From: Clostridium sp. C105KSO13
GTDB taxonomy: Bacteria; Bacillota; Clostridia; Lachnospirales; Lachnospiraceae
Length of the DNA: 64,000 nucleotides
Direction of reading: 5' to 3'
Assembly: GCF_001517425.1 (NCBI RefSeq)
Contig: NZ_FBWL01000168.1
Coordinates: 62,001 to 126,000 of the forward strand
Under the pieces are notes generated by a model. It was not told where the DNA came from. It did no database searches and saw only the letters and a list, made by a program, of their open reading frames with translations. Positions 1 to 64,000 of the stretch are shown in pieces (the stretch's first letter is position 1; every line of letters begins with the position of its first letter). Made by a program: the position numbers and the translations under genes.

Positions 1-378
1 GTGGAGACAGCTTTGCTGATCATTGTAGGGCTGCTGCCTCATTCTATGGATGTACCTGCAAATGTTATCCTGTCCTTTGCTTGTGCGATGCAGGTCAATG
101 GTTTCCGCAAATTTAAGGGACTGCCCTCCGCCACGACCATGTGTATAGGAAACATGCGCAATGCTACAGCACTGCTGTGTAAATATCACATCACAAAGGA
201 TAAGGTTTTAAGAAAAAAGAGTATGCATTATTATTTTGTTATCTTTATCTTTGCAGTGGGTGCGGCAACGGGCGCCATGATGAGTATGCGTGCAGGCCTG
301 AGGGCTATCTGGATAGCCGCTGTCCTGCTGTTTATAGGATTTGTACTTATGTTTATTAAAGAAGATCTTGAAAAGTAA
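1..378 (+). CDS. YoaK-family (DUF1275) membrane protein, C-terminal part
   Basis: The gene is cut by the window edge. The visible 125 residues are the C-terminal part of a multi-pass membrane protein, with hydrophobic segments near residues 1-10, 18-32, 75-95 and 98-118. The stretch around residues 27-55 (AMQVNGFRKFKG, then STMCIGNMRNAT) matches the conserved core of the YoaK/DUF1275 family, whose function is not established. The GTG at position 1 is only an in-frame codon and probably not the true start, since family members are usually over 200 residues. It converges with asnB across a gap of about 20 bases. Confidence 0.7.
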   Translation: METALLIIVGLLPHSMDVPANVILSFACAMQVNGFRKFKGLPSATTMCIGNMRNATALLCKYHITKDKVLRKKSMHYYFVIFIFAVGAATGAMMSMRAGLRAIWIAAVLLFIGFVLMFIKEDLEK

Positions 379-398
379 AAAGTTGGAAGCTGATATCT

Positions 399-2249
399 TT
401 ATTGGATTTGCACATGGTATTTTTTGAGCCAGTAATTTACCTGGAGCATATAAGCCAGCATCTGCGGGCCCGCCATCAACTGGCCATACCAGGGTTTCCC
501 GTAATCGGAGGGACTGTTCAGGAAAGTATCCACCTTTTTTGTGTCGAGCAATGTACGTACGGGGGCATTGGGGTCAGCTAGGACCTCCTTTAATTGCTGC
601 CCAAGCAGCTTTTCGTACGCGGGATCGTAGGTTTTGGGATAAGGGCTTTTTTTCCGCCACAGTACCTCCTTGGGGAGAAGTCCCTCTCCGGCGTGGCGCA
701 ACAGCCCTTTTACAATACCGTCGGGGCATTTCATATGCCATGGAACATTAAAAACATACTCTACAATCCTGTAATCAGCCAGAGGAACCCTTGCCTCTAG
801 CCCATTGTACATACTGGTGCGGTCCATCCTGTCCAGGAGGGTTACCATGAACCAGCGCAGGTTCAGATAAGAAATTTCCCGCCGTCTCTTTTCTTCCGGG
901 GTATCTTCCGGAAGACCCGGGGTTTCGCTGATGGTATTCTCGTAAGCTTCATGGGCATATTCCTCCATATGAAGCTCTCGGATCAGACTGTCGGATAAAA
1001 GCACCTGTCTGGGGGACATATCGTCGGACCAAGGAAAAGCATTGGTCTGAAAAGCTTTTTGGCTGTGGAACCAGGGGTAGCCGCCAAAAATTTCATCGGC
1101 GCATTCACCGGTCAAGGTAACTTTGTTGTAATCGGTCACTTTGGAACAGAAATACAGCAGGGAAGACTCCACATCTGCCATACAGGGAAGATCTCTGGCA
1201 TCTACTGTTTTATACAGGCAATCCAGCTGATCCTGGTTTGTGCATTCCAGAAAGTGATGGTTCGTTCCCGCAAAATCCACCATTTGTTCTACATAAGGTC
1301 TATCCTGGCTGGGCTGGAACGAGTTGGACTTGAAATATTTATCGTTGTTCTGGAAGTCAAAAGAAAACGTGTTCAGAACTTTCCCTTGCTTCTTTAATTC
1401 TCGGGCGCAGATGGCTGTCACCAGACTGCTGTCTACACCGCCGGAGAGAAAGGTGCTGATGGGGATGTCGGAAAGCATCTGTTTTTTGATAGAATCTTCC
1501 ACAAGCCATGCGGTTTTCTCCACTGTTTGTGCAAAAGAATCTTCATGTGGGCGGCTCTTTAGTTCCCAGTAAAACTCTTTACTGCGGGAAGTGTGGCCGA
1601 AGGTAATACACTCTCCGGGCAGGACCTCCAGCACATCTTTGAAAACACCTTTGCCATAAGATTTTGCAGGGCCAAGAGCAAATATCTCACACAGACCGGC
1701 CCTGTCTACCACAGGTCTGACGCCCGGATAAGCCAGAAGTCCCTTGATTTCTGAGGCGAAGACAAGGGTTTTGCCTATCATAGTGTAAAAGAGGGGTTTA
1801 ACACCTAACCTGTCACGGAATAAATAAAGTTCCCCGGCATTGGAATCCCAGAGCGCAATTGCAAAAATACCGTTCAGCTTTTTGATATAGTCTTTTCCGT
1901 GGAGCATGTAACCTTCTAAAATGACTTCCGTATCACTGGTGGTCTGAAATTCTGCCCCTTCCAGCAAGAGCTCTGCTTTTAGTTCTGCCATATTGTAAAT
2001 TTCACCGTTAAAGACAATGACGCATTCCCGTTCCTGCCTTTTTCGCACCATGGGCTGCTGCCCTGTGATTAGATCAATGATTTCGAGACGTACATGGGCC
2101 AGACCGCACAGGGAGCTTAGGTAAGTGCCCTCATCATCCGGACCTCTGTGTTTTTGGATACGGTTCATCTTCTCTAAAATACCTTTCCATTTAGGCTTAT
2201 CTGTCATGTAATTTACGTAAGGATTAAAAAATCCGGAAATTGAGCACAT
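399..2249 (-). CDS. asnB: Asparagine synthetase B (glutamine-hydrolysing)
   Basis: Makes asparagine from aspartate, ATP and glutamine. The chain starts MCS, so after Met removal Cys2 is the N-terminal nucleophile of the class II glutaminase domain (about residues 1-200, with RGPDDEG and FNGEIYN motifs). The synthetase domain carries the PP-loop SGGVDSS at about residues 268-274. Its 616 residues fit the AsnB family. The start has an AAGGAG site a few bases upstream. It lies 37 bases downstream of dpaB on the same strand, so it may be read with dpaA-dpaB; a link to sporulation is only inferred from that position. Confidence 0.93.
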   Translation of the reverse strand: MCSISGFFNPYVNYMTDKPKWKGILEKMNRIQKHRGPDDEGTYLSSLCGLAHVRLEIIDLITGQQPMVRKRQERECVIVFNGEIYNMAELKAELLLEGAEFQTTSDTEVILEGYMLHGKDYIKKLNGIFAIALWDSNAGELYLFRDRLGVKPLFYTMIGKTLVFASEIKGLLAYPGVRPVVDRAGLCEIFALGPAKSYGKGVFKDVLEVLPGECITFGHTSRSKEFYWELKSRPHEDSFAQTVEKTAWLVEDSIKKQMLSDIPISTFLSGGVDSSLVTAICARELKKQGKVLNTFSFDFQNNDKYFKSNSFQPSQDRPYVEQMVDFAGTNHHFLECTNQDQLDCLYKTVDARDLPCMADVESSLLYFCSKVTDYNKVTLTGECADEIFGGYPWFHSQKAFQTNAFPWSDDMSPRQVLLSDSLIRELHMEEYAHEAYENTISETPGLPEDTPEEKRRREISYLNLRWFMVTLLDRMDRTSMYNGLEARVPLADYRIVEYVFNVPWHMKCPDGIVKGLLRHAGEGLLPKEVLWRKKSPYPKTYDPAYEKLLGQQLKEVLADPNAPVRTLLDTKKVDTFLNSPSDYGKPWYGQLMAGPQMLAYMLQVNYWLKKYHVQIQ

Positions 2250-2286
2250 TCCTTTGTCTCCTTTTCATATATACAATTATGAGTAA

Positions 2287-2865
2287 CTACTGAATAACAG
2301 GCTGGTATTGTCTGCCCTCTAAAGCCGCTTCCAGAGAAGGAATTAAAAGATCGGTGTGGGCAATCATAGAATTAGGTTTTTTGTTTGGGTTATCCTGTCC
2401 GAATGGAACAAAGTATATGTTTTTAGCATTTAGCAGCAGACCTATATTTTTCATATTCATACCCAGGGCATCGTTTGTAGAAACGGAGATGAGCAGAGGC
2501 TTATTATTTCTAAGGTGGGCTTTTGCTGCCATCAGAGCCGGTGTGTCGGTGATACCATTGGCAAACTTTGCAATCGTATTGCCGGTGCAGGGAAGAAGCA
2601 CCAAGATATCCAGCAGATTGCCTGGACCGATAGGTTCTGCCTCAGGTATGGTCATCATGGGTTTTACTCCGGTAATTTCTTCTGCCTTTTTTACAAAATC
2701 CTCCGCCCTTCCAAAACGACTGTCTATACTGCCGGAGGCGTCTGAGAATATAGTCTGTACAAGTGCTCCCTCATCTACTAGTTTTTGAAGTTCCGCAAAG
2801 ACTTTTTCATAAGTGCAAAAGGAGCCGGTCAGTGCAACTCCAATAGTTTTTTCTTTTAAAGACAT
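2287..2865 (-). CDS. dpaB: Dipicolinate synthase subunit B
   Basis: Flavoprotein-like subunit of dipicolinate synthase (SpoVFB). With DpaA it makes dipicolinic acid, the spore-core calcium chelator, in the mother cell. The start is placed at the ATG giving MSLKEKTIGVALTGSF because AGGAGTGA lies just upstream; an in-frame upstream extension of 23 residues has no such site and looks unlike the family. The GVALTGSFCTY start and the LVLLPCTGNTIAKFANGITD stretch are typical of the flavoprotein fold. The 192-residue length fits DpaB. It follows dpaA by 34 bases and precedes asnB. Confidence 0.9.
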   Translation of the reverse strand: MSLKEKTIGVALTGSFCTYEKVFAELQKLVDEGALVQTIFSDASGSIDSRFGRAEDFVKKAEEITGVKPMMTIPEAEPIGPGNLLDILVLLPCTGNTIAKFANGITDTPALMAAKAHLRNNKPLLISVSTNDALGMNMKNIGLLLNAKNIYFVPFGQDNPNKKPNSMIAHTDLLIPSLEAALEGRQYQPVIQ

Positions 2866-2899
2866 TTTCAAATCACTCCTAGTTTTATAGTCGCTGTTT

Positions 2900-3799
2900 T
2901 CATAGCTGCTTTTCCTGAGACAATATACTTTCAATAGATTCTCTCAGAGCCTTTGCTGAAGAGGCAGGGGAATATTTCCCGGGAAGGCCGGGACATAATG
3001 CCGCAGATTTACCAAGTGTTTTAGCGGACTTGTAATCTACCCCGCCAGGAGCAGAGGAAATATCGATAATGGTAACCGAAGGTTTCATAACTTTCAGGGT
3101 ATCTGATAAGACAACAAGTGCAGGGATTGTGTTAAAAATAAAATCAAAATCCTCTGCACTTTTTTTAAAGTCTTCTAAATCTCCGGCACCGTCAGAGACC
3201 ACAGCGGCCCGGGCACGTTTGCCTGGATTGTTGCAGAAAGTGTATACCCTGCAGAACATTGCCTTCAAATAAGAAACCAGCGTAGATCCACATTTCCCAT
3301 ACCCCAGGACGGCACACCGGCTTTGGTTCAGATTCAAAGGACTACGTATAATTGCCTCGCATATGGCACCCTCAGCAGTGGCAATTGTGTTATATACTGC
3401 AAGTGTATCGTTCTGCATAAAATCAAAGACAGAAACACCCTTTTCAACTGCAAAGCTTCTGAAATTTTCAGGGATACATCCGGCGAAAAAATATTGTCCG
3501 GGCTGTAATGCAGAAAGAAGCGAAGCCAGAGACACATCTTCTATGGATGCCCCTTGATTGAGATATGTGCCATCTTTGCTCAGAGGAATCGGGCATATGA
3601 CACAGCGTGAAGAGCTGCAGGCATTTTTAAGAGAAACCGCGGCAGAGAGGTGAGAATCAGCCCCACATCTGCACTTATCGGGCTTTTCTACCAGTGCATA
3701 ATGGCAGACCTGTGTCTGAGAACTGCTTAATTCCTCCACCAGATAGACCTGCCGCATATCTCCGCCGATAACTGTAAAATCGTATTGAGGATATTCCAT
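2900..3799 (-). CDS. dpaA: Dipicolinate synthase subunit A
   Basis: Subunit A (SpoVFA), the dehydrogenase-like partner that with DpaB forms dipicolinate from the dihydrodipicolinate branch of lysine synthesis. The start is the ATG of MEYPQYDFTVIGGD, preceded by AGGAGT at good spacing. A nucleotide-binding motif VLGYGKCGSTL lies near residue 155, followed by a Rossmann-like domain and IIDISSAPGGVD. About 299 residues, normal for the family. First gene of dpaA-dpaB-asnB; a sporulation sigma-factor promoter would be expected upstream but I did not identify one. Confidence 0.9.
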   Translation of the reverse strand: MEYPQYDFTVIGGDMRQVYLVEELSSSQTQVCHYALVEKPDKCRCGADSHLSAAVSLKNACSSSRCVICPIPLSKDGTYLNQGASIEDVSLASLLSALQPGQYFFAGCIPENFRSFAVEKGVSVFDFMQNDTLAVYNTIATAEGAICEAIIRSPLNLNQSRCAVLGYGKCGSTLVSYLKAMFCRVYTFCNNPGKRARAAVVSDGAGDLEDFKKSAEDFDFIFNTIPALVVLSDTLKVMKPSVTIIDISSAPGGVDYKSAKTLGKSAALCPGLPGKYSPASSAKALRESIESILSQEKQL

Positions 3800-3868
3800 T
3801 ATAAAACTCCTGATAAAACACAATTTTAATTATTATATGCAGGAACCGCTTAGTACGATAGAAAAAGA

Positions 3869-5617
3869 TTAGTTGGCAAACTGAGCATAATATAGCTGCT
3901 CGTAATAGCCTTTCTTTTCCAGTAATTCTTCATGAGTTCCCTGCTCTACAATATTGCCGTCATGCATTACCAGTATCAAATCTGCATTTTTGATAGTTGA
4001 CAATCTGTGTGCTATTACGAAGGATGTGCGGCCCTTCATAATCTTCTGCATTGCATCCTGCAGCATATGCTCCAGTCTGGTGTCCACAGAACTGGTGGCC
4101 TCATCCAGAATCAAGATAGAGGGATTACAAAGTACGGCTCGGGCTATAGTGAGAAGCTGCTTTTCCCCCTGTGAAACATTGTTTGCTTCTTCATTTAGTA
4201 TCATATTATAGCCATCCGGCAGGGTCCGGATGAAGTGGTCTACGTTTGCAATTCTCGCGGCGTTCATGATTTCTTCTTCCGTCGCTTCATCTTTCCCATA
4301 AGAAATATTTTCTAATATTGAACCCTTAAAAAGCCAGGTATCCTGCAGTACCATGCCAAATTGTGACCGAAGCTCTTCTTTCTTCATATGGCGGATATCC
4401 ATGCCGTCTATTTTAATACAGCCAGCTGTGACATCGTAAAAGCGCATCAGCAGATTGATGAGTGTTGTCTTACCAACTCCGGTAGGTCCCACAATGGCTA
4501 CCATCTGTCCACTCTTTACATTTGCATTTACACCCTGTAGCAGCGGCCTTTCCGGGTTGTAGGAAAAATAAACATTTTCAAAATCTACATTGCCTTTTGC
4601 TGACCACTCTAAAGCACTGTAATCTGCGTCATCGGTTTCTTCCTCCTCATCCAAAAAATCAAATACTCTGTGGACGGCGGCTACAGAGGCCTGAATGGCA
4701 CCTGAAAGCTGTGTAATCTGGGAAAGGGGCTGATTCACCTGCCAGATATAGCGGATAAAAGATTGAAGCTGCCCGACAGCTATGACTCCTGACATGGCAT
4801 AAAGTGCACCCATAATTGCTACGAAACCGATACCTATATAGGTGATAAAGGATACTAAAGGTGACATGAGACCGCTGATGAAATGGGCTCTAAATCCATT
4901 TTCACACAGGTTCTCGTTTGCTTCTTTAAATTCTTGAAAGGCATCCTCCTGTTTCCCAAAAAGCTTAATCTCGTTAAAGCCAGTGTATTTTTCCTGGACG
5001 ATTCCATTTAGTTGTCCCAGTGCATTCTGTTGTTTCTGAAAGAGAGGCTGGGACCTGCCTATAATAATTTTGGAAACAACTGCAGAGAATACAATAATCA
5101 AAACAGCAATCAGCGCCATTTTCCATTGAATATGGAACATCATAAACATAGCAAGGCTTAGGCCCAAAATAGCATTTAGTATTTGGGAAAAGCTTTGCTG
5201 CAGAGCATTTGAAATTGTATCCACATCATTTGTAATTCTACTTAAGGTATCTCCCAGGGGCCGGGTGTCAAAAAAGGCAATGGGCAGCCGTCTTATTTTC
5301 CCTTCTACTTCATTTCTCAGGTCCATCATTGTACTCTGAATGGCATCTGTCAGGAGAAACTGATAACAGAGGTTACAGAAAGCTTCTGTAAAGTAAACAA
5401 CAATCAGGCCTGCTATAATCTTTCCAATCCTGCTAAAATTGACCCCATGTCCTGCCGTGACATCGGAAAAAAGCTGAGATGTAATCATTCCCTCCAGGTA
5501 CGGACTGGTTACCATTAAAATGGCAGCTGTGATAATCAGTAAAATAGCAATAATGACTTTCAAACCATGTTTTTTTATATAAGGAATCAGCCGTGTAAGG
5601 CCTGTTTTCTTTTTCAT
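3869..5617 (-). CDS. Heterodimeric ABC exporter, half with the catalytic glutamate
   Basis: One half of an ABC-type exporter of the multidrug/lipid class (about 320-residue six-helix membrane domain, then the ATPase domain). Walker A is GPTGVGKTT, Walker B ends LILDEATSS with the catalytic Glu, and the H-loop reads IAHRLS. The signature motif is VSQGE rather than LSGGQ. That, with an Asp in its partner, is the pattern of asymmetric exporters such as TM287/288 and BmrCD, with one active and one degenerate ATP site. Its start overlaps the end of the partner gene by 4 bases, so the two are translationally coupled. Substrate unknown. Confidence 0.9.
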   Translation of the reverse strand: MKKKTGLTRLIPYIKKHGLKVIIAILLIITAAILMVTSPYLEGMITSQLFSDVTAGHGVNFSRIGKIIAGLIVVYFTEAFCNLCYQFLLTDAIQSTMMDLRNEVEGKIRRLPIAFFDTRPLGDTLSRITNDVDTISNALQQSFSQILNAILGLSLAMFMMFHIQWKMALIAVLIIVFSAVVSKIIIGRSQPLFQKQQNALGQLNGIVQEKYTGFNEIKLFGKQEDAFQEFKEANENLCENGFRAHFISGLMSPLVSFITYIGIGFVAIMGALYAMSGVIAVGQLQSFIRYIWQVNQPLSQITQLSGAIQASVAAVHRVFDFLDEEEETDDADYSALEWSAKGNVDFENVYFSYNPERPLLQGVNANVKSGQMVAIVGPTGVGKTTLINLLMRFYDVTAGCIKIDGMDIRHMKKEELRSQFGMVLQDTWLFKGSILENISYGKDEATEEEIMNAARIANVDHFIRTLPDGYNMILNEEANNVSQGEKQLLTIARAVLCNPSILILDEATSSVDTRLEHMLQDAMQKIMKGRTSFVIAHRLSTIKNADLILVMHDGNIVEQGTHEELLEKKGYYEQLYYAQFAN

Positions 5618-7344
5618 GCTCCCAATTCCTCCTTTGATAACTGACTCTCGGCAATTTCACGATAAATAGAGCAGTCCTTTAACAGCTCTCGGTGAGTACC
5701 TGTACCTACCATCATACCTTCGTTCAGCACAATGATTTTGGTGGCATCCATAATAGAAGATACACGCTGGGCCACAATCAGAGTAATCGATTCTGCTGTT
5801 ACCGATTTCATTTTTTTGCGGAGTTTCGCGTCGGTTCTAAAGTCCAGAGCGGAGAAGGAATCGTCAAAAATGTAGATTTCAGGTCTTCTTACAATAGCCC
5901 TGGCTATGCTCAGGCGCTGCCGCTGTCCGCCGGACATATTGGCGCCGCTCTCTTCAATCATTTCTTCAAACTGTCCTGGCTTTTCCGTGATAAAATCGTA
6001 TGCTTCTGCTATTTTGGCAGCCTGTTCTACTTCCTCCCGGTCAGCGTCCTGCTTTCCATAGCAGATATTTTCTTGAATACTTCCGCTGAAAAGCAGTGCT
6101 TTCTGGGGAATAAGTCCGATTTTACGGCGGAGGGCGGCAAGGTCATATTTACGTACATCGACGCCGTCAATTCTTATACTTCCTGAACTGATGTCATAAA
6201 AACGGGGGATTAGGTTTATCAGTGTGCTCTTGCCGCTTCCGGTACTGCCGATGAAGGCAATGGTGTCCCCTTTACCGGCTTCGAAAGAGATATCATGCAG
6301 TACAGGAGCCTCCCCATCCGGGTATAGGAAGCATACATGTTCAAACACAAGAGAAGTACTGCCGTCCCCTTCGCTTACAGGATTCTTTGGGTTACTGATG
6401 ATAGGATCTTCGTCGAGCAGCTCCTGGATCCGGGCTGCACTGATGTCTGCTTTCGGGTACATAATAAAAACCATAGAAAATATCAGCATGGAGAACATGG
6501 CATGGAACATATATTCCTGGAATGCCACAAGTTTTCCGACCTGAAGTGTTCCCATATCAATCATGTGGCTTGATATGATAAATACGATAGCTACTCCGAT
6601 GTTTAACAGCAGAAAAAAAGCAGGGTAGGTAATAGAAACAAGCTTGAACATGTTCTTCGCGTTTTTTGCATAATCTTCATTGGCATCAGAAAAACGCCGG
6701 GTTTCATAAGAATCCTTGCAGAATGCACGGATTACACGCACTCCGGTCAGGTTCTCCCTGGAAATTCTGTTTAATTTATCCATTCCCTTTTGCTGTCTGG
6801 CACTGATGGGTTTGCTATTTTTTGCGATCAGATAAATTCCAAAGCAGAGTATAGGAATACAGCCGCCGATTACCATAGAAAGCGAAAAACTGGTTCGGAT
6901 GACCATAAGCATGCTCACAAAAATCATAATCGGTGTTAAAAGTGCTGTACGAAGCAGAACATTAATAAACTGCATCAGAACAAAAGCATCGTTGGTGGTT
7001 CTTGTAATCATACTGGAAACTCCAAACTTATTATATTCTGTATGGGAATATTCCTGGGATTTCCTGAAAATATCATTGCGGATATCTCTTACAATATAAG
7101 TACTTACTCTAGCGCTGCCATAGGCGAGGACAATATTGCCAATCCCGCCCAAAATAGCCACAGCCAGAAGTACAAGGCCCATTCTGTAAATATAGCCTCT
7201 GTCATTTAAAATAATACCATTGTCAATCATCTCAGATACCACGGTGGGGATTCCAAGCTCAGCAGCGGCAAAACCAAAGACCGCCAGAATGTTAAAAAAT
7301 ACGTAGCGTTTGTACCGCTTTAAATAATGCAGCATCAATTTCAT
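5614..7344 (-). CDS. Heterodimeric ABC exporter, half with a degenerate ATP site
   Basis: Upstream partner of the preceding exporter half; 576 residues with six predicted membrane helices followed by the ATPase domain. Walker A is GSTGSGKST and the signature is the canonical MSGGQRQR. The residue after Walker B Asp is Asp (YIFDDSFSALD) instead of the catalytic Glu, and the H-loop His is replaced by Gln (VAQRVS). These changes place its own Walker motifs in the non-hydrolytic site, paired with the VSQGE of the other half. A promoter in the gap before 7345 is likely but unclear. Substrate cannot be read from the sequence. Confidence 0.9.
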   Translation of the reverse strand: MKLMLHYLKRYKRYVFFNILAVFGFAAAELGIPTVVSEMIDNGIILNDRGYIYRMGLVLLAVAILGGIGNIVLAYGSARVSTYIVRDIRNDIFRKSQEYSHTEYNKFGVSSMITRTTNDAFVLMQFINVLLRTALLTPIMIFVSMLMVIRTSFSLSMVIGGCIPILCFGIYLIAKNSKPISARQQKGMDKLNRISRENLTGVRVIRAFCKDSYETRRFSDANEDYAKNAKNMFKLVSITYPAFFLLLNIGVAIVFIISSHMIDMGTLQVGKLVAFQEYMFHAMFSMLIFSMVFIMYPKADISAARIQELLDEDPIISNPKNPVSEGDGSTSLVFEHVCFLYPDGEAPVLHDISFEAGKGDTIAFIGSTGSGKSTLINLIPRFYDISSGSIRIDGVDVRKYDLAALRRKIGLIPQKALLFSGSIQENICYGKQDADREEVEQAAKIAEAYDFITEKPGQFEEMIEESGANMSGGQRQRLSIARAIVRRPEIYIFDDSFSALDFRTDAKLRKKMKSVTAESITLIVAQRVSSIMDATKIIVLNEGMMVGTGTHRELLKDCSIYREIAESQLSKEELGA

Positions 7345-7444
7345 AATAAAATCTCCTTATAAATAAATCCAAACTCTAATTATGATAACACGGAACGAAA
7401 AGAAAAGGAAATCCTAAAATGAAGAAAAAATATATAGCTGCCAC

Positions 7445-7458
7445 GTTGTAAATACAAC
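7445..7458. promoter_or_regulatory. Probable Crp/Fnr-type operator GTTGT-N4-ACAAC
   Basis: Perfect palindrome GTTGTAAATACAAC, 77 bases before the start of the DUF438/hemerythrin operon. The same 5-4-5 palindrome with a different spacer sits at 14650-14663 in front of the Crp/Fnr-type regulator. TTGT...ACAA half-sites are typical of several Crp/Fnr subfamilies. Binding is inferred from the repeat, not shown. Confidence 0.55.
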
Positions 7459-7534
7459 ATACAAATGAAATGTCGGAATGTAGAATCTATTTAGATAAAG
7501 GAGTTAATAATAGTATCTTAGGAGGTGATTATAT

Positions 7535-8998
7535 ATGTCAGATGTGGAGAACACCAAAATCTTAAGACTGGCAGATATTTTAGAATCCTTTGTGACGGGG
7601 CAGACACAGTTAGAAGAAGCACAGGAAGCGGTACAAAGTGAATTCGATGAAGTATCTGTAGACGAAGTGGCGTTGGCGGAGCAGGAGCTGACGAAACGAA
7701 ATATTAAAGATGATGTAGTATATAACAGCATAGAATTTTTTTTAGAAATCTTTCAAAATGTTCTTCAGGCTACTGATTTGGAGGTGGAGGACTGGCATCC
7801 TGTCTGCACGTATCAGCGTGAAAATGAAGCCGTAAAACAGCTTCTGAAAAAGGGCGATACACTTTCCAGGGAGAAATTTATCCCGAATCAGTGGGCAGAG
7901 CTTATGGAAGCATTAAACCAGTATGAAATGCATCTGTCACGTAAGCAGAATCAATTGTATCCTGCATTTGAAAAGCAAGGCTTTGACCGGCCAGGCAAAA
8001 TCATGTGGACACTGGATGATAAGGTGTCTGCAGCCCTTCGCAGAACTGCAGGAGCACTGGAAGATAAAAAAGAAGCACTCTTTTTTAAGAACTATGATGA
8101 ACTTGTACAACTGCTGCAGGATTTGATGGAAAAAGAGGACATTGTGTTATTTCCCACGGCTCTGGAGATGATTTCCCAGGATGAATTCCTGCTTATGCGG
8201 GAAGGGGATGATGAAATCGGTTATTGTCTGATTGATACACCACCGCGCAGTCCCGTTTCAAATCAATTGGATAAATTGGACAGACAAATGGAAAAGGAAG
8301 TGGGAGAATTGGATGTCAGGCAGGGTAAGCTGACGCTGCAGCAGATTAATCTGATCTTCCGGCATTTGCCTGTAGACTTATCTTATGTGGATGAAAATGA
8401 ATTGGTGCGGTTCTACAGCGACACAAAACATCGTATATTCCCAAGGAGTCCCGGTGTAATCGGGCGGAACGTGAAGAACTGTCATCCGAGGGAAAGTGTT
8501 CACACTGTAGAGCAAATTATAGAAGAGTTTCGAGCCGGGCGGCAGGACGAGGCAGAGTTCTGGATGGAAAAGGGAGGTAAGTTTGTCTATATTCTTTACA
8601 CTGCAGTGAGGGATGATAATGGAAAGTTTTGCGGTGTTCTGGAAATGATGCAGGACGCAACCCATATCAGAAGTCTGGAAGGTAACCAGAGATTATTAAC
8701 CTGGCAAAAGGGTAATGAATCTACTAAGAAGGCAGCAAATAAAGAGACAGTAGCTTCTGTACCTAATCCGTATGGATTTGCACCCGATACTGTAATAGGT
8801 GAGGTTATTAAGAAATACCCTGGGCTTCGTTCTTATTTACCGGAGATTTCACCAAAGTATAAAAAGTTGCTAAATCCCATAGCATTTAAGGCGATGTCCA
8901 ACATTGCAACATTAGAAATGATAGCACAGCGGGGAGAAATTTCCGTAAATGATTTGATTGGAAAGTTAACGCAATTTATCACAGAGAGGAGAGCATAA
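7535..8998 (+). CDS. DUF438 / hemerythrin-like / PAS / DUF1858 protein
   Basis: A 487-residue soluble protein with four parts: a DUF438 domain (about 1-75), a hemerythrin-like HHE region (about 80-230), a PAS domain (about 268-378, with the GRNVKNCHP motif) and a DUF1858-like C terminus (about 420-487). The HHE region keeps H88 (WHPV) and H133 (MHLSRKQ). It lacks the usual His of the MW..HDEIR motif (here MWTLDDKVS) and the His before KEE..LFP (here [11 protein letters not shown]), so a standard di-iron centre is doubtful. It is the first gene of a four-gene operon ending with an intact hemerythrin. The start follows AGGAGGTGATT. A redox or nitric-oxide sensing role is inferred only. Confidence 0.8.
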
Positions 8999-8999
8999 C

Positions 9000-9212
9000 A
9001 TGAGTGAAAACAAGATTACAAAGGACATGTTGATTGGAGAAATTCTAAGGCTAAATGGCGAGCTGGCGCCAATACTGATGGAGATGGGGATGCATTGCCT
9101 TGGCTGCCCGGCTTCTCAGATGGAATCCCTGGAAGACGCCTGCATGGTGCACGGGGTAAGTGCGGACGAGATGGCTGCCAAATTAAATGCTAGTCTGGAG
9201 GGGGAAATATGA
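9000..9212 (+). CDS. Small DUF1858 protein
   Basis: A 70-residue protein made up of one DUF1858 domain, with the sequence [18 protein letters not shown]: a CXXC pair plus a third Cys, as in family members that may bind a metal or form a disulfide. Its start is one base after the previous stop, with GAGGAGAG upstream, and its end overlaps the next start by 4 bases. Similar domains are often next to hemerythrin or hybrid-cluster proteins; the biochemical role is unknown. Confidence 0.75.
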
Positions 9213-9823
9213 GTAAGATTTTAGGGCCCGTTCATACTAAAATGTACGAACGGATACTGCATCAGGAAAAAATGATAAAGGCAATTATAAACTTAGCAGT
9301 TCAAAATGGCTGGTCCGCCGATCTGCAGAACAAGATAAACCAAGAAGCTCCGGAAGCTTTGAATGAGCCTCTTGAAAATATCATTGACCAGAGTAACATC
9401 CACGGCTGGCTGGGACAGGCAGTGGAGGCCAGTGAAAAGCGTTTCGCGAGAGCTGTATATGAAACTTTAAGAGAAGATGCTCAGCGAGTTGATGAACTCA
9501 AAAAAGCGATGAAGAAGCTGGGATGGGAATATATTCTGCCTGAGGGACTGAATGCAAAAGAGACTTACCAGGCTATATGCGATATTCTTCTGGATGGCAT
9601 GCCCTGCGATTTCCCGTTTGATGTCACAGAACAAAGTGCGGACGTTGTTAAATGGAGAATAAGAAATTGCCCCCATGAAAAGTACTGGAAATATCCGGAT
9701 TTCGGAGTAGATGTTTATTATAGTTTGAGAGATTCATGGATAGAAGGGGTACTCGAAAACTATGGTATTGTTTACAGTCATACTGCAACCTCAGAGTACT
9801 GCCTGAGAAAGGAAGGAAAATGA
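9209..9823 (+). CDS. Uncharacterised protein in hemerythrin operon
   Basis: A 204-residue soluble protein that I do not recognise with confidence. It has no signal peptide or membrane helix. The N-terminal half is helical in composition; the C-terminal half is richer in Trp, Tyr and Cys, including RNCPHEKYW (about residues 151-159) and a Cys near the end. A weak resemblance to the amino-thiazoline carboxylate hydrolase-like fold was considered but is unproven. Four-base overlaps at both ends (ATGA) tie it to the DUF1858 gene and the hemerythrin gene, so it probably acts with them. Confidence 0.7.
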
Positions 9824-10377
9824 ATAATATAGAACTTCTTAAGAAAGAACACGAAAACATTCAGCGGATGTTGGATGTGGTTCATAAAGCATCATTAGAT
9901 GTACTGCTAAACGATCAGATAGATGTAGATGATTTTAAAAAGACGGTAGCATTTATCCGCAGATATGCCGATAAGACCCATCACGGAAAAGAAGAAAAAT
10001 ATCTGTTCAAAGCTATGGTAGAAGATTTGGGCGGTCCGGCAGAAAAGGTAATACAGGGAGGGATGCTCATAGAGCATGACCTCGGACGCCTGTATGTTTC
10101 TGACTTGGATGAGGCACTTGACTCTTTCAAAGAAAACCCTTCTGATGAGAACAAATTAGCCATTTTGGTAGCGGCAGGCAGCTATGAGCATCTCCTGCGA
10201 AGACATATTCAAAAAGAAAATGATACGGTATTTACATTTGGTGAAAAGCACTTACCACAAAAATCAATGGAGTGGGTCGAAGAGCAAAGCCGGGCCTTCG
10301 AAGCAGATTCGGAAAATGCCGCTGAAAGGGAATATCAGCTCCAGGTGCTAAAGGAGCTGGAAGAAAAGTATTTATAA
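9820..10377 (+). CDS. Hemerythrin HHE-domain protein
   Basis: A 185-residue protein formed by one hemerythrin-type four-helix bundle. The iron-ligand pattern is intact: KEHENI (about residue 10), THHGKEEKYLF (about 54-64), IEHDLGR (about 89) and EHLLRRHIQKENDTVF (about 125-140). Such proteins bind a di-iron centre and serve in oxygen or nitric-oxide binding, sensing or detoxification. The ATG overlaps the previous stop and follows GGAAGG; a longer in-frame start inside the previous gene was rejected. Last gene of the operon, followed by a terminator. Confidence 0.85.
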   Translation: MNNIELLKKEHENIQRMLDVVHKASLDVLLNDQIDVDDFKKTVAFIRRYADKTHHGKEEKYLFKAMVEDLGGPAEKVIQGGMLIEHDLGRLYVSDLDEALDSFKENPSDENKLAILVAAGSYEHLLRRHIQKENDTVFTFGEKHLPQKSMEWVEEQSRAFEADSENAAEREYQLQVLKELEEKYL

Positions 10378-10380
10378 GCA

Positions 10381-10430
10381 GAGCCGGAAATCCATATAAA
10401 CAGGTACTGGGTTTCCCGGCCCTCTTTTTA
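10381..10430 (+). terminator. Probable terminator of the hemerythrin operon
   Basis: Imperfect hairpin: GAGCCGGAAATCC pairs with GGGTTTCCCGGCCCTC, followed by a T run. It lies between converging operons. Confidence 0.65.
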
Positions 10431-10458
10431 AAGATAAAAGGTATGAAAATATGCAGCC

Positions 10459-11889
10459 CTATCCAAGTGTCATAAATATGTATCTGATGACAAATACGAT
10501 GGATATTATTAATGTTAATGCTTTCACTTCTCCCCTCTTTTGGGTAAATATCTTCATTAGGCAGAATGTAATAAGTCCAAGTGCAATACCATTTGCGATA
10601 GAGTAGGTAAATGGCATAAACACGATGGTGCAGAATGCAGGAAGCGCATTGGTCATGTCGCGGAAATCTACATCTTTTATATTGCTTAACATTAAAATTC
10701 CTACGAAGACAAGTGCCGGAGCTGTGGCTGCTCCCGGAACTATGCTTACTATGGGCGCGAAAATAATTGAGCCCAGGAATAATAACGCTGTCACAAAGCT
10801 GGTCATTCCGGTTTTTCCACCTTCTGCGATGCCTGCGCTGGATTCCACAACGGTGGTAACAGTAGATGTACCTACCATAGAACCTGCTGCTGTTGAAATC
10901 GCGTCTGACATTAAAGCTTGCTTCATACGGACAACTTCGCCGTTTTCATCTATCAGACCAGACTGCTTTGCAGCTCCTAACAAGGTTCCGATAGAGTCGA
11001 ACATATTTACCAGTGAAAAACTAATAACCAGCATGACAACTGTGAACACTGTATCTATCATACTTTCACCCCGGAACAGGCCGGCAAAATCCATCTTCAT
11101 GAAAGAGACCTCTGCAAAGTCAGAAAACTTTGCCCCGATGTCCAGGCTGAAGTTTGATAAATGAGTGACTCCCAAAGGAATTCCTACAATAGTTGATGCT
11201 ACAATACCAATTAGGATGGAACCTTTCACTTTTTTTGCATGAAGTATTCCCATAATGATTAAACCAATCAATGCGACTAATGCCCCCATCATTGGAGCCA
11301 GATCTGCTTCTGGATTTCTCCACTGTGCAAAATCCACCATGCTGACAAGTGTTGCCGGGTTTCCTACAACCAGGCCAGAATTTTTAAGTCCGATAATCGT
11401 GATAAACAAACCAATTCCAGGTGTTATCGCCGTCTTTACCGCATCCGGAATCGAACGGATAATCGCCTCCCTCAAACCCACAGCAGTAATAACAATAAAG
11501 AATATTCCTGACAGGAATACGATGACAAGTGCCTGCCCATAAGTATATCCCATTCCCAGCACAACCGTGTATGCAAAGAATGCATTAAGTCCCATACCGG
11601 GTGCCTGAGCAAATGGAACCTTGGCATATATGGAACAAAGAATAGTCCCGATAAATGCGCCGATACATGTCCCGATGAATACACCATTAGATATCTTTCC
11701 TGCCATCGCGGCGTTTCCCATAATCACATATGGATCTGCCAAAACCTGAGGATTCAGGATTAATATATATGCGATGGTGATAAATGTAGTAAAACCCGCA
11801 AGTATTTCTGTACTCATGTTAGACTTGCTCTGTGTAATACCAAAAAAATTGTCAAAAATGCCTGTTTTGTTTTCTGTATCTGTATTCAT
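10459..11889 (-). CDS. pbuG: Guanine/hypoxanthine/adenine permease (NCS2, AzgA type)
   Basis: Proton-linked nucleobase importer of 476 residues with 12 or more hydrophobic segments. The N terminus ITQSKSNMSTEILAGFTTFITIAYIL, and the motifs APGMGLNAFF and MFDSIGTLLGAA, are typical of the AzgA/PbuG/PbuO branch. A guanine-class riboswitch precedes it on the same strand, which independently supports purine transport and predicts repression when guanine or hypoxanthine is plentiful. Whether it is PbuG or PbuO in substrate preference cannot be read here. Confidence 0.9.
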   Translation of the reverse strand: MNTDTENKTGIFDNFFGITQSKSNMSTEILAGFTTFITIAYILILNPQVLADPYVIMGNAAMAGKISNGVFIGTCIGAFIGTILCSIYAKVPFAQAPGMGLNAFFAYTVVLGMGYTYGQALVIVFLSGIFFIVITAVGLREAIIRSIPDAVKTAITPGIGLFITIIGLKNSGLVVGNPATLVSMVDFAQWRNPEADLAPMMGALVALIGLIIMGILHAKKVKGSILIGIVASTIVGIPLGVTHLSNFSLDIGAKFSDFAEVSFMKMDFAGLFRGESMIDTVFTVVMLVISFSLVNMFDSIGTLLGAAKQSGLIDENGEVVRMKQALMSDAISTAAGSMVGTSTVTTVVESSAGIAEGGKTGMTSFVTALLFLGSIIFAPIVSIVPGAATAPALVFVGILMLSNIKDVDFRDMTNALPAFCTIVFMPFTYSIANGIALGLITFCLMKIFTQKRGEVKALTLIISIVFVIRYIFMTLG

Positions 11890-11999
11890 TTTGAGCCTCC
11901 GTTATTTCATAATATGTTTCATTAACCATATTCTTATCCCACTCTTAACAACATGAATCTCTCTACCCTCCCTATTATTTTTTATTATAAAAAGCCAAC

Positions 12000-12119
12000 T
12001 TTCCTGTTTTCAGGCAACAAAAAAGAGTTGCCTATAAAATTGTCATTAAGACAAATTTATGTAGTCAACTCTTGCGGCAGTTGGTAGAGACTCTGGGCCA
12101 ATCCCCAGAATATACATAA
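12000..12119 (-). promoter_or_regulatory. Guanine-class purine riboswitch
   Basis: On the minus strand the aptamer spans about 12119 to 12057. P1 is TTATGTA with TACATAA, P2 is CTGGG with CCCAG, and P3 is CAACT with AGTTG. The conserved joining segment GTCTCTACCAACTGCC is present. The specificity base in TTGACTAC is C, as in guanine rather than adenine riboswitches. Downstream (about 12056-12000) are mutually exclusive T-rich hairpins, including GGCAAC/GTTGCC and a long hairpin using the P3 3' strand AAGAGTTG with CAACTCTT before a T run, so control of termination is likely. The exact switching pairs are not resolved. Confidence 0.92.
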
Positions 12120-12147
12120 TGGAAAACAGTAATATTAAGTTTAACTT

Positions 12148-12153
12148 ATTATA
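12148..12153 (-). promoter_or_regulatory. -10 element of the riboswitch/permease transcript
   Basis: TATAAT on the minus strand, about 29 bases before the aptamer. No strong -35 hexamer was found at 16-18 bases. Confidence 0.5.
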
Positions 12154-12306
12154 CGATTTGAATAACCTTGCGCCTCATTGAGTTTGATTTTACATGTTTA
12201 TGCCTATAAAATCAAGTTATTTGTTTAAAAAACTTGATATCTGATTAAAAAGTGCACAATAAAAGGGGATATTGACATCAAACACTTAAAATACGAATCA
12301 AAGCAC

Positions 12307-12336
12307 TTGACGAAGCTCTTTTCGAAAGCATATAAT
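12307..12336 (+). promoter_or_regulatory. Promoter of the aldo/keto reductase gene
   Basis: TTGACG, 18 bases, TATAAT, about 48 bases before the chosen start. Confidence 0.7.
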
Positions 12337-12383
12337 AATGGAGACAAAATTCAGTATACTGCATATTGAGGAGGACACAAGAG

Positions 12384-13304
12384 ATGAAAAGAATGCCATT
12401 GGGAACAAGCGGCCTTGAAGTGCCGGTAATTGCAGCAGGGTGTATGAGGATAAATGCTCTGGATGGGGAAAGTCTGGAAAGTTACATTAATAAATGCATG
12501 GAGCTGGGAATAAACTTTTTCGAACATGCTAATATATACGGAGACGGTAAATGTGAATCTCTTTTTGCCGGGGCATTTGCAAAAACAGAATTCAGACGCG
12601 AGGATATTATTCTGCAGTCCAAGTGTGGGATTGTCCCGGGAGTGATGTATGACTTTTCAAAGGAACATATTATAAAATCTGTAGAAGACAGTTTGAAAAG
12701 GCTGGACACTGATTATCTGGATGTTCTGGTTCTCCACCGTCCGGATGCCCTCATGGAGCCCGAGGAAGTGGCAGAGGCCTTTGACCTGTTGAATGCATCG
12801 GGGAAGGTGAGGAATTTCGGTGTATCTAATCACAAACCAATGCAGATAGAATTGCTGAAGAAGTATGTAAAACAGGACCTTGTTACTGACCAGCTGCAGT
12901 TTAGCATACCATTTTCCAATATGATAGCGAACGGGATGGAAGTCAACATGCTGACGGACGGCTCCGTGGACCATGACGGGAGTATTCTCGATTACTGCCG
13001 CTTGAAGAATATAACAATTCAGGCATGGTCTCCTTTCCAGTACGGTTTCTTTGAAGGAGTATTTATTGGAAGTGAAAAGTATCCGGAATTAAATCAGCAG
13101 TTAGAGGAGCTGGCAGAGCGTTATGGTGTGACACCTGTTGCAATTGTAACGTCCTGGATGCTGAGACATCCTGCACATGTACAGATGATAGCCGGAACAA
13201 CAAATCTGAGCCGGCTGGAAGAAATAGCGAAGGGATCCAATATCAATCTAAGCAGGGAAGAGTGGTATAAGCTTTATTTAAGTGCAGGACATATATTGCC
13301 TTAA
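12384..13304 (+). CDS. Aldo/keto reductase
   Basis: A 306-residue NADPH-dependent oxidoreductase of the aldo/keto reductase fold. It resembles the YdhF-type subgroup: it opens MKRMPLGTSGLEVPVIAAGCMRI, has FFEHANIYGDGKCE around the catalytic Tyr, LDVLVLHRPDALMEPEEVAEAF and GKVRNFGVSNH. The ATG at 12384 is chosen because GAGGAGG lies 9 bases upstream; the in-frame TTG six codons earlier overlaps that site. It has its own promoter. Substrate not determinable. Confidence 0.88.
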   Translation: MKRMPLGTSGLEVPVIAAGCMRINALDGESLESYINKCMELGINFFEHANIYGDGKCESLFAGAFAKTEFRREDIILQSKCGIVPGVMYDFSKEHIIKSVEDSLKRLDTDYLDVLVLHRPDALMEPEEVAEAFDLLNASGKVRNFGVSNHKPMQIELLKKYVKQDLVTDQLQFSIPFSNMIANGMEVNMLTDGSVDHDGSILDYCRLKNITIQAWSPFQYGFFEGVFIGSEKYPELNQQLEELAERYGVTPVAIVTSWMLRHPAHVQMIAGTTNLSRLEEIAKGSNINLSREEWYKLYLSAGHILP

Positions 13305-13366
13305 CTGCTGCTATGCCGTTCACTTGTAACAGCTGCAACAAGGACAACTGTTTAGGGGATAACACA

Positions 13367-13750
13367 ATGAAAGATTTTTTTATCGAAGAGAAGTTTAAAA
13401 AGGCTATTCATGCAATTGAAATTATTATTGCTGTTATATTAATGATTGGAATTGTTATTGGACTAATAGACCTGGTTAAATATTTTTTGGAAATTCTGGT
13501 GGCATCCCCGGACAAGTCATACGATCTTTTTCAGGCTTTTCTCGGGCATGCACTACTGTTGATTGTAGGGGCAGAGCTCATATCAATGATATTATATCAT
13601 TCGAATAAGGCACTTCTGGAATTGATACTTTTTGTAATAGCCAGGAAGATGCTGATATATGCCACTTCAATGACAGATCTGGTGTTTGGGGCAGTGGCCA
13701 TAGCAGTTGTTTTTGTTACTTTGAAGTTTCTGGTAAAAAACGATGAGTGA
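13367..13750 (+). CDS. PsiE-like small membrane protein
   Basis: A 127-residue protein with four hydrophobic helices (about residues 14-35, 50-68, 75-95 and 100-122), resembling the phosphate-starvation-inducible PsiE family. Function unknown. The ATG follows AGGGG at reasonable spacing. A longer in-frame reading from 13313 would add a Cys-rich 18-residue leader, but has no ribosome binding site. It follows the reductase by 62 bases and may share its transcript. Confidence 0.7.
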   Translation: MKDFFIEEKFKKAIHAIEIIIAVILMIGIVIGLIDLVKYFLEILVASPDKSYDLFQAFLGHALLLIVGAELISMILYHSNKALLELILFVIARKMLIYATSMTDLVFGAVAIAVVFVTLKFLVKNDE

Positions 13751-13808
13751 CATCCAGACGACATGGAGGAGCCAAAGAACGAAACCATGACAGTTGGAAA
13801 TGAAACAG

Positions 13809-13832
13809 AAAAAGGGCAGTAAAGCACTGCCC
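13809..13832 (-). terminator. Terminator of the ferredoxin-like gene
   Basis: On the minus strand GGGCAGT-GCTTT-ACTGCCC is followed by a run of five T. It lies between the converging psiE-like and ferredoxin-like genes. Confidence 0.75.
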
Positions 13833-13878
13833 CCATTGCACTTAGGAATGTCCGTAAGATTAAGTCCAGACTTTTCTG

Positions 13879-14580
13879 TTATAGAATTTCTCCTTCTGTG
13901 GAGACGGTTACGACCTGCCATGGAATCATTTTGCCACTGTTCATAAGAGCAGTTTTGACTGCCTGCTCCAGTCCGCCGCAGCAGGGAACTTCCATTCGTA
14001 TTATGGTGACATTTTTAATTGAATTCTGTCTGATAATCTCGGTCAGCTTTTCAGAATAATCAACGTCATCCAGTTTTGGGCATCCTATCAGTGTAATCTT
14101 TCCCTGCATAAAATCCTGATGGAAATTGGCATAGGCGTAGGCTGTGCAGTCTGCGGCGATAAGCAGCTGGGCATTCTCAAAGTAAGGTGCATTGACAGGG
14201 ACAAGCTTTATCTGCACGGGCCACTGGCCAAGCTGAGATTCAGCCACATCGGATGTGGCTGGTACACTTTTTTGTACCGGAGTACGGTCTATCGCCTTTG
14301 CACGTGATCCGGGACAGACAAAGGGATGTGACTGTTCTTTCCTGGCTTTTTGATGCTGAAGAACAGCTTCTGCATCATATTCGGCAGCTTCCCGCTCTAC
14401 AAAAGTAATGGCCCCTGTCGGACAGTTCGGAAGACAATCGCCCAATCCATCACAGTAATCATCTCTTAATAGTTTTGCTTTTCCGTTTACCATTCCAATA
14501 GCCCCTTCATGACATGCCTGTGCACATAGTCCGCAGCCGTTGCATTTTTCTTCATCTATTTCTATAATTTTTCTTATCAC
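13879..14580 (-). CDS. Ferredoxin-like iron-sulfur protein
   Basis: A 233-residue protein with an N-terminal two-cluster ferredoxin domain and a C-terminal domain of unknown role. Cluster one is CNGCGLCAQAC. Cluster two reads CDGLGDCLPNCP, where Leu replaces the second Cys. The C-terminal half has CPKLDD and PCCGGLEQA. The start is the GTG with TAAGGAGG upstream; the ATG farther upstream would run through this site. Divergent from the Crp/Fnr-type gene with a palindromic operator between, which suggests regulation by that protein. A redox function is likely; partner unknown. Confidence 0.82.
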   Translation of the reverse strand: MIRKIIEIDEEKCNGCGLCAQACHEGAIGMVNGKAKLLRDDYCDGLGDCLPNCPTGAITFVEREAAEYDAEAVLQHQKARKEQSHPFVCPGSRAKAIDRTPVQKSVPATSDVAESQLGQWPVQIKLVPVNAPYFENAQLLIAADCTAYAYANFHQDFMQGKITLIGCPKLDDVDYSEKLTEIIRQNSIKNVTIIRMEVPCCGGLEQAVKTALMNSGKMIPWQVVTVSTEGEIL

Positions 14581-14649
14581 AATAAATACCTCCTTATTGA
14601 TTTCCTTGATTTCATACTGGCATTGTACTATACTCAATAGAAAGAGGAT

Positions 14650-14663
14650 GTTGTTATTACAAC
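14650..14663. promoter_or_regulatory. Probable Crp/Fnr-type operator in the divergent region
   Basis: Perfect palindrome GTTGTTATTACAAC, 13 bases before the regulator start, between the divergent ferredoxin-like and regulator genes. Same half-sites and spacing as at 7445-7458. Autoregulation is inferred. Confidence 0.6.
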
Positions 14664-14676
14664 GAAACGGAGAAAA

Positions 14677-15369
14677 ATGGATTATAAAATTATTATAGAG
14701 ACTGAATTATTTGCAGGGGCATCACAGGAAGAAACTAAGGCCATGCTGAAATGCCTTAGTGCAGAGGAAAGAAGCTATCCCAAAGACCATACAATATACC
14801 ACATGGGACAGACAGTACATCGGCTGGGATTGCTGATAGAGGGGGGAGTCAACATTGTCAGAACAGATGTGTGGGGAAATGAGAACATTATCGGACATAT
14901 TTTGCCCGGAGATGTTTTTGCGGAAACATACGCCTGCAATCCTGAAGAACCAATGATGGCAGATGTGGTGACGACTATGGAATCCAAAGTTATGTTTCTG
15001 GATATGGGAAAGGTAATACGAACCTGCAATTCCACTTGCGGTTACCACGAGAGACTTATCCGCAACCTGCTTATCACAATGTCTGTGAAAAATCTAAATT
15101 TGTCACGGAAAATAAATCATATCACACCAAAAACAATTCGCGAGAGATTGTTGTCCTATCTGTCCTGGGAAGCTGTGAGGCAGGGAAAGATGCACATAGA
15201 TATTCCCTTTAGCCGCCAGCAGCTTGCGGACTATCTCGCTGTGGACAGAAGTGCGCTTTCCAGCGAGCTTTCAAAAATGCAAAAAGAGGGACTCCTCAGT
15301 TATAAGAAGAATCATTTCATTTTAAAGGAAGCGAAGACAGATGGAATATATCTGAACCTGGAGAACTAG
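14677..15369 (+). CDS. Crp/Fnr-family transcriptional regulator
   Basis: A 230-residue regulator with an N-terminal cyclic-nucleotide-type sensor barrel (about 10-125) and a C-terminal winged helix (about 150-225). The recognition helix lies in SRQQLADYLAVDRSALSSELSKM. Cysteines include C25, one near 89 and a CNSTC pair near 115-119, but the classic Fnr N-terminal Cys cluster is absent, so the effector cannot be assigned; haem, NO or redox ligands are possible by analogy with HcpR-like relatives. The neighbouring palindromes suggest it controls itself, the ferredoxin-like gene and the hemerythrin operon. Confidence 0.88.
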   Translation: MDYKIIIETELFAGASQEETKAMLKCLSAEERSYPKDHTIYHMGQTVHRLGLLIEGGVNIVRTDVWGNENIIGHILPGDVFAETYACNPEEPMMADVVTTMESKVMFLDMGKVIRTCNSTCGYHERLIRNLLITMSVKNLNLSRKINHITPKTIRERLLSYLSWEAVRQGKMHIDIPFSRQQLADYLAVDRSALSSELSKMQKEGLLSYKKNHFILKEAKTDGIYLNLEN

Positions 15370-15397
15370 CGGACTATCTGCGGGCTGGACCGGCTGT

Positions 15398-15640
15398 TTA
15401 CTGGTCAAGTTGCTGCAGCATCTTCATCATTTCGATGTCGTCTTCTTTTAATTTGATATTTGAACTGTAGCATTTTCCCTCCGGGGTTGTAACAGTGATT
15501 TCAACAATAGTACCTTCCATCAGGGCATTATCTGCGACTGCCTTTATAAATGGAGGAAATTTAGGATGATTATTGGTGAAGCGCTCTCTGGCACTTTTAA
15601 ACTTCTGAAGTATGGCAAGCTGGTTAAAATTAAAATTCAT
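15398..15640 (-). CDS. Small conserved-looking protein, unknown function
   Basis: An 80-residue soluble protein starting MNFNFNQLAILQKF, with no Cys-rich site or membrane helix. Its first half is helical and basic, then a beta-rich stretch (TIVEITVTTPEGKCY) and an acidic helix at the end. An ATG with AGGGAG upstream supports the start, and codon use resembles neighbours. I do not recognise the family with certainty. Confidence 0.6.
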   Translation of the reverse strand: MNFNFNQLAILQKFKSARERFTNNHPKFPPFIKAVADNALMEGTIVEITVTTPEGKCYSSNIKLKEDDIEMMKMLQQLDQ

Positions 15641-15797
15641 TTTCAAGTCTCCCTATAATAAAGTTTTAGTCTTCTTTAAATATAAGGTATTTCTATGAAA
15701 ATGACAAGTCAAGAGTAACCGTCGGAATGAAAAAAATAATTTGGGTATTGAAAACCTGCTCCGTCTGTGTTAAAATATTTCTCGTGTCAAAGATAAC

Positions 15798-15868
15798 GCG
15801 GGTGTAGTTCAATGGTAGAACACCAGCCTTCCAAGCTGGATACGTGGGTTCGATTCCCATCACCCGCT
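15798..15868 (+). tRNA. tRNA-Gly (anticodon TCC)
   Basis: Full cloverleaf. The acceptor stem GCGGGTG pairs with CACCCGC, the D-arm contains TTCAATGGTAGAA, the anticodon stem CCAGC/GCTGG encloses loop CTTCCAA (anticodon TCC at 15830-15832), and the T-arm is GTGGG-TTCGATT-CCCAT. CCA is not encoded. Confidence 0.96.
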
Positions 15869-15875
15869 TTTGCAG

Positions 15876-15920
15876 AAAAGTGCTATGTGCCAATTTATAG
15901 GGCCGCAGCACTTTTTCTTT
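15876..15920 (+). terminator. Probable terminator after tRNA-Gly
   Basis: AAAAGTGCT and AGCACTTTT can pair across a 22-base loop, followed by a T-rich stretch. Confidence 0.6.
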
Positions 15921-16011
15921 ACCATACTATTTATTTGAAGTAACAGTTCAGCCATGCGAATTTTGACGGCATAAGCAAGAGAAAGCTCCCTATCTGAATT
16001 TTAAAAGTGTG

Positions 16012-16040
16012 TTGAGAACTTGTCTTTTTTAAAGTATAAT
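16012..16040 (+). promoter_or_regulatory. Promoter of the YesL gene
   Basis: TTGAGA, 17 bases, TATAAT, 61 bases before the start. A partial copy of the dispersed TTCAGAACCAAG repeat lies between promoter and gene (about 16049-16078). Confidence 0.65.
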
Positions 16041-16100
16041 AGTAATTATTCAGAACCAAGCTTGAGCAGTTACAAATAACACAGGAAAAGAGAGAATATT

Positions 16101-16724
16101 ATGAACTGGACAGATAACGTAGTAATGCGGGCTTTAAGCAGGCTATGCGACTTTATACTACTGAATGTTTTATGGGTGATATGTTCCATTCCGCTTTTTA
16201 CAATTGGGGCTTCAACCACTGCATTGTACACAGTGATGCTGAAGGTAGTGAAAAATGAAGAGGGATATATTGTAAAGGGATTTTTCAGAGCATTTAAGGA
16301 TAATTTCAAAGATGGCACTATAATATGGCTGATTATGGGTGGTATAGGAGCTGTGCTTGGAGTCGATATTCGGCTGGTTTCCGGTATGGAGCCCCCGATA
16401 CGCACAGTATTTCAGGGAATCTTTACCATATTGGGGTTTATCTGGCTATGTGTAGTGATATATGTATTTCCGCTGACGGCACGTTATGAGAATACCATTA
16501 AGAACACTTTAAAAAATGCGCTGCTGCTATCCGTGGCAAAGCTGCCCTACACGATACTTATGGTTGTGGTCACGGCAGGTCCGGTTATACTTACGCTGTT
16601 GAATACAAGAACACTGATGATCGGTATAATGCTGTGGTTCGTGGCAGGTGTGTCGCTGGTAGTCTGGGTGAATTCATTTATGCTGCATAAAGTTTTTGAA
16701 ATATTTCATACAAACGGAAATTAA
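16101..16724 (+). CDS. YesL-family (DUF624) membrane protein
   Basis: A 207-residue membrane protein with about five hydrophobic helices. The opening RLCDFILLNVLWVICSIPLF and the ASTTALYTVMLKV stretch are characteristic of DUF624/YesL. Members often sit with sugar ABC transporters, but this one does not. Function unknown. AAGAGAG lies upstream of the ATG. Confidence 0.8.
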   Translation: MNWTDNVVMRALSRLCDFILLNVLWVICSIPLFTIGASTTALYTVMLKVVKNEEGYIVKGFFRAFKDNFKDGTIIWLIMGGIGAVLGVDIRLVSGMEPPIRTVFQGIFTILGFIWLCVVIYVFPLTARYENTIKNTLKNALLLSVAKLPYTILMVVVTAGPVILTLLNTRTLMIGIMLWFVAGVSLVVWVNSFMLHKVFEIFHTNGN

Positions 16725-16739
16725 GAGAAAAAGAGACTC

Positions 16740-16760
16740 AAAAGGGTCAGACCCCTTTTT
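16740..16760. repeat. Short palindromic repeat, GGGTCAGACCC core
   Basis: AAAAGGGTCAGACCCC followed by a T run. The same core occurs at about 24356, in reverse at about 28577, and in variant form at about 23353. It could act as a weak terminator between yesL and xpt. Confidence 0.55.
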
Positions 16761-16778
16761 GAAAATGGAGGAACTGTG

Positions 16779-17357
16779 ATGAATGTTTTAGAAGAACGGA
16801 TCTTAAAGGATGGGATTGTTAAGGAAGGCAATGTGTTAAAGGTTGACAGCTTCCTGAATCATCAGATGGATATTCATTTATTTGATGAAATGGGAAAGGA
16901 GTTTAAGAACCGTTTTGCGGACAAGCCGATTAATAAGATTCTGACAATTGAAGCATCCGGCATCGGTATTGCATGTATTGTGGCACAGCAATTTGATGTT
17001 CCGGTGGTCTTTGCCAAGAAGTCGCAGAGCATTAACCTGGAAGGGGAGATGTATGTGGCAGAGGTGGAGTCTTTTACTCATAAATGTAAGAACAATGTCA
17101 TTGTAGCTCAAAAGTTTTTGTCACCGGAGGATCACGTTCTGATTATTGATGATTTTCTGGCAAACGGCTGTGCGCTTCAGGGATTGATACGTATTGTGCA
17201 GGCGGCGGGAGCTACGGTGGAAGGAATCGGTATTGCTATTGAAAAGGGCTTTCAATCCGGCGGACGTATCATACGGAATCTGGGATTTCAGCTGGAATCT
17301 CTGGCGATTATAGAAAAAATGAATGCCGAGACCGGGGATATTGTATTTCGTGATTAG
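16779..17357 (+). CDS. xpt: Xanthine phosphoribosyltransferase
   Basis: Purine salvage enzyme that joins xanthine to PRPP to give XMP. It has 192 residues, close to the B. subtilis Xpt length. The PRPP-binding motif is [11 protein letters not shown] (about 122-132), and the N-terminal [26 protein letters not shown] is typical. The ATG is preferred over the GTG directly before it because GGAGG lies 7 bases upstream. Unlike in Bacillus, no purine riboswitch precedes it here; the riboswitch in this window controls the permease at 10.4-11.9 kb. Confidence 0.93.
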
Positions 17358-17397
17358 TAGAGTGTCGTAAAAGATAGAGAGTAACAGGAGATAAGAT

Positions 17398-18102
17398 ATG
17401 CTGAAATCGTATGTTGCCTTTGATGTGGAAACAACCGGGCTTGATCCGGAACAGAATGAGATTATAGAAATAGGTGCGCTGAAGGTGCGTGATGGAATAG
17501 TGCAGGAGCGGTTTATGGAGTTTATCCGCCCCACGGAGTTTATACAGCCTGCCATTACGGAGCTGACAGGGATTACCAATCAGATGGTGGAGCAGGCGAG
17601 ACGCAGGCAGGATGTTATACCTGATTTCCTGGATTTTTGTGAAGATGATATCTTGATCGGCCATAATGTTATTTTTGATTACAGCTTTATGAAAATGAGT
17701 GCCTTATCAGAAGGGATGGATTTCGAAAAGAACGGAATCGATACGTTAAAAATTGCCCAGAAGGTACACAAGGAAATGAAATCTAAAAGTCTGGGTTCTC
17801 TGTGCGAGTATTATCATATTGTGAACAGTGCAGCCCATAGGGCATATCACGATGCCCTTGCCACTGCAAAATTATATCAGACATTGGCTCATTTTTTTGA
17901 AGAGACTGATCCGAAGCTGTTTCAGCCTGCAGCACTTAATTATAAACAGAAGCCGGTAACACGTGCTACAGAAAAACAGATTGGATTTCTGAAAAAGCTT
18001 ATGCGCAATAACGGGATGAAAATAACCTGGAATCCCGAGACAATTACAAGAAGCGAGGCATCAAAGCTGATTGATCAAATATTAAATGGTGCGAAATCTT
18101 AA
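17398..18102 (+). CDS. DnaQ-type 3'-5' exonuclease
   Basis: A 234-residue DEDDh-type exonuclease related to the epsilon/PolC proofreading domain. Exo I is FDVETTGLD (about 8-16), Exo II is LIGHNVIFDYSF (about 84-95) and Exo III is HRAYHDALAT (about 144-153). The C-terminal 45 residues (TRATEKQIGFLKKLMRNNGM) form a small helical extension found in several clostridial homologues. A stand-alone repair or editing nuclease is likely. AGGAGAT precedes the ATG. Confidence 0.88.
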   Translation: MLKSYVAFDVETTGLDPEQNEIIEIGALKVRDGIVQERFMEFIRPTEFIQPAITELTGITNQMVEQARRRQDVIPDFLDFCEDDILIGHNVIFDYSFMKMSALSEGMDFEKNGIDTLKIAQKVHKEMKSKSLGSLCEYYHIVNSAAHRAYHDALATAKLYQTLAHFFEETDPKLFQPAALNYKQKPVTRATEKQIGFLKKLMRNNGMKITWNPETITRSEASKLIDQILNGAKS

Positions 18103-18126
18103 GAAAGTTTTTAGATTCTTATAACG

Positions 18127-18175
18127 GCCTCCTTTAGAATTCTGTTTTAAAATAATACAGAATTCTAAAGGAGGC
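18127..18175 (+). promoter_or_regulatory. Perfect 19-bp hairpin covering the dedA ribosome binding site
   Basis: Arms GCCTCCTTTAGAATTCTGT (18127-18145) and ACAGAATTCTAAAGGAGGC (18157-18175) pair perfectly across an 11-base loop. The downstream arm contains AAAGGAGG, the ribosome binding site for the ATG at 18183. A folded transcript would hide the site and could also work as a terminator after the exonuclease gene. Confidence 0.7.
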
Positions 18176-18182
18176 TGTTTCT

Positions 18183-18692
18183 ATGAATGTCCAAACATTG
18201 ACGCAATACTTTTTCCAATATGGTTGTTTTTTTATATATCTGATTGTTCTCCTGGAATATATGAATCTGCCTGGATTTCCGGCAGGGGTTATCATGCCTC
18301 TGGCGGGTATATGGGCGGCAAAAGGTGAGGTAAGCTTTCCAACGGTTATGCTGTTGTCTGTAGCAGCCGGACTTACAGGAAGCTGGCTTTTATATTTTCT
18401 CGGAAGGCTTGGCGGTTCAGGATTTATGCGCTTTTATTTCCGGAAGTTTCCGAAACACCGAACCGTCATAGAAAAAAAAGTAGAAATGCTTCGCGAAAAG
18501 GGTTGTATCGGAGTGTTTATAAGTAAACTGCTCCCAATGGTACGGACTCTTATATCGATACCGGCAGGAATGGTGCAAATGGATTTCGTGAAGTATACGG
18601 TGAGTTCAATTTTGGGAATCTTTTTGTGGAATCTGGTATTTATAGGTGCTGGATATTACTTTGGAGAAGCAGCAATTAGAATACTAGCATGA
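18183..18692 (+). CDS. DedA-family membrane protein
   Basis: A 169-residue inner-membrane protein of the DedA/VTT family, with helices near 10-30, 50-75, 115-135 and 140-165. Conserved features include LEYMNLPGFPAGVIMPLAG and FISKLLPMVRTLISIPAGM. Some family members flip undecaprenyl phosphate or phospholipids, which fits the downstream glycosyltransferase and acyltransferase. Somewhat shorter than typical 200-residue members. Translation may be limited by the hairpin over its ribosome binding site. Confidence 0.88.
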   Translation: MNVQTLTQYFFQYGCFFIYLIVLLEYMNLPGFPAGVIMPLAGIWAAKGEVSFPTVMLLSVAAGLTGSWLLYFLGRLGGSGFMRFYFRKFPKHRTVIEKKVEMLREKGCIGVFISKLLPMVRTLISIPAGMVQMDFVKYTVSSILGIFLWNLVFIGAGYYFGEAAIRILA

Positions 18693-18707
18693 GGAGGCTT
18701 AAAGGAA

Positions 18708-20018
18708 ATGAGAATTGCAATGTTGACGAATAACTATAGCCCTTTTGTGGGAGGAGTGCCAATATCGGTAGAAAGGCAGGCTAAGGAGCTGGCAAAGAGA
18801 GGACACAGTGTGACTGTATTTGCTCCGGAATATGGACAGAAAGAGGATGAAAAACAAACAACTTTACAGCTTGGAAAAAAGGACAGGAATTGTATAGATG
18901 TCATCCGCTATCAGACAGGTATGTATAAGCTTGAAAACGGAATGGTCTGTCCTAAAGTAATAATCAAGGAAATATTACAGACCTTTGAAAGAAAAATGTT
19001 TGATTGTATTCACGTACATCACCCTATGTTTGTGGGGCCTGTGGCTCTTTATCTTGGTAAAAAATACGACTTGCCGGTAATCTATACCTATCATACAAAA
19101 TATGAGGATTATCTCCACTACCTGCGTCTGTTTCGTACCATGGAGAAAAATAAAGCTGTGGGAAGGAAAATCTTCAGACTGAGCAAGGAAAAGCTGATAC
19201 CAAAATATATCACCTGGTTTACCAACCAATGTGATCTTGTACTGACCCCGACTGCAAGTATGCAAGAGATAATAAAAGAAAGAGGAACAAAGACAGCCAC
19301 AGCTATACTTCCGACAGGGCTGGAAGATTCATTCTATATACAGGATCAAGAAGAAGCTAAGATGCTTAGAAAGGAATACCTTGGAGGAAAAACCCATCTG
19401 TTCTGTACTGTGTCCCGGCTGGAGAAAGAAAAAAATCCTGAATTTATTTTACGCGGATCCGCAAAGCTGAAGGAAAAAATTGGTGACACTTTCAGGTTAT
19501 TATTCATCGGAGAAGGGAGTATGAGAAACAGACTGGAGCAGATGACGGAGGAACTGGGAATTTCGGAAGAAGTCCTTTTTTTAGGAAATATAGAAAACGA
19601 GAGGATAAAAAATTATATAAGTGCCTGCGAATTGTTTCTGTTTGCATCAAAATCCGAAACCCAGGGAATCGTTCTGGCTGAAGCGCTGGCTGCAGGCAGC
19701 CCGGTAGTTGCCGTACAGGCCACAGGGGTGGAGGATATTGTTGTCAGCGGACAAAATGGTTACATGACTAAGGAAGATACAGAGGAGTGGACTGAGAAAA
19801 TTATAGAGGCTTTGAAGAAAGAAAACTATGGAAAATTGAAAGAACAGGCGCAATCGGATGCCGGCCGTTTTAAGGCCTCCAGACTGGCAGTGTATGAAGA
19901 GCAGCTTTATGAGCAGTGTATGAGAGCAAAAGGAGAAAGGAAGAGTGCATATGAAGATGAAGCAGGCTGGCCGGAACATTCTGGTGCGCTTATTTACAGG
20001 ATATTTAAAGCTTCTTGA
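18708..20018 (+). CDS. GT4-family glycosyltransferase
   Basis: A 436-residue cytoplasmic or membrane-associated GT-B glycosyltransferase. The N-terminal acceptor domain has NNYSPFVGGVPISVERQAKELAKRGH. The C-terminal donor domain has SRLEKEKNPEFILRG and the family ESETQGIVLAEALAAGSPVVAV motif (as SETQGIVLAEALAAG), which binds the nucleotide sugar. It resembles diacylglycerol glucosyltransferases and related glycolipid enzymes; the exact acceptor is unknown. Its end overlaps the acyltransferase gene by 68 bases, and dedA precedes it by 15 bases, suggesting an envelope-lipid operon. Confidence 0.85.
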   Translation: MRIAMLTNNYSPFVGGVPISVERQAKELAKRGHSVTVFAPEYGQKEDEKQTTLQLGKKDRNCIDVIRYQTGMYKLENGMVCPKVIIKEILQTFERKMFDCIHVHHPMFVGPVALYLGKKYDLPVIYTYHTKYEDYLHYLRLFRTMEKNKAVGRKIFRLSKEKLIPKYITWFTNQCDLVLTPTASMQEIIKERGTKTATAILPTGLEDSFYIQDQEEAKMLRKEYLGGKTHLFCTVSRLEKEKNPEFILRGSAKLKEKIGDTFRLLFIGEGSMRNRLEQMTEELGISEEVLFLGNIENERIKNYISACELFLFASKSETQGIVLAEALAAGSPVVAVQATGVEDIVVSGQNGYMTKEDTEEWTEKIIEALKKENYGKLKEQAQSDAGRFKASRLAVYEEQLYEQCMRAKGERKSAYEDEAGWPEHSGALIYRIFKAS

Positions 20019-20550
20019 GAAGACGGTCGCAATACAGTGGGCCGAAGCTTCGATTTGCCGCGGCAGGCAGGTATTTGGCTTCTGGCACGAAGATAGTTTT
20101 TCTATGAATCTGGTGTTGAAAGAACTTTCAAAACAGACGAATCCCGTGGATGTGATTGTGACTGCTGACGGAAGAGGAAATTATATACAAAAGCTAATAG
20201 AGCACTGCGGAGGGCATGCAATCAGGGTATCCGACGGAGCTGCAGGATTTGGAGCACTGAAAAATGTTTTACAAAATGCGTATGAGAGTACCCGGTGTAT
20301 AGCAGTTGCTCTGGACGGTCCCCTGGGTCCAAGGCATAAGCCGAAAAAACTGGCATTTTATCTGGCAAAGCAGGTACAGGAGGATTTTGTAGGAATTACA
20401 GTTTCTTACTCTTCAAAGCTTCGTCTCACCAGGAGATGGGATAAATATGTGATACCCTTGCCGTTTTCTACGATAACTGTAGCAGCGCACAATTATGGAG
20501 AGGTAGACAAAAGGCATATTCCTGAACTTCCTGTCAGTGTGATATACTGA
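19951..20550 (+). CDS. Lysophospholipid acyltransferase-like protein (DUF374 type)
   Basis: About 199 residues. FGFWHEDSF holds the His-x4-Asp-like active-site motif, and VTADGRGNYIQKLIEHCGG and ALDGPLGPRHKPKK match the DUF374/LpxL-like acyltransferase pattern. Probable acyl transfer to a lipid or glycolipid, consistent with the overlapping glycosyltransferase gene. The start is the ATG after AGGAAAGAG; a GTG two codons upstream is also in frame. The 68-base overlap with the previous gene suggests coupled translation. Confidence 0.72.
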   Translation: MKMKQAGRNILVRLFTGYLKLLEKTVAIQWAEASICRGRQVFGFWHEDSFSMNLVLKELSKQTNPVDVIVTADGRGNYIQKLIEHCGGHAIRVSDGAAGFGALKNVLQNAYESTRCIAVALDGPLGPRHKPKKLAFYLAKQVQEDFVGITVSYSSKLRLTRRWDKYVIPLPFSTITVAAHNYGEVDKRHIPELPVSVIY

Positions 20551-20587
20551 TAGAAGAAATTTAGATAGTATAATGCAGGAGGAAATT

Positions 20588-21286
20588 ATGGAAACGAATC
20601 ATATCTTACTTGTGGAAGATGACAAGGAAATTAGAGAAGGTGTTCAGATATATCTGCAAAGCCAGGGATATAAAGTGTTTCAGGCAGCAGACGGCATAGA
20701 AGGACTGGAAATTATAGATAAAGAAAATATTCATCTGGCTATTGTGGACATTATGATGCCTCGCATGGATGGGATCCAGATGACGATGAAACTGAGAGAA
20801 AAATACGATTTTCCTGTTATCATGTTATCTGCAAAATCCGAGGAGGTGGACAAAATTACAGGACTCAATCTGGGGGCAGATGATTATGTGACGAAGCCCT
20901 TTACCCCTATGGAGTTGATGGCAAGGGTGAATTCGCAGATACGGCGTTACAAAAGATTTATGGAGAAACTGGAGCCAAAAGAAAATGTGCATGTAATTGG
21001 TGGGCTGGAAATTAACGAGGACACGGTGGAAGTATCAGTGGATGGGAATCCCGTGAAAGTGACGCCTATCGAGTATAAGATTCTTCTGCTGCTTGCCAAA
21101 AACCCCGGGCATGTCTTTAGTGCAGAAGAAATTTATGAACGGGTCTGGCAGGAAAGGGCTATTAATACAGACACAATTATGGTACATGTGCGCAACATTC
21201 GGGAAAAAATTGAAGTGAACCCAAAAAATCCAAAATATTTGAAGGTGGTGTGGGGAGTTGGATATAAAATTGAAAAACAGTCGTAG
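20588..21286 (+). CDS. OmpR/PhoB-type response regulator
   Basis: A 232-residue two-domain regulator. The receiver has the acidic pair in LLVEDDKE, the phospho-Asp in LAIVDIMMPRMDG (about Asp53) and the Lys in DDYVTKPF. The C-terminal winged helix ends KVVWGVGYKIE. The ATG at 20588 has AGGAGG upstream; the ATG five codons earlier spans that site. The downstream kinase gene overlaps it. Likely controls envelope or stress genes, possibly the group just upstream, but the target is not visible. Confidence 0.93.
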   Translation: METNHILLVEDDKEIREGVQIYLQSQGYKVFQAADGIEGLEIIDKENIHLAIVDIMMPRMDGIQMTMKLREKYDFPVIMLSAKSEEVDKITGLNLGADDYVTKPFTPMELMARVNSQIRRYKRFMEKLEPKENVHVIGGLEINEDTVEVSVDGNPVKVTPIEYKILLLLAKNPGHVFSAEEIYERVWQERAINTDTIMVHVRNIREKIEVNPKNPKYLKVVWGVGYKIEKQS

Positions 21287-23354
21287 GCGGATACTTGTAT
21301 TTATTTTTGTACTGGTAATCACATGCTCGGTGGGAATGGTGGCGGCATATCCATCATTTTCCCGTGTGATGCAAAGCGGGGAAAATGATGCCATATATGA
21401 ACAGTCTCTGACGGATATTTGCCGGGATCTGGAGATTGGAAACTATATTTTGTACAATGAAGTGACAGGAAAAATAGACAGAGCACTGCTGCAGGAACAA
21501 TACGGAAACAGCCGCTTTGATTTGCTGCGCAAATATATGGATTATGAAGTGTTTGACTCAAGGGGAACTGCGCAGCTGGGTACGAGTAATAATTCTGTTT
21601 TGAAGAACTTAAAAGCAAAAGATACCTCCTATGCATTTCGAGTAGAATTTATATTTCAAAAGGACGGAGAAATCTCGAAAGTCCAGGTAACCGGGGGCAA
21701 GACAGATATGCAGCGGCAGTATCAAATGGAGCAGTATCTTCTGGATATGGAACCCTACCCATATCAGGGTATTGAGATACCATCCGGTGTACAGATAGTG
21801 TATGGAATGACTGAAGAAAAACTGAATGCTTATATAAAAGACAGCTACGATTCTGAATATCTTTCCATAAGGAGGCTGATGGAAAGTGAATTATACAGTA
21901 CGGTTAGCATCGCGTTAGGATTGATTGTTGCTGTCACGGCCATCTTTCTGGCTATAAAGCGACGCGATATCTTTGAAGAAAAAAGGATATTTGCTGCTCC
22001 TTTTGAAATTGTTGTTACTGCACTGGGCATTTTGGCGGGCCTGGGAAACTTTGTTGCGGAGATGGTATTGATTACAATCAATGCAAGGCCAAATGCTCTG
22101 GGCGCTGTTGTTAATTTCGCTGCCAATACGGTGATGTGGTTTGTTGTATTTGGTATTGTATTCTGGGGATTCGTATGCCTTGGTGCCATGTTTACCATGA
22201 AAAAAGCATATTGGACTGAAAGAACATTGTGTGCTGGATTATTTCGCTGGCTGAATAAACGAAAGGCTAAATATGGGAGAGGAATAAAGAAGAAGGCCGG
22301 GGAAATCTGTAACCGAACTAAACATTTTTGCGGGAAACAGTATGATATGCTGCTCCATCTGGACTTTCAGGACAAAACAAACCGTACTATTTTAAAAATT
22401 GTTGTCTTAAATCTTGTTGTCCTACTGATTATCTGCAGTATGTGGTTTTACGGAATCGCAGCCCTTGTTATTTATTCGATAGTTCTGTTCTTCTTTTTTA
22501 AAAAGTATTTTAAAGATATTCAGTCTAAATACAAGCTGCTGCTTCAGGCCACAAATCGACTGGCAGAAGGCGATTTGGATTCCAGTTTCGAAGCAGATAT
22601 AGGAGTCTTTAATCCTGTTCAGGAAGAATTAAAGAAAATTCAGACTGGTTTTAAAAAAGCAGTGGAAGAGGAAGTAAAAAGTGAGAGAATGAAGACAGAG
22701 TTAATTACCAATGTCTCACATGATCTGAAGACACCTCTGACTGCCATTATCACATATACGGATTTACTGAAAACTGAAAGTGACGAGGAAAAGAGAAAAG
22801 AATACATTCAGATTCTGGAACAGAAATCCCTGCGCTTAAAAGGACTGATAGAAGATTTGTTTGAAATCAGCAAGGCGGCAAGTAACAATGTGACGATGAA
22901 TTTTATGTCAGTTGATATAGTAGATTTGCTAAAACAGGTAGGTTTGGAGTATGATAGTAAAATAAAAGAAACAAATCTGGATTTCCGCTGGTCGCTCCCG
23001 GATCATAAGATTATATTATGGCTGGACAGCCAGAAGACTTACCGTATCTTCGAGAACCTGATTGTGAATATCACAAAATATGCAATGCCTCATACAAGAG
23101 TATACGTAGAAATGAACGAACTGGATGACCAGGTACACATTTCCATGAAAAACGTATCCGCGGAGGAGCTGGACTTCAATTCAGAAGAAATAACCGACAG
23201 ATTCGTCAGAGGAGATATATCAAGAAACACCGAAGGCTCCGGGCTGGGCCTCGCCATCGCCAAAAGCTTTGCAAAGCTGCAGCATGGAACCCTGAAAATA
23301 TCAACGGATGCAGATTTGTACAAAGTGGAAATCACATTTCCGCGTAAGGGATAA
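21258..23354 (+). CDS. Sensor histidine kinase
   Basis: Large membrane kinase of about 698 residues. One helix near 10-30 is followed by an extracytoplasmic domain (about 35-210), further helices (about 215-240, 245-310 and 375-415), a HAMP-like linker, HisKA with phospho-His in NVSHDLKTPLTAI (about 490), and a HATPase domain with the N box NLIVNITKY and GSGLGLAIAKS. The start is uncertain: the frame opens with TTG at 21258 inside the regulator gene, and the GGGGAG nearby is too close for it; a TTG four codons on is possible. It overlaps the regulator, so the pair is co-expressed. Confidence 0.88.
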   Translation: MDIKLKNSRRRILVFIFVLVITCSVGMVAAYPSFSRVMQSGENDAIYEQSLTDICRDLEIGNYILYNEVTGKIDRALLQEQYGNSRFDLLRKYMDYEVFDSRGTAQLGTSNNSVLKNLKAKDTSYAFRVEFIFQKDGEISKVQVTGGKTDMQRQYQMEQYLLDMEPYPYQGIEIPSGVQIVYGMTEEKLNAYIKDSYDSEYLSIRRLMESELYSTVSIALGLIVAVTAIFLAIKRRDIFEEKRIFAAPFEIVVTALGILAGLGNFVAEMVLITINARPNALGAVVNFAANTVMWFVVFGIVFWGFVCLGAMFTMKKAYWTERTLCAGLFRWLNKRKAKYGRGIKKKAGEICNRTKHFCGKQYDMLLHLDFQDKTNRTILKIVVLNLVVLLIICSMWFYGIAALVIYSIVLFFFFKKYFKDIQSKYKLLLQATNRLAEGDLDSSFEADIGVFNPVQEELKKIQTGFKKAVEEEVKSERMKTELITNVSHDLKTPLTAIITYTDLLKTESDEEKRKEYIQILEQKSLRLKGLIEDLFEISKAASNNVTMNFMSVDIVDLLKQVGLEYDSKIKETNLDFRWSLPDHKIILWLDSQKTYRIFENLIVNITKYAMPHTRVYVEMNELDDQVHISMKNVSAEELDFNSEEITDRFVRGDISRNTEGSGLGLAIAKSFAKLQHGTLKISTDADLYKVEITFPRKG

Positions 23355-23405
23355 GGGGGACAGTCCCTTTTGCGGGCCATTTTCAGAATTGTTTTACAAT
23401 TCGTC
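23353..23405 (+). repeat. Dispersed intergenic repeat, copy A
   Basis: AAGGGGGACAGTCCCTTTTG followed by CATTTTCAGAATTGTTTTAC and AATT. Shares its layout with the copy at 24355-24405 and, inverted, at about 28545-28595. It begins at the stop of the kinase gene. Confidence 0.65.
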
Positions 23406-23440
23406 TGGAAAATGAATGTATTTCCGGATGGGAGAGTCTG

Positions 23441-24355
23441 ATGTATAAGGAGTACAAACAAATCAAATTATGGCAAGGGGTATTGGTCTTAGTTCTGGCG
23501 GCAGTTATTTTATTTATAATTGCGCCGGTGTTTCTGTCACCTCTGGGGATGTATGGTTCTTTGCTGGCAGAGTGGATGATGCTTGCAGTGACTCTGGGGC
23601 TTATTATGGCCTTTGGGCACCGGCCGGGGAAGCTGCTTCCATTAAAAAAACCAACAGGTGCCGGAATTTTCGGTACCCTGCTGATGTGGGCAGGCGCTTT
23701 TCTGGTAGAAATGACGATTATTTTAATTTTGAGTATTTTCTTTCCGGAGGACATTTCAGATGTGAATACAGGACTCAGCCAGGCCATGCTAAATATACCG
23801 TTTTTGGCAGCTTTTCTGATTATTGCAATTACCCCTGCGATCTGCGAGGAGGTGGTGTTTCGGGGAGTGTTCCTTAAAAGCCTGAATCCCCGGAAACATA
23901 AATGGGCAGCGATACTCATATGTGGGATTATATTTGGTATGTTCCATGGAGATGTCTTCAGGTTTGTTCCAACTGCCATTGGAGGCACTGTGATGGCATA
24001 TATTTTGCTGGAAAGTGACAATATGTTTTATAATTTCTTTTTCCATTTTATCAATAATATATTGCCGCTTATTTTACTCTTTAGCATGAAGGACATGTAT
24101 AAAGATATGGAAGTATGGAGCGGACAGGGATACCAGCCGTTGCCGGTGGTAAGCGCAGGAGTCTATATGATGATGTGCGCGGCTGCCCCTTCCTGTCTGT
24201 ATATTGGGAACTATTTTCTGCACAGCAATACACTGGGGTATAGAGATACGCTCTTTCCAAGAGGAAAACAGGCCCCGGCTATTATATTGGTCGTTACTTC
24301 TTTCGCACTATTTTTTGCCGGGGCCGCTCTGACCTTATATGGCATATTTGCATAA
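23441..24355 (+). CDS. CPBP-family intramembrane metalloprotease
   Basis: A 304-residue multi-pass membrane protein of the CAAX/bacteriocin-processing (Abi) family. The three motifs are present: EEVVFRGVF (EExxxR), FGMFHGD (FxxxH) and HFINN (HxxxN), which together form the metal site in the membrane. About eight hydrophobic helices. Members handle prenyl-protein or peptide processing and bacteriocin immunity; the substrate here is unknown. Flanked on both sides by copies of the dispersed repeat. Confidence 0.87.
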   Translation: MYKEYKQIKLWQGVLVLVLAAVILFIIAPVFLSPLGMYGSLLAEWMMLAVTLGLIMAFGHRPGKLLPLKKPTGAGIFGTLLMWAGAFLVEMTIILILSIFFPEDISDVNTGLSQAMLNIPFLAAFLIIAITPAICEEVVFRGVFLKSLNPRKHKWAAILICGIIFGMFHGDVFRFVPTAIGGTVMAYILLESDNMFYNFFFHFINNILPLILLFSMKDMYKDMEVWSGQGYQPLPVVSAGVYMMMCAAAPSCLYIGNYFLHSNTLGYRDTLFPRGKQAPAIILVVTSFALFFAGAALTLYGIFA

Positions 24356-24405
24356 AAGGGGGTCAGACCCTTTTGCAGTCCGTTTTCAGAATTGTTTTAC
24401 AATTT
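24355..24405 (+). repeat. Dispersed intergenic repeat, copy B
   Basis: AAAAGGGGGTCAGACCCTTT followed by GTTTTCAGAATTGTTTTACA and ATT. Nearly the same 3' part as copy A. It separates the converging protease and hydF genes and may work as a bidirectional terminator. Confidence 0.68.
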
Positions 24406-24407
24406 TA

Positions 24408-25637
24408 TTATTTTGAAAAGATCTGGATACTTCGCTCTAATATCCCCTGCATATGTGCAATGGCGGTTCCGTAGTTAGTCATGGGGACTCCCTGATCCTC
24501 GGCACACTTTAAGCGGTATTTCATTTCCCGCTCATTTAATGTACAGCCGCCACAATGTATAATGAGGTTGTATTTTGACAAGTCTGCGGGAAATTCTGTT
24601 CCGCTGGTAAACTCAAAGTTTAGCTGTTTTTCCGTATAGCTGCTAATCCATCGGGGGAGTTTTACTGTTCCGATATCGTCGCATTGCCTGTGATGGGTGC
24701 AGCCCTCGGAGATTAAAACGGTGTCCCCTTTAGACAGTGTGTCGAGGGTTCTTGCTCCTTTTACCATCGTTTCCAGGCTGCCTTTATACCTGGCAAATAA
24801 AATGGAGAAGGAAGTTAATGGGACTTCGATAGGTACCACAGCGGATACTTTCGCAAAGGCCTGACTGTCAGTTATCACTAGTTCCGGATACTGGCCTATC
24901 CGCTGAAGCGCTTCTTTTAATTCAGTTTCCCTTACAACAATTGCAGCTGCACCAGCTTCCAATATGTCACGAATGGTTTGCTGCTGAGGAAGAATCAGAC
25001 GTCCTTTGGGAGCCGCTGAATCTATCGGCACTACAAGAATAACTAAGTCCAATGGACGTATCAGATCGGCCACAATCCGCCGGCTTTTATCTTCCACAGG
25101 AGCCTGGCGTGTAATCAATTCTTTCAATTCAGAAATATTTTTTCCAGTTACAGTACTGACTGCAATAATAATTTCTGTGGGAACGAAGGAAATAGCAGCG
25201 GAGATATCGGAATCTATCGGAGCAATTTCAAATCCTTCATCGGTTAAATCAGCCTTATTATATACAATCACATAAGGAATATCCTTTTTTTGTATTTGTC
25301 CTAAAATGTTTAGGTCGGCTTCTGTAATTCCTACGGAACTGTCTACAACGAGGACGGCAATATCTGTCTTATTGAGAATCTGATATGCCTTCTGGACTCT
25401 TAGACGGCCCAGCTCCCCTTCATCATCCAGCCCTGGGGTATCAATGATAACTACAGGGCCCAGAGGCAGAAGTTCCATTGCTTTTAACACGGGGTCTGTA
25501 GTGGTGCCTTTAACATCGGATACAATGGCCAGGTTTTGTCCGGTTACTGCGTTAATAATACTGGATTTGCCGGAATTGCGTCTGCCAAAGATACCAATAT
25601 GTATCCTGTCTGAAGACGGTGTGGCATTTAAACTCAT
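24408..25637 (-). CDS. hydF: [FeFe]-hydrogenase maturation GTPase HydF
   Basis: Scaffold GTPase on which the diiron subcluster of the H-cluster is completed before transfer to the hydrogenase. Of 409 residues, the N-terminal GTPase domain has GRRNSGKSS (about 18-26), DTPGLDD and NKAD. The C-terminal cluster domain has CTHHRQCD and IHCGGC, matching the C-x-H ... H-C-x2-C iron-sulfur ligand pattern. Last gene of the maturation operon; AGGAGG precedes its start. No hydrogenase structural gene is in the window. Confidence 0.95.
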   Translation of the reverse strand: MSLNATPSSDRIHIGIFGRRNSGKSSIINAVTGQNLAIVSDVKGTTTDPVLKAMELLPLGPVVIIDTPGLDDEGELGRLRVQKAYQILNKTDIAVLVVDSSVGITEADLNILGQIQKKDIPYVIVYNKADLTDEGFEIAPIDSDISAAISFVPTEIIIAVSTVTGKNISELKELITRQAPVEDKSRRIVADLIRPLDLVILVVPIDSAAPKGRLILPQQQTIRDILEAGAAAIVVRETELKEALQRIGQYPELVITDSQAFAKVSAVVPIEVPLTSFSILFARYKGSLETMVKGARTLDTLSKGDTVLISEGCTHHRQCDDIGTVKLPRWISSYTEKQLNFEFTSGTEFPADLSKYNLIIHCGGCTLNEREMKYRLKCAEDQGVPMTNYGTAIAHMQGILERSIQIFSK

Positions 25638-25686
25638 ATAGAACCTCCTGTAAAATCATTTTGCACATGGCAAATGTTTCTGCGCA

Positions 25687-27108
25687 CTAGAACCGGAAAT
25701 CTCTGCGGTTATCCTGTTCAATCAGCCGCAGATTTTCTGTTACAACAGCACGTGCTTTCTCGTTCGGTACATGCATCACTTCTTTTTCAATCAGCTGATC
25801 TCCCAATGCTTTTGTATTCGGGGAGGCATAGTCCATCAGGTATTCCTTCAGCGTCATTAGTGCATTTGGATGGCAGCAGTTTTGAATCTGTCCGCTTTTA
25901 CATAAAGACATGAAACGATCTCCCGTACGGCCTTCCCGGTAGCAGGCGGTGCAGAAGCTTGGAATGTATCCCATTTCCATCAGCCAGTGAACAACTTCGT
26001 CCAGGGTTCTAGAATCACTGACATCAAACTGCTCGGATTTGGAATCCTCCGGCTCGGGTTCATAGTAACCGCCCACACTTGTGCGGGAACCGCCGCTGAT
26101 TTGGGAAACTCCGAGATGCAGAACCTTTTCTCTACATTTTTGGCTCTCCCTGGTGGAAATTATCATGCCGGTGTAAGGTACGGCAATTCGGATACAGGCT
26201 ACGATCTTGGCAAAAGTATCATCGTCAATACCATTGTCAAAGGCATCTGCATCAATATCATCTGCATGGCGCAGACGGGGGACGCTGATTGTATGGGGCC
26301 CGACCCCGAAAGCTGCCTCCAGGTGCTCTGCATGCATGAGTAGACCTGCAAACTCATAGCGATATTTATCCAGTCCGAAGAGCACGCCTATTCCCACATC
26401 ATCTATGCCGCCCTCCATGGCACGGTCCATAGCCTCTGTATGATAATCATAATCGTGCTTTGGCCCTGTCGGATGAAGCTGAAAATAACTCTTTTTGTGG
26501 TAAGTTTCCTGAAACAAAATATAGGTACCGATTCCTGCTTCTTTAAGCAGGCGATAGTTATCTACGGTAGTAGCAGCAATGTTAATATTTACACGGCGGA
26601 TGGCACCGTTTTTATGCTTGACACTGTAAATGGTTTTAATACAGTCCAGGTAATAATCCATAGTATTGTTTACAGGATCTTCCCCGGCTTCCAGAGCGAG
26701 ACGCTTGTGTCCCATATCCTGGAGAGCAATGACCTCTCTGCGAATTTCGTCCTGGGTAAGCTTTTTTCTGGCAATGTGTTTATTTTTACTGTGGTATGGA
26801 CAGTATGTACATCCGTTAATACAGTAGTTGGATAGATATAAAGGAGCAAACATTACAATGCGGTTGCCGTAAAAGTCTTTTTTAATCTGCTCCGCGAGAG
26901 AATAGATTTCCTTATTTTTCTCTTCAATGGGACAGGCAAGTAAAACAGAAGCTTCTCTGTGAGAGAGCCCTTTTCTTTTTTTTGCCTTTTCGATGAGAGA
27001 GTCGATAAGAGGCACATTGCTTTTGTTCTCATTGGCATAGGTCAGAGTCTCTAAAATTTCCTCATGGTTGATAAAATCATCTGCGCGTTTTGACTTTACA
27101 TCATACAT
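25687..27108 (-). CDS. hydG: [FeFe]-hydrogenase maturation radical SAM enzyme HydG
   Basis: Cleaves tyrosine to provide the CO and cyanide ligands of the H-cluster. The radical-SAM motif is CINGCTYC (CX3CX2C). The C-terminal auxiliary cluster motif CTAC-X22-C, special to HydG, is present near residues 390-420. About 473 residues. Three ATGs are clustered at the start; the third is chosen because GGAGG lies 8 bases upstream of it, while the first overlaps that site. It lies 18 bases downstream of hydE. Confidence 0.95.
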   Translation of the reverse strand: MYDVKSKRADDFINHEEILETLTYANENKSNVPLIDSLIEKAKKRKGLSHREASVLLACPIEEKNKEIYSLAEQIKKDFYGNRIVMFAPLYLSNYCINGCTYCPYHSKNKHIARKKLTQDEIRREVIALQDMGHKRLALEAGEDPVNNTMDYYLDCIKTIYSVKHKNGAIRRVNINIAATTVDNYRLLKEAGIGTYILFQETYHKKSYFQLHPTGPKHDYDYHTEAMDRAMEGGIDDVGIGVLFGLDKYRYEFAGLLMHAEHLEAAFGVGPHTISVPRLRHADDIDADAFDNGIDDDTFAKIVACIRIAVPYTGMIISTRESQKCREKVLHLGVSQISGGSRTSVGGYYEPEPEDSKSEQFDVSDSRTLDEVVHWLMEMGYIPSFCTACYREGRTGDRFMSLCKSGQIQNCCHPNALMTLKEYLMDYASPNTKALGDQLIEKEVMHVPNEKARAVVTENLRLIEQDNRRDFRF

Positions 27109-27126
27109 TTTCATTTCCTCCATTTT

Positions 27127-28182
27127 TTATATTAAGTTTCTTTCAAGCTTTACTGGGTCCCCACGGGATACTACTACCTGATACCCGATGCGCTTCATAC
27201 GGTTTTCCATGCACGCCCGGCATTCTGCGGCCTCATCCCCGGTACAGATTTTGTTGTCGTAGAGCAGGTAGTCTTTTCTTACTTCTGTCGGGGAAAGATT
27301 AGGCATCACTACATTTGCCCCGGCTAAAATTCCTTTTTCTCTGCCATCGGGGGCGATAGTGCCAAGAGCCGTAGTGGCGGGGAGCAGCACACTGGGCAGC
27401 ATCAGCCGGATAAGTCCCAGCATAAATAAAGTCAGTTCCAGGGTTCCCGGAGGACTTTTGGCAAAAGGAGTTTCGTGGTGGGGAATAAATGGTCCGATTC
27501 CTACCATCTGAGGGTTCAGTTCTTTTAGGAAAAGCATATCATCTGCAAGGTTCTCAGGTGTCTGAAAAGGCGAACCAACCATAAATCCCGTTCCTACCTG
27601 ATAGCCAATAGCTTTCAAATCCCAGAGACATTGACGGCGGCGTTCGGCTGAAAGTGACTTTGGATGGAGCCTGCCATAATGTCCTGCATCATATGTTTCA
27701 TGCCGTAGAAGATAGCGCTCTGCCCCTGCGTCGAAAAGGAGTTGATAACTTTCATAAGAACGCTCCCCCAGTGAAAGGGTAATAGCACAGTCCGGAAAAC
27801 ATTTTCGGATATTTTGCACGATATCCGTCATAATGCCATCGGTGTAGTACCCATCCTCCCCACCCTGCAGCACAAAGGTGCGAAAGCCAAGCTCATATCC
27901 CTTTTTGCAGCAGCTAAGTATCTGTTGCCGGGATAATCTGTACCGGTGTGCGTTTTCATTACCTTTCCGGATACCACAGTAAAAGCAGTCATTTTTACAA
28001 TAATTTGTAAACTCAATCAGGCCCCGGATGTAGATGTCATTCCCGTAAAAGGTATGCCGGATATCCCGGGCTCTTTCGAATAAGTACTCGGTGGTGTCGG
28101 GCGTACGGCCCCGGATGAGAGATGACCATTCTTGTTTGGACAGGGAATGGGTCTCTTCTAGTTTGTCAATAAGCTTTTTCAT
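27127..28182 (-). CDS. hydE: [FeFe]-hydrogenase maturation radical SAM enzyme HydE
   Basis: Radical SAM enzyme of H-cluster assembly, belonging to the BioB-like branch. It has 351 residues starting MKKLIDKLEETHSLS. The SAM cluster motif is CKNDCFYC (about 63-70), followed by VLQGGEDG. The ATG at 28182 is preceded by GAGGAAAG; an in-frame extension of 60 residues upstream would overlap the regulator gene and is rejected. Second gene of the operon. Confidence 0.94.
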   Translation of the reverse strand: MKKLIDKLEETHSLSKQEWSSLIRGRTPDTTEYLFERARDIRHTFYGNDIYIRGLIEFTNYCKNDCFYCGIRKGNENAHRYRLSRQQILSCCKKGYELGFRTFVLQGGEDGYYTDGIMTDIVQNIRKCFPDCAITLSLGERSYESYQLLFDAGAERYLLRHETYDAGHYGRLHPKSLSAERRRQCLWDLKAIGYQVGTGFMVGSPFQTPENLADDMLFLKELNPQMVGIGPFIPHHETPFAKSPPGTLELTLFMLGLIRLMLPSVLLPATTALGTIAPDGREKGILAGANVVMPNLSPTEVRKDYLLYDNKICTGDEAAECRACMENRMKRIGYQVVVSRGDPVKLERNLI

Positions 28183-28207
28183 AGTCTTTCCTCGCAAAAA
28201 TGAACTG

Positions 28208-28468
28208 TTACTTTGTTTTAGAATAGATGGTTTTTGTGCTGATTCCGGACAGCATCCCCAGTTTTCCGGAGAGAGCACTAATAACATCGTTTGGCGCATC
28301 CATTGCGATACTGATAATGGAAATGTTTTTCTCACGATAAGGAATTCCCATTCTGCCAACAATATATTGACGGTACTCGCTAAGCAAGTGGTTCAGTTCA
28401 TCCACGTGATCTGTACTGCTGAGAATGATGCCTATCAGAGCAATTCTTGAATCCTTTTCTATATTCAT
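28208..28468 (-). CDS. TM1266-family hydrogenase-system regulator (ACT-like)
   Basis: An 86-residue ACT-like protein that opens the hyd maturation operon. EKDSRIALIGIILSSTDHVDELNHLL and YIVGRMGIPYREKNISIISIAMDAP, with SGKLGMLSGISTKTIYSK at the end, are typical of the small 'iron-only hydrogenase system regulator' family (NikR C-terminal-like fold). How it works is not established. Its place directly before hydE is the usual context. Confidence 0.87.
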   Translation of the reverse strand: MNIEKDSRIALIGIILSSTDHVDELNHLLSEYRQYIVGRMGIPYREKNISIISIAMDAPNDVISALSGKLGMLSGISTKTIYSKTK

Positions 28469-28489
28469 AACGCCTCCTTAAATTTACTG

Positions 28490-28595
28490 TTCAGAAACAA
28501 GCTCGAAAACCTACGGCTTTCTTGCTGCCTGGCTCTGAACAGTCGCAAATTGTAAAACAATTCTGAAAACGGTGCTCAAAAGGGTCTGACCCCAT
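28490..28595 (-). repeat. Composite dispersed repeat (copy C plus 60-bp palindrome)
   Basis: Read on the minus strand, this is the GGGGTCAGACCC block, then GTTTTCAGAATTGTTTTACA as in copies A and B, followed directly by a 55-60 base imperfect palindrome (from TGTTCAGAGCCAGGCAGC to GTTTCTGAACAG). The palindrome part recurs at 34137-34196. Located between the start of the hyd operon and the hydroxyproline genes. Confidence 0.7.
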
Positions 28596-28984
28596 TAAAA
28601 AAGGCCTATACCGGCAGGCACAGGCTATAAAAGGTAAGAAGTTCATTATTTATATCACTGTCGCCTTTTTACTCAGGGGAGCCTTCGTAATCAGAACGGA
28701 TTTGAAGTATTATAGCACAGCTGATAATTATTGACAATAAGAGTGGAATAATGTTTCTTGTTTTGTGCATTTTGTGGAAAATGTGTTAGAATCACGATTA
28801 CATGAAAGACAGTTGTACTCAGAGTGGTTGGAAGTCCCAGATTTTGATGAGGACCGTTGGAAAGATGCTGCATCTCACTGGCGCAGAGCGCCAAATAGGC
28901 TTTTACTACTGTTTGCATGCGAAAGTAAACTTTCTCCTGTACACAGCAGCAAAAATTTGCATGGCTATTCTGTATGACAAAATC
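28596..28984. other. Intergenic region without a supported gene
   Basis: A 389-base stretch between the hyd operon and the hydroxyproline promoter. Two overlapping short reading frames (28765-28977 and 28802-29023) lack ribosome binding sites and family features. The TGGCGCAGAGCGCCA palindrome at about 28878-28892 is the only clear structure. The hyd operon promoter should lie here on the minus strand, but I could not define it. Confidence 0.5.
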
Positions 28985-29013
28985 TTGACAATAACAGGGA
29001 AATATGGTATATT
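28985..29013 (+). promoter_or_regulatory. Promoter of the hydroxyproline dehydratase operon
   Basis: TTGACA, 17 bases, TATATT, 60 bases before the activating-enzyme start. Confidence 0.78.
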
Positions 29014-29041
29014 TAGACCATAGTCGAAACGATAGTCTAAA
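29012..29041. promoter_or_regulatory. Imperfect palindromic operator after the hypD promoter
   Basis: TTTAGAC and GTCTAAA flank a partly symmetric centre (ATaGTC...GAtAgT), starting within the -10 element. Its position suits a repressor. It differs from the TTGTATACAA sites around the GntR gene, so a separate regulator is possible. Confidence 0.5.
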
Positions 29042-29072
29042 ATGATAAATGGGGGAAGTGAGGTGGAAATAT

Positions 29073-29981
29073 ATGAGTTTGATAACTGATATTCAGAAGT
29101 ATTCCATTCATGATGGAGACGGAATACGGACAACAGTTTTCTTTAAAGGCTGTAACTTAAGGTGTACGTGGTGTCACAACCCTGAGACGCAAAGCTATAA
29201 GAAGGAATTACTTTTTGATAAAGACAGATGTGTAGGCTGCGGCAGCTGTATTCCTGCCTGTCCCAGCCAGGCCATTACACTGGAAGAAGGAAAGGCTGTT
29301 ACAGACAGGAAGAAATGTACAGCCTGCGGGGAATGTGTAGATTACTGCAATTTGAATCTGCGTGAGATAGCAGGTAAGGAATACCCCGTGGATCAATTGG
29401 TAAAAGAACTCAGAAAAGATGAGATGTTTTATGAAGAATCCGGCGGAGGTGTGACATTGTCCGGCGGGGAAGTAATGATGTCAGATATAGATTATCTGGA
29501 AGAACTTGTGAAAAAGCTTCATCATCATGGCATTTCGGTCACAATAGACACATGCGGCCAGGCCCCCTATGAGAATTATGAAAGAATTCTCCCATACGTA
29601 GACACCTTTTTGTATGATATCAAGCTGATGGATTCTGAGATACATAAGCAATACATGGGAATCGGCAACGAGTTGATTTTATCAAATCTGGAAAAACTGA
29701 GCCGGGATGGAGCAAGATTATATATCCGGATTCCCACTGTAAAAGAAGTAAATGGTTCAAACGAAGCTATGAAGGCAATTATCAATTATCTTCTGGAAAA
29801 GAATATTCATGTGGCAAAGGTCAATCTGTTGCCTTATCATAATACAGGTTCTGGAAAATACATGAAAATTGGCAGGAATTATGAAGGAACTGATTTACAT
29901 GCACCGGATAAAGATGAAATGAACCATTTTGTGGAACTGTTTCAAGAAGCTGGATTCCATAATATTAAAATAGGAGGTTAA
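29073..29981 (+). CDS. Glycyl radical enzyme activating protein for HypD
   Basis: Radical SAM activase that abstracts the glycine hydrogen of the following dehydratase. The SAM cluster motif is CNLRCTWC (about residues 22-29, in the KGCNLRCTWCHNPE context). A two-cluster ferredoxin insert follows: CVGCGSCIPAC and CTACGECVDYC. About 302 residues. The ATG at 29073 is chosen because GAGGTGG lies 6 bases upstream; an ATG 8 codons earlier is less well placed. It ends 4 bases before hypD. The ferredoxin insert is normal for activases of non-PFL glycyl radical enzymes. Confidence 0.92.
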   Translation: MSLITDIQKYSIHDGDGIRTTVFFKGCNLRCTWCHNPETQSYKKELLFDKDRCVGCGSCIPACPSQAITLEEGKAVTDRKKCTACGECVDYCNLNLREIAGKEYPVDQLVKELRKDEMFYEESGGGVTLSGGEVMMSDIDYLEELVKKLHHHGISVTIDTCGQAPYENYERILPYVDTFLYDIKLMDSEIHKQYMGIGNELILSNLEKLSRDGARLYIRIPTVKEVNGSNEAMKAIINYLLEKNIHVAKVNLLPYHNTGSGKYMKIGRNYEGTDLHAPDKDEMNHFVELFQEAGFHNIKIGG

Positions 29982-29985
29982 GAAG

Positions 29986-32361
29986 ATGGAAGAAAGAGGA
30001 ATGAATGCTCGTATTAAAGCACTTAGACAATTGAGTTTGGACACACCTGCACACATTGACCTGACAAGGGCAGTCAGTGAGACCAAGACTTACAAAAAGT
30101 ACGAGGGAGAACTGTCCATACCGGAACTGCGGGCACAGGTGCTCAAAGATTACTTTGCGACAAAACAACTGTATATCGGTGAAGGTGAGCTGATCGTCGG
30201 AGAAAAGGGTGATTCACCTCAGGCATCACCTACTTTCCCGGAACTTTGCTGCCATACAATGGAAGATATGCATGTTATGAATGACAGGGATCTTATCAGC
30301 TTTAAGGTAAAGGAAGAAGACTATAGGGTACAGGAAGATACTATAATTCCGTATTGGAAGAACCGTTCTATCAGACATAAAATTATTAAAAATATGACGC
30401 CCCAATGGCAGAATGCCTATGAGGCCGGAATCTTTACTGAATTTATGGAGCAGAGAGGACCGGGACATACCGTTGGCTCTGTGAAGATTTATGAGAAAGG
30501 CTTCCTAGATTACAAGGATGACATTCAGGCTTCACTTGACAGCCTGGATTTCATGAATGATAAAGAGGCTCTTGATAAGAAAAATGAATTGAAAGGCATG
30601 ATGATTGCCTGTGATGCGATTATGATTCTTGGGGAGAGATATGCTGCTTATGCGCGCGAACTTGCGGAAAAAGAAGCAGATTCTAAGAGAAAAGAAGAAC
30701 TTCTGCAGATTGCCGCAAACTGTGATGTAGTTCCGGCACATAAACCGGAGACTTACTGGCAGGCAATGCAGATGTACTGGTTTGTTCATATGGGTGTAAC
30801 AACAGAACTGAACCCCTGGGATTCCTACAGCCCCGGGCGTCTGGATCAGCATCTGAATCCGTTTTATGAAAGAGATGTAGAAGCAGGAATTCTGGATGAT
30901 GAAAAAGCTCTGGAATTGCTGGAATGTCTCTGGGTTAAATTCAATAACCAGCCGGCTCCCCCGAAAGTAGGCATCACATTGAAGGAGAGCAGCACTTATA
31001 CGGATTTTGCCAATTTGAATACAGGCGGTATTACTCCTACAGGGGAGAATGGCGTAAATAATGTAAGTTATCTGATCCTGGACTGTATGGATGATATGAA
31101 GCTTCTTCAGCCAAGTTCAAATGTACAGATTAGCAAGAAGACACCCCAGAAGTTCCTGAAGCGTGCCTGTGAGATTTCCAGAAAAGGCTGGGGCCAGCCG
31201 GCATTCTACAATACAGACGCAATTGTACAGGAGCTGTTAAATGCAGGAAAATCCCTAGAGGATGCAAGGCGAGGCGGAACAAGTGGTTGTGTTGAGACAG
31301 GAGCATTCGGAAATGAAGCTTATATCCTGACGGGGTACTTTAATATTCCCAAAATCTTTGAGCTGACCTTGAATAATGGTTATGACAAAGTAGGAAAAAA
31401 ACAACTCGGACTGAAACTGGGCTGCGCTGCAGACTTTAAGACATACGATGAACTATTTGACGCATTTAAGAAACAGTTGAAGTATTTCATTGATGTGAAG
31501 ATTCAGGGAAGCAATGTAATCGAAAAGATTTATGCAGAAAATATGCCTGCACCTTTCCTTTCCATCATTACCAACGATTGTATTTCAAAAGGCAAGGATT
31601 ACAACGGGGGCGGAGCAAGATACAATACAAAATATCTGCAGGGCGTAGGTATCGGTACAATTACAGATTGTCTGGCAGCTATTAAATATAATGTATATGA
31701 TAAGCAGACATTTACGATGGATGAGCTGATGCAGGCTTTGGATGATAACTTTGAAGGCCATGACAGAATTCTGAATCTGGTACGCAATAAGACACCGAAG
31801 TACGGCAATGACGATGACTATGCAGATGATATTATGAGATCTGTATTTGAGTTTTATAGAAATGAAGTGACGGGCAGACCGAATATGCTGGGCGGGCAGT
31901 ACAGAATTAATATGCTTCCAACTACATGCCACGTTTATTTCGGAGATGTAATGATGGCCAGTGCAAATGGGCGTCTTGCGCATAAACCAGTATCAGAAGG
32001 GATTTCCCCAGAAAAGGGTGCAGATACCAATGGACCCACAGCAGTTGTGAAATCCTGCGCAAAAATGGATCATCTCCAGACCGGCGGTACTTTGCTGAAC
32101 CAGAAATTTACACCGAGCGTTGTAGCCGGTGAGGGAGGACTGGAACAGATGGCAAATCTGGTGCGCACCTATTTCAATATGGACGGACACCATATTCAGT
32201 TCAATGTTATTGATAAAGAGACATTGATTAATGCACAGAAATATCCGGAGGATTATAAAGACCTGATTGTCCGCGTGGCAGGATACAGCGATCATTTTAG
32301 AAATCTGAGCAAAACGCTGCAGGATGAGATTATAGAGAGAACAGAACAAAGCTTTAATTAG
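29986..32361 (+). CDS. hypD: trans-4-hydroxy-L-proline dehydratase (glycyl radical enzyme)
   Basis: A 791-residue glycyl radical enzyme. HypD removes water from trans-4-hydroxy-L-proline to give pyrroline-5-carboxylate. The thiyl/base motif GTSGCVETG puts Cys at 435 and Glu at 437, and the radical loop RVAGYSDHF puts the radical Gly at 766; these match the C434/E436/G765 positions known from C. difficile HypD with an offset of one. The choline-lyase, diol-dehydratase and pyruvate formate-lyase motifs are absent. The downstream pyrroline-5-carboxylate reductase gene supports the call. AGGAGG lies 8 bases before the ATG. Confidence 0.92.
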   Translation: MEERGMNARIKALRQLSLDTPAHIDLTRAVSETKTYKKYEGELSIPELRAQVLKDYFATKQLYIGEGELIVGEKGDSPQASPTFPELCCHTMEDMHVMNDRDLISFKVKEEDYRVQEDTIIPYWKNRSIRHKIIKNMTPQWQNAYEAGIFTEFMEQRGPGHTVGSVKIYEKGFLDYKDDIQASLDSLDFMNDKEALDKKNELKGMMIACDAIMILGERYAAYARELAEKEADSKRKEELLQIAANCDVVPAHKPETYWQAMQMYWFVHMGVTTELNPWDSYSPGRLDQHLNPFYERDVEAGILDDEKALELLECLWVKFNNQPAPPKVGITLKESSTYTDFANLNTGGITPTGENGVNNVSYLILDCMDDMKLLQPSSNVQISKKTPQKFLKRACEISRKGWGQPAFYNTDAIVQELLNAGKSLEDARRGGTSGCVETGAFGNEAYILTGYFNIPKIFELTLNNGYDKVGKKQLGLKLGCAADFKTYDELFDAFKKQLKYFIDVKIQGSNVIEKIYAENMPAPFLSIITNDCISKGKDYNGGGARYNTKYLQGVGIGTITDCLAAIKYNVYDKQTFTMDELMQALDDNFEGHDRILNLVRNKTPKYGNDDDYADDIMRSVFEFYRNEVTGRPNMLGGQYRINMLPTTCHVYFGDVMMASANGRLAHKPVSEGISPEKGADTNGPTAVVKSCAKMDHLQTGGTLLNQKFTPSVVAGEGGLEQMANLVRTYFNMDGHHIQFNVIDKETLINAQKYPEDYKDLIVRVAGYSDHFRNLSKTLQDEIIERTEQSFN

Positions 32362-32370
32362 ATAATAAGA

Positions 32371-32406
32371 GAAACTGCGCGGGGCTACCTCAGCGCAGTT
32401 TCTTTT
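32371..32406. terminator. Bidirectional terminator between hypD and gntR-type gene
   Basis: GAAACTGCGC pairs with GCGCAGTTTC across a 12-base loop, followed by TTTT on the plus strand and preceded by A-rich sequence. It overlaps the 3' end of the converging regulator gene. Confidence 0.8.
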
Positions 32407-33020
32407 CCGGTTGTGAAATGATCATCTCTCAGAATAGCGTATGCTGCGTTGTAATTATTTTCGCGCATGTAGAGAACCATTCTTTTTAAATTTTCGTTAG
32501 TTTGTGGGATATCCATCCCGTGTTTTACGGAATTCTGTCCCATGCGGATAAGCTCCGACATGTTGTTTTCATAAATACGATTGATACGTTCATTGTCAAA
32601 AACGTGAATGATTTCTAAATGCATATTTGTATCTGCCAGTTCCCACTGATAAATATCATTTGCTGTGGCACACATGCGTACAACCTTCTCTTCAATCCGA
32701 TAGGAGAATTCTTCATACCGGTCTGTGATAAATATATACCGAAAAGCGCTGCTTTCTAATAACTCCCGGAGCTGGTAGATTTCTGCGACATCTTTGGCTG
32801 TTATCGGCTTTACTGTCATTGATTTATAATAGCCTGAAACAATCAGCCCTTCAGCCTGAAGCAGCTTAACCGCGGCGCGGACCGGACTGCGGCTCATATT
32901 CAGATCGGATGTGAGTTTGGCTTCTGTCAGCTGGGAACCCGGCGGATAGGTTAAATTTAATATATTTGTGCGGATGGCTTCATACGCCTGATCCATAAGA
33001 GAAATATGTTTTTCTGCCAT
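32385..33020 (-). CDS. GntR-family (FadR/FCD) regulator
   Basis: A 211-residue regulator with an N-terminal winged helix (LTEAKLTSDLNMSRSPVRAAVKLLQAEGLI) and an all-helical FCD effector domain containing LRELLESSAFR and later His residues that bind metal or ligand in this family. The start follows GAGGTAA; an in-frame 14-codon extension is rejected. Located between hypD and proC, with TTGTATACAA sites in its own promoter region and at the proC promoter, so it probably controls proline/hydroxyproline metabolism and itself. Confidence 0.88.
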   Translation of the reverse strand: MAEKHISLMDQAYEAIRTNILNLTYPPGSQLTEAKLTSDLNMSRSPVRAAVKLLQAEGLIVSGYYKSMTVKPITAKDVAEIYQLRELLESSAFRYIFITDRYEEFSYRIEEKVVRMCATANDIYQWELADTNMHLEIIHVFDNERINRIYENNMSELIRMGQNSVKHGMDIPQTNENLKRMVLYMRENNYNAAYAILRDDHFTTGKETALR

Positions 33021-33033
33021 AATATTACCTCGA

Positions 33034-33062
33034 TTGTATACAAAATTACTTGCTGTATACAA
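33034..33062. promoter_or_regulatory. Two GntR-type operators upstream of the regulator gene
   Basis: TTGTATACAA (33034-33043) and CTGTATACAA (33053-33062), 19 bases apart, just upstream of the GntR-type start. Perfect or nearly perfect palindromes; autoregulation is inferred. Confidence 0.6.
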
Positions 33063-33123
33063 AGTATATAGGAAAAAGAGGGGAATTGCAATATGGAAAA
33101 ATAGAAGAAAGTTGCCAAAACAA

Positions 33124-33152
33124 TTGACAAGGATTATTCAAAGTGTTATTAT
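33124..33152 (+). promoter_or_regulatory. Promoter of proC
   Basis: TTGACA, 17 bases, TATTAT, about 116 bases before the gene. Confidence 0.75.
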
Positions 33153-33200
33153 TGTATCCAACAAGAGGAAGTGTATACAATTAATATTCACATATACAAA
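33152..33200. promoter_or_regulatory. Cluster of GntR-type operators at the proC promoter
   Basis: TTGTATCCAA (33152-33161), GTGTATACAA (33171-33180) and a weaker ATATACAAA (33192-33200). The first touches the -10 element, so binding would block transcription. Same sequence family as 33034-33062. Confidence 0.6.
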
Positions 33201-33267
33201 ATAAAAAAGTGAGCAGTCCCACAAAACATAACGGGGCAGTTGATCAGGGTATAACTAGGAGGATATC

Positions 33268-34062
33268 ATGAAATTAGGATTTATCGGAACCGGTAACATG
33301 GCAAGTGCTATTATGGGCGGTATTATAAAACAAGGCATTTTTAAACCTGAGGAAATTATAGGAGCTGATGTTTTTAAGCCGAGCAGAGAAAAAGTAAAAG
33401 ACACATATGGAATTAATGTAACCGGCGATAACAGAGAGGTAGCAGAAAAGGCGGAAGTGATAATACTTTCTGTTAAGCCTCAGTTTTATGCATCCACGAT
33501 TGGAGAGATAAAAGATCTGGTAACGGAGAACACGCTGATTATTACCATTGCACCTGGCAAGACGCTTGCATGGCTTGAAGAACAGTTTGGAAAGAAGGTA
33601 AAGATAATACGGACAATGCCGAACACTCCTGCTATGGTAGATGAAGGAATGACCGCTGCCTGCTCCAATGAATCTGTGTCAGACAAAGAATTAAAATATG
33701 CTGTTGACATTCTGAGTGCTTTTGGTAAAGTAGAAGTCATACCGGAACATCTGATGGATGTGGTCGTATCTGTAAGCGGCAGCTCCCCGGCTTATGTATT
33801 TATGTTTATCGAGGCGATGGCTGATGCGGCTGTAGCGGACGGCATGCCAAGAAATCAGGCATACAAGTTTGCGGCACAGAGTGTATACGGTAGTGCCAAG
33901 ATGGTTCTGGAGACAGGCAAACATCCCGGGGAATTAAAAGATATGGTATGCTCACCCGGCGGAACTACAATTGAAGCTGTGCGTATATTGGAGAACAAAG
34001 GATTTAGAAGTGCTGTGATAGAGGCGATGAAAGCCTGCACTGAAATGTCAAGACACATGTAA
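33268..34062 (+). CDS. proC: Pyrroline-5-carboxylate reductase
   Basis: Reduces 1-pyrroline-5-carboxylate to L-proline with NAD(P)H. A 264-residue protein with the N-terminal Rossmann motif GFIGTGNMASAIMGG, MPNTPAMVDEGM in the centre and the family signature LKDMVCSPGGTTIEAVRILE near the C terminus. Next to hypD it completes the conversion of hydroxyproline to proline, which can then feed Stickland-type reduction or protein synthesis. TAGGAGG precedes the ATG. Confidence 0.95.
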   Translation: MKLGFIGTGNMASAIMGGIIKQGIFKPEEIIGADVFKPSREKVKDTYGINVTGDNREVAEKAEVIILSVKPQFYASTIGEIKDLVTENTLIITIAPGKTLAWLEEQFGKKVKIIRTMPNTPAMVDEGMTAACSNESVSDKELKYAVDILSAFGKVEVIPEHLMDVVVSVSGSSPAYVFMFIEAMADAAVADGMPRNQAYKFAAQSVYGSAKMVLETGKHPGELKDMVCSPGGTTIEAVRILENKGFRSAVIEAMKACTEMSRHM

Positions 34063-34067
34063 CTTTC

Positions 34068-34104
34068 GAGGGGCCGAACTTTTATAATAGAGTTCGGCCT
34101 CTTT
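34068..34104 (+). terminator. Terminator of proC
   Basis: GAGGGGCCGAACT pairs with AGTTCGGCCTC across a 10-base loop, followed by TTT. Confidence 0.8.
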
Positions 34105-34136
34105 GCATGTCGCTCATTTTGTGTTAAAATATATTT

Positions 34137-34196
34137 GTTCAGAACCAAACAGCGAGAAAACTATAGGATTTCGAGCCAGGTTCTCAATAGTAACAA
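34137..34196 (+). repeat. 60-bp palindromic repeat, second copy
   Basis: TGTTCAGAACCAAACAGCGA to TTTCGAGCCAGGTTCTCAAT. Aligned with the reverse complement of 28490-28550, most positions agree (TGTTCAGA.CCA..CAGC.AGAAA.C..TAGG.TTTCGAGC). The ends pair as an imperfect hairpin. A shorter relative is at 16049-16078. Confidence 0.65.
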
Positions 34197-34223
34197 CTAA
34201 AGAAAGAATAAACGGGTGAATAG

Positions 34224-34817
34224 ATGGAAGAGAAGAGTGTAAAGTCCAGAATTGTCTCTGCGGCATGGCGGTTGTTTTATGATAAGGGATATGACCAGAC
34301 TACCGTGGACGATATTATTGAATTGTCAGGGACATCGAAGGGCTCTTTTTATTATTATTTCAGCACCAAGGATGAGCTGCTTGGCACCTTATCTACTGTT
34401 CTTGATAATTATTACGATGAGTTGAACAGTACCATAGATCAGGAAATGAATAATTATGATAAACTTCTTTATCTCAACTATAAGGCACATACTATGATGG
34501 AAGAGAAGATTAATATCGATTTACTGGCATCCATGTATTCTACACAGCTGACTGCTAAAGGACACAGACACCTTCTCGACCAGAACAGAGTGTATTACCG
34601 CCTGATTGCGGGAATTGTGGAGGCGGGGCAGAAAAAGGGTGAGATAAAAAGCGACAAGTCTATCAGGGAAATTGTAAAATACTATGCCCTCTGCGAGAGA
34701 GCCCTGGTCTCAGAATGGTGCCTGAACAGAGGCGGGTATTCTCTGGGAGAATACAGTAAAGAATACATGTCGATTATGATGGAACATTTTGTAGCAGATC
34801 AAAAACCAGGCAGATAG
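34224..34817 (+). CDS. TetR-family transcriptional regulator
   Basis: A 197-residue regulator. The N-terminal helix-turn-helix is typical: SRIVSAAWRLFYDKGYDQTTVDDIIELSGTSKGSFYYYFSTKDELL. The C-terminal ligand-binding domain is helical and diverged, so the ligand is unknown. It is followed after 75 bases by nrdG on the same strand but no shared operator is visible. Confidence 0.88.
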   Translation: MEEKSVKSRIVSAAWRLFYDKGYDQTTVDDIIELSGTSKGSFYYYFSTKDELLGTLSTVLDNYYDELNSTIDQEMNNYDKLLYLNYKAHTMMEEKINIDLLASMYSTQLTAKGHRHLLDQNRVYYRLIAGIVEAGQKKGEIKSDKSIREIVKYYALCERALVSEWCLNRGGYSLGEYSKEYMSIMMEHFVADQKPGR

Positions 34818-34892
34818 ATGAGGGATGTCCCATGAAAGCTTGCTTTCTAAGGAATATTTCTCAACATTTCACATAGGGGAGGAGACGGTAAG

Positions 34893-35591
34893 ATGAACAT
34901 CCAGGGCTTACAAAAGCTTACACTGCTGGACTATCCAGAAAAGGTGGCATGCACAATTTTCACAGCAGGCTGCAATTTCCGATGCCCCTTTTGCCACAAT
35001 GCATCGCTTGTGACAGAGATAGTCCCTCTTAACAGTATACCGGAGGAGGAAGTTTTCAAATTTCTGCACAGACGTCAGGGGATTTTGGATGGGGTGTGCG
35101 TTACAGGAGGAGAGCCATTACTTCAGCCGGATATTGAGGAGTTCATCAAAAGAATAAAAGAACTCGGCTATGCAGTGAAACTGGACACAAATGGAAGCAA
35201 CAGCGCACTTCTGCGTCGTTTGGCTGAACAGGATTTATTAGATTATGTGGCTATGGATATTAAGAATGCTCCCGATAAATATGGGGAAACTATCGGAATA
35301 AATGAGTATAATCTGGAGAATATTCTGCAGAGTGTGGATTTTCTGATGTCTGGTGTTGTACCTTATGAGTTCAGAACCACGGTGGTGAGAAAACTGCACA
35401 AAAGGGAAGATTTTGCGGCAATCGGAAGATGGATCAAAGGCGCCGAGAAGTATTATCTTCAAGGGTTTGTGGATTCGGGTGATTTGATTCATCCGGGCTT
35501 GCGCGGGTACACCAAAGAGATCATGGAACAGGCACTGGAAATTGTGAAAAAGAATATCCCAAATGCGAAATTGAGAGGAATAGAATCATGA
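34893..35591 (+). CDS. nrdG: Anaerobic ribonucleotide reductase activating protein (NrdG2 type)
   Basis: Radical SAM activase that installs the glycyl radical on NrdD. A 232-residue protein; the SAM cluster motif is CNFRCPFC (about 28-35, followed by HN), and GGEPLLQPDIEEF is typical of the activase branch. The opening MNIQGLQKLTLLDYPEKVACTIF is diagnostic for the NrdG2 subgroup. It lies 8.7 kb from nrdD and overlaps the following glycosidase gene by 4 bases, an unusual context. GGGGAGGAG precedes the ATG. Confidence 0.88.
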   Translation: MNIQGLQKLTLLDYPEKVACTIFTAGCNFRCPFCHNASLVTEIVPLNSIPEEEVFKFLHRRQGILDGVCVTGGEPLLQPDIEEFIKRIKELGYAVKLDTNGSNSALLRRLAEQDLLDYVAMDIKNAPDKYGETIGINEYNLENILQSVDFLMSGVVPYEFRTTVVRKLHKREDFAAIGRWIKGAEKYYLQGFVDSGDLIHPGLRGYTKEIMEQALEIVKKNIPNAKLRGIES

Positions 35592-37966
35592 GGCTGACAG
35601 ACAAAGAAACAGTACAGATGGACCGGGAGGCCCTGTACATTGGCAACCTGAATACCGTGAAAAGTGATCTGGCTCTTCCGGTGAAAGGAAAATATGGATC
35701 CTGCATCCGGTGGGAATCCGAACATGAACGTTACATAACGCAGACAGGAAAAGTAACGAGACCATCTAGCGGCATGGGTAACCGTACTGTAAAACTTACG
35801 GCCTTTTTTACTTGCGGAAGTGCGGAAGAAAAGCGGGAATTCAAAGTCACGCTTTTGGAGAACAAAAGTGAAGTGCATATTTTGGACGTATATCCAATCA
35901 ACCTGAAAGGGCAGGCAAACGTAAGGTGTTACCTGCCCTTTTATGTACCTGTACGCACGGAAAACGGGTATTTTATGCATGAAGCTGTATGGGAATGTGG
36001 GAGGAGTTTTGAAAACAAGGAGGCAGGTATCTATAAGATAGCGGGATATCTTAAAGACAGAAAGCAATGGAACAAAAACACCGGAAAGGAAGAAAACATT
36101 TCCGTAGAAGCATGTATACATCTTGAAGAGAATACCTTTGCAGAAAGAAGTACATCGGCTGCCGCAGTTTATACTGCTCCGGCCTTGCCAAAAGTGGTCA
36201 GTCTTGCCGATAATCAGGGCTGCAGCCAAGTGGTGCTGTCGGGCAGAAACGAGTTTTTCGGGGCACAGACCCGTATGCTCACGTTTCTGCTTGGAACAGA
36301 TGATGACCAGATGCTTTATAATTTTCGCAGGGAAGCAGGACTTGATACGCAAGGTGCCTCTCCTATGACGGGCTGGGATTCTCCTGACGGTCTTCTGCGG
36401 GGGCATACCACAGGGCACTATTTGTCCGCTCTGGCTCTGTGTTTTCACGCCACAGGTGAACCCCGTATTCTCGAGAAAGCGCGTTATATGGTGAAGAGTC
36501 TGGAGCAGTGCCAGAAGGCACTGGCGGAGGAAAGAGGGTATTCGCCCGGCTTTTTGAGTGCCTATTCGGAGGAACAGTTCGATCTTTTGGAAACATATAC
36601 CCCATACCCTGAAATATGGGCACCCTACTACACTCTGCATAAAATTCTTGCAGGTCTGCTGGACTGTGAAAAATGGGCGGAAATAAAAGATGCGCTGGAG
36701 ATAGCAGATAAAATAGGCGAATGGATCTTTCGGCGCCTGAGCAAACTAAATCCAGGGCAGAGAATGGCGATGTGGAGCATCTATATTGCCGGGGAATTTG
36801 GTGGAATCAACGAGAGCCTGGCGGAATTATATTTGAGAACCGGAAAGAAAATCTATCTGCAGTCGGCAAAAATGTTTGACAATGACCGTCTGTTCCTGCC
36901 TATGGAGATGAAAATAGATGCACTTGACAAAATGCACGCAAACCAGCATATTCCCCAGATTATTGGTGCGATAAAGATCTATGAGGCATCGGGTGCAGAA
37001 AAGTATTATGACATTGCAAAATATTTCTGGAAGTCGGTCACAACGGGACACTGCTATGTAATCGGAGGAACAGGTGAGACAGAAATGTTTCACGGAAGGG
37101 ATAAGATAGGAGCGTACCTGACGGAGAACACTGCAGAGAGCTGTGCATCCTACAACATGCTGAAGCTGACAAAAATGTTGTATCAGTATGAACCACTTGC
37201 CTCGTACATGGACTATTATGAGCGGACTATGCAAAACCATATCCTGGCTTCACTGGACAAGGAGACAAGCGGAGAAACAGTTTATTTCCTGCCACTGGGA
37301 CCTGGATTTTCAAAAAAGTTTGAGAGAGAAAATTCGTGCTGCCACGGTACCGGAATGGAGAACCATTTTAAATATATCGATTCTATTTACTATAGGGACT
37401 GTGACACTCTGTATGTAAATCTTTTCCTTGAATCCAGTGCATACTGGCAGGAAAAGAAAATTACAGTGACACAGACTGTCCAGGAAGAACACCCGGGTGA
37501 AATCGTTCTATGCCTTTGCCGTGAAAAGCAGACGTCCGAAAACGGAAAATGGAACTTCAAGATCAGACAGCCTTACTGGTGTGCGGGGCCGCCGGAGGTG
37601 TATATAGCCGGAGAAAGAAAAGCATGTCACAGGCAGGATGACGGATACCTGAAACTTGCATTGAAAGAGAATGAATGGGATGAGGAGAATGAAATTTCCG
37701 TCAGGATTCATTTTCCGTGCAGACTGCGGCTGGAGTGTACGCCCGATAATGCTGAACTTGTGGCTTTGGCTTATGGCCCTTATATATTGGCAGCAATTTC
37801 CGAACAAAGGGAATATCTGCATATACCTCTTTGTGAAGACACTCTGGAGGAGACGATTGTCCGGGAAGAAAATTCACTTGTTTTTCGATACAAGACACTG
37901 CAGTTTATACCCTTATATCAAATTTCAGAGGAGTCCTACCACGTTTACTTTTCAACAGCTGATTAG
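35588..37966 (+). CDS. GH127-family (DUF1680) glycosidase, beta-L-arabinofuranosidase-like
   Basis: A 792-residue cytoplasmic protein with an (alpha/alpha)6 barrel of the GH127/GH146 group. The stretch GWDSPDGLLRGHTTGHYLSALAL is characteristic. The zinc-thiolate site of the family can be mapped: Glu517 and Cys519 in AESC, and Cys584 and Cys585 in SCCHGTG, corresponding to E338/C340/C417/C418 of HypBA1; the second-to-last Cys acts as nucleophile in that enzyme. No signal peptide, so the substrate must be imported. ATGA overlap with nrdG. An N-terminal domain of about 200 residues precedes the typical fold. Confidence 0.87.
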   Translation: MRLTDKETVQMDREALYIGNLNTVKSDLALPVKGKYGSCIRWESEHERYITQTGKVTRPSSGMGNRTVKLTAFFTCGSAEEKREFKVTLLENKSEVHILDVYPINLKGQANVRCYLPFYVPVRTENGYFMHEAVWECGRSFENKEAGIYKIAGYLKDRKQWNKNTGKEENISVEACIHLEENTFAERSTSAAAVYTAPALPKVVSLADNQGCSQVVLSGRNEFFGAQTRMLTFLLGTDDDQMLYNFRREAGLDTQGASPMTGWDSPDGLLRGHTTGHYLSALALCFHATGEPRILEKARYMVKSLEQCQKALAEERGYSPGFLSAYSEEQFDLLETYTPYPEIWAPYYTLHKILAGLLDCEKWAEIKDALEIADKIGEWIFRRLSKLNPGQRMAMWSIYIAGEFGGINESLAELYLRTGKKIYLQSAKMFDNDRLFLPMEMKIDALDKMHANQHIPQIIGAIKIYEASGAEKYYDIAKYFWKSVTTGHCYVIGGTGETEMFHGRDKIGAYLTENTAESCASYNMLKLTKMLYQYEPLASYMDYYERTMQNHILASLDKETSGETVYFLPLGPGFSKKFERENSCCHGTGMENHFKYIDSIYYRDCDTLYVNLFLESSAYWQEKKITVTQTVQEEHPGEIVLCLCREKQTSENGKWNFKIRQPYWCAGPPEVYIAGERKACHRQDDGYLKLALKENEWDEENEISVRIHFPCRLRLECTPDNAELVALAYGPYILAAISEQREYLHIPLCEDTLEETIVREENSLVFRYKTLQFIPLYQISEESYHVYFSTAD

Positions 37967-38287
37967 ATGTAATTGCATAGTTGATAATTGTAGAATAAGC
38001 CCTTAGGGGAAAAACAGGATTGATAAATAATAAACGAGATGATATTATATATAAAAAGATTTATCATAAGCAAAGGTTATAAGCTTATAAATTTAACCAA
38101 TAAATGAAAAACACACAAAAGATTAGGCAAAGGCCAACATTTTATGGTACAATAAGAACTAAATATTTTTTGATGACTGCACACAGCATTCTTTGTGTGA
38201 AAGTTTTGATAGTTTTATAGGCCTTAAAGCGGGCTTATTAAATTATAAAGGAATACCCCTATAATCGTAAAGAAAAGGAGAGATTTT
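37967..38287. other. AT-rich leader region of the peptide-importer operon
   Basis: About 320 bases without a reading frame. It is strongly AT-rich with several -10-like elements, the best being TACAAT at about 38150. No clear -35 match, riboswitch or strong hairpin was recognised. Confidence 0.45.
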
Positions 38288-39928
38288 ATGAAAAAGAAGA
38301 TTCTTGCAATCCTAATGACTGCAACCTTTGTTGTAGGTCTTCTGGCAGGATGTTCCACACCGACATCATCTGTAGAAGACAAAGACAAAAAGTCTGACAG
38401 TACCGGCACCGGAAACATCCTTCGGTATCCAGTAACGGCAGAGCCGCCCACGCTGGACCCGCAGCTGGCTAATTCTATTCCAAGCGCTACGGTGTGTTAT
38501 CACCTTTTTGACAACCTTATGAGAAATGACAGCGGTGATGTAAAACCGGCAGCTGCCGAGTCCTATAAGATGTCAGATGACGGACTTACATACACTTTCA
38601 AACTGAGGGAAAGTTACTGGAGCGACGGCGAAAAGGTTAAGGCCCAGGACTTCGTATATGGGATGCAGCGCCTGGAGGATCCCGCAACAGCCAGCGAATA
38701 TGCATTTGCCGGGATGATTATAAAAAATGCCTCTAAGGTCAATACAGGAGAGCTGCCGGTCGACGAACTGGGCGTTTCTGCACCGGATGATTCTACGGTT
38801 GTCATTACACTGGAACGCCCGGCATCCTATTTTCTGGCCATGCTTTCCGGGGCTTCTTTTGCCCCTACCCGCAAGGATATAGTTGAGAAATACGGAAAAG
38901 ACTTTGCGGCTGAGCCGGAAAAGAATGTATACAACGGACCTTTTAAAATAGCAAAATGGTCACACGGAGACAGAATCACACTGGCGAAGAACGATAAGTA
39001 CTGGGATGCAGACAGTGTAAAACTGGACGGAGCAGAGGTTATTACAGTGCAGGACAGAGCTACTTCAGTTGCCATGTTTGATGCAGGCGATCTTGACATT
39101 GCAGATGTACCGTCAACTTTAAGTGCTAATTACAAAGATAAGACAATTTCATATTATGACGGATCTAATGACTATATTATGATGAATCAGTCAGAGGGCA
39201 GCCCACTGGCAAGCAAGAACCTGAGGCTTGCAATCAACTTTGCCCTGGACCGTGAGAATTATGTGAAATTGTCCCACGAGGGAATCTACGCACCGAATAC
39301 TCGTTTTGTACTTCCTCAGGTAAACGGCGTGGACGGCGAATATGGCGACGAGTATCCATATGAGGCATTCCCACTCAACGGAGATAAAGATAAGGCAAAT
39401 GAATACCTTCAGGCGGCATTGCCCGAACTGGGTGCATCTTCTCCGGCAGATGTTCAGCTGGAACTGCTGACAGGTGATACAGAGGAAACTAAGAAGGAAG
39501 TGGAAGTTATTCAGGCACAGCTTCAGGATGCTCTGGGAATTAAGGTGAATATTAAACAAGTGCCGTACAAACAGAGACTCCAGATGGAAGCGGAGCAGGA
39601 TTACCAGATGGTTGTGACAGGCTGGGTACCGGATTATCCGGATCCATACTCTTATCTGGAACTGTGGACCACCGATTCTACATATAATCATGCAGGATAT
39701 TCCAGTGAAGAGTATGATAAAGACATTGAATTATCCAACACCTCGACAGATCCTAAGGAAAGAATGGATGCTCTTTTTGACGCAGAAAAGACTTTCTGTG
39801 ATGATGGTGTTGTAGCGCCTTTGCAGCTGCGTCAGATTGAACTGCTGAAGAACGAGAAACTCAAAGACTTTAAAACTTATTTCGTAGGACTTAACTATAA
39901 CTTTGTACATGCATATTTTGAAGACTAA
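38288..39928 (+). CDS. oppA: Oligopeptide-binding lipoprotein of ABC importer
   Basis: Extracellular substrate-binding protein (SBP_bac_5 type, cluster C) of 546 residues. The signal peptide ends in the lipobox LLAGC, so Cys22 is lipidated. Mature features include EPPTLDPQLANSI near residue 55, RDSYWSDG-like LRESYWSDGEKV, and NLRLAINFALDRENYV. It starts the importer operon and is separated from the permeases by hairpins, which usually lets the binding protein be made in excess. Peptide specificity cannot be read. Confidence 0.92.
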   Translation: MKKKILAILMTATFVVGLLAGCSTPTSSVEDKDKKSDSTGTGNILRYPVTAEPPTLDPQLANSIPSATVCYHLFDNLMRNDSGDVKPAAAESYKMSDDGLTYTFKLRESYWSDGEKVKAQDFVYGMQRLEDPATASEYAFAGMIIKNASKVNTGELPVDELGVSAPDDSTVVITLERPASYFLAMLSGASFAPTRKDIVEKYGKDFAAEPEKNVYNGPFKIAKWSHGDRITLAKNDKYWDADSVKLDGAEVITVQDRATSVAMFDAGDLDIADVPSTLSANYKDKTISYYDGSNDYIMMNQSEGSPLASKNLRLAINFALDRENYVKLSHEGIYAPNTRFVLPQVNGVDGEYGDEYPYEAFPLNGDKDKANEYLQAALPELGASSPADVQLELLTGDTEETKKEVEVIQAQLQDALGIKVNIKQVPYKQRLQMEAEQDYQMVVTGWVPDYPDPYSYLELWTTDSTYNHAGYSSEEYDKDIELSNTSTDPKERMDALFDAEKTFCDDGVVAPLQLRQIELLKNEKLKDFKTYFVGLNYNFVHAYFED

Positions 39929-39953
39929 ATCAGTAGAAGATCTGTAAGTGAAT

Positions 39954-39983
39954 GCAAGACGGCAGTGACCACTGCCGTCTTGC
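39954..39983 (+). promoter_or_regulatory. Hairpin after oppA
   Basis: GCAAGACGGCAGT pairs perfectly with ACTGCCGTCTTGC across GACC. There is no T run, so it is more likely an RNA-stabilising or attenuating hairpin than a full terminator. Confidence 0.65.
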
Positions 39984-40061
39984 TACAATTGCAGGATCAA
40001 TATACCGCAATACATGTAATACTCACCGAATATAAGTATATATTCCACTAACAAGGAGGAC

Positions 40062-40121
40062 AGAAATATTTATAAATAGGCATTGCAGCTTGCTTGACAA
40101 GGGCTATTTATAAATATTTCT
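40062..40121 (+). repeat. Perfect 18-bp inverted repeat in the importer operon
   Basis: AGAAATATTTATAAATAG (40062-40079) and CTATTTATAAATATTTCT (40104-40121) with a 24-base spacer. A smaller hairpin TCGGC/GCCGA follows at 40123-40137. An AAGGAGG-like sequence just upstream is followed by no gene. It may be a mobile palindromic element or a control hairpin. Confidence 0.65.
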
Positions 40122-40240
40122 ATTCGGCGCTTAGCCGAAGTGAGATGCAGTGAAGTTGAATCGAGCTGGACCTTTTCTACACCTTGAAATGAACGTACTT
40201 ATATTCAGTGAAAGAGAAGAGAAAGAAAGGAAATACGGCT

Positions 40241-41161
40241 ATGAGAAAATACATTTTAAAAAGACTTGGAATGTCAGTGGTTACAATTCTTTTGCTGATT
40301 ACAGTTGTCTTTTTTCTGGTCAGATTAATGCCCGGAGATCCATTCAGCAACGGGAAAATGACGCCGGAGATACAGGCCAATATGGAAGCATACTATGGAT
40401 TTGACAAACCGCTCCCGGTACAATATCTGACTTATCTGAAGAACCTGGTTCACGGGGATCTGGGATATTCAATGAAGTACACTAACCGTACGGTTATTGA
40501 TACAATTAAAGGTTCTTTCCCTTATTCTTTCGATCTGGGAATAAGAGCATTGGTAATGTCTATTTCCTTTGGATTGGTACTGGGCATCTTTGCAGCTCTA
40601 AACAGAGGAAAGAAGCTGGACTTTGTCTGTATACTGATAGCAATTATAGGTACTTCTGTTCCCGATTTTATTATGGGATCCATACTACAATATTTCTTTG
40701 GTATCAGATGGGGGCTGCTTCCGGTTGCCCAATATCTGGGCTTTAGCCACACGATTTTACCGTCCATTGCAATTGGATTTTATACTTTGGCCAGTGTGTC
40801 CAGGCTTATGAGAGCCAGCATGCTGGAGGTTGTGGAGCAGGATTATATAAAGACTGCGAAGGCCAAAGGCTTGTCCAGATTCAGAATTACCTGGAAACAT
40901 CAAATCAGAAATGCCATTATGCCGGTTATCACCATACTTGGCCCCCTCGTGGCGGCAGTACTGACAGGAACCTTTGTAATTGAGTCTCTGTTTGCAATCC
41001 CTGGAATGGGCAAGTACTACGTAGAAAGTGTGCAGATGCAGGACTATACAATGATACTTGGTATGACAGTTTTCTACGGGGCTTTTCTGGTTATTGCCAA
41101 TATGATCGTAGATATCCTGTATGGCTTTGTTGACCCGAGAGTGCGTCTTGCAGGAAAGTAG
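40241..41161 (+). CDS. oppB: Oligopeptide ABC importer permease (OppB/DppB type)
   Basis: A 306-residue inner-membrane permease with six helices. The N terminus MRKYILKRLGMSVVTILLLITVVFFLVRLMPGDPF is typical of OppB/DppB. The binding-protein-dependent EAA-type loop is in KTAKAKGLSRFRITWKHQIRNA. The ATG at 40241 has AAAGGAAA upstream; an earlier in-frame ATG adds a basic 11-residue leader and is rejected. It pairs with the OppC permease 12 bases on. Confidence 0.92.
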   Translation: MRKYILKRLGMSVVTILLLITVVFFLVRLMPGDPFSNGKMTPEIQANMEAYYGFDKPLPVQYLTYLKNLVHGDLGYSMKYTNRTVIDTIKGSFPYSFDLGIRALVMSISFGLVLGIFAALNRGKKLDFVCILIAIIGTSVPDFIMGSILQYFFGIRWGLLPVAQYLGFSHTILPSIAIGFYTLASVSRLMRASMLEVVEQDYIKTAKAKGLSRFRITWKHQIRNAIMPVITILGPLVAAVLTGTFVIESLFAIPGMGKYYVESVQMQDYTMILGMTVFYGAFLVIANMIVDILYGFVDPRVRLAGK

Positions 41162-41172
41162 GTGGAGATAAA

Positions 41173-42096
41173 ATGGAGACAATTTCAAAAGACAAATTCA
41201 AGGTAATAGGAAAGAACACTGAGCGCATGGAATCCATATCGAGGCCGAATCTGTCCTACTGGCAGGATGCGTGGAGAAGAATCCGCCAAAATAAAGTGGC
41301 TTTTATCTCGCTAATGCTAGTTGCAATTTATGTGATTCTGGCCATTTTTGCTCCTATTTTGAGCAGCCATAATATGGCCGCCCAGGATGCGGATGCCATG
41401 AACCAGTTTATCACAAAAGATCACTGGTTTGGAACAGACGGTCTGGGCAGAGATCTTTGGGTCCGTGTCTGGATGGGAGCTAGGGTTTCTCTTTCCATCG
41501 GTTTTATTGCAACAATAATTAATACAGTAATCGGTGCATTGATCGGCGGTCTTGCAGGCTATTACGGCGGCAGAGTTGACATGATTATTATGAGAATCGT
41601 CGATGTCATCTATGGAATTCCCAGTTTGATTGTAACTATCCTTGTGATGGTAGTCTTAGGGGCCGGAATTCAGAGCCTGATCATAGCCATGATTATTGTG
41701 GGATGGATCGGAACCTGCCGTGTTGTCCGAGGAGAAGTTCTAAAACAAAAGGAACAGGATTTTGTGGCAGCGGCGAAAGTTCTGGGAGTTTCAAATCTTA
41801 CAATCATTGTGAGACATATTTTGCCCAATATTATGGGGATTCTGATTACAAATCTGACCCTTGCAATTCCAAACGCAATATTCCAGGAAGCGTTTTTAAG
41901 TTACATCGGAATTGGCATTACTCCTCCTGACAGCAGCTGGGGAATTTTGGCCCGTGAAGGTACAAAGATGCTCAGAGTGGCGCCTCATGAGCTGTTTATT
42001 CCGGCATTCTTTATCTGTACTACAATGCTGGCGTTAAACCTTCTTGGTGACGGACTTAGAGATGCATTTGACCCGAGACTTCGGGGATCGGAATAG
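41173..42096 (+). CDS. oppC: Oligopeptide ABC importer permease (OppC/DppC type)
   Basis: A 307-residue permease with six helices. The N-terminal cytoplasmic part holds SYWQDAWRRIRQNKVAFISL, then the first helix; HWFGTDGLGRDLWVRVWMGARVSL is the OppC-N to permease junction, and FVAAAKVLGVSNLTIIVRHILPN is the EAA loop that contacts the ATPases. GGTGG precedes the ATG. Part of the oppABCDF operon. Confidence 0.93.
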   Translation: METISKDKFKVIGKNTERMESISRPNLSYWQDAWRRIRQNKVAFISLMLVAIYVILAIFAPILSSHNMAAQDADAMNQFITKDHWFGTDGLGRDLWVRVWMGARVSLSIGFIATIINTVIGALIGGLAGYYGGRVDMIIMRIVDVIYGIPSLIVTILVMVVLGAGIQSLIIAMIIVGWIGTCRVVRGEVLKQKEQDFVAAAKVLGVSNLTIIVRHILPNIMGILITNLTLAIPNAIFQEAFLSYIGIGITPPDSSWGILAREGTKMLRVAPHELFIPAFFICTTMLALNLLGDGLRDAFDPRLRGSE

Positions 42097-42109
42097 GAGG
42101 AACGAATAG

Positions 42110-43141
42110 ATGAGCAAATTATTAGAACTGAACAATGTAACGTTCTCCTTTAGGACATATGGCGGCGTTGTACAGTCTGTGAGAGATGTAAGTTTTGATA
42201 TCAATCAGGGAGAGATTGTAGGAGTGGTAGGAGAATCCGGCTGCGGAAAAAGTGTTACCTGCCAGTGTATCCTGCGTCTGAATCCGGAACCGCCCGGCTT
42301 TTTCAGTAAAGATTCTTCCATTAAATATAAGGGAGAAGAGCTGCTGATAAAGAGTGATAAGGCAATGAGAAAAATCCGGGGAAAAGAAATTAGCTTTATT
42401 TTTCAGGATCCCATGACTTCCCTGAACCCCACAATGAAAATCGGGAAGCAGATAGAGGAAATCTTTGCCTACGATAAAAGCCTAAGCAAAGAGGAGAAAA
42501 AACAGAAGGCACTGGACATTTTGTCTACAGTCGGGATTTCAGATGCCCGGCGCAGATACGGCCAGTATCCCCATGAACTGAGCGGCGGTATGAAACAGCG
42601 TGTCATGATTGCCATGGCGCTGGTTGGGAATCCCAGTGTTGTAATAGCGGACGAGCCTACCACTTCGCTGGATGTGACTATCGAAGCGCAGATACTTGAC
42701 CTTTTAAAAGAAATGAAAGAGAAATTCAACGTATCTATTATCCTGATTACCCATGATTTGGGAGTTATTGCAAAACTATGTGACCGTGTTATGGTCATGT
42801 ACGGCGGCAAGATCGTGGAGCGGGGTACAGTTGAAGATATTTTTTATCGCACAAAGCATCCGTATACGACAGGGCTGTTAAAATCTATTGCAAGGCTGGA
42901 TATGAAAAAGGGAGAAAAGCTGACCCCTATAGAAGGAACTCCGCCGGATTTGTTTAATCCTCCTGCCGGCTGTCCCTTTGCTGCCCGGTGTGATTACTGT
43001 ATGGAAATCTGTAATGAGACATTTCCGGAGGAGTATAAGATTACACAGGGGCATCACTCCTGCTGCTGGCTTCAGCATGAAGACGCACCGGAAGTGGAAC
43101 TTGTATCCGGTGAGATAAAGGAGGAAGGAAATGGAGAATAA
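42110..43141 (+). CDS. oppD: Oligopeptide ABC importer ATPase (OppD/DppD type)
   Basis: A 343-residue ATPase: Walker A GESGCGKSV (about 43-51), signature LSGGMKQR, Walker B VVIADEPTTSLD and H-loop ITHDLGV. The C-terminal oligopeptide-transporter extension carries three or more cysteines (GCPFAARCDYCMEIC), typical of an iron-sulfur-binding tail in OppD/DppD proteins. It overlaps the oppF-type gene by 11 bases. Confidence 0.93.
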   Translation: MSKLLELNNVTFSFRTYGGVVQSVRDVSFDINQGEIVGVVGESGCGKSVTCQCILRLNPEPPGFFSKDSSIKYKGEELLIKSDKAMRKIRGKEISFIFQDPMTSLNPTMKIGKQIEEIFAYDKSLSKEEKKQKALDILSTVGISDARRRYGQYPHELSGGMKQRVMIAMALVGNPSVVIADEPTTSLDVTIEAQILDLLKEMKEKFNVSIILITHDLGVIAKLCDRVMVMYGGKIVERGTVEDIFYRTKHPYTTGLLKSIARLDMKKGEKLTPIEGTPPDLFNPPAGCPFAARCDYCMEICNETFPEEYKITQGHHSCCWLQHEDAPEVELVSGEIKEEGNGE

Positions 43142-44096
43142 CAGAGAACCGCTGGTACGTGTGGACCGGCTGAGTAAAGATTTTAAAATATCAATGAATG
43201 AAACCCTCAAAGCGGTGGCAGATGTTTCTTTCGATATATATAAAGGAGAGACAGTTGGCCTTGTAGGAGAATCCGGCTGCGGAAAGTCTACCACAGGCAG
43301 ATGTCTGGTTAAGCTGTATGAACCTACAGCAGGCCATGTGTACTATGAAGGTAAGGATATTATGCAGTACACAAAGGAAGAACATAAGGATTTCTGCAAA
43401 AATGTTCAGATGATTTTTCAGAACCCATATTCCTCCTTGAATCCGAGAATGACGGTAAAGGATATTGTGGGAGAAGGAATCCATCTGCATACGAAACTGA
43501 GAAACAAAGATGTGGATGCAAAGGTACAGGAACTGCTGGAAAAAGTAGGCTTAGGAAGAGAGCATATGTCCAGGTTTTCCCACGAATTCAGCGGCGGTCA
43601 GAGACAGCGCATCGGAATTGCAAGGGCGTTGGCAGTGGACCCCCAGTTTCTTGTGTGTGACGAGCCAATTTCTGCTTTGGACGTGTCTATTCAGGCTCAG
43701 GTAATCAATATGCTGAAAAACCTGCAGGAGGATATGGGACTGACCTATCTGTTTATCGCCCACGATTTGAGTGTTGTGAAATATATTTCGGACAAGGTGG
43801 TTGTTATGTACCTGGGGACGATTGTGGAATCTGCCGATTCAGATACATTATATAAAAATCCGCAGCACCCTTATACGAAAGCACTGCTTTCAGCTATACC
43901 GGTAGCAGATCCTGCAAAGGCAAAGGAAAGTCAGAGAATTGCCATAACCGGTGAGATACCCAGTCCCATTAATCCAAAAGACTGCTGCAGATTTGCAGGT
44001 CGTTGTCCTTATGCGATGGACAAGTGCAGGGAACATATGCCGGAGCTTAAAGAGATAGAACCGGGACATAAAACAGCATGCTTTTTATGTGAATAA
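43131..44096 (+). CDS. oppF: Oligopeptide ABC importer ATPase (OppF/DppF type)
   Basis: A 321-residue partner ATPase. Walker A is GESGCGKST, the Q-loop region QMIFQNPYSSLNPRMTV is typical of OppF, the signature is FSGGQRQR, and Walker B is FLVCDEPISALD. The C-terminal CRFAGRCPYAMDKC tail again has clustered Cys. Last gene of the operon; no T-rich terminator directly follows, but an 18-bp inverted repeat does (see the NrdR entry). Confidence 0.93.
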   Translation: MENNREPLVRVDRLSKDFKISMNETLKAVADVSFDIYKGETVGLVGESGCGKSTTGRCLVKLYEPTAGHVYYEGKDIMQYTKEEHKDFCKNVQMIFQNPYSSLNPRMTVKDIVGEGIHLHTKLRNKDVDAKVQELLEKVGLGREHMSRFSHEFSGGQRQRIGIARALAVDPQFLVCDEPISALDVSIQAQVINMLKNLQEDMGLTYLFIAHDLSVVKYISDKVVVMYLGTIVESADSDTLYKNPQHPYTKALLSAIPVADPAKAKESQRIAITGEIPSPINPKDCCRFAGRCPYAMDKCREHMPELKEIEPGHKTACFLCE

Positions 44097-44129
44097 AGCA
44101 GCCAGTGTATTTCTGAATGGCTACAAAAT

Positions 44130-44194
44130 AACAAAGGACAACAATATGTAGGATGTGAATGAAAAAAACAAACTATATATTGTTGTCCTTTGTT
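44130..44194. promoter_or_regulatory. Probable pair of NrdR boxes inside an 18-bp inverted repeat
   Basis: Box 1 is CAACAATATGTAGGAT (44139-44154) and box 2 is AAACTATATATTGTTG (44170-44185). Against ACACWATATATWGTGT I count 11 and 13 matches of 16. The centres are 31 bases apart, about three helical turns, as in known NrdR sites. The outer arms AACAAAGGACAACAATAT and ATATTGTTGTCCTTTGTT form a perfect inverted repeat. Directly upstream of the nrdD -35 element. Confidence 0.65.
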
Positions 44195-44221
44195 GACAAG
44201 CCCAAAGTATGATGATAAAAT
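44193..44221 (+). promoter_or_regulatory. Promoter of nrdD
   Basis: TTGACA, 17 bases, TAAAAT, 39 bases before the ATG. The -35 overlaps the right arm of the inverted repeat. Confidence 0.78.
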
Positions 44222-44260
44222 ATCTGTAAAATATTAGTAAAGGAAGGGGCAATTTATCAT

Positions 44261-46636
44261 ATGTATCAGGTGACGAAAAGAGATGGGAAAATAGCAGATT
44301 TCAATCTTTCCAAGATCAGCGAAGCAATCAGAAAGGCTTTTGAGGCACAGGAGAAGCAGTATAATCAGGATATTATTGATTTGCTTTCATTGAAGGTCAC
44401 AGCAGACTTTGAACCTAAGATAAAAGAGAATCTTGTTTTTGTAGAGGATATACAGGACAGTGTAGAAGCAGTACTAATTAAAGCCGGATATGCAGATATT
44501 GCAAAGAGCTATATTTTGTACAGAAAGCAGAGAGAGAAGGTTCGTAATCTAAATTCCACCCTTCTGGATTATAAAGAAATCGTGGACAGTTATGTGAAGG
44601 TTACAGACTGGAGAGTAAAAGAGAACTCTACAGTTACCTATTCCGTAGGAGGGCTGATATTAAGCAACTCAGGTGCCATTACGGCAAATTACTGGCTTTC
44701 TGAGATTTATGATGAGGAGATTGGAAATGCCCACAAGAACGCGGACATTCATATTCATGATCTTTCTATGCTTACAGGATACTGTGCGGGTTGGTCTCTA
44801 AAACAGTTGATTGAGGAAGGCCTGGGCGGAATTCCGGGAAGAATTACATCTGCACCGGCAAAGCATTTAAGCGTTCTCTGCAATCAGATGGTTAACTTTC
44901 TTGGAATTATGCAGAATGAATGGGCTGGCGCACAGGCTTTTTCCTCTTTTGACACATACCTTGCTCCTTTCGTTAAGACAGACAACCTGACCTATCCTGA
45001 AGTAAAAAAAAGTATTGAATCTTTCATATACGGGGTGAATATTCCTTCGCGCTGGGGAACTCAATCACCGTTTTCTAACATTACCCTGGACTGGACGGTT
45101 CCCAATGATCTGGCACATCTTCCGGCAATTGTAGGGGGAAAAGAGCAGAACTTCACATACGGAGACTGCAAGACGGAGATGGACATGATCAATAGGGCTT
45201 TTATTGAGACAATGATAGAAGGGGATGCACAGGGCAGAGGCTTCCAGTATCCAATACCGACCTACTCCATTACCAGTGACTTTGACTGGGGAGATACAGA
45301 GAACAACCGTCTGTTGTTTGAAATGACCGCCAAGTATGGCACGCCTTATTTCTCAAATTATATCAATAGTGATATGGAGCCTAGCGATGTCAGAAGTATG
45401 TGCTGCCGCCTGCGCCTGGATTTAAGAGAGCTTCGAAAGAAGTCCGGTGGTTTCTTCGGAAGCGGCGAGAGTACAGGCTCCGTAGGTGTTGTCACCATTA
45501 ATATGCCTAGGATTGCCTATCTGGCATCTGACGAGGCAGGTTTTTATAAACGCCTTGATAAGATGATGGATATTGCAGCCAGATCTCTTCACACAAAGAG
45601 GACAGTTATCACAAAGCTTCTGAACGAAGGACTGTATCCATATACAAAAAGATACCTTGGTTCCTTCGAGAACCATTTCTCTACAATCGGTCTGATTGGT
45701 ATGAATGAGGCTGGATTGAATGCAAAATGGATTGGAAAGGACATGACAGACGAAGCAACACAGCAATTTACAAAAGAAGTGCTGAATCACATGCGGGAAC
45801 GTTTATCTGATTATCAGGAAATGTACGGTGACCTGTATAATCTGGAAGCTACTCCTGCAGAGTCTACAACCTACCGTCTTGCAAAGCATGATGTTGCACA
45901 GTTTTCTGACATCATTACTGCAGCAGAGGGCGACGGGACACCCTATTACACGAACAGCTCCCATTTACCAGTGAGCTACACAGAGGATGTATTTGAGGCC
46001 CTTGATATTCAGGATGATCTCCAGACACTTTACACCTCCGGAACTGTATTCCACACATTTTTGGGAGAAAAGCTTCCAGACTGGAAAGCTGCGGCATCAC
46101 TGGTAAGGAAGATTGCAGAAAATTATAAATTACCTTACTATACAATATCCCCTACTTATTCTATCTGCAAGAGCCACGGATATATTTCAGGGGAGCACTT
46201 TAAGTGTCCGCACTGTGGCGGGGAAACAGAGGTTTACAGCCGTATTACAGGCTATTATCGGCCGGTGAAGAACTGGAATGACGGAAAGGTTCAGGAATTC
46301 AAAGACCGCAAGGTGTATGATATGTCCCACTCGCATCTTCAGAGGATAAACCCTGGGACACAGAATTCTGCCGGGCAGGATGCAGAACCACGGCTGTCAG
46401 GGGACGAATCCAAGTTCTATTTGTTTACAACAAAAACCTGTCCTAACTGCAAGATGGCGGTAAGCACCCTGGAAAAGGCAAATATAGAATATGAAATCAT
46501 AGATGCGGAGGATAATGCAGAACTTGTAAAACAGTATGGTGTGATGCAGGCCCCGACGCTGATAATCGTTGACGGAGATAAAGTACAGAAACTGGCAAAT
46601 GCGTCGAATATTAAAGCTTATGCAGAGGAACAATAG
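44261..46636 (+). CDS. nrdD: Anaerobic ribonucleoside-triphosphate reductase with fused redoxin domain
   Basis: Class III reductase making deoxynucleotides without oxygen. In 791 residues: ATP-cone (about 1-95, opening YQVTKRDGKIADFNLSKISEAI), barrel with thiyl-type SMCCRLRLD, zinc-type CPHCGG and glycyl loop SRITGYYRP (radical Gly664). After a short linker a glutaredoxin/thioredoxin-like domain (about 715-791) carries CPNC (Cys727, Cys730). Followed by thioredoxin reductase, so the fused domain may recycle a disulfide as in redoxin-dependent class III enzymes; ordinary formate-type NrdD lacks this. The zinc site shows fewer Cys than usual. nrdG is 8.7 kb upstream. Confidence 0.93.
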   Translation: MYQVTKRDGKIADFNLSKISEAIRKAFEAQEKQYNQDIIDLLSLKVTADFEPKIKENLVFVEDIQDSVEAVLIKAGYADIAKSYILYRKQREKVRNLNSTLLDYKEIVDSYVKVTDWRVKENSTVTYSVGGLILSNSGAITANYWLSEIYDEEIGNAHKNADIHIHDLSMLTGYCAGWSLKQLIEEGLGGIPGRITSAPAKHLSVLCNQMVNFLGIMQNEWAGAQAFSSFDTYLAPFVKTDNLTYPEVKKSIESFIYGVNIPSRWGTQSPFSNITLDWTVPNDLAHLPAIVGGKEQNFTYGDCKTEMDMINRAFIETMIEGDAQGRGFQYPIPTYSITSDFDWGDTENNRLLFEMTAKYGTPYFSNYINSDMEPSDVRSMCCRLRLDLRELRKKSGGFFGSGESTGSVGVVTINMPRIAYLASDEAGFYKRLDKMMDIAARSLHTKRTVITKLLNEGLYPYTKRYLGSFENHFSTIGLIGMNEAGLNAKWIGKDMTDEATQQFTKEVLNHMRERLSDYQEMYGDLYNLEATPAESTTYRLAKHDVAQFSDIITAAEGDGTPYYTNSSHLPVSYTEDVFEALDIQDDLQTLYTSGTVFHTFLGEKLPDWKAAASLVRKIAENYKLPYYTISPTYSICKSHGYISGEHFKCPHCGGETEVYSRITGYYRPVKNWNDGKVQEFKDRKVYDMSHSHLQRINPGTQNSAGQDAEPRLSGDESKFYLFTTKTCPNCKMAVSTLEKANIEYEIIDAEDNAELVKQYGVMQAPTLIIVDGDKVQKLANASNIKAYAEEQ

Positions 46637-46656
46637 GATTAAAGGGAGGAATGATT

Positions 46657-47565
46657 ATGTATGATATAGGAATCATTGGAGGTGGTACGGCCGGATTGAC
46701 GGCCGCCATCTATGGTCAGAGGGCTGGAAAAACTACGCTGGTTTTTGAGAGCGGCAGTTTTGGCGGCCAGATTGTCTCCACTTACAGGATTGAGAACTAC
46801 CCTGGTATAGCAAATGTAAGTGGAAGTGACTTCTCCGGGAATCTTTTAGAACAGGCTCAGAATCTGGGGGCGGAAACTGTTACAGAACAGGTTACAGGAA
46901 TCCGGGACAAAGATGGAGTTAAGATTATAGTAACTACAGGAAAAGAGTATCCGTGTAAAGCAGTAATTATTGCATCTGGGGTAACTCAGCGACATATGGG
47001 ACTGGAAAAAGAGTTGAAACTCACCGGCTCAGGTGTTTCTTACTGTGCGACCTGCGACGGAGCATTTTTCCGTGGTCGGGATGTGGCAGTAATCGGAGGC
47101 GGCAACACCGCATTGGAAGATGCAGAGTTCCTCACTAATTATTGCAGCAAAGTCTACGTGGTACACAGACGGGACGAATTCCGTGGGGATAGTACCGCAG
47201 TGGATATATTGAAAAAAAGAGATAATGTGGAATTTGTGCTCAGCGCTACAGTAAAGGACATTGTCGGGGAGACGATGGTGGAAGGCCTTATATTAAGCAA
47301 CAAGAAAACCGGGCAGGATTTTCAGATAAATGTATCAGGGGTCTTTGTGGCAATCGGACAGATTCCGCAAAATCAGATATTCAGTGAATATGTGAAGCTG
47401 GACGGAGCCGGGTTTATTCTTGCGGCAGAAGACTGCGTCACCTCACATCCGGGAGTATTTGCTGCGGGAGACTGCAGGACAAAAGAAGTGCGCCAGCTGA
47501 CAACAGCCTCAGCCGACGGAGCGGTAGCTGCCCTGGCGGCCTGCAAATATCTCAGCAGAGAATAG
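46657..47565 (+). CDS. trxB: Thioredoxin reductase
   Basis: Flavoenzyme of 302 residues that reduces a thioredoxin-like partner with NAD(P)H. FAD motif GIIGGGTAGLTAAIYGQRAG at the N terminus, redox-active CATC in SYCATCDGAFF, a second nucleotide motif VIGGGNTALEDA, and GVFAAGDCR at the end. The ATG at 46657 is preferred since GGGAGG lies 7 bases upstream; the ATG two codons earlier is too close. Beside nrdD it most likely reduces the fused redoxin domain. Confidence 0.92.
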   Translation: MYDIGIIGGGTAGLTAAIYGQRAGKTTLVFESGSFGGQIVSTYRIENYPGIANVSGSDFSGNLLEQAQNLGAETVTEQVTGIRDKDGVKIIVTTGKEYPCKAVIIASGVTQRHMGLEKELKLTGSGVSYCATCDGAFFRGRDVAVIGGGNTALEDAEFLTNYCSKVYVVHRRDEFRGDSTAVDILKKRDNVEFVLSATVKDIVGETMVEGLILSNKKTGQDFQINVSGVFVAIGQIPQNQIFSEYVKLDGAGFILAAEDCVTSHPGVFAAGDCRTKEVRQLTTASADGAVAALAACKYLSRE

Positions 47566-47587
47566 AAGATTACATTGTTGGAAAAAA

Positions 47588-47622
47588 GGGCGGGAGATTA
47601 ATTCTCCCACCCTAAAGCTTTT
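47588..47622 (+). terminator. Terminator after trxB
   Basis: GGGCGGGAGA pairs with TCTCCCACCC (one mismatch) across TTAAT, followed by T-rich sequence after a few bases. Confidence 0.65.
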
Positions 47623-47645
47623 CCTTTTCATTTTTTTACGCCGGT

Positions 47646-48146
47646 TCAATCCATCCAAAGCTTCATTCCCATCCAGGATTTCATATGCTTCAGCATTGTT
47701 TCATCGGGTTCTATGATGATACAGGTACTCTTCTGATCTATAAAAGTTATCATAGAGAAAGGCTTTGCCGAACTATCTCCTGACGAGAAGTCCATGGTTT
47801 TGTCAGGATGGTAGGAGTTCATGCGGGATGAGCCTTTGGGTGCAATAATTTCGGCCTGCTGAATGTCCAATGTAAGCAGTTTTTTCCTTTTGGCCTTACT
47901 GTAGATGGCGTCGACTTCCAGGTCATGATTGAGCAGTGTATATTCATACTCCACATTGAGCTTTTGAAAAAGAAAGTAGTAAGCCAGCACGGCAAGGACT
48001 ATTGTAATTACTATACTCAAAAAACCAAGCAGAGGCAGTGTAAGAAGTAAGAACAGAGTGATGACTACAGTGACCACAATTCGAATGAGGTTCTCTTTCA
48101 GGCCGGATTTATGTGTTACAAGTTGTTCATAAAAACTATCGTTCAT
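47646..48146 (-). CDS. DUF6106-like membrane protein
   Basis: A 166-residue protein opening MNDSFYEQLVTHK, with two adjacent hydrophobic helices (about 22-42 and 45-65), then a cytoplasmic beta-rich domain (EYEYTLLNHDLEVDAIYSKAKRKKLL) that resembles the small PH-like family DUF6106 common in Lachnospiraceae. Function unknown. It starts 2 bases beyond the stop of the upstream regulator gene on the same strand, so the two are likely co-transcribed. Confidence 0.72.
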   Translation of the reverse strand: MNDSFYEQLVTHKSGLKENLIRIVVTVVITLFLLLTLPLLGFLSIVITIVLAVLAYYFLFQKLNVEYEYTLLNHDLEVDAIYSKAKRKKLLTLDIQQAEIIAPKGSSRMNSYHPDKTMDFSSGDSSAKPFSMITFIDQKSTCIIIEPDETMLKHMKSWMGMKLWMD

Positions 48147-48147
48147 G

Positions 48148-49056
48148 TTAAGAGTTCCTTTCTGTCTGTAAATAATTTATGACCATTATGGCAATTTTGA
48201 GGGTCATAGCATCCTCAAATTTTCGTATATCCAATCCGGTCTTTTTCTCTATCTGTTCCAGGCGGTAGATCAGAGTATTTCTGTGCATATGCAGCTGGCG
48301 GGAGGTTTCTGCAATATTCAGATTATTCTGGAAGAACTTATTGATGGCGGCAGTGGTCTCCCCATCGAAGGGCTCCGGGGTGCCGCTGCCGAATATTTCT
48401 TTCAGGAAATTCTCACAGATGCCGGAGGGGAGCCGGTAAATCAATCTTCCGACACCCAGCCGGTTGTAGGGGAAAACAGTCTGTCCGGAATAAAAAAGCT
48501 TTCCCACCTGAAGAGCCAGACTGGTCTCTCGAAATGCGCCGGGAAGTTCCGACAAAGTGCTTATGTTTCCACTGTATGCAACTTTAACATGAGCCAGTGC
48601 TTCCATATTCAGCGTATCTACAATTGTGTGAGACAGGTGGTCCATATGCTCATCTGTCTCAGACACCTTTAAAGGCCTAAGAATGGCAATACTCTTTTCA
48701 CTCATGGATACCAAGTAAGTCTTGGACTGGGACGGAAAAAGGTTTTTCAAAACCTGCAATACCGTGTCATCCAACAGCTTTATGGTTTCTGCCAGAAATA
48801 ATACTCTGGGGATTTCAGGGTCAATGTGCAGGTTGGAGGCGCGTTTTAAAATGTCATAGGACGGAATGCCCTCTGTCATCAGGCTCTGTAGAAAGTGGTT
48901 TTTGCTGTACTTTTCTTTATAGGCCAGAGAGAGACTATGAATCTGCGTAAGCGCAAACTCCTGCTCTTGGGGGGAATCAGTATGAACATCCAGGCTGATT
49001 CCTGTAACTTTCTTCAGTTCTGATAATGCTTTGTTCAACTCCGGCGTATGTTCCAT
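48148..49056 (-). CDS. CdaR/PucR-type transcriptional regulator
   Basis: A 302-residue regulator. The C-terminal helix-turn-helix is the PucR/CdaR form: FFQNNLNIAETSRQLHMHRNTLIYRLEQIEKKTGLDIRKFEDAMTLKIA. The central part is a GGDEF-like CdaR domain without catalytic motifs. The ATG at 49056 is preceded by GGGGGA; an in-frame extension of 9 codons is rejected. Downstream of the sugar-importer ATPase gene on the same strand, with a hairpin between. CdaR-type proteins often respond to sugar acids; the ligand here is unknown. Confidence 0.82.
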   Translation of the reverse strand: MEHTPELNKALSELKKVTGISLDVHTDSPQEQEFALTQIHSLSLAYKEKYSKNHFLQSLMTEGIPSYDILKRASNLHIDPEIPRVLFLAETIKLLDDTVLQVLKNLFPSQSKTYLVSMSEKSIAILRPLKVSETDEHMDHLSHTIVDTLNMEALAHVKVAYSGNISTLSELPGAFRETSLALQVGKLFYSGQTVFPYNRLGVGRLIYRLPSGICENFLKEIFGSGTPEPFDGETTAAINKFFQNNLNIAETSRQLHMHRNTLIYRLEQIEKKTGLDIRKFEDAMTLKIAIMVINYLQTERNS

Positions 49057-49081
49057 CAAAATCCCCCGTACATATAGAATC

Positions 49082-49116
49082 AAAGAGGCTGCACTTTTAT
49101 AGCACAGCCCCTCTTT
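49082..49116 (-). terminator. Probable terminator of the sugar-importer ATPase gene
   Basis: Imperfect hairpin on the minus strand: AAAGAGGGGCTGTGC with GTGCAGCCTCTTT, loop TATAAAA. The T run is short, so read-through into the regulator gene is possible. Confidence 0.6.
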
Positions 49117-49141
49117 TAGTTTATATCATTATTCTAAAACA

Positions 49142-50254
49142 TTAGTTAACAATCGTCAACTCTGTTTCTTTGTCAAACAGATGAATTTTTTCCATATCCA
49201 GAGCAAAAATGGCGTCGTCACCGGTTCTCAGTGTTGTTCGCGGATTGACACGGGCTGTCATCTGAGTGCCTTCTACATCAAAATACAGGAACACTTCAGC
49301 TCCGAGAAGCTCATATACTTTGATTTTAGAATTAATCACACTGTCAGGTGAACTATTGATAAAAGATTCCGAGTCGTGTACGTCTTCCGGACGGATACCA
49401 AGAACAACTGTCTTGCCATCATATTTACCGTCGAGCAGGGCTTTTTTCTTAGAAGCGGGTACTTTCAGAACATGCTCTCCTACAGTAAGAGTTACATCTT
49501 TGCCGTTTACTTTGACCGTTGCATCCGTGAAGTTCATCTGAGGAGAGCCAATAAACCCGGCAACAAACAGATTGCAGGGGGTATTATATAAGTTCTGTGG
49601 TGTGTCTACCTGCTGTACAACACCATCTTTCATAACGACAATTCTTGTACCCAGTGTCATAGCTTCTGTCTGGTCATGGGTTACATAGATGATGGTTGCG
49701 CCAAGATTCTCATGAAGTTTGGAAATTTCGATACGCATCTGTACTCTAAGCTTTGCATCCAGGTTGGAAAGGGGCTCATCCATCAGGAAAACCTTCGGAT
49801 GACGCACAATGGCACGACCCATGGCAACACGCTGTCTTTGTCCGCCGGACAGAGCTTTTGGCTTGCGGTCGAGAAGCTTTTCCAGGTCCAGGATTCTTGC
49901 AGCTTCACGTACTTTCTTATCGATTTCATTTTTTGGTACCTTGCGAAGTTTCAGGCCGAATGCCATATTGTCATACACTGTCATATGAGGATACAGCGCA
50001 TAGTTCTGGAATACCATTGCGATATCACGGTCTTTTGGTTCCACGTCATTCATAACCTTACCGTCAATCTCCAGTGTTCCGCCTGTAATGTCTTCCAAGC
50101 CTGCAATCATACGGAGTGTGGTGGATTTTCCACAGCCGGATGGTCCTACAAAAATGATAAACTCTTTGTCTTCAATATCCAGATCAAAGTCTTTTACTGC
50201 CTGAAATCCATTAGGATATACTTTTTGAATTCCCTTTAATGATAAACTTGCCAT
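49142..50254 (-). CDS. msmX: Sugar ABC importer ATPase (MsmX/UgpC type)
   Basis: A 370-residue ATPase of the carbohydrate importer class. Walker A GPSGCGKST, Q-loop VFQNYALYPHMTVYDNMAFGL, signature LSGGQRQRVAMGRA, Walker B FLMDEPLSNLD, H-loop VTHDQTEA, and a C-terminal TOBE/OB regulatory domain (VVLGIRPEDVHD). It stands alone, without permeases or binding proteins, as do MsmX-type shared ATPases that energise several sugar importers encoded elsewhere. Confidence 0.88.
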   Translation of the reverse strand: MASLSLKGIQKVYPNGFQAVKDFDLDIEDKEFIIFVGPSGCGKSTTLRMIAGLEDITGGTLEIDGKVMNDVEPKDRDIAMVFQNYALYPHMTVYDNMAFGLKLRKVPKNEIDKKVREAARILDLEKLLDRKPKALSGGQRQRVAMGRAIVRHPKVFLMDEPLSNLDAKLRVQMRIEISKLHENLGATIIYVTHDQTEAMTLGTRIVVMKDGVVQQVDTPQNLYNTPCNLFVAGFIGSPQMNFTDATVKVNGKDVTLTVGEHVLKVPASKKKALLDGKYDGKTVVLGIRPEDVHDSESFINSSPDSVINSKIKVYELLGAEVFLYFDVEGTQMTARVNPRTTLRTGDDAIFALDMEKIHLFDKETELTIVN

Positions 50255-50467
50255 TTAAACAGCCTCCTTGAAAATAGGGTTTCTTTGTTTGCTAAGACAA
50301 GTATAATAAATATATAAAGGAGTGACAATAGCACTGGTAACCAAAAAAAAGAGCAGATTGTGTAAGCTTCAACCATATAAATATGCTATACTAAATCATG
50401 TTTCCTAAAAGACGAAGTCTAAAAAGCAGCCTTTCAGCGAGCATGCAAGAATGAAACGGAGGTTTGT

Positions 50468-51073
50468 ATGGAGAAAATATTGGATTACTTTACTATAGAA
50501 GGAGCTCTGGGCGGAAGCCAGGACTGGTTTACAAATGTGGTGATGAATATCGGTGGCTGTGCTGCTGCAACCGCCTGCGATTCCTGTATCTATTTCGCAC
50601 TGAATCAGGGGCAGAAGCATCTTTATCCCTATGATGTAGAACATCTGACAAAGAAAGAGTATGTACAGTTTGCAATGGAAATGAAACCCTATATAAAGCC
50701 AAGAATAGGGGGCGTAAAGAAACTGTCCATGTTTATAGACGGCTTTTCAAAATACCTCAGAGACGTGGGAGATACAAGGCTTGACATGCGTGGATTTAGC
50801 GGTACTCATACAGCTGATGAGGCAAAGGCTCTGATAAAAAAACAGATTGATGCAAGCTTCCCCGTTCCTTACCTTATGTTGAAGCATAGAAATCCTAAAT
50901 TTGAAGACTTTCTGTGGCATTGGTTTTTATGTTTTGGATATGAGGAAAAAGACGAAGACTTCCATATAAAAGTAGCTACTTACGGGGCAGCATCTTCTTT
51001 TGTACTGGAGGACTTTTGGAACACGGGGTATGAGGAGAAAGGCGGGTTGATTCAATATACGACTGTGCAGTAA
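50468..51073 (+). CDS. Uncharacterised protein, possibly C39-peptidase-like fold
   Basis: A 201-residue soluble protein without a signal peptide. VVMNIGGCAAATACDSC (about 24-40) resembles the region around the nucleophile of papain-like C39 proteins, and WHWFLCFGYEEKDEDFHIKVATYG resembles the His-containing strand followed by an Asp/Asn. The similarity is structural pattern only; function is not assigned. AACGGAGG lies upstream of the ATG. Monocistronic, with an active promoter of the next gene downstream. Confidence 0.7.
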   Translation: MEKILDYFTIEGALGGSQDWFTNVVMNIGGCAAATACDSCIYFALNQGQKHLYPYDVEHLTKKEYVQFAMEMKPYIKPRIGGVKKLSMFIDGFSKYLRDVGDTRLDMRGFSGTHTADEAKALIKKQIDASFPVPYLMLKHRNPKFEDFLWHWFLCFGYEEKDEDFHIKVATYGAASSFVLEDFWNTGYEEKGGLIQYTTVQ

Positions 51074-51094
51074 AGAATTTTTGCTGTAGTTTAA

Positions 51095-51123
51095 TTGACG
51101 AACAGTTTATAATCCGCTACAAT
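51095..51123 (+). promoter_or_regulatory. Promoter of the cyclophilin gene
   Basis: TTGACG, 17 bases, TACAAT, 53 bases before the start. Confidence 0.72.
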
Positions 51124-51175
51124 GAGGTGTATTGAGTAGTTACTTGAATTTTTACAGAAAAGAGGAGTTAAGATT

Positions 51176-51694
51176 ATGGCAAATCCAATCGTTACTTTTG
51201 AAATGGAAAACGGAGATATTATGAAGGCAGAATTATATCCCAAAGTGGCACCGAACACAGTAAAGAATTTTATCTCTCTTGTGAACAAGAAGTTTTATGA
51301 CGGCCTTACTTTCCACCGTGTAATCAACGGCTTTATGATTCAGGGAGGGTGTCCCGACGGAACAGGTATGGGAGGACCAGGATATACAATTAAAGGCGAG
51401 TTTTCTCAGAATGGTGTTGCCAATGACCTGGCACACGATGAAGGTGTTCTTTCTATGGCAAGGGCAATGCACCCTGACTCAGCCGGCTCACAGTTTTTTA
51501 TTATGCACAAAAAATCTCCCCATCTGGACGGAGCATATGCAGCCTTCGGAAAGATTACAGAAGGTATGGACATTGTAAACAGGATTGCGGACACAGCTAC
51601 AGATCACAATGATAAACCATTGGAAGCTCAGGTAATGAAGCACGTAACAGTGGATACCTGTGGAGAAGAATACAAAGAGCCGGAGAGAGCATAG
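51176..51694 (+). CDS. Cyclophilin-type peptidyl-prolyl isomerase
   Basis: Cytoplasmic proline isomerase of 172 residues. The catalytic Arg is in YDGLTFHRVINGFMIQGGCPDGTGMGGPGY, and SQFFIMHKKSPHLDGAYAAFGKITEGMDIV is the conserved second half. No signal peptide or membrane helix. Its stop is 36 bases before ecfA1, so it may share a transcript with the ECF genes. Confidence 0.93.
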   Translation: MANPIVTFEMENGDIMKAELYPKVAPNTVKNFISLVNKKFYDGLTFHRVINGFMIQGGCPDGTGMGGPGYTIKGEFSQNGVANDLAHDEGVLSMARAMHPDSAGSQFFIMHKKSPHLDGAYAAFGKITEGMDIVNRIADTATDHNDKPLEAQVMKHVTVDTCGEEYKEPERA

Positions 51695-51730
51695 AACATG
51701 AAAACCCGGAGTATTGGGGGGAAGACCAAG

Positions 51731-52591
51731 ATGGATATGGTTCAGTCCGAAAAATTGGTTTATGAATATGAAAAGCGGGACGAAGAAGGAAATGTAATTG
51801 GTTTGAACCGGGCAGTTGACGGCGTAGATATCGATATTCCCGAAGGCAGCTTTGTTGCCATATTGGGGCATAACGGTTCTGGAAAATCCACTCTTGCCAA
51901 GCACATGAATGCAATTCTGGTTCCCACCGGTGGGACCATGTGGGTGGATGGCAGGGACACAAAAGATCCCATGGAACTCTGGAATGTCCGTCAGTTTGCC
52001 GGGATGGTTTTCCAGAATCCGGACAATCAGATTATAGGAACTGTGGTGGAAGAGGATGTGGGTTTTGGGCCGGAGAATTTAGGGGTTCCCACCCATGAGA
52101 TATGGAAACGAGTGGAGGAAAGCCTTAAGGCTGTCGGTATGCTGGCGTACCGTTCCAATTCACCAAATAAGCTTTCGGGGGGACAAAAGCAGCGGGTTGC
52201 CATAGCTGGTGTCATCGCTATGGAGCCGAAATGCATTGTATTGGATGAGCCTACGGCTATGCTGGACCCGAACGGAAGGAAAGAAGTAATCCGAACTGTG
52301 CAGGAACTGCGTAGACGCAAGAAGGTTACTGTAATCTTGATTACCCATTATATGGAAGAGGTGATCGATGCAGATCAGGTATACGTGATGGACAGCGGTC
52401 ATATTGTGATGCACGGAAGTCCAAGAGAAATATTCAGCCGTGTGGATGAGCTGAAAACTTACAGAATGGATGTCCCCCAGGTGACAATGCTGGCAGAAGA
52501 ACTCAAGAAAAGGGGACTTCAGCTCCCTGCCGGGATTTTAAGAACGGAGGAACTGGTGGAGGCGCTATGTCAATTAAACTCGAACACTTAA
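51731..52591 (+). CDS. ecfA1: Energy-coupling factor ATPase EcfA1
   Basis: First ATPase of the ECF vitamin/metal transporter core. 286 residues; Walker [11 protein letters not shown]-loop [21 protein letters not shown], signature LSGGQKQR, Walker [13 protein letters not shown] and H-loop ITHYMEE. The DNQI box in the Q-loop is typical of EcfA1. The ATG at 51731 is chosen because GGGGGGAAG lies upstream; an ATG 11 codons earlier is less likely. Overlaps ecfA2 by 25 bases. Confidence 0.92.
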
Positions 52592-53415
52592 ATTATATAT
52601 ACAGCCCCGGAACAGCCTATGAAAAGAAGGCGTTAAAAGACATCAATCTGGAGATACCCCAGGGAGAATTTGTAGGAATTATCGGACACACTGGTTCTGG
52701 AAAGTCTACCTTGATACAGCATTTCAACGGACTGTTAAAGGCATCCGGGGGTGCACTGTATTATAATGGAGAAAATATTTACCAGGAAGGATATAATATG
52801 AAGCAGCTGCGCAGCCAGGTAGGACTGGTGTTCCAGTATCCGGAGCACCAGCTTTTTGAGGTGGATGTGTTAAGCGATGTTCGTTTTGGACCGAAGAATC
52901 AGGGATTGCCCCAGGATGAATGTGAAAAGCGGGCAAGAGAAGCACTGGAACTGGTCGGCTTTCCCGAAAAGTATTACCGGCAGTCTCCCTTTGAACTGTC
53001 AGGGGGACAGAAGCGTCGTGCTGCCATCGCCGGTGTACTGGCTATGAGGCCCAATGTTCTCGTGCTGGATGAACCTACGGCGGGGCTGGATCCAAAAGGA
53101 CGGGATGATATTTTAAGTCAAGTGGAGCATCTCCACAAAAATACAAATATGACGGTAATTCTGGTGTCCCACAGTATGGAGGATATTGCCCGGTATGTGG
53201 ACCGTATTATTGTGATGAACCAGGGAGAAAAGATGTTTGACGGAAAGCCAAAAGAAGTGTTTTCTCACTACAGAGAATTGGAAAAAGTGGGTCTGGCAGC
53301 ACCACGGGTGACCTATATCATGCATGCTTTAAAGGCACGGGGCATGGACGTACGTACAGATGCGACAACAGTGGAAGAGGCTGCTAAAGAGATTATAAGG
53401 AGTTTCCATGATTAG
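52567..53415 (+). CDS. ecfA2: Energy-coupling factor ATPase EcfA2
   Basis: Second ATPase of the ECF core. 282 residues; Walker [11 protein letters not shown]-loop [21 protein letters not shown], signature LSGGQKRR, Walker [13 protein letters not shown] and H-loop VSHSMED. The YPEHQLFE box is typical of EcfA2. It overlaps both neighbours (ecfA1 by 25 bases and ecfT by 8), giving a tightly coupled operon. Confidence 0.93.
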
Positions 53416-54232
53416 AGATATTACCATCGGACAGTACTATCCGGCAAAAAGTGCGATTCACAGACTGGATCCAAGAGTAAAAATTATTTGTACTCTTTTA
53501 TTTTTAGTGTCCCTGTTTATCCAGAGAAGTATACTGGGATATGTAATTGCAACTTTGTTTCTGGGGATGGTAGTATATACAAGCAAGGTGCCGCTGAAAT
53601 TTATCCTGAAAGGGCTGAAACCTATCATTATGCTCCTCCTTATTACGGTCCTTTTTACACTTTTTTTGACAAGAGAAGGGGAAGAACTGTTTCATTTCTG
53701 GATTTTTCATATTACAGACAAAGGTTTGAGTACCACTGTCTATACGGCAATACGACTGATATATTTGATTATGGGCTCTTCTATTATGACCTTTACAACG
53801 ACACCAAATGCACTGACGGATGGCATAGAGAGTGTTCTGCATCCACTGAATAAATTGAAAGTGCCGGTCCATGAGGTAGCAATGATGATGTCTATTGCAT
53901 TGCGGTTCATTCCGATCCTGCTGGAGGAGACAGATAAGATCATGAAGGCTCAGATAGCAAGAGGGGCAGATTTGGAGAGTGGAAATATGATACAGAGGGT
54001 GAAAGCAATGATACCTGTTCTGGTACCTCTGTTTGTGTCGGCTTTTCGCAGAGCAAATGATCTTGCCCTGGCAATGGAAGCACGGTGTTATCGGGGCGGG
54101 GAAGGCAGAACGAAGATGAAACCGCTGGTATACCAGACAAAAGATTATCTGGCATATACGGCAACTATGCTGTATATGGTGTTGATATTTTTTGTCGGGC
54201 GGTTTGTGCCTTTCCATGTTTGGATATTTTAG
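53408..54232 (+). CDS. ecfT: Energy-coupling factor transmembrane protein EcfT
   Basis: Membrane linker of the ECF complex. 274 residues with about five helices; the opening IGQYYPAKSAIHRLDPRVKII is typical. The two coupling-helix Ala-Arg-Gly signatures are seen as AQIARGADLESG and AMEARCYRG. Substrate-binding S components are encoded elsewhere, since none is in the window; this makes it a shared (group II) core. Confidence 0.93.
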   Translation: MIRDITIGQYYPAKSAIHRLDPRVKIICTLLFLVSLFIQRSILGYVIATLFLGMVVYTSKVPLKFILKGLKPIIMLLLITVLFTLFLTREGEELFHFWIFHITDKGLSTTVYTAIRLIYLIMGSSIMTFTTTPNALTDGIESVLHPLNKLKVPVHEVAMMMSIALRFIPILLEETDKIMKAQIARGADLESGNMIQRVKAMIPVLVPLFVSAFRRANDLALAMEARCYRGGEGRTKMKPLVYQTKDYLAYTATMLYMVLIFFVGRFVPFHVWIF

Positions 54233-54241
54233 AGAGGGATT

Positions 54242-54976
54242 ATGAAGCGTTTTAAACTTACAGTAGCCTATGATGGGTCAAATTACTGCGGATGGCAGAT
54301 TCAGCCCAACGGCATTACAATAGAAGAAGTTTTGAATAAGAAATTATCTGGGCTGCTGGAAGCAGATATACACGTCATAGGGGCCAGCCGCACTGATTCC
54401 GGTGTGCATGCTCTGGGCAATGTGGCTGTTTTTGACTCAGATACCACAATCCCGCCTGAACGTTTGGCCTATGCATTAAACCGGCGTCTTCCGGAGGATA
54501 TTGTTGTTATAAAATCAGAAGAAGTAGCCATGGACTGGCATCCCCGCCACTGCAGCTCAGTAAAGACTTATGAATACCATATTTTAAACAGCAAAATTCC
54601 GGACCCCACAAGGAGACTGACCCGCTACTTTGTTTCATATATGTTGGATTTGGAGAAAATGAAAGAGGCTGCCGCTTACCTGGTCGGAGAACATGACTTT
54701 GCCAGTTTCTGTAATGTGAGGACAAATGTGGAGGATACCGTGCGAACAATTTACAGGCTGGATATAGAACAAAGCGGAGATGAAATTACAATACGGGTCA
54801 TCGGAAACGGTTTTCTTTATAATATGGTGCGGATTATTGTAGGTACTCTGTTAAGAGTGGGCAGAGGTTTTTATACGCCGGACAGGGTAAAGGATATTCT
54901 GGTAGCCAGAGACAGGCAGGCGGCCGGAGTGACAGCACCGCCTCATGGCCTGGTGCTGATCGGAATTGACTATTAA
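54242..54976 (+). CDS. truA: tRNA pseudouridine(38-40) synthase
   Basis: Modifies uridines 38-40 in the tRNA anticodon arm. 244 residues; the catalytic Asp lies in GASRTDSGVHALGNVAVFD (about Asp52), and the N terminus KLTVAYDGSNYCGWQIQPN is typical. ECF core followed by truA is a common Firmicutes order. GAGAGGG lies upstream of the ATG. Confidence 0.95.
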   Translation: MKRFKLTVAYDGSNYCGWQIQPNGITIEEVLNKKLSGLLEADIHVIGASRTDSGVHALGNVAVFDSDTTIPPERLAYALNRRLPEDIVVIKSEEVAMDWHPRHCSSVKTYEYHILNSKIPDPTRRLTRYFVSYMLDLEKMKEAAAYLVGEHDFASFCNVRTNVEDTVRTIYRLDIEQSGDEITIRVIGNGFLYNMVRIIVGTLLRVGRGFYTPDRVKDILVARDRQAAGVTAPPHGLVLIGIDY

Positions 54977-55004
54977 AAGAAATATTGTCAGGGAGGAAGA
55001 AAAT

Positions 55005-55742
55005 ATGAGAATTATAGAAGCGAAAGATTATAAAGACATGAGCAAAAAAGCAGCAGATGTTATCGGAGCTCAGATTATTTTAAAGCCCAACTGTGTTCTG
55101 GGGCTGGCAACTGGATCCACACCTATAGGTGCTTATGACTGCCTGGCTGAAAGATGTAAAAATGGGGAACTGGACTTTTCGGGAATATCTACCGTAAACT
55201 TAGATGAATACAAAGGTCTGGACAAGAAGAACAATCAGAGTTATTACTATTTTATGCATAAGCATTTGTTTGATCGTGTGAACATAGATGAGACACGCAC
55301 ACACCTGCCCAACGGCATGGAACCGGATTCTGCCAAAGAATGCAGAAGGTATGAGGATTTAATTGCATCTACGGGTGGAATAGATCTGCAGATCCTTGGT
55401 CTTGGTCACAATGGTCATATCGGTTTCAATGAGCCGGCCCAGGCTTTCTGCAAAGAAACCCAATGTGTGGACTTGACAGAGAGTACCATTGAAGCTAATA
55501 AACGTTTCTTCGCTTCTGCAGATGAGGTGCCCAGACAGGCGTATACTATGGGGATTAAGACAATCATGCAGGCAAGAAGGATTCTGCTGGTCGTGAGTGG
55601 AGAAGACAAGGCTGACATTGTTGCGAAAACATTGTCAGGTGATGTGACACCGGGAGTTCCCGCGTCCATTCTACAGATGCATCCAAATGTAATCGTGGTG
55701 GCAGATAAAGCCGCCTTGTCTAAAATAGCTGCCGCAATATAA
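55005..55742 (+). CDS. nagB: Glucosamine-6-phosphate deaminase
   Basis: Converts glucosamine-6-phosphate to fructose-6-phosphate and ammonia in amino-sugar catabolism. 245 residues from MRIIEAKDY. Motifs: LGLATGSTPIGAYDCL, STVNLDEYKGL with the catalytic Asp, LGLGHNGHIGFNEPA, and TMGIKTIMQARRI. The ATG at 55005 has GGGAGGAAG upstream; a longer frame would overlap truA. nagA is not adjacent. Confidence 0.93.
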   Translation: MRIIEAKDYKDMSKKAADVIGAQIILKPNCVLGLATGSTPIGAYDCLAERCKNGELDFSGISTVNLDEYKGLDKKNNQSYYYFMHKHLFDRVNIDETRTHLPNGMEPDSAKECRRYEDLIASTGGIDLQILGLGHNGHIGFNEPAQAFCKETQCVDLTESTIEANKRFFASADEVPRQAYTMGIKTIMQARRILLVVSGEDKADIVAKTLSGDVTPGVPASILQMHPNVIVVADKAALSKIAAAI

Positions 55743-55758
55743 AGTTTAGAAAAATTAA

Positions 55759-55779
55759 GGGAGCTGATTTTCAGCTCCC
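55759..55779 (-). terminator. Terminator of the HxlR-type gene
   Basis: GGGAGCTGA pairs with TCAGCTCCC across three bases; on the minus strand it is followed by TTAATTTTTC. It overlaps the regulator's stop. Confidence 0.75.
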
Positions 55780-56196
55780 AAGACTGCAGATTTCAAGTTT
55801 CTCTTCCGCTTCTTTACGTTCTTTTACTTCATCTCTAAAAAGATTAATGTAAGAAGCTCCAAATTCGTGCATCATTTCCATAATCGGCACAAGCTGTTTC
55901 CCCATTTCCGTAATTTCATATTCTACTTTCGGAGGGACTAAAGGATATGCATGGCGGGTAATTAAATGATCTTCTTCTAAGCTGCGCAGCTGCTTGGTAA
56001 GCATTTTCCGCGTGACACCAGGCATACGCCTTAAAAGTTCATTATAACGCAGGGTTTTATTGCTTAATAACCATAAAATCAGTATCTTCCATTTGCCCGA
56101 GAGCAGCTTTTGTACCAGAACCATTGGACATAAATCTTCCTTCAGACAGGTTTCTCTCATAAGGCAACCGTCATGTTTATCTGTATTTGCATCCAT
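55771..56196 (-). CDS. HxlR-family regulator next to the EET locus
   Basis: A 141-residue winged-helix regulator: CPMVLVQKLLSGKWKILILWLL, LRYNELLRRMPGVTRKMLTKQLRSLEEDHLI and PPKVEYEITEMGKQL are the HxlR hallmarks. Three cysteines lie at 11, 17 and 23 (CX5CX5C); C23, right before PM, is in the place of the redox-active Cys6 of YodB/CatR, which sense quinones and electrophiles. It is divergent from ndh2 with a palindrome GTATCC-TAAA-GGATAC between, so control of the EET operon and of itself is likely but unproven. Confidence 0.88.
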   Translation of the reverse strand: MDANTDKHDGCLMRETCLKEDLCPMVLVQKLLSGKWKILILWLLSNKTLRYNELLRRMPGVTRKMLTKQLRSLEEDHLITRHAYPLVPPKVEYEITEMGKQLVPIMEMMHEFGASYINLFRDEVKERKEAEEKLEICSLGS

Positions 56197-56251
56197 AAAT
56201 GTATCAACACCTTTCTGGATGAATATCTGTTGGCGTAGTGTATATAATAAG

Positions 56252-56267
56252 GTATCCTAAAGGATAC
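56252..56267. promoter_or_regulatory. Palindrome in the hxlR-ndh2 intergenic region
   Basis: GTATCCTAAAGGATAC, a perfect 6-4-6 palindrome 56 bases upstream of the HxlR-type start and just upstream of the proposed ndh2 promoter. Its size and place fit an operator. Confidence 0.6.
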
Positions 56268-56289
56268 TTAGGTACTATAAAGTGCCTGC

Positions 56290-56318
56290 TTGTAAATAAT
56301 TGGTTTATACTTTAATAT
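56290..56318 (+). promoter_or_regulatory. Probable promoter of the EET operon
   Basis: TTGTAA, 17 bases, TAATAT, about 180 bases before ndh2. The long 5' leader has no clear hairpin or riboswitch. Confidence 0.5.
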
Positions 56319-56498
56319 TAGATAAAAATGTAGTTTTTATAAGACTTGCTTATTATACAGGAAACAGGGCAGATTTGCAACTTTTCATTGTTAAGGAATT
56401 AACGCCTATTCCTGCTGCAAGCTATCTATTTTACTAATGTTTCATGTAGATAAAAAAGAATCTTGTTATCCGTTTACTTATGAACCAAGGAGAGAAAA

Positions 56499-58532
56499 AT
56501 GAAGAGATTAGTAATCATTGGGGCGGGCTATGCCGGTATTCTTACAGCGAAAAAGCTTGCTAAAAAAATTAAAAAGCAGAAAAAACAAGGGGATGTGGAG
56601 ATCACTATCATCGATAGAAATCCCTTCCACACTATGCTCACAGAATTGCACGAGGTTGCAGCGGGCAGAGTAGATGAGGACAGTATTAAAATCAGCTTAA
56701 GCAAAGTGTTCGCAGGCAGAAAAGTAAATGTTGTGCTGGATACTGTGGCGGATGTGGACTTTGAGGCCAAAGTTGTAAAAGGAGAAGATGCTTCGTACGA
56801 GTACGACTATCTGGTAATGGCAGCAGGTTCCCAGCCAACTACCTATGGGGTTCCAGGTGTAGACGAATATACCTTTAAGCTCTGGTCTTATGAAGACGCC
56901 GTTTTGCTCAAGGATCATATCTTAAATACGTTCCGTAGGGCGGCTGCTGAAAGAAATGAGAAAGAACGCAGAAGGATGCTTACATTTTACGTGGTAGGCG
57001 CAGGCTTTACCGGAGTAGAAATGGTGGGCGAGCTGGCAGAATATGTACCGATTCTCTGTGACAAATTTGAAATTGACAGAAAAGAAGTTACTATGGTCAA
57101 TGTGGATGGTCTGAGCAGGCCGGTTCCTAATATGCCTGAGAAGCAATCTGCGAAAATTGCAAGAAGGCTGAATAAGATGGGCGTTGAGCTCTGTATGAAT
57201 TCTTTTGTAACCCGGATTACCGAAGGTTCTATTGTATATAAGCACAATGATAAGGAAGAAGAAAGAAGTGTGGGCACAGTCATCTGGGTGGCGGGAATTC
57301 AGAGCTGCACTATAGCAGAAACAGCAGCAGATGCTTTGGAAAAACAAAGAGGCGGACGCATTCCGGTGGACAAGTATCTCCGCTCTACGAAAGACGAATC
57401 TGTTTACGTTGTCGGTGATAACATGTATTATGTTCCCGAGGGGGATACAGTATCTGTTCCCCAGATGGTGGAAAATGGTGAGCAGAGTGCCGATACGGCG
57501 GCCCACAATCTTACTGCCGCCGTGACCGGACAAGGTGAGATGGAAGAGTATAAGCCATCTTTCCACGGAGTAATGGTATGTGTCGGAGGGCGCTACGGAA
57601 CAGCACATGTGGGGTTTGGAAAGCATTTCTTTGGACTGCCGTCCTGGCTGGCTATGTTTGCCAAACATTTTATCAATATCATTTACTTTATTCAGGTGCT
57701 GGGATGGAATAAAGTATTTAGTTATATGAAGCATGAGTTCTTCACTGTGCGCAACTGCAGAAGCTTTGTAGGCGGACATTTTTCCAACAGAACTCCAAGC
57801 TTCCTTCTTGCACCACTAAGATTCTGGCTTGGTGCCGTGTGGCTGTTTGAAGGAATCATGAAGGTGGTAGAAGGCTGGTTTAGTAAACCAATGCTTAACG
57901 GGTTTTTTGGCGGTGCAAATTCCTGGTATGACAGTATACTAAGTACCGTCAGCAATACTGCCGCTGCGGCAGCAGATGCAGTAAGCTCTGCAACTGCGGC
58001 AGCATCAAATGTAACTGCAGCAGCAGATGCAGTAAGTTCGGCAACAGGCGCGGCAGGTGCAGCAGATGCAGCCGCTTCTGTGGGACATGTGATTTTCAAC
58101 TGGAACATTTTAGGACTATTCAAGATGATATTTGTCAGCGGAGCGGATCTTGCATCCTCAACTTTGAGTGACCTTGCCTTTAAACTGGATGTTCCGGTTA
58201 TGAACTGGTTTGTGAATAAATGTATTCTGCCAAATGACGGAGTACAAATGGCAATGCAAATCTTTATTGTAGTAATGGAAATTTTGATTGGACTTGCACT
58301 GATGGGCGGACTTCTCACATCTCCGGCAGCAGCCATGTCCCTGGTTTTACAGTTTATGTTTGTATGTACAACAGGCTTGTATCTGAACACTTTCTGGATG
58401 ATTTTCGCGGGAATTGCAGTATTGATCGGAGCGGGAAGAACATTTGGACTGGATTATTATGCCATGCCGGCGCTGAAGAAGTGGTGGAGAAAACTGCCCC
58501 TGATTCGAAAGTCATATCTGTACCACGATTAG
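56499..58532 (+). CDS. ndh2: Type II NADH dehydrogenase of extracellular electron transfer
   Basis: Membrane-linked flavoenzyme that passes electrons from NADH to quinone without proton pumping. 677 residues: FAD motif IIGAGYAGILTAKKLAKK, NAD motif VVGAGFTGVEMVGEL (about 165-180), VYVVGDN near 310, then about four membrane helices in a C-terminal DoxX-like part, which ordinary Ndh2 proteins of about 400 residues lack but EET-type Ndh2 has. Between helices (about 484-530) lies a low-complexity Ala-rich insert with a 17-residue tandem repeat containing ADAVSSAT. First gene of the EET locus. Confidence 0.9.
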   Translation: MKRLVIIGAGYAGILTAKKLAKKIKKQKKQGDVEITIIDRNPFHTMLTELHEVAAGRVDEDSIKISLSKVFAGRKVNVVLDTVADVDFEAKVVKGEDASYEYDYLVMAAGSQPTTYGVPGVDEYTFKLWSYEDAVLLKDHILNTFRRAAAERNEKERRRMLTFYVVGAGFTGVEMVGELAEYVPILCDKFEIDRKEVTMVNVDGLSRPVPNMPEKQSAKIARRLNKMGVELCMNSFVTRITEGSIVYKHNDKEEERSVGTVIWVAGIQSCTIAETAADALEKQRGGRIPVDKYLRSTKDESVYVVGDNMYYVPEGDTVSVPQMVENGEQSADTAAHNLTAAVTGQGEMEEYKPSFHGVMVCVGGRYGTAHVGFGKHFFGLPSWLAMFAKHFINIIYFIQVLGWNKVFSYMKHEFFTVRNCRSFVGGHFSNRTPSFLLAPLRFWLGAVWLFEGIMKVVEGWFSKPMLNGFFGGANSWYDSILSTVSNTAAAAADAVSSATAAASNVTAAADAVSSATGAAGAADAAASVGHVIFNWNILGLFKMIFVSGADLASSTLSDLAFKLDVPVMNWFVNKCILPNDGVQMAMQIFIVVMEILIGLALMGGLLTSPAAAMSLVLQFMFVCTTGLYLNTFWMIFAGIAVLIGAGRTFGLDYYAMPALKKWWRKLPLIRKSYLYHD

Positions 58533-58551
58533 AAAAGCTGTAGGTGAAAAA

Positions 58552-59517
58552 ATGGAGAAATTAACATATGAGGAGTCCTATGAGCTTGTAAAAGAAGAGA
58601 TTCAAAAGGCTCTTACCAAATCTCCCCGCATAATCAATAATTACCTGACGCATCTATCGGCCTCTCAGGGGAAGATGATTCGTGCAGTTTCAGTGCTGCT
58701 TTGTGCAGAGGATGAGGAAGGAAAGATTCATCCCGGCGCAGTCCACGCTGCGGCTGCAATTGAAATCATCCATCTGGCGTCCCTTGTCCATGATGATGTT
58801 ATTGACGATGCGGATTTGAGAAGAGGGAAGGAAACACTTCAGAAAAAATACGGAAAACGTACCGCGGTTATTTGTGGTGATTACTTGTTGAGTCTTGCAC
58901 TGAAAATGATTGCGGCAATTCCAAACCGAAAGGACTATGAAGATTATGCTGATATGAATCTGCCGGATTATATCAGCAGATTGTGTACAGGAGAGCTGCT
59001 GCAGCATATAAACAACAATAACCTGAACCTAACAGTCTTTGACTATATTAAAATTATATCGGGGAAGACAGCTGCACTTTTTGAGGCATCTTTTCTGGCA
59101 GGAGCCATTTTTGGCGGGTATTCAGCCGAGGAGATTAAAAAATACCGTAAGATTGGAAATTATGCCGGCTTAGTTTTCCAGATGCAGGATGACTGCCTGG
59201 ACTTTGATGAGACGATTGAACAGGCGAAAAAACCGGTACAGTCGGATTACGAGCAGGGTGTTATTACTCTTCCGTTGATACACGCATTAGGCCAGCTGCC
59301 TGATTTTAAAAGAAAAGCAGCCCAGGGGACTGTCTCCAGAGAGGACATTGATCGGGCAGTGGAGGAGTCCGGTGGTTTAGGTTTTACAAAGCATTTGATC
59401 GGACGATATTACAAAAAAGCTGAGCGCTGCATCGGCAGGCTGGATGCAACAGAAGAAAAACGTGCGAGACTTACTGCGATTTTGAACAAAGCTACCGGAA
59501 TGAAAATGGAACTATAG
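58552..59517 (+). CDS. dmkB: Polyprenyl diphosphate synthase (DmkB-like)
   Basis: Trans-prenyl diphosphate synthase of 321 residues. First Asp-rich motif LVHDDVIDDADLRRG and second FQMQDDCLDFDE are present, with GKMIRA near the N terminus. In EET loci the DmkB enzyme supplies the side chain of a dedicated demethylmenaquinone pool. Starts 19 bases after ndh2 and ends 16 bases before the UbiA-type gene. Chain length cannot be read from sequence alone. Confidence 0.88.
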   Translation: MEKLTYEESYELVKEEIQKALTKSPRIINNYLTHLSASQGKMIRAVSVLLCAEDEEGKIHPGAVHAAAAIEIIHLASLVHDDVIDDADLRRGKETLQKKYGKRTAVICGDYLLSLALKMIAAIPNRKDYEDYADMNLPDYISRLCTGELLQHINNNNLNLTVFDYIKIISGKTAALFEASFLAGAIFGGYSAEEIKKYRKIGNYAGLVFQMQDDCLDFDETIEQAKKPVQSDYEQGVITLPLIHALGQLPDFKRKAAQGTVSREDIDRAVEESGGLGFTKHLIGRYYKKAERCIGRLDATEEKRARLTAILNKATGMKMEL

Positions 59518-59533
59518 AGGGAGAATATGAGAG

Positions 59534-60445
59534 ATGCTTGCAAGGTTTTTTGACTATATAGAGATTAAGACAAAGATTACAAGTACGTTTACTTTTCTCC
59601 TGACCATAGGCTTCCTTTTGTATCAAAGGCAGGAAATACAGTGGGGAAAGACACTTATATTTTTTGCAGGGATGTTTCTTTTTGACCTGACGACTACTGC
59701 AATAAATAATTATATTGATACGAAAGATAATGAGCAGGTTCTTGCATTTGACAGAAGACAGGCACTTCTGATCATTTATGCCCTGTTCGGGATCAGCACT
59801 GCACTGGGCCTTTATCTTGCTTACCTTACAGATTTGGTTGTTTTGGCTGCCGGTGGTTTATGTTTTCTTTTTGGGGTTTTTTATACCTATGGGCCGCTGC
59901 CGATTTCCAGAATGCCGTTGGGAGAAGTGATGTCCGGTTTCTTTTATGGGATGATGATTCCGTTTATATTAATGTATATCAATACACCAGAAGGAACTTT
60001 TCTGACCTACAAACTGAGCTGGGAAACAATCTATCTGTCGGTGCAGGTTGTTCCGATTCTCACATTATTTCTTTTTGCAGTGATACCGTTTTCTGTAACG
60101 GCAAATATTATGCTGGCAAATAACATCTGTGATGTGGAAAAAGATGTTGCGGTGAGACGACATACGCTGCCTTATTATATAGGGAAAAAAGCGCTGCCTT
60201 TGTTTGCGGGACTTTACTATATAACCTATATTTCCACGATTCTGCTGGTAATATTTAAAATTTTGTCTCCGGTAACGCTGCTCGCAGTTTTAACGATTAT
60301 TCCGGTACAGAGAAATATCCGCATCTTCTGGAAAAAACAGGAGAAAAGCACAACGTTTAATATTAGTATTATTAATTTTATTTTAATTATGGGCGGGAAC
60401 GCCCTGGCAATATTTTTATCTGTGATTCTGGACAGATTTTTGTAA
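59534..60445 (+). CDS. dmkA: UbiA-type prenyltransferase (DmkA-like)
   Basis: Membrane prenyltransferase of 303 residues with about eight helices. The two Asp-rich sites are TTAINNYIDTKDNE (NxxxD-type, about 53-66) and NNICDVEKDVAVRRHTLP (about 196-213). It attaches a polyprenyl chain to 1,4-dihydroxy-2-naphthoate in the menaquinone branch; placed next to DmkB and Ndh2 it fits DmkA of EET loci. The menaquinone methyltransferase MenG is absent from the locus, as expected for demethylmenaquinone. Confidence 0.87.
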   Translation: MLARFFDYIEIKTKITSTFTFLLTIGFLLYQRQEIQWGKTLIFFAGMFLFDLTTTAINNYIDTKDNEQVLAFDRRQALLIIYALFGISTALGLYLAYLTDLVVLAAGGLCFLFGVFYTYGPLPISRMPLGEVMSGFFYGMMIPFILMYINTPEGTFLTYKLSWETIYLSVQVVPILTLFLFAVIPFSVTANIMLANNICDVEKDVAVRRHTLPYYIGKKALPLFAGLYYITYISTILLVIFKILSPVTLLAVLTIIPVQRNIRIFWKKQEKSTTFNISIINFILIMGGNALAIFLSVILDRFL

Positions 60446-60521
60446 CATTGTTTTCATCCGGGTAACCGGATTGAAATAGAAAAGAAACGGCCGCAGTGAC
60501 GGCGTAAAATGGAGGTACAAT

Positions 60522-61586
60522 ATGAAAAAAGCAGCAGCATTATTACTCTGTACGACCCTTGCCGCAGGAGCACTTACTGCTTGTGGAGGGAATAAGACAG
60601 AGACCACAAAGACAGAGGACAAAAAGACAGAAAGCACGAAGGAAGAAACCACGGATGCAGGAGAGGCAAAGACCGGGCTTGCAGTGATTACATCACTTGC
60701 TTCCTCAACATCTGCAGGCGAAGAAGATGGACTGGCACAGACAGATTCTACAGTAGTAGCTGTACTTGTCGATGCCGAAGGTAAAATTCTGGATTGTAAA
60801 ATTGATTCAGCCCAGACAAAAATCAACTTTACTAAAGAGGGCAAGCTTGCAACTGACACAGCAGCTGAGCTTAAGTCTAAACAGGAACTGGGGGCTGACT
60901 ATGGTCTGGGAAAAGCATCTTCCATTAAAAAGGAATGGAATGAACAGGCTGATGCATTTGCCGAATATGCAGTAGGAAAAACAGTAGACGAAATAAAAGG
61001 TGTTGCAGTGAATGAAGAAGGAGTGCCTGCAGATGAGGATTTGAAATCTTCTGTAACAATTCATGTAGGAGATTTTGTTGGCGGTATTGAGAAAGCAGCA
61101 GCAAATGCAAAAGCCTTAGGAGCAGGCAGCGCCGACAAACTTGGTCTGGGCGTTACGACTGAAATAGCAAACTCCACAGATGCAGCAGCTGATGAGGAAG
61201 GACTTGCAGAAGCCTATTCCATGTATTCTGCTGTTACAACTGATGCAGACGGCAAAATCACAAGCTGCTATGTGGATGCAACACAGGGTGATGTGAACTT
61301 TGATACAAAGGGTGTTATTACTTCCGATTTGAAGAAAGAGGTTAAAACAAAACAGGAGCTGGGGGATGGCTACGGCATGAAGAAAGCGTCTTCCATCGGC
61401 AAAGAGTGGTTTGAACAGGCAGATGCGTTTGCTGAGTATGCAAAAGGAAAGACAGCATCAGATGTCAGCAAAATCGCAGTCAGTGAGGAAGGCCTTGCTT
61501 CAGATGAAGACCTGATTTCTTCTGTAACGGTACACGTATCGCCATTTATAACTGTAGTTGAAAAAGCAGCAGAGAATGCAAAATAA
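60522..61586 (+). CDS. pplA: Flavinylated surface lipoprotein with two FMN-binding domains (PplA-like)
   Basis: Extracellular lipoprotein of 354 residues. The signal peptide ends LTAC, so Cys21 is lipidated; a Lys/Glu/Thr-rich linker (about 25-50) spans the wall. Two homologous domains follow (about 52-198 and 199-354), each with KQELG..YG..KASSI.KEW.EQADAFAEYA.GKT and ending in a DEDLxSSVTxHV box. By analogy with PplA, the Thr or Ser of that box is the site where an ApbE enzyme attaches FMN. It would receive electrons from the quinone pool and pass them outward. Confidence 0.88.
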   Translation: MKKAAALLLCTTLAAGALTACGGNKTETTKTEDKKTESTKEETTDAGEAKTGLAVITSLASSTSAGEEDGLAQTDSTVVAVLVDAEGKILDCKIDSAQTKINFTKEGKLATDTAAELKSKQELGADYGLGKASSIKKEWNEQADAFAEYAVGKTVDEIKGVAVNEEGVPADEDLKSSVTIHVGDFVGGIEKAAANAKALGAGSADKLGLGVTTEIANSTDAAADEEGLAEAYSMYSAVTTDADGKITSCYVDATQGDVNFDTKGVITSDLKKEVKTKQELGDGYGMKKASSIGKEWFEQADAFAEYAKGKTASDVSKIAVSEEGLASDEDLISSVTVHVSPFITVVEKAAENAK

Positions 61587-61608
61587 TAGTAAGAAACAGT
61601 GATATCCG

Positions 61609-61633
61609 TGGGATGCATTATTCATGCATCCCA
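61609..61633 (+). terminator. Hairpin between pplA and the ApbE gene
   Basis: GGGATGCA pairs with TGCATCCC, followed by ATTTCGTTT. A weak terminator that may raise the amount of lipoprotein relative to downstream genes. Confidence 0.6.
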
Positions 61634-61675
61634 TTTCGTTTAATACGGTTTTAAGCTGATTTTAGGGGAAGGCAC

Positions 61676-62737
61676 ATGAAGATAAGAAAACGAATAGCAG
61701 CATTTATAGTTGGTATTTTGACAGTATCGCTGCTGTCAGCTTGCAAAGCATCCGGCGAAAAAAGGTATGAGGCCAGTTTCCTGGAGCTTTTTGACACGGC
61801 CAGTGTAGTGGTCGGATATGCAAAAAATGAAGATGACTTTACAAAATATAGTCAGAAGGTTTATGATGAATTGAAAGAGTACAATGAGCTTTTTGATATT
61901 TATAATGATTATGACGGCATTAATAATATTAAAACAATCAACGATAATGCCGGAATAAGGCCTGTGAAGGTCGATAAGAAAATTACAGATCTTCTTTCTT
62001 TTTCGAGAGAAATGTTTGAGAAGACAGATGGAAAAGTAAATGTTGCTTTTGGAGCAGTACTTTCCCTGTGGCATAATCACCGGGAGGCAGGCTTAAATAA
62101 CCCGGAAAGGGCAGCTCTGCCGGATTATGAAGAACTAAAAAGGCGAAATGAGCATACTGACATTAAGGATATGATTATTGATGAAAATGCTTCTACTGTT
62201 TACTTACAAGATCCTAACATGAGTTTGGATGTGGGGGCGATAGCCAAAGGCTATGCTGTGGAAAAGGTTTCACAATTTATACAAAAAGAGGGGCTCAAAG
62301 ACGGAATGATATCCGTGGGCGGCAATGTAAGGACTTTCGGAGAGAAGTACGATGAAAGGGGAAAGCAGGTTCCCTGGACTGTTGGAATTCAAAATCCGGA
62401 TACATCCAGTGATAAGAAGTCGCTTTATGATTTGAGATTGTCAGGTTATTCCCTTGTAACCAGCGGCGTTTACGAGCGGTATTATATTGTGGACGGAAAA
62501 CGGTATCATCATATCATTGATCCGCAAACATTAATGCCTGCCGCATATTTCACATCGGTCTCTATCGTGTGCAAAAACTCAGGCATGGCAGATGCTCTTT
62601 CTACCGCAGTGTTTAATACATCATACAAAGAAGGAAGCAAGATGATAGAAGGAATGAAGGATGTGGAAGCACTGTGGGTGTTTCCGGATGGCACAATGAA
62701 ATACAGCGGTGGTTTCGAAAAGTGGTGTGATTTATGA
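61676..62737 (+). CDS. fmnB: FAD:protein FMN transferase (ApbE/FmnB-like lipoprotein)
   Basis: Transfers FMN from FAD onto Thr/Ser of target flavoproteins, here most likely PplA. 353 residues with lipobox LLSAC (Cys23), so it acts outside the membrane. ApbE signatures: MSLDVGAIAKGYAVEKV, MISVGGNVRTFG, HHIIDPQTLMPA and MADALSTAVF (metal-binding Asp). Its stop overlaps the start of eetA by 4 bases. Named by analogy with the Listeria FmnB. Confidence 0.9.
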   Translation: MKIRKRIAAFIVGILTVSLLSACKASGEKRYEASFLELFDTASVVVGYAKNEDDFTKYSQKVYDELKEYNELFDIYNDYDGINNIKTINDNAGIRPVKVDKKITDLLSFSREMFEKTDGKVNVAFGAVLSLWHNHREAGLNNPERAALPDYEELKRRNEHTDIKDMIIDENASTVYLQDPNMSLDVGAIAKGYAVEKVSQFIQKEGLKDGMISVGGNVRTFGEKYDERGKQVPWTVGIQNPDTSSDKKSLYDLRLSGYSLVTSGVYERYYIVDGKRYHHIIDPQTLMPAAYFTSVSIVCKNSGMADALSTAVFNTSYKEGSKMIEGMKDVEALWVFPDGTMKYSGGFEKWCDL

Positions 62738-63102
62738 TAAAGAAGAATGATTTGATACTGGCAGCAACTGTTCTTGTTATTGCCCTTGCGGCAATTCTGT
62801 TTATAACTTTAACCCGAAAAGATGGCGCAGAGGTCGTGGTGACTGTGAATGGAGAAGTGTATACGATCATGTCTCTCGATGAGGATACGACCCTGACGAT
62901 CGGCGAAGAGCCGGACGATTATAACGTGGTGGAGATTAAAAATGGAAAAGTAAGAATGTCAGAGGCAAACTGCCGGGATCAAATCTGTGTGAATCATAAG
63001 CCCATCCATTTCAATAATGAATCTATTGTGTGCCTGCCTCATAAAGTGACAGTGGAGATTCACGGCGGCGAAGAAAGCGATATTGATATAATGGCAAATT
63101 AG
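62734..63102 (+). CDS. eetA: EetA-like protein (NusG domain II)
   Basis: A 122-residue protein with one N-terminal helix (about 8-27), then an extracytoplasmic NusG-domain-II beta fold. The NCRDQICVNHKPIH segment with two Cys and the later CLPHKV are typical of this family. In EET loci EetA partners the membrane protein EetB; its exact role is unknown. ATGA overlap with fmnB. Confidence 0.86.
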   Translation: MIKKNDLILAATVLVIALAAILFITLTRKDGAEVVVTVNGEVYTIMSLDEDTTLTIGEEPDDYNVVEIKNGKVRMSEANCRDQICVNHKPIHFNNESIVCLPHKVTVEIHGGEESDIDIMAN

Positions 63103-63127
63103 ATGGTGCACTAAACAAGGAGAATCC

Positions 63128-63631
63128 ATGAAAACCAGAAATGTGGCAATGTACGGAATGCTGATTGCACTGGCATTCATTTTAAGTTATATAGAAAGTA
63201 TTATACCGATTCCTGTGCCTATTCCGGGAATTAAGATTGGGCTTGCAAATCTGGTTGTAGTCACTGCACTATTTTTGATGGGGCCCAGGCAGGCCTTTGT
63301 AATGTCCATGATTAGGATCTTTTTGGTGGGTTTCACATTCGGAAACCTGTCTACTATGATATTCAGCTTCGGGGGCGGCCTGCTCAGCTGGCTGGTTATG
63401 ACAATCGCAAAGAAATGGAATAAGTTCTCTGTGACAGGAGTAAGCATCCTGGGCGGTATCAGCCACAATGCAGGACAGATTCTGGTCGCTATGTGGGTAG
63501 TAAACAGTGGTGTCCTCATATACTATCTTCCATTCTTAGTCATTTCAGGGGTGGTTACAGGCGCGGTAATTGGAATTGCAGGAGGACTGATTATAAACAG
63601 TCTCAAGAAAATGGAGCTTTTTAAGCCTTGA
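63128..63631 (+). CDS. eetB: EetB-like integral membrane protein (Gx-transporter family)
   Basis: A 167-residue membrane protein with about five helices, belonging to the heptaprenyl-diphosphate-synthase-component-I / Gx transporter family. Typical are IPIPVPIPGIKIGLANLVVV and ARQAFVMSMIRIFLVGFTFGNLSTMIFSFGG-like sequence (GPRQAFVMSMIRI). In EET loci it is thought to move flavin or quinone-linked electrons across the membrane with EetA. Last gene of the locus, followed by an unrelated T-box leader. Confidence 0.86.
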   Translation: MKTRNVAMYGMLIALAFILSYIESIIPIPVPIPGIKIGLANLVVVTALFLMGPRQAFVMSMIRIFLVGFTFGNLSTMIFSFGGGLLSWLVMTIAKKWNKFSVTGVSILGGISHNAGQILVAMWVVNSGVLIYYLPFLVISGVVTGAVIGIAGGLIINSLKKMELFKP

Positions 63632-63669
63632 CAAATATCTTAAGATAGGATAAGATTGCAACAGATACG

Positions 63670-64000
63670 AAACAAGCAATGAAGAGAACAAGTAGTAACT
63701 AAATTGGAGAAAACAGAAAGTTGCCGGTGGATGAGAGGCGCATGATACAATCGGTTATGAATACATCTCAGAGCTTCGCACCCAACACAGTTTCATTTTG
63801 ATATGCAGATGAATTGCAAGTAGGCTGTGACGGATTGGTACACGTTATTGTACTGAGTGATTAAGCGGGAAAAGCTGCAGCTGCAGTTTGAAAGTCAGAT
63901 ACACTCATTGAGACAGATGATGCGAGTTATCTGTGAATAAAGGTGGTACCACGAGTTCTATGAGCCCTCGTCCTTTTGGATGAAGGGCTCATTTTGTATC
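63670..64000 (+). promoter_or_regulatory. T-box riboswitch leader
   Basis: Amino-acid-responsive leader that reads uncharged tRNA. It contains the T-box sequence AAGGTGGTACCACGAG (63939-63954) and a terminator, GAGCCCT (63962-63968) with AGGGCTC (63984-63990) and ATTTTG after it. Stem I includes TGAATACATCTCAGAG, where the specifier could be TAC (Tyr, 63762-63764) directly after GAA, or ATC (Ile). The gene it controls, probably an aminoacyl-tRNA synthetase, lies beyond the window. Confidence 0.9.

Follow-up and report, generated by a model that had tools for sequence, protein, structure and literature searches.

The seven genes at positions 56499-63631 of the window (the whole 64,000-nucleotide stretch of Clostridium sp. 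C105KSO13 DNA that we analysed) make up a clostridial variant of the flavin-based extracellular electron transfer (EET) locus, one in which the surface carrier and the attachment motifs are different and the NADH dehydrogenase Ndh2 is itself a candidate flavinylation substrate. We consider it quite likely that the transferase FmnB flavinylates the surface lipoprotein encoded here and, probably, Ndh2 as well. There are at least two sequence families of EET surface carrier, and their attachment motifs differ; surveys made with PplA or FMN_bind profiles, or with strict [ST]GA[ST], therefore miss clostridial EET systems. The initial annotation assigned these genes to a pathway that is right in kind; its description of the locus as complete and as matching that of Listeria needs correction.

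Gene content of the cluster

The genes ndh2, dmkB, dmkA, the lipoprotein gene, fmnB, eetA and eetB are indeed seven contiguous open reading frames on the plus strand, as had been annotated, with domains that Pfam identifies. The DNA belongs to a gut bacterium, a member of the Lachnospiraceae of Muricomes type; among named relatives in our collection the closest was Muricomes intestini DSM 29489, whose lipoprotein is 88% identical over its full length. The window lies in contig 167 of an assembly (3.2 Mb in 171 contigs) that is 98% complete, and the gene absences that we report come from profile searches of that assembly. The EET gene set was found again around dozens of clostridial homologues, so the cluster is no chance arrangement; loci of this kind are common in Clostridia. 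The gene order, with the quinone genes between ndh2 and the lipoprotein gene, had been remarked upon; we rejected the idea that it is unusual, because ndh2-dmkB-dmkA ahead of the lipoprotein gene is the normal order in clostridial loci.

Homology to Listeria and Enterococcus bears out the assignment to flavin-based EET. The ndh2, dmkA, dmkB, fmnB, eetA and eetB genes that mark a Listeria-type locus stand in a cluster here, and in blastp comparisons with the Listeria locus (L258) and that of Enterococcus Ndh2, FmnB, EetA, EetB and DmkB aligned with their Listeria counterparts, and DmkA with that of Enterococcus, at E values from 3e-13 to 1e-124. Identity to Listeria is 36% for Ndh2, 35% for DmkB, 32% for FmnB, 33% for EetB and, over 53 residues, 40% for EetA. 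The two loci share in addition the membrane C-terminus of Ndh2, a two-domain surface lipoprotein and the catalytic residues of FmnB; in the corresponding Ndh2 loop the Listeria protein has a motif of the [ST]GA[ST] kind (SGAS). The match to the Listeria set thus holds for Ndh2, DmkB, FmnB, EetA and EetB and fails for PplA and fmnA. With no Listeria-type PplA (neither NF041941 nor PF04205 matches), no fmnA in the operon and no DHNA genes detected, the locus is not complete in the Listeria sense. It differs from the Listeria locus also in its gene order, in the tandem DAVSSAT of Ndh2 and in a lipoprotein that lacks detectable PplA homology and has SSVT where the Listeria protein has SGAT.

The surface lipoprotein

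Judged by its sequence, the lipoprotein (60522..61586, plus strand; lipobox LTAC) is not PplA but an analogue of it with two FMN-bind2-like domains. The NCBI PplA model NF041941 (cut-off 325) did not match it; the reference PplAs of Listeria and Enterococcus score 436 and 492 bits with that model and are both matched by Pfam FMN_bind (1.8e-12 and 1.1e-12). When the lipoprotein was compared with these two PplAs by blastp, the signal peptide alone was aligned (E 0.08). Two clusters, L039 and L060, have the clostridial lipoprotein alongside a true relative of PplA whose sites read DAVSGAT, so the two are different genes and not orthologues. The lipoprotein family has at least 537 relatives and turned up in 40 of the 398 genomes sampled from the phylum.

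The double FMN domain of the initial annotation survives as two repeats of about 157 residues each, which none of the Pfam or NCBIfam profiles recognises as FMN-binding; PF04205 is also absent among the families listed for the lipoprotein's 68-member alignment. Kinship with FMN-bind domains is nevertheless supported by a structural match and by a bridging homologue. The AlphaFold model (pLDDT 90.5) has as its best structural match among the Foldseek candidates the FMN-bind protein 3o6u, a weak match (Z 6.2 over 115 residues, rmsd 3.8) that ranks above IscU-like structures (Z 5) and is suggestive of kinship, no proof of it; Foldseek alone gave no meaningful match (E > 0.05). The lipoprotein profile also picks up, weakly (E 6e-4), 2kzx, an NMR structure of FMN-bind-like type, and in that alignment the SSVT of the lipoprotein is paired with the ISGAT of 2kzx. 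The bridging homologue, L155, is a lachnospiraceal protein with two domains; PF04205 (6.8e-8) and the lipoprotein profile both find it, and where the lipoprotein has its candidate acceptor motifs L155 has DAVSGVS and DAISGVS. The lipoprotein is probably of the FMN-bind2 type of Huang et al. 2024 (PMC11334425), with which it shares a length of about 160 residues, paired copies, detection by BLAST and not by Pfam, and association with ApbE; that paper models an Erysipelotrichaceae protein by AlphaFold, and the likeness is one of description.

The 2kzx alignment and L155 place the canonical motif at SSVT, so FMN attachment is expected at Thr179 and Thr336. These residues end the acceptor-like sequences DLKSSVT (residues 173-179; 61038..61058, plus strand) and DLISSVT (residues 330-336; 61509..61529, plus strand), and every one of 111 homologues has Thr or Ser as the candidate acceptor of the first site, as has every one of the 109 with the second domain at the second site. 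An earlier candidate of ours, the invariant Ser of YGMxxxSxIGKEW (Ser133 and Ser290), was dropped when 2kzx and the bridging protein put SGAT on the later SSVT. The longer motif YGMxxxSxIGKEWxEQ (60900-60947 and 61371-61418) stands about 45 residues before the acceptor site, and its Tyr, Ser and Trp, invariant in both domains, possibly serve in flavin packing. In one relative of the lipoprotein (L024/L156, G033:C5) the conserved Ser motif is missing (YGMKAYGGSKYEW) and the first acceptor site reads TTAS; this relative nonetheless adjoins fmnB, eetA and eetB.

The consensus of the acceptor sites in 111 distinct homologues is [DE]-L-x-[SA]-S-V-T, and the published flavinylation motif is D-x-x-[ST]-G-A-[ST] (PMC12052999, PMC10722498). 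In a Klebsiella substrate, flavinylation falls by half with a Gly-to-Ala change and likewise with an Ala-to-Val change (PMC12052999); the SSVT sites depart from the consensus at both of these residues, a point against the preferred reading. We think it decidedly unlikely that the lipoprotein is not flavinylated, its family having lost the acceptor function and FmnB serving other substrates. That explanation would account for the occurrence of [ST]GA[ST] at none of 220 alignable sites, for the lack of a Pfam or NCBIfam FMN_bind match and for the PplA with SGAT sites that follows fmnB in L039 and L060. It sits poorly with an acceptor Thr/Ser that is invariant while its neighbours vary and with the position of fmnB, which adjoins the lipoprotein gene in most loci; moreover, the FmnB substrates that it would leave in this genome are Ndh2 and RnfG/RnfD, and the latter have an ApbE of their own alongside.

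The outer loop of Ndh2

The ndh2 gene (56499..58532, plus strand; Pyr_redox_2, 1.5e-37) encodes a protein in which a type II NADH dehydrogenase is joined to a membrane part of four helices. Its fold matches NDH-2 with a Z of 49.4 over 390 residues, the GxGxxG motifs for FAD and NAD(H) are present as GAGYAG and GAGFTG, and membrane helices are predicted at residues 437-457, 580-603, 607-624 and 629-644. The NDH-2 domain has to be on the cytosolic side, which should place the stretch from the first helix to the second outside, a topology that follows from the helix count. That stretch includes a presumed extracytosolic, Ala-rich loop (residues 471-528; 57909..58082, plus strand), predicted to be disordered at residues 485-527 (pLDDT < 50), in which the flavinylation-like DAVSSAT occurs twice: at residues 493-499 (57975..57995, plus strand) and at residues 510-516 (58026..58046, plus strand), with Thr499 and Thr516 as candidate acceptors. 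DAVSSAT fits the flavinylation motif at six of seven positions, Ser taking the place of Gly. Neither Ndh2 nor the lipoprotein, as read from their sequences, has the Gly of the established consensus at these sites, which counts against our preferred reading.

We took a census of this loop in 58 Ndh2 sequences. The pattern D..[ST][GSA]A[ST] occurs 95 times, in 49 of the 58 loops, against a mean of 1.4 and a maximum of 6 in shuffled loops; as the loops are low-complexity, related sequences, the counts are not independent and overstate the independent evidence. Shifted, reversed and swapped control patterns were at or below chance with a single exception, which gave 4 matches for 0.9 expected and stayed inside the shuffle maximum. 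A pattern-free look at every Asp in the loops found Ala at +5 in 87% of cases, Ser or Thr at +3 in 70% and Thr at +6 in 83%, compared with a Thr content of 13% in the loops overall. Motif copy number varies across clostridial EET loci, with seven tandem copies in one loop; differences between the copies of one loop lie mostly at silent sites (pS 0.53, pN 0.14). Five of the nine pattern-free loops have close forms (EAVSSAT, ETVTAAT, DAISTAT, DAVSNAT), and those of Listeria and Enterococcus have SGAS and TGAS.

Outside these Ndh2 sequences, in about 820,000 residues of open reading frames, a related pattern was found almost only in RnfG, RnfD, FMN_bind and PplA-type proteins, ten of them assigned by Pfam and the others by motif context and locus; one match fell in a reading frame without any domain, and some in further Ndh2 proteins. 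Natural RnfG proteins have Ser for Gly in their flavinylation motif (DAISSAT and DAITSAT, in L142 and L144) and three RnfD-type proteins have SSAT (DGVSSATPLA, in L124, L132 and L143), so this replacement does occur at sites that are expected to be flavinylated.

These features suggest that the Ndh2 of this operon is a candidate flavinylation substrate that would carry flavins on its outer face too. There is a rival to this reading in which the operon serves EET, the loop is simply a flexible Ala-rich linker, a structural repeat, and the lipoprotein alone is flavinylated. We rate that as a real possibility, somewhat short of an even chance: the loop is of low complexity, ranges from 34 to 129 residues and is predicted to be disordered, just 9 of the 58 loops have the strict consensus, and our search of open-licence papers found no report of Ndh2 flavinylation. 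A linker does not account for the exact Asp-to-Thr spacing, for the conservation of Ala515 and Thr516 (93% and 90% of the 58 sequences, among the most conserved loop columns), for a motif nearly exclusive to ApbE substrates with natural Rnf sites that have Ser for Gly, or for the SGAS and TGAS found in the Ndh2 loops of Listeria and Enterococcus, respectively. For flavinylated Ndh2 as a general feature, we regard the case as evenly poised: in clostridial, and perhaps all, flavin-based EET, Ndh2 itself may be flavinylated by an FmnB with a relaxed need for Gly; its disordered outer loop would have one to seven relaxed D-A-V-[ST]-[SAG]-A-T sites, and the covalent FMNs on this flexible tether would pass electrons from the membrane to the lipoprotein. 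To our knowledge, flavin-based EET has no settled account of the step from the membrane quinone or Ndh2 to the surface flavoprotein; a flavin-bearing Ndh2 loop would, if real, supply that step. Several covalent FMN sites in one extracytosolic chain, candidate sites in the case of Ndh2, are also a feature of the multi-flavinylated proteins of Meheust et al. 2021 (PMC8238504); there the FMN-bind domains are folded and stand in arrays, whereas the Ndh2 motifs lie in the disordered loop of a membrane dehydrogenase.

Flavin transfer and export

The ApbE-type flavin transferase encoded by fmnB (61676..62737, plus strand; PF02424, 1.1e-68) is a lipoprotein. Alignment to 7esa shows that it keeps the Thr-Ser, Glu, Arg, His and Asp of Listeria FmnB, in which the catalytic residues are Ser257, Glu261, Arg262, His273 and Asp301 (PMC8906456), and its motifs are TSGVYER, HHIID and ADALST. 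The eetA gene (62734..63102, plus strand) overlaps fmnB by 4 bases and encodes a NusG domain II protein (PF07009, NusG_II, 1.5e-31). It is followed by eetB (63128..63631, plus strand; PF07456, Hpre_diP_synt_I, 8.6e-43), whose product is an ECF-S-like FAD exporter subunit with six membrane helices; in Listeria, EetB is the FAD-exporting ECF-S subunit (PMC9973259).

The placement and lineage of eetAB are the unusual part of the locus. In many other clostridial EET loci eetAB stands between dmkA and the lipoprotein gene, and the EetB proteins of those loci form one clade. Here eetB stands downstream of fmnB, and its product groups with lachnospiraceal and other EetBs from genomes without the lipoprotein (support 100/99; the bootstrap has not settled). 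Several genomes with a related EetB have eetB within a few kilobases of rnfG. The arrangement looks like replacement by, or recruitment of, a resident exporter, a direction that we infer. The present genome also has an rnf locus elsewhere, with its own ApbE gene adjoining the rnf genes and an RnfG with the canonical DAISGAT, and EetB may supply FAD for Rnf flavinylation too, since our search of the genome found no other PF07456 protein.

No gene for the ECF-T protein FmnA was found in the operon or next to eetB on its 3' side. A housekeeping ECF module (ecfA, ecfA' and ecfT; 51698..54232, plus strand) is a candidate source: its EcfT (53408-54232; PF02361, 2.1e-48), encoded 2.3 kb upstream of the operon, shares 43% identity with Listeria FmnA (E 2e-73) and could serve in its place, although EcfT does not replace FmnA in export in Listeria (PMC9973259).

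Quinone supply, electron flow and regulation

The two quinone genes encode a polyprenyl diphosphate synthase with both DDxxD motifs (dmkB; 58552..59517, plus strand; PF00348, 3.6e-58) and a DHNA polyprenyltransferase of the UbiA family (dmkA; 59534..60445, plus strand; PF01040, 8.3e-20) with 38% identity to Enterococcus DmkA. In profile searches of the 98% complete assembly MenB had no match, and MenD and MqnC had relatives below the cut-off only. As these enzymes were not detected, the genome probably does not make DHNA and takes it from outside, which predicts cross-feeding of a quinone precursor. The EET of Lactiplantibacillus plantarum likewise relies on outside DHNA (PMC9888254, PMC10746273); that species is a lactic acid bacterium with a gene set of its own, while here a clostridial set and Rnf occur in one genome. 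The quinone step of our preferred reading is therefore dependent on the environment, which weighs against it.

Under the preferred reading, Ndh2 would oxidise cytosolic NADH and reduce a (demethyl)menaquinone; DmkB would make the side chain of this quinone, and DmkA would join it to DHNA brought in from outside. EetB would export FAD together with the housekeeping ECF-T, A and A' proteins, and FmnB would move FMN from FAD onto proteins outside the cell, namely both lipoprotein domains at [DE]LxSSVT and probably also the flexible outer loop of Ndh2, at Thr499 and Thr516. From the membrane, electrons would then travel by way of the Ndh2 loop, possibly flavin-bearing, to the lipoprotein with its two flavins, which would hand them to soluble acceptors (ferric iron, flavins or quinones, for example). 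The initial annotation's proposal that NADH electrons are discharged outside the cell is thus plausible, provided that DHNA comes from outside and that flavin is attached at non-canonical motifs.

Upstream of ndh2 and divergent from it lies a gene for an HxlR-family regulator (55771..56196, minus strand; PF01638, 1.2e-31), found at this position in three other genomes of the genus Muricomes and in other Lachnospiraceae. The intergenic region contains the palindrome GTATCCTAAAGGATAC (GTATCCT-AA-AGGATAC; 56252..56267), a candidate HxlR operator that does not vary among the four genus members searched, has related forms in loci L030 and L032 and is the sole site in the whole genome at one mismatch or fewer. 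The start that had been given for the locus, 56252, is the first base of this palindrome and not of ndh2. HxlR may regulate the EET operon. Regulators of this family are often sensors of quinones or of thiol stress, and one could suppose that the operon reduces no mineral or electrode and serves instead in redox balancing or quinone detoxification, with HxlR as its quinone or redox sensor. We consider this unlikely. It fits the divergent HxlR gene with its unique, genus-conserved palindrome, the failure to find DHNA pathway genes and the lack of a flavinylated extracellular reductase, RnfG being the sole PF04205 protein found in the genome; it leaves unexplained why quinone side-chain genes, a flavin exporter and a two-site lipoprotein are kept together over Clostridia.

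A terminator-like hairpin that matches the consensus lies in the gap between the lipoprotein gene and fmnB (61608..61634, plus strand) and would favour larger amounts of the lipoprotein than of the transferase. At the other end of the operon, a tyrosyl-tRNA synthetase-like gene is the next one 3' of eetB. An Rfam search of 55000-64000 gave nothing at gathering scores, the T-box-like leader of that gene included; the leader (AAGGTGGTACCACG) lies at 63640-64000, and the gene that it precedes starts outside the window.
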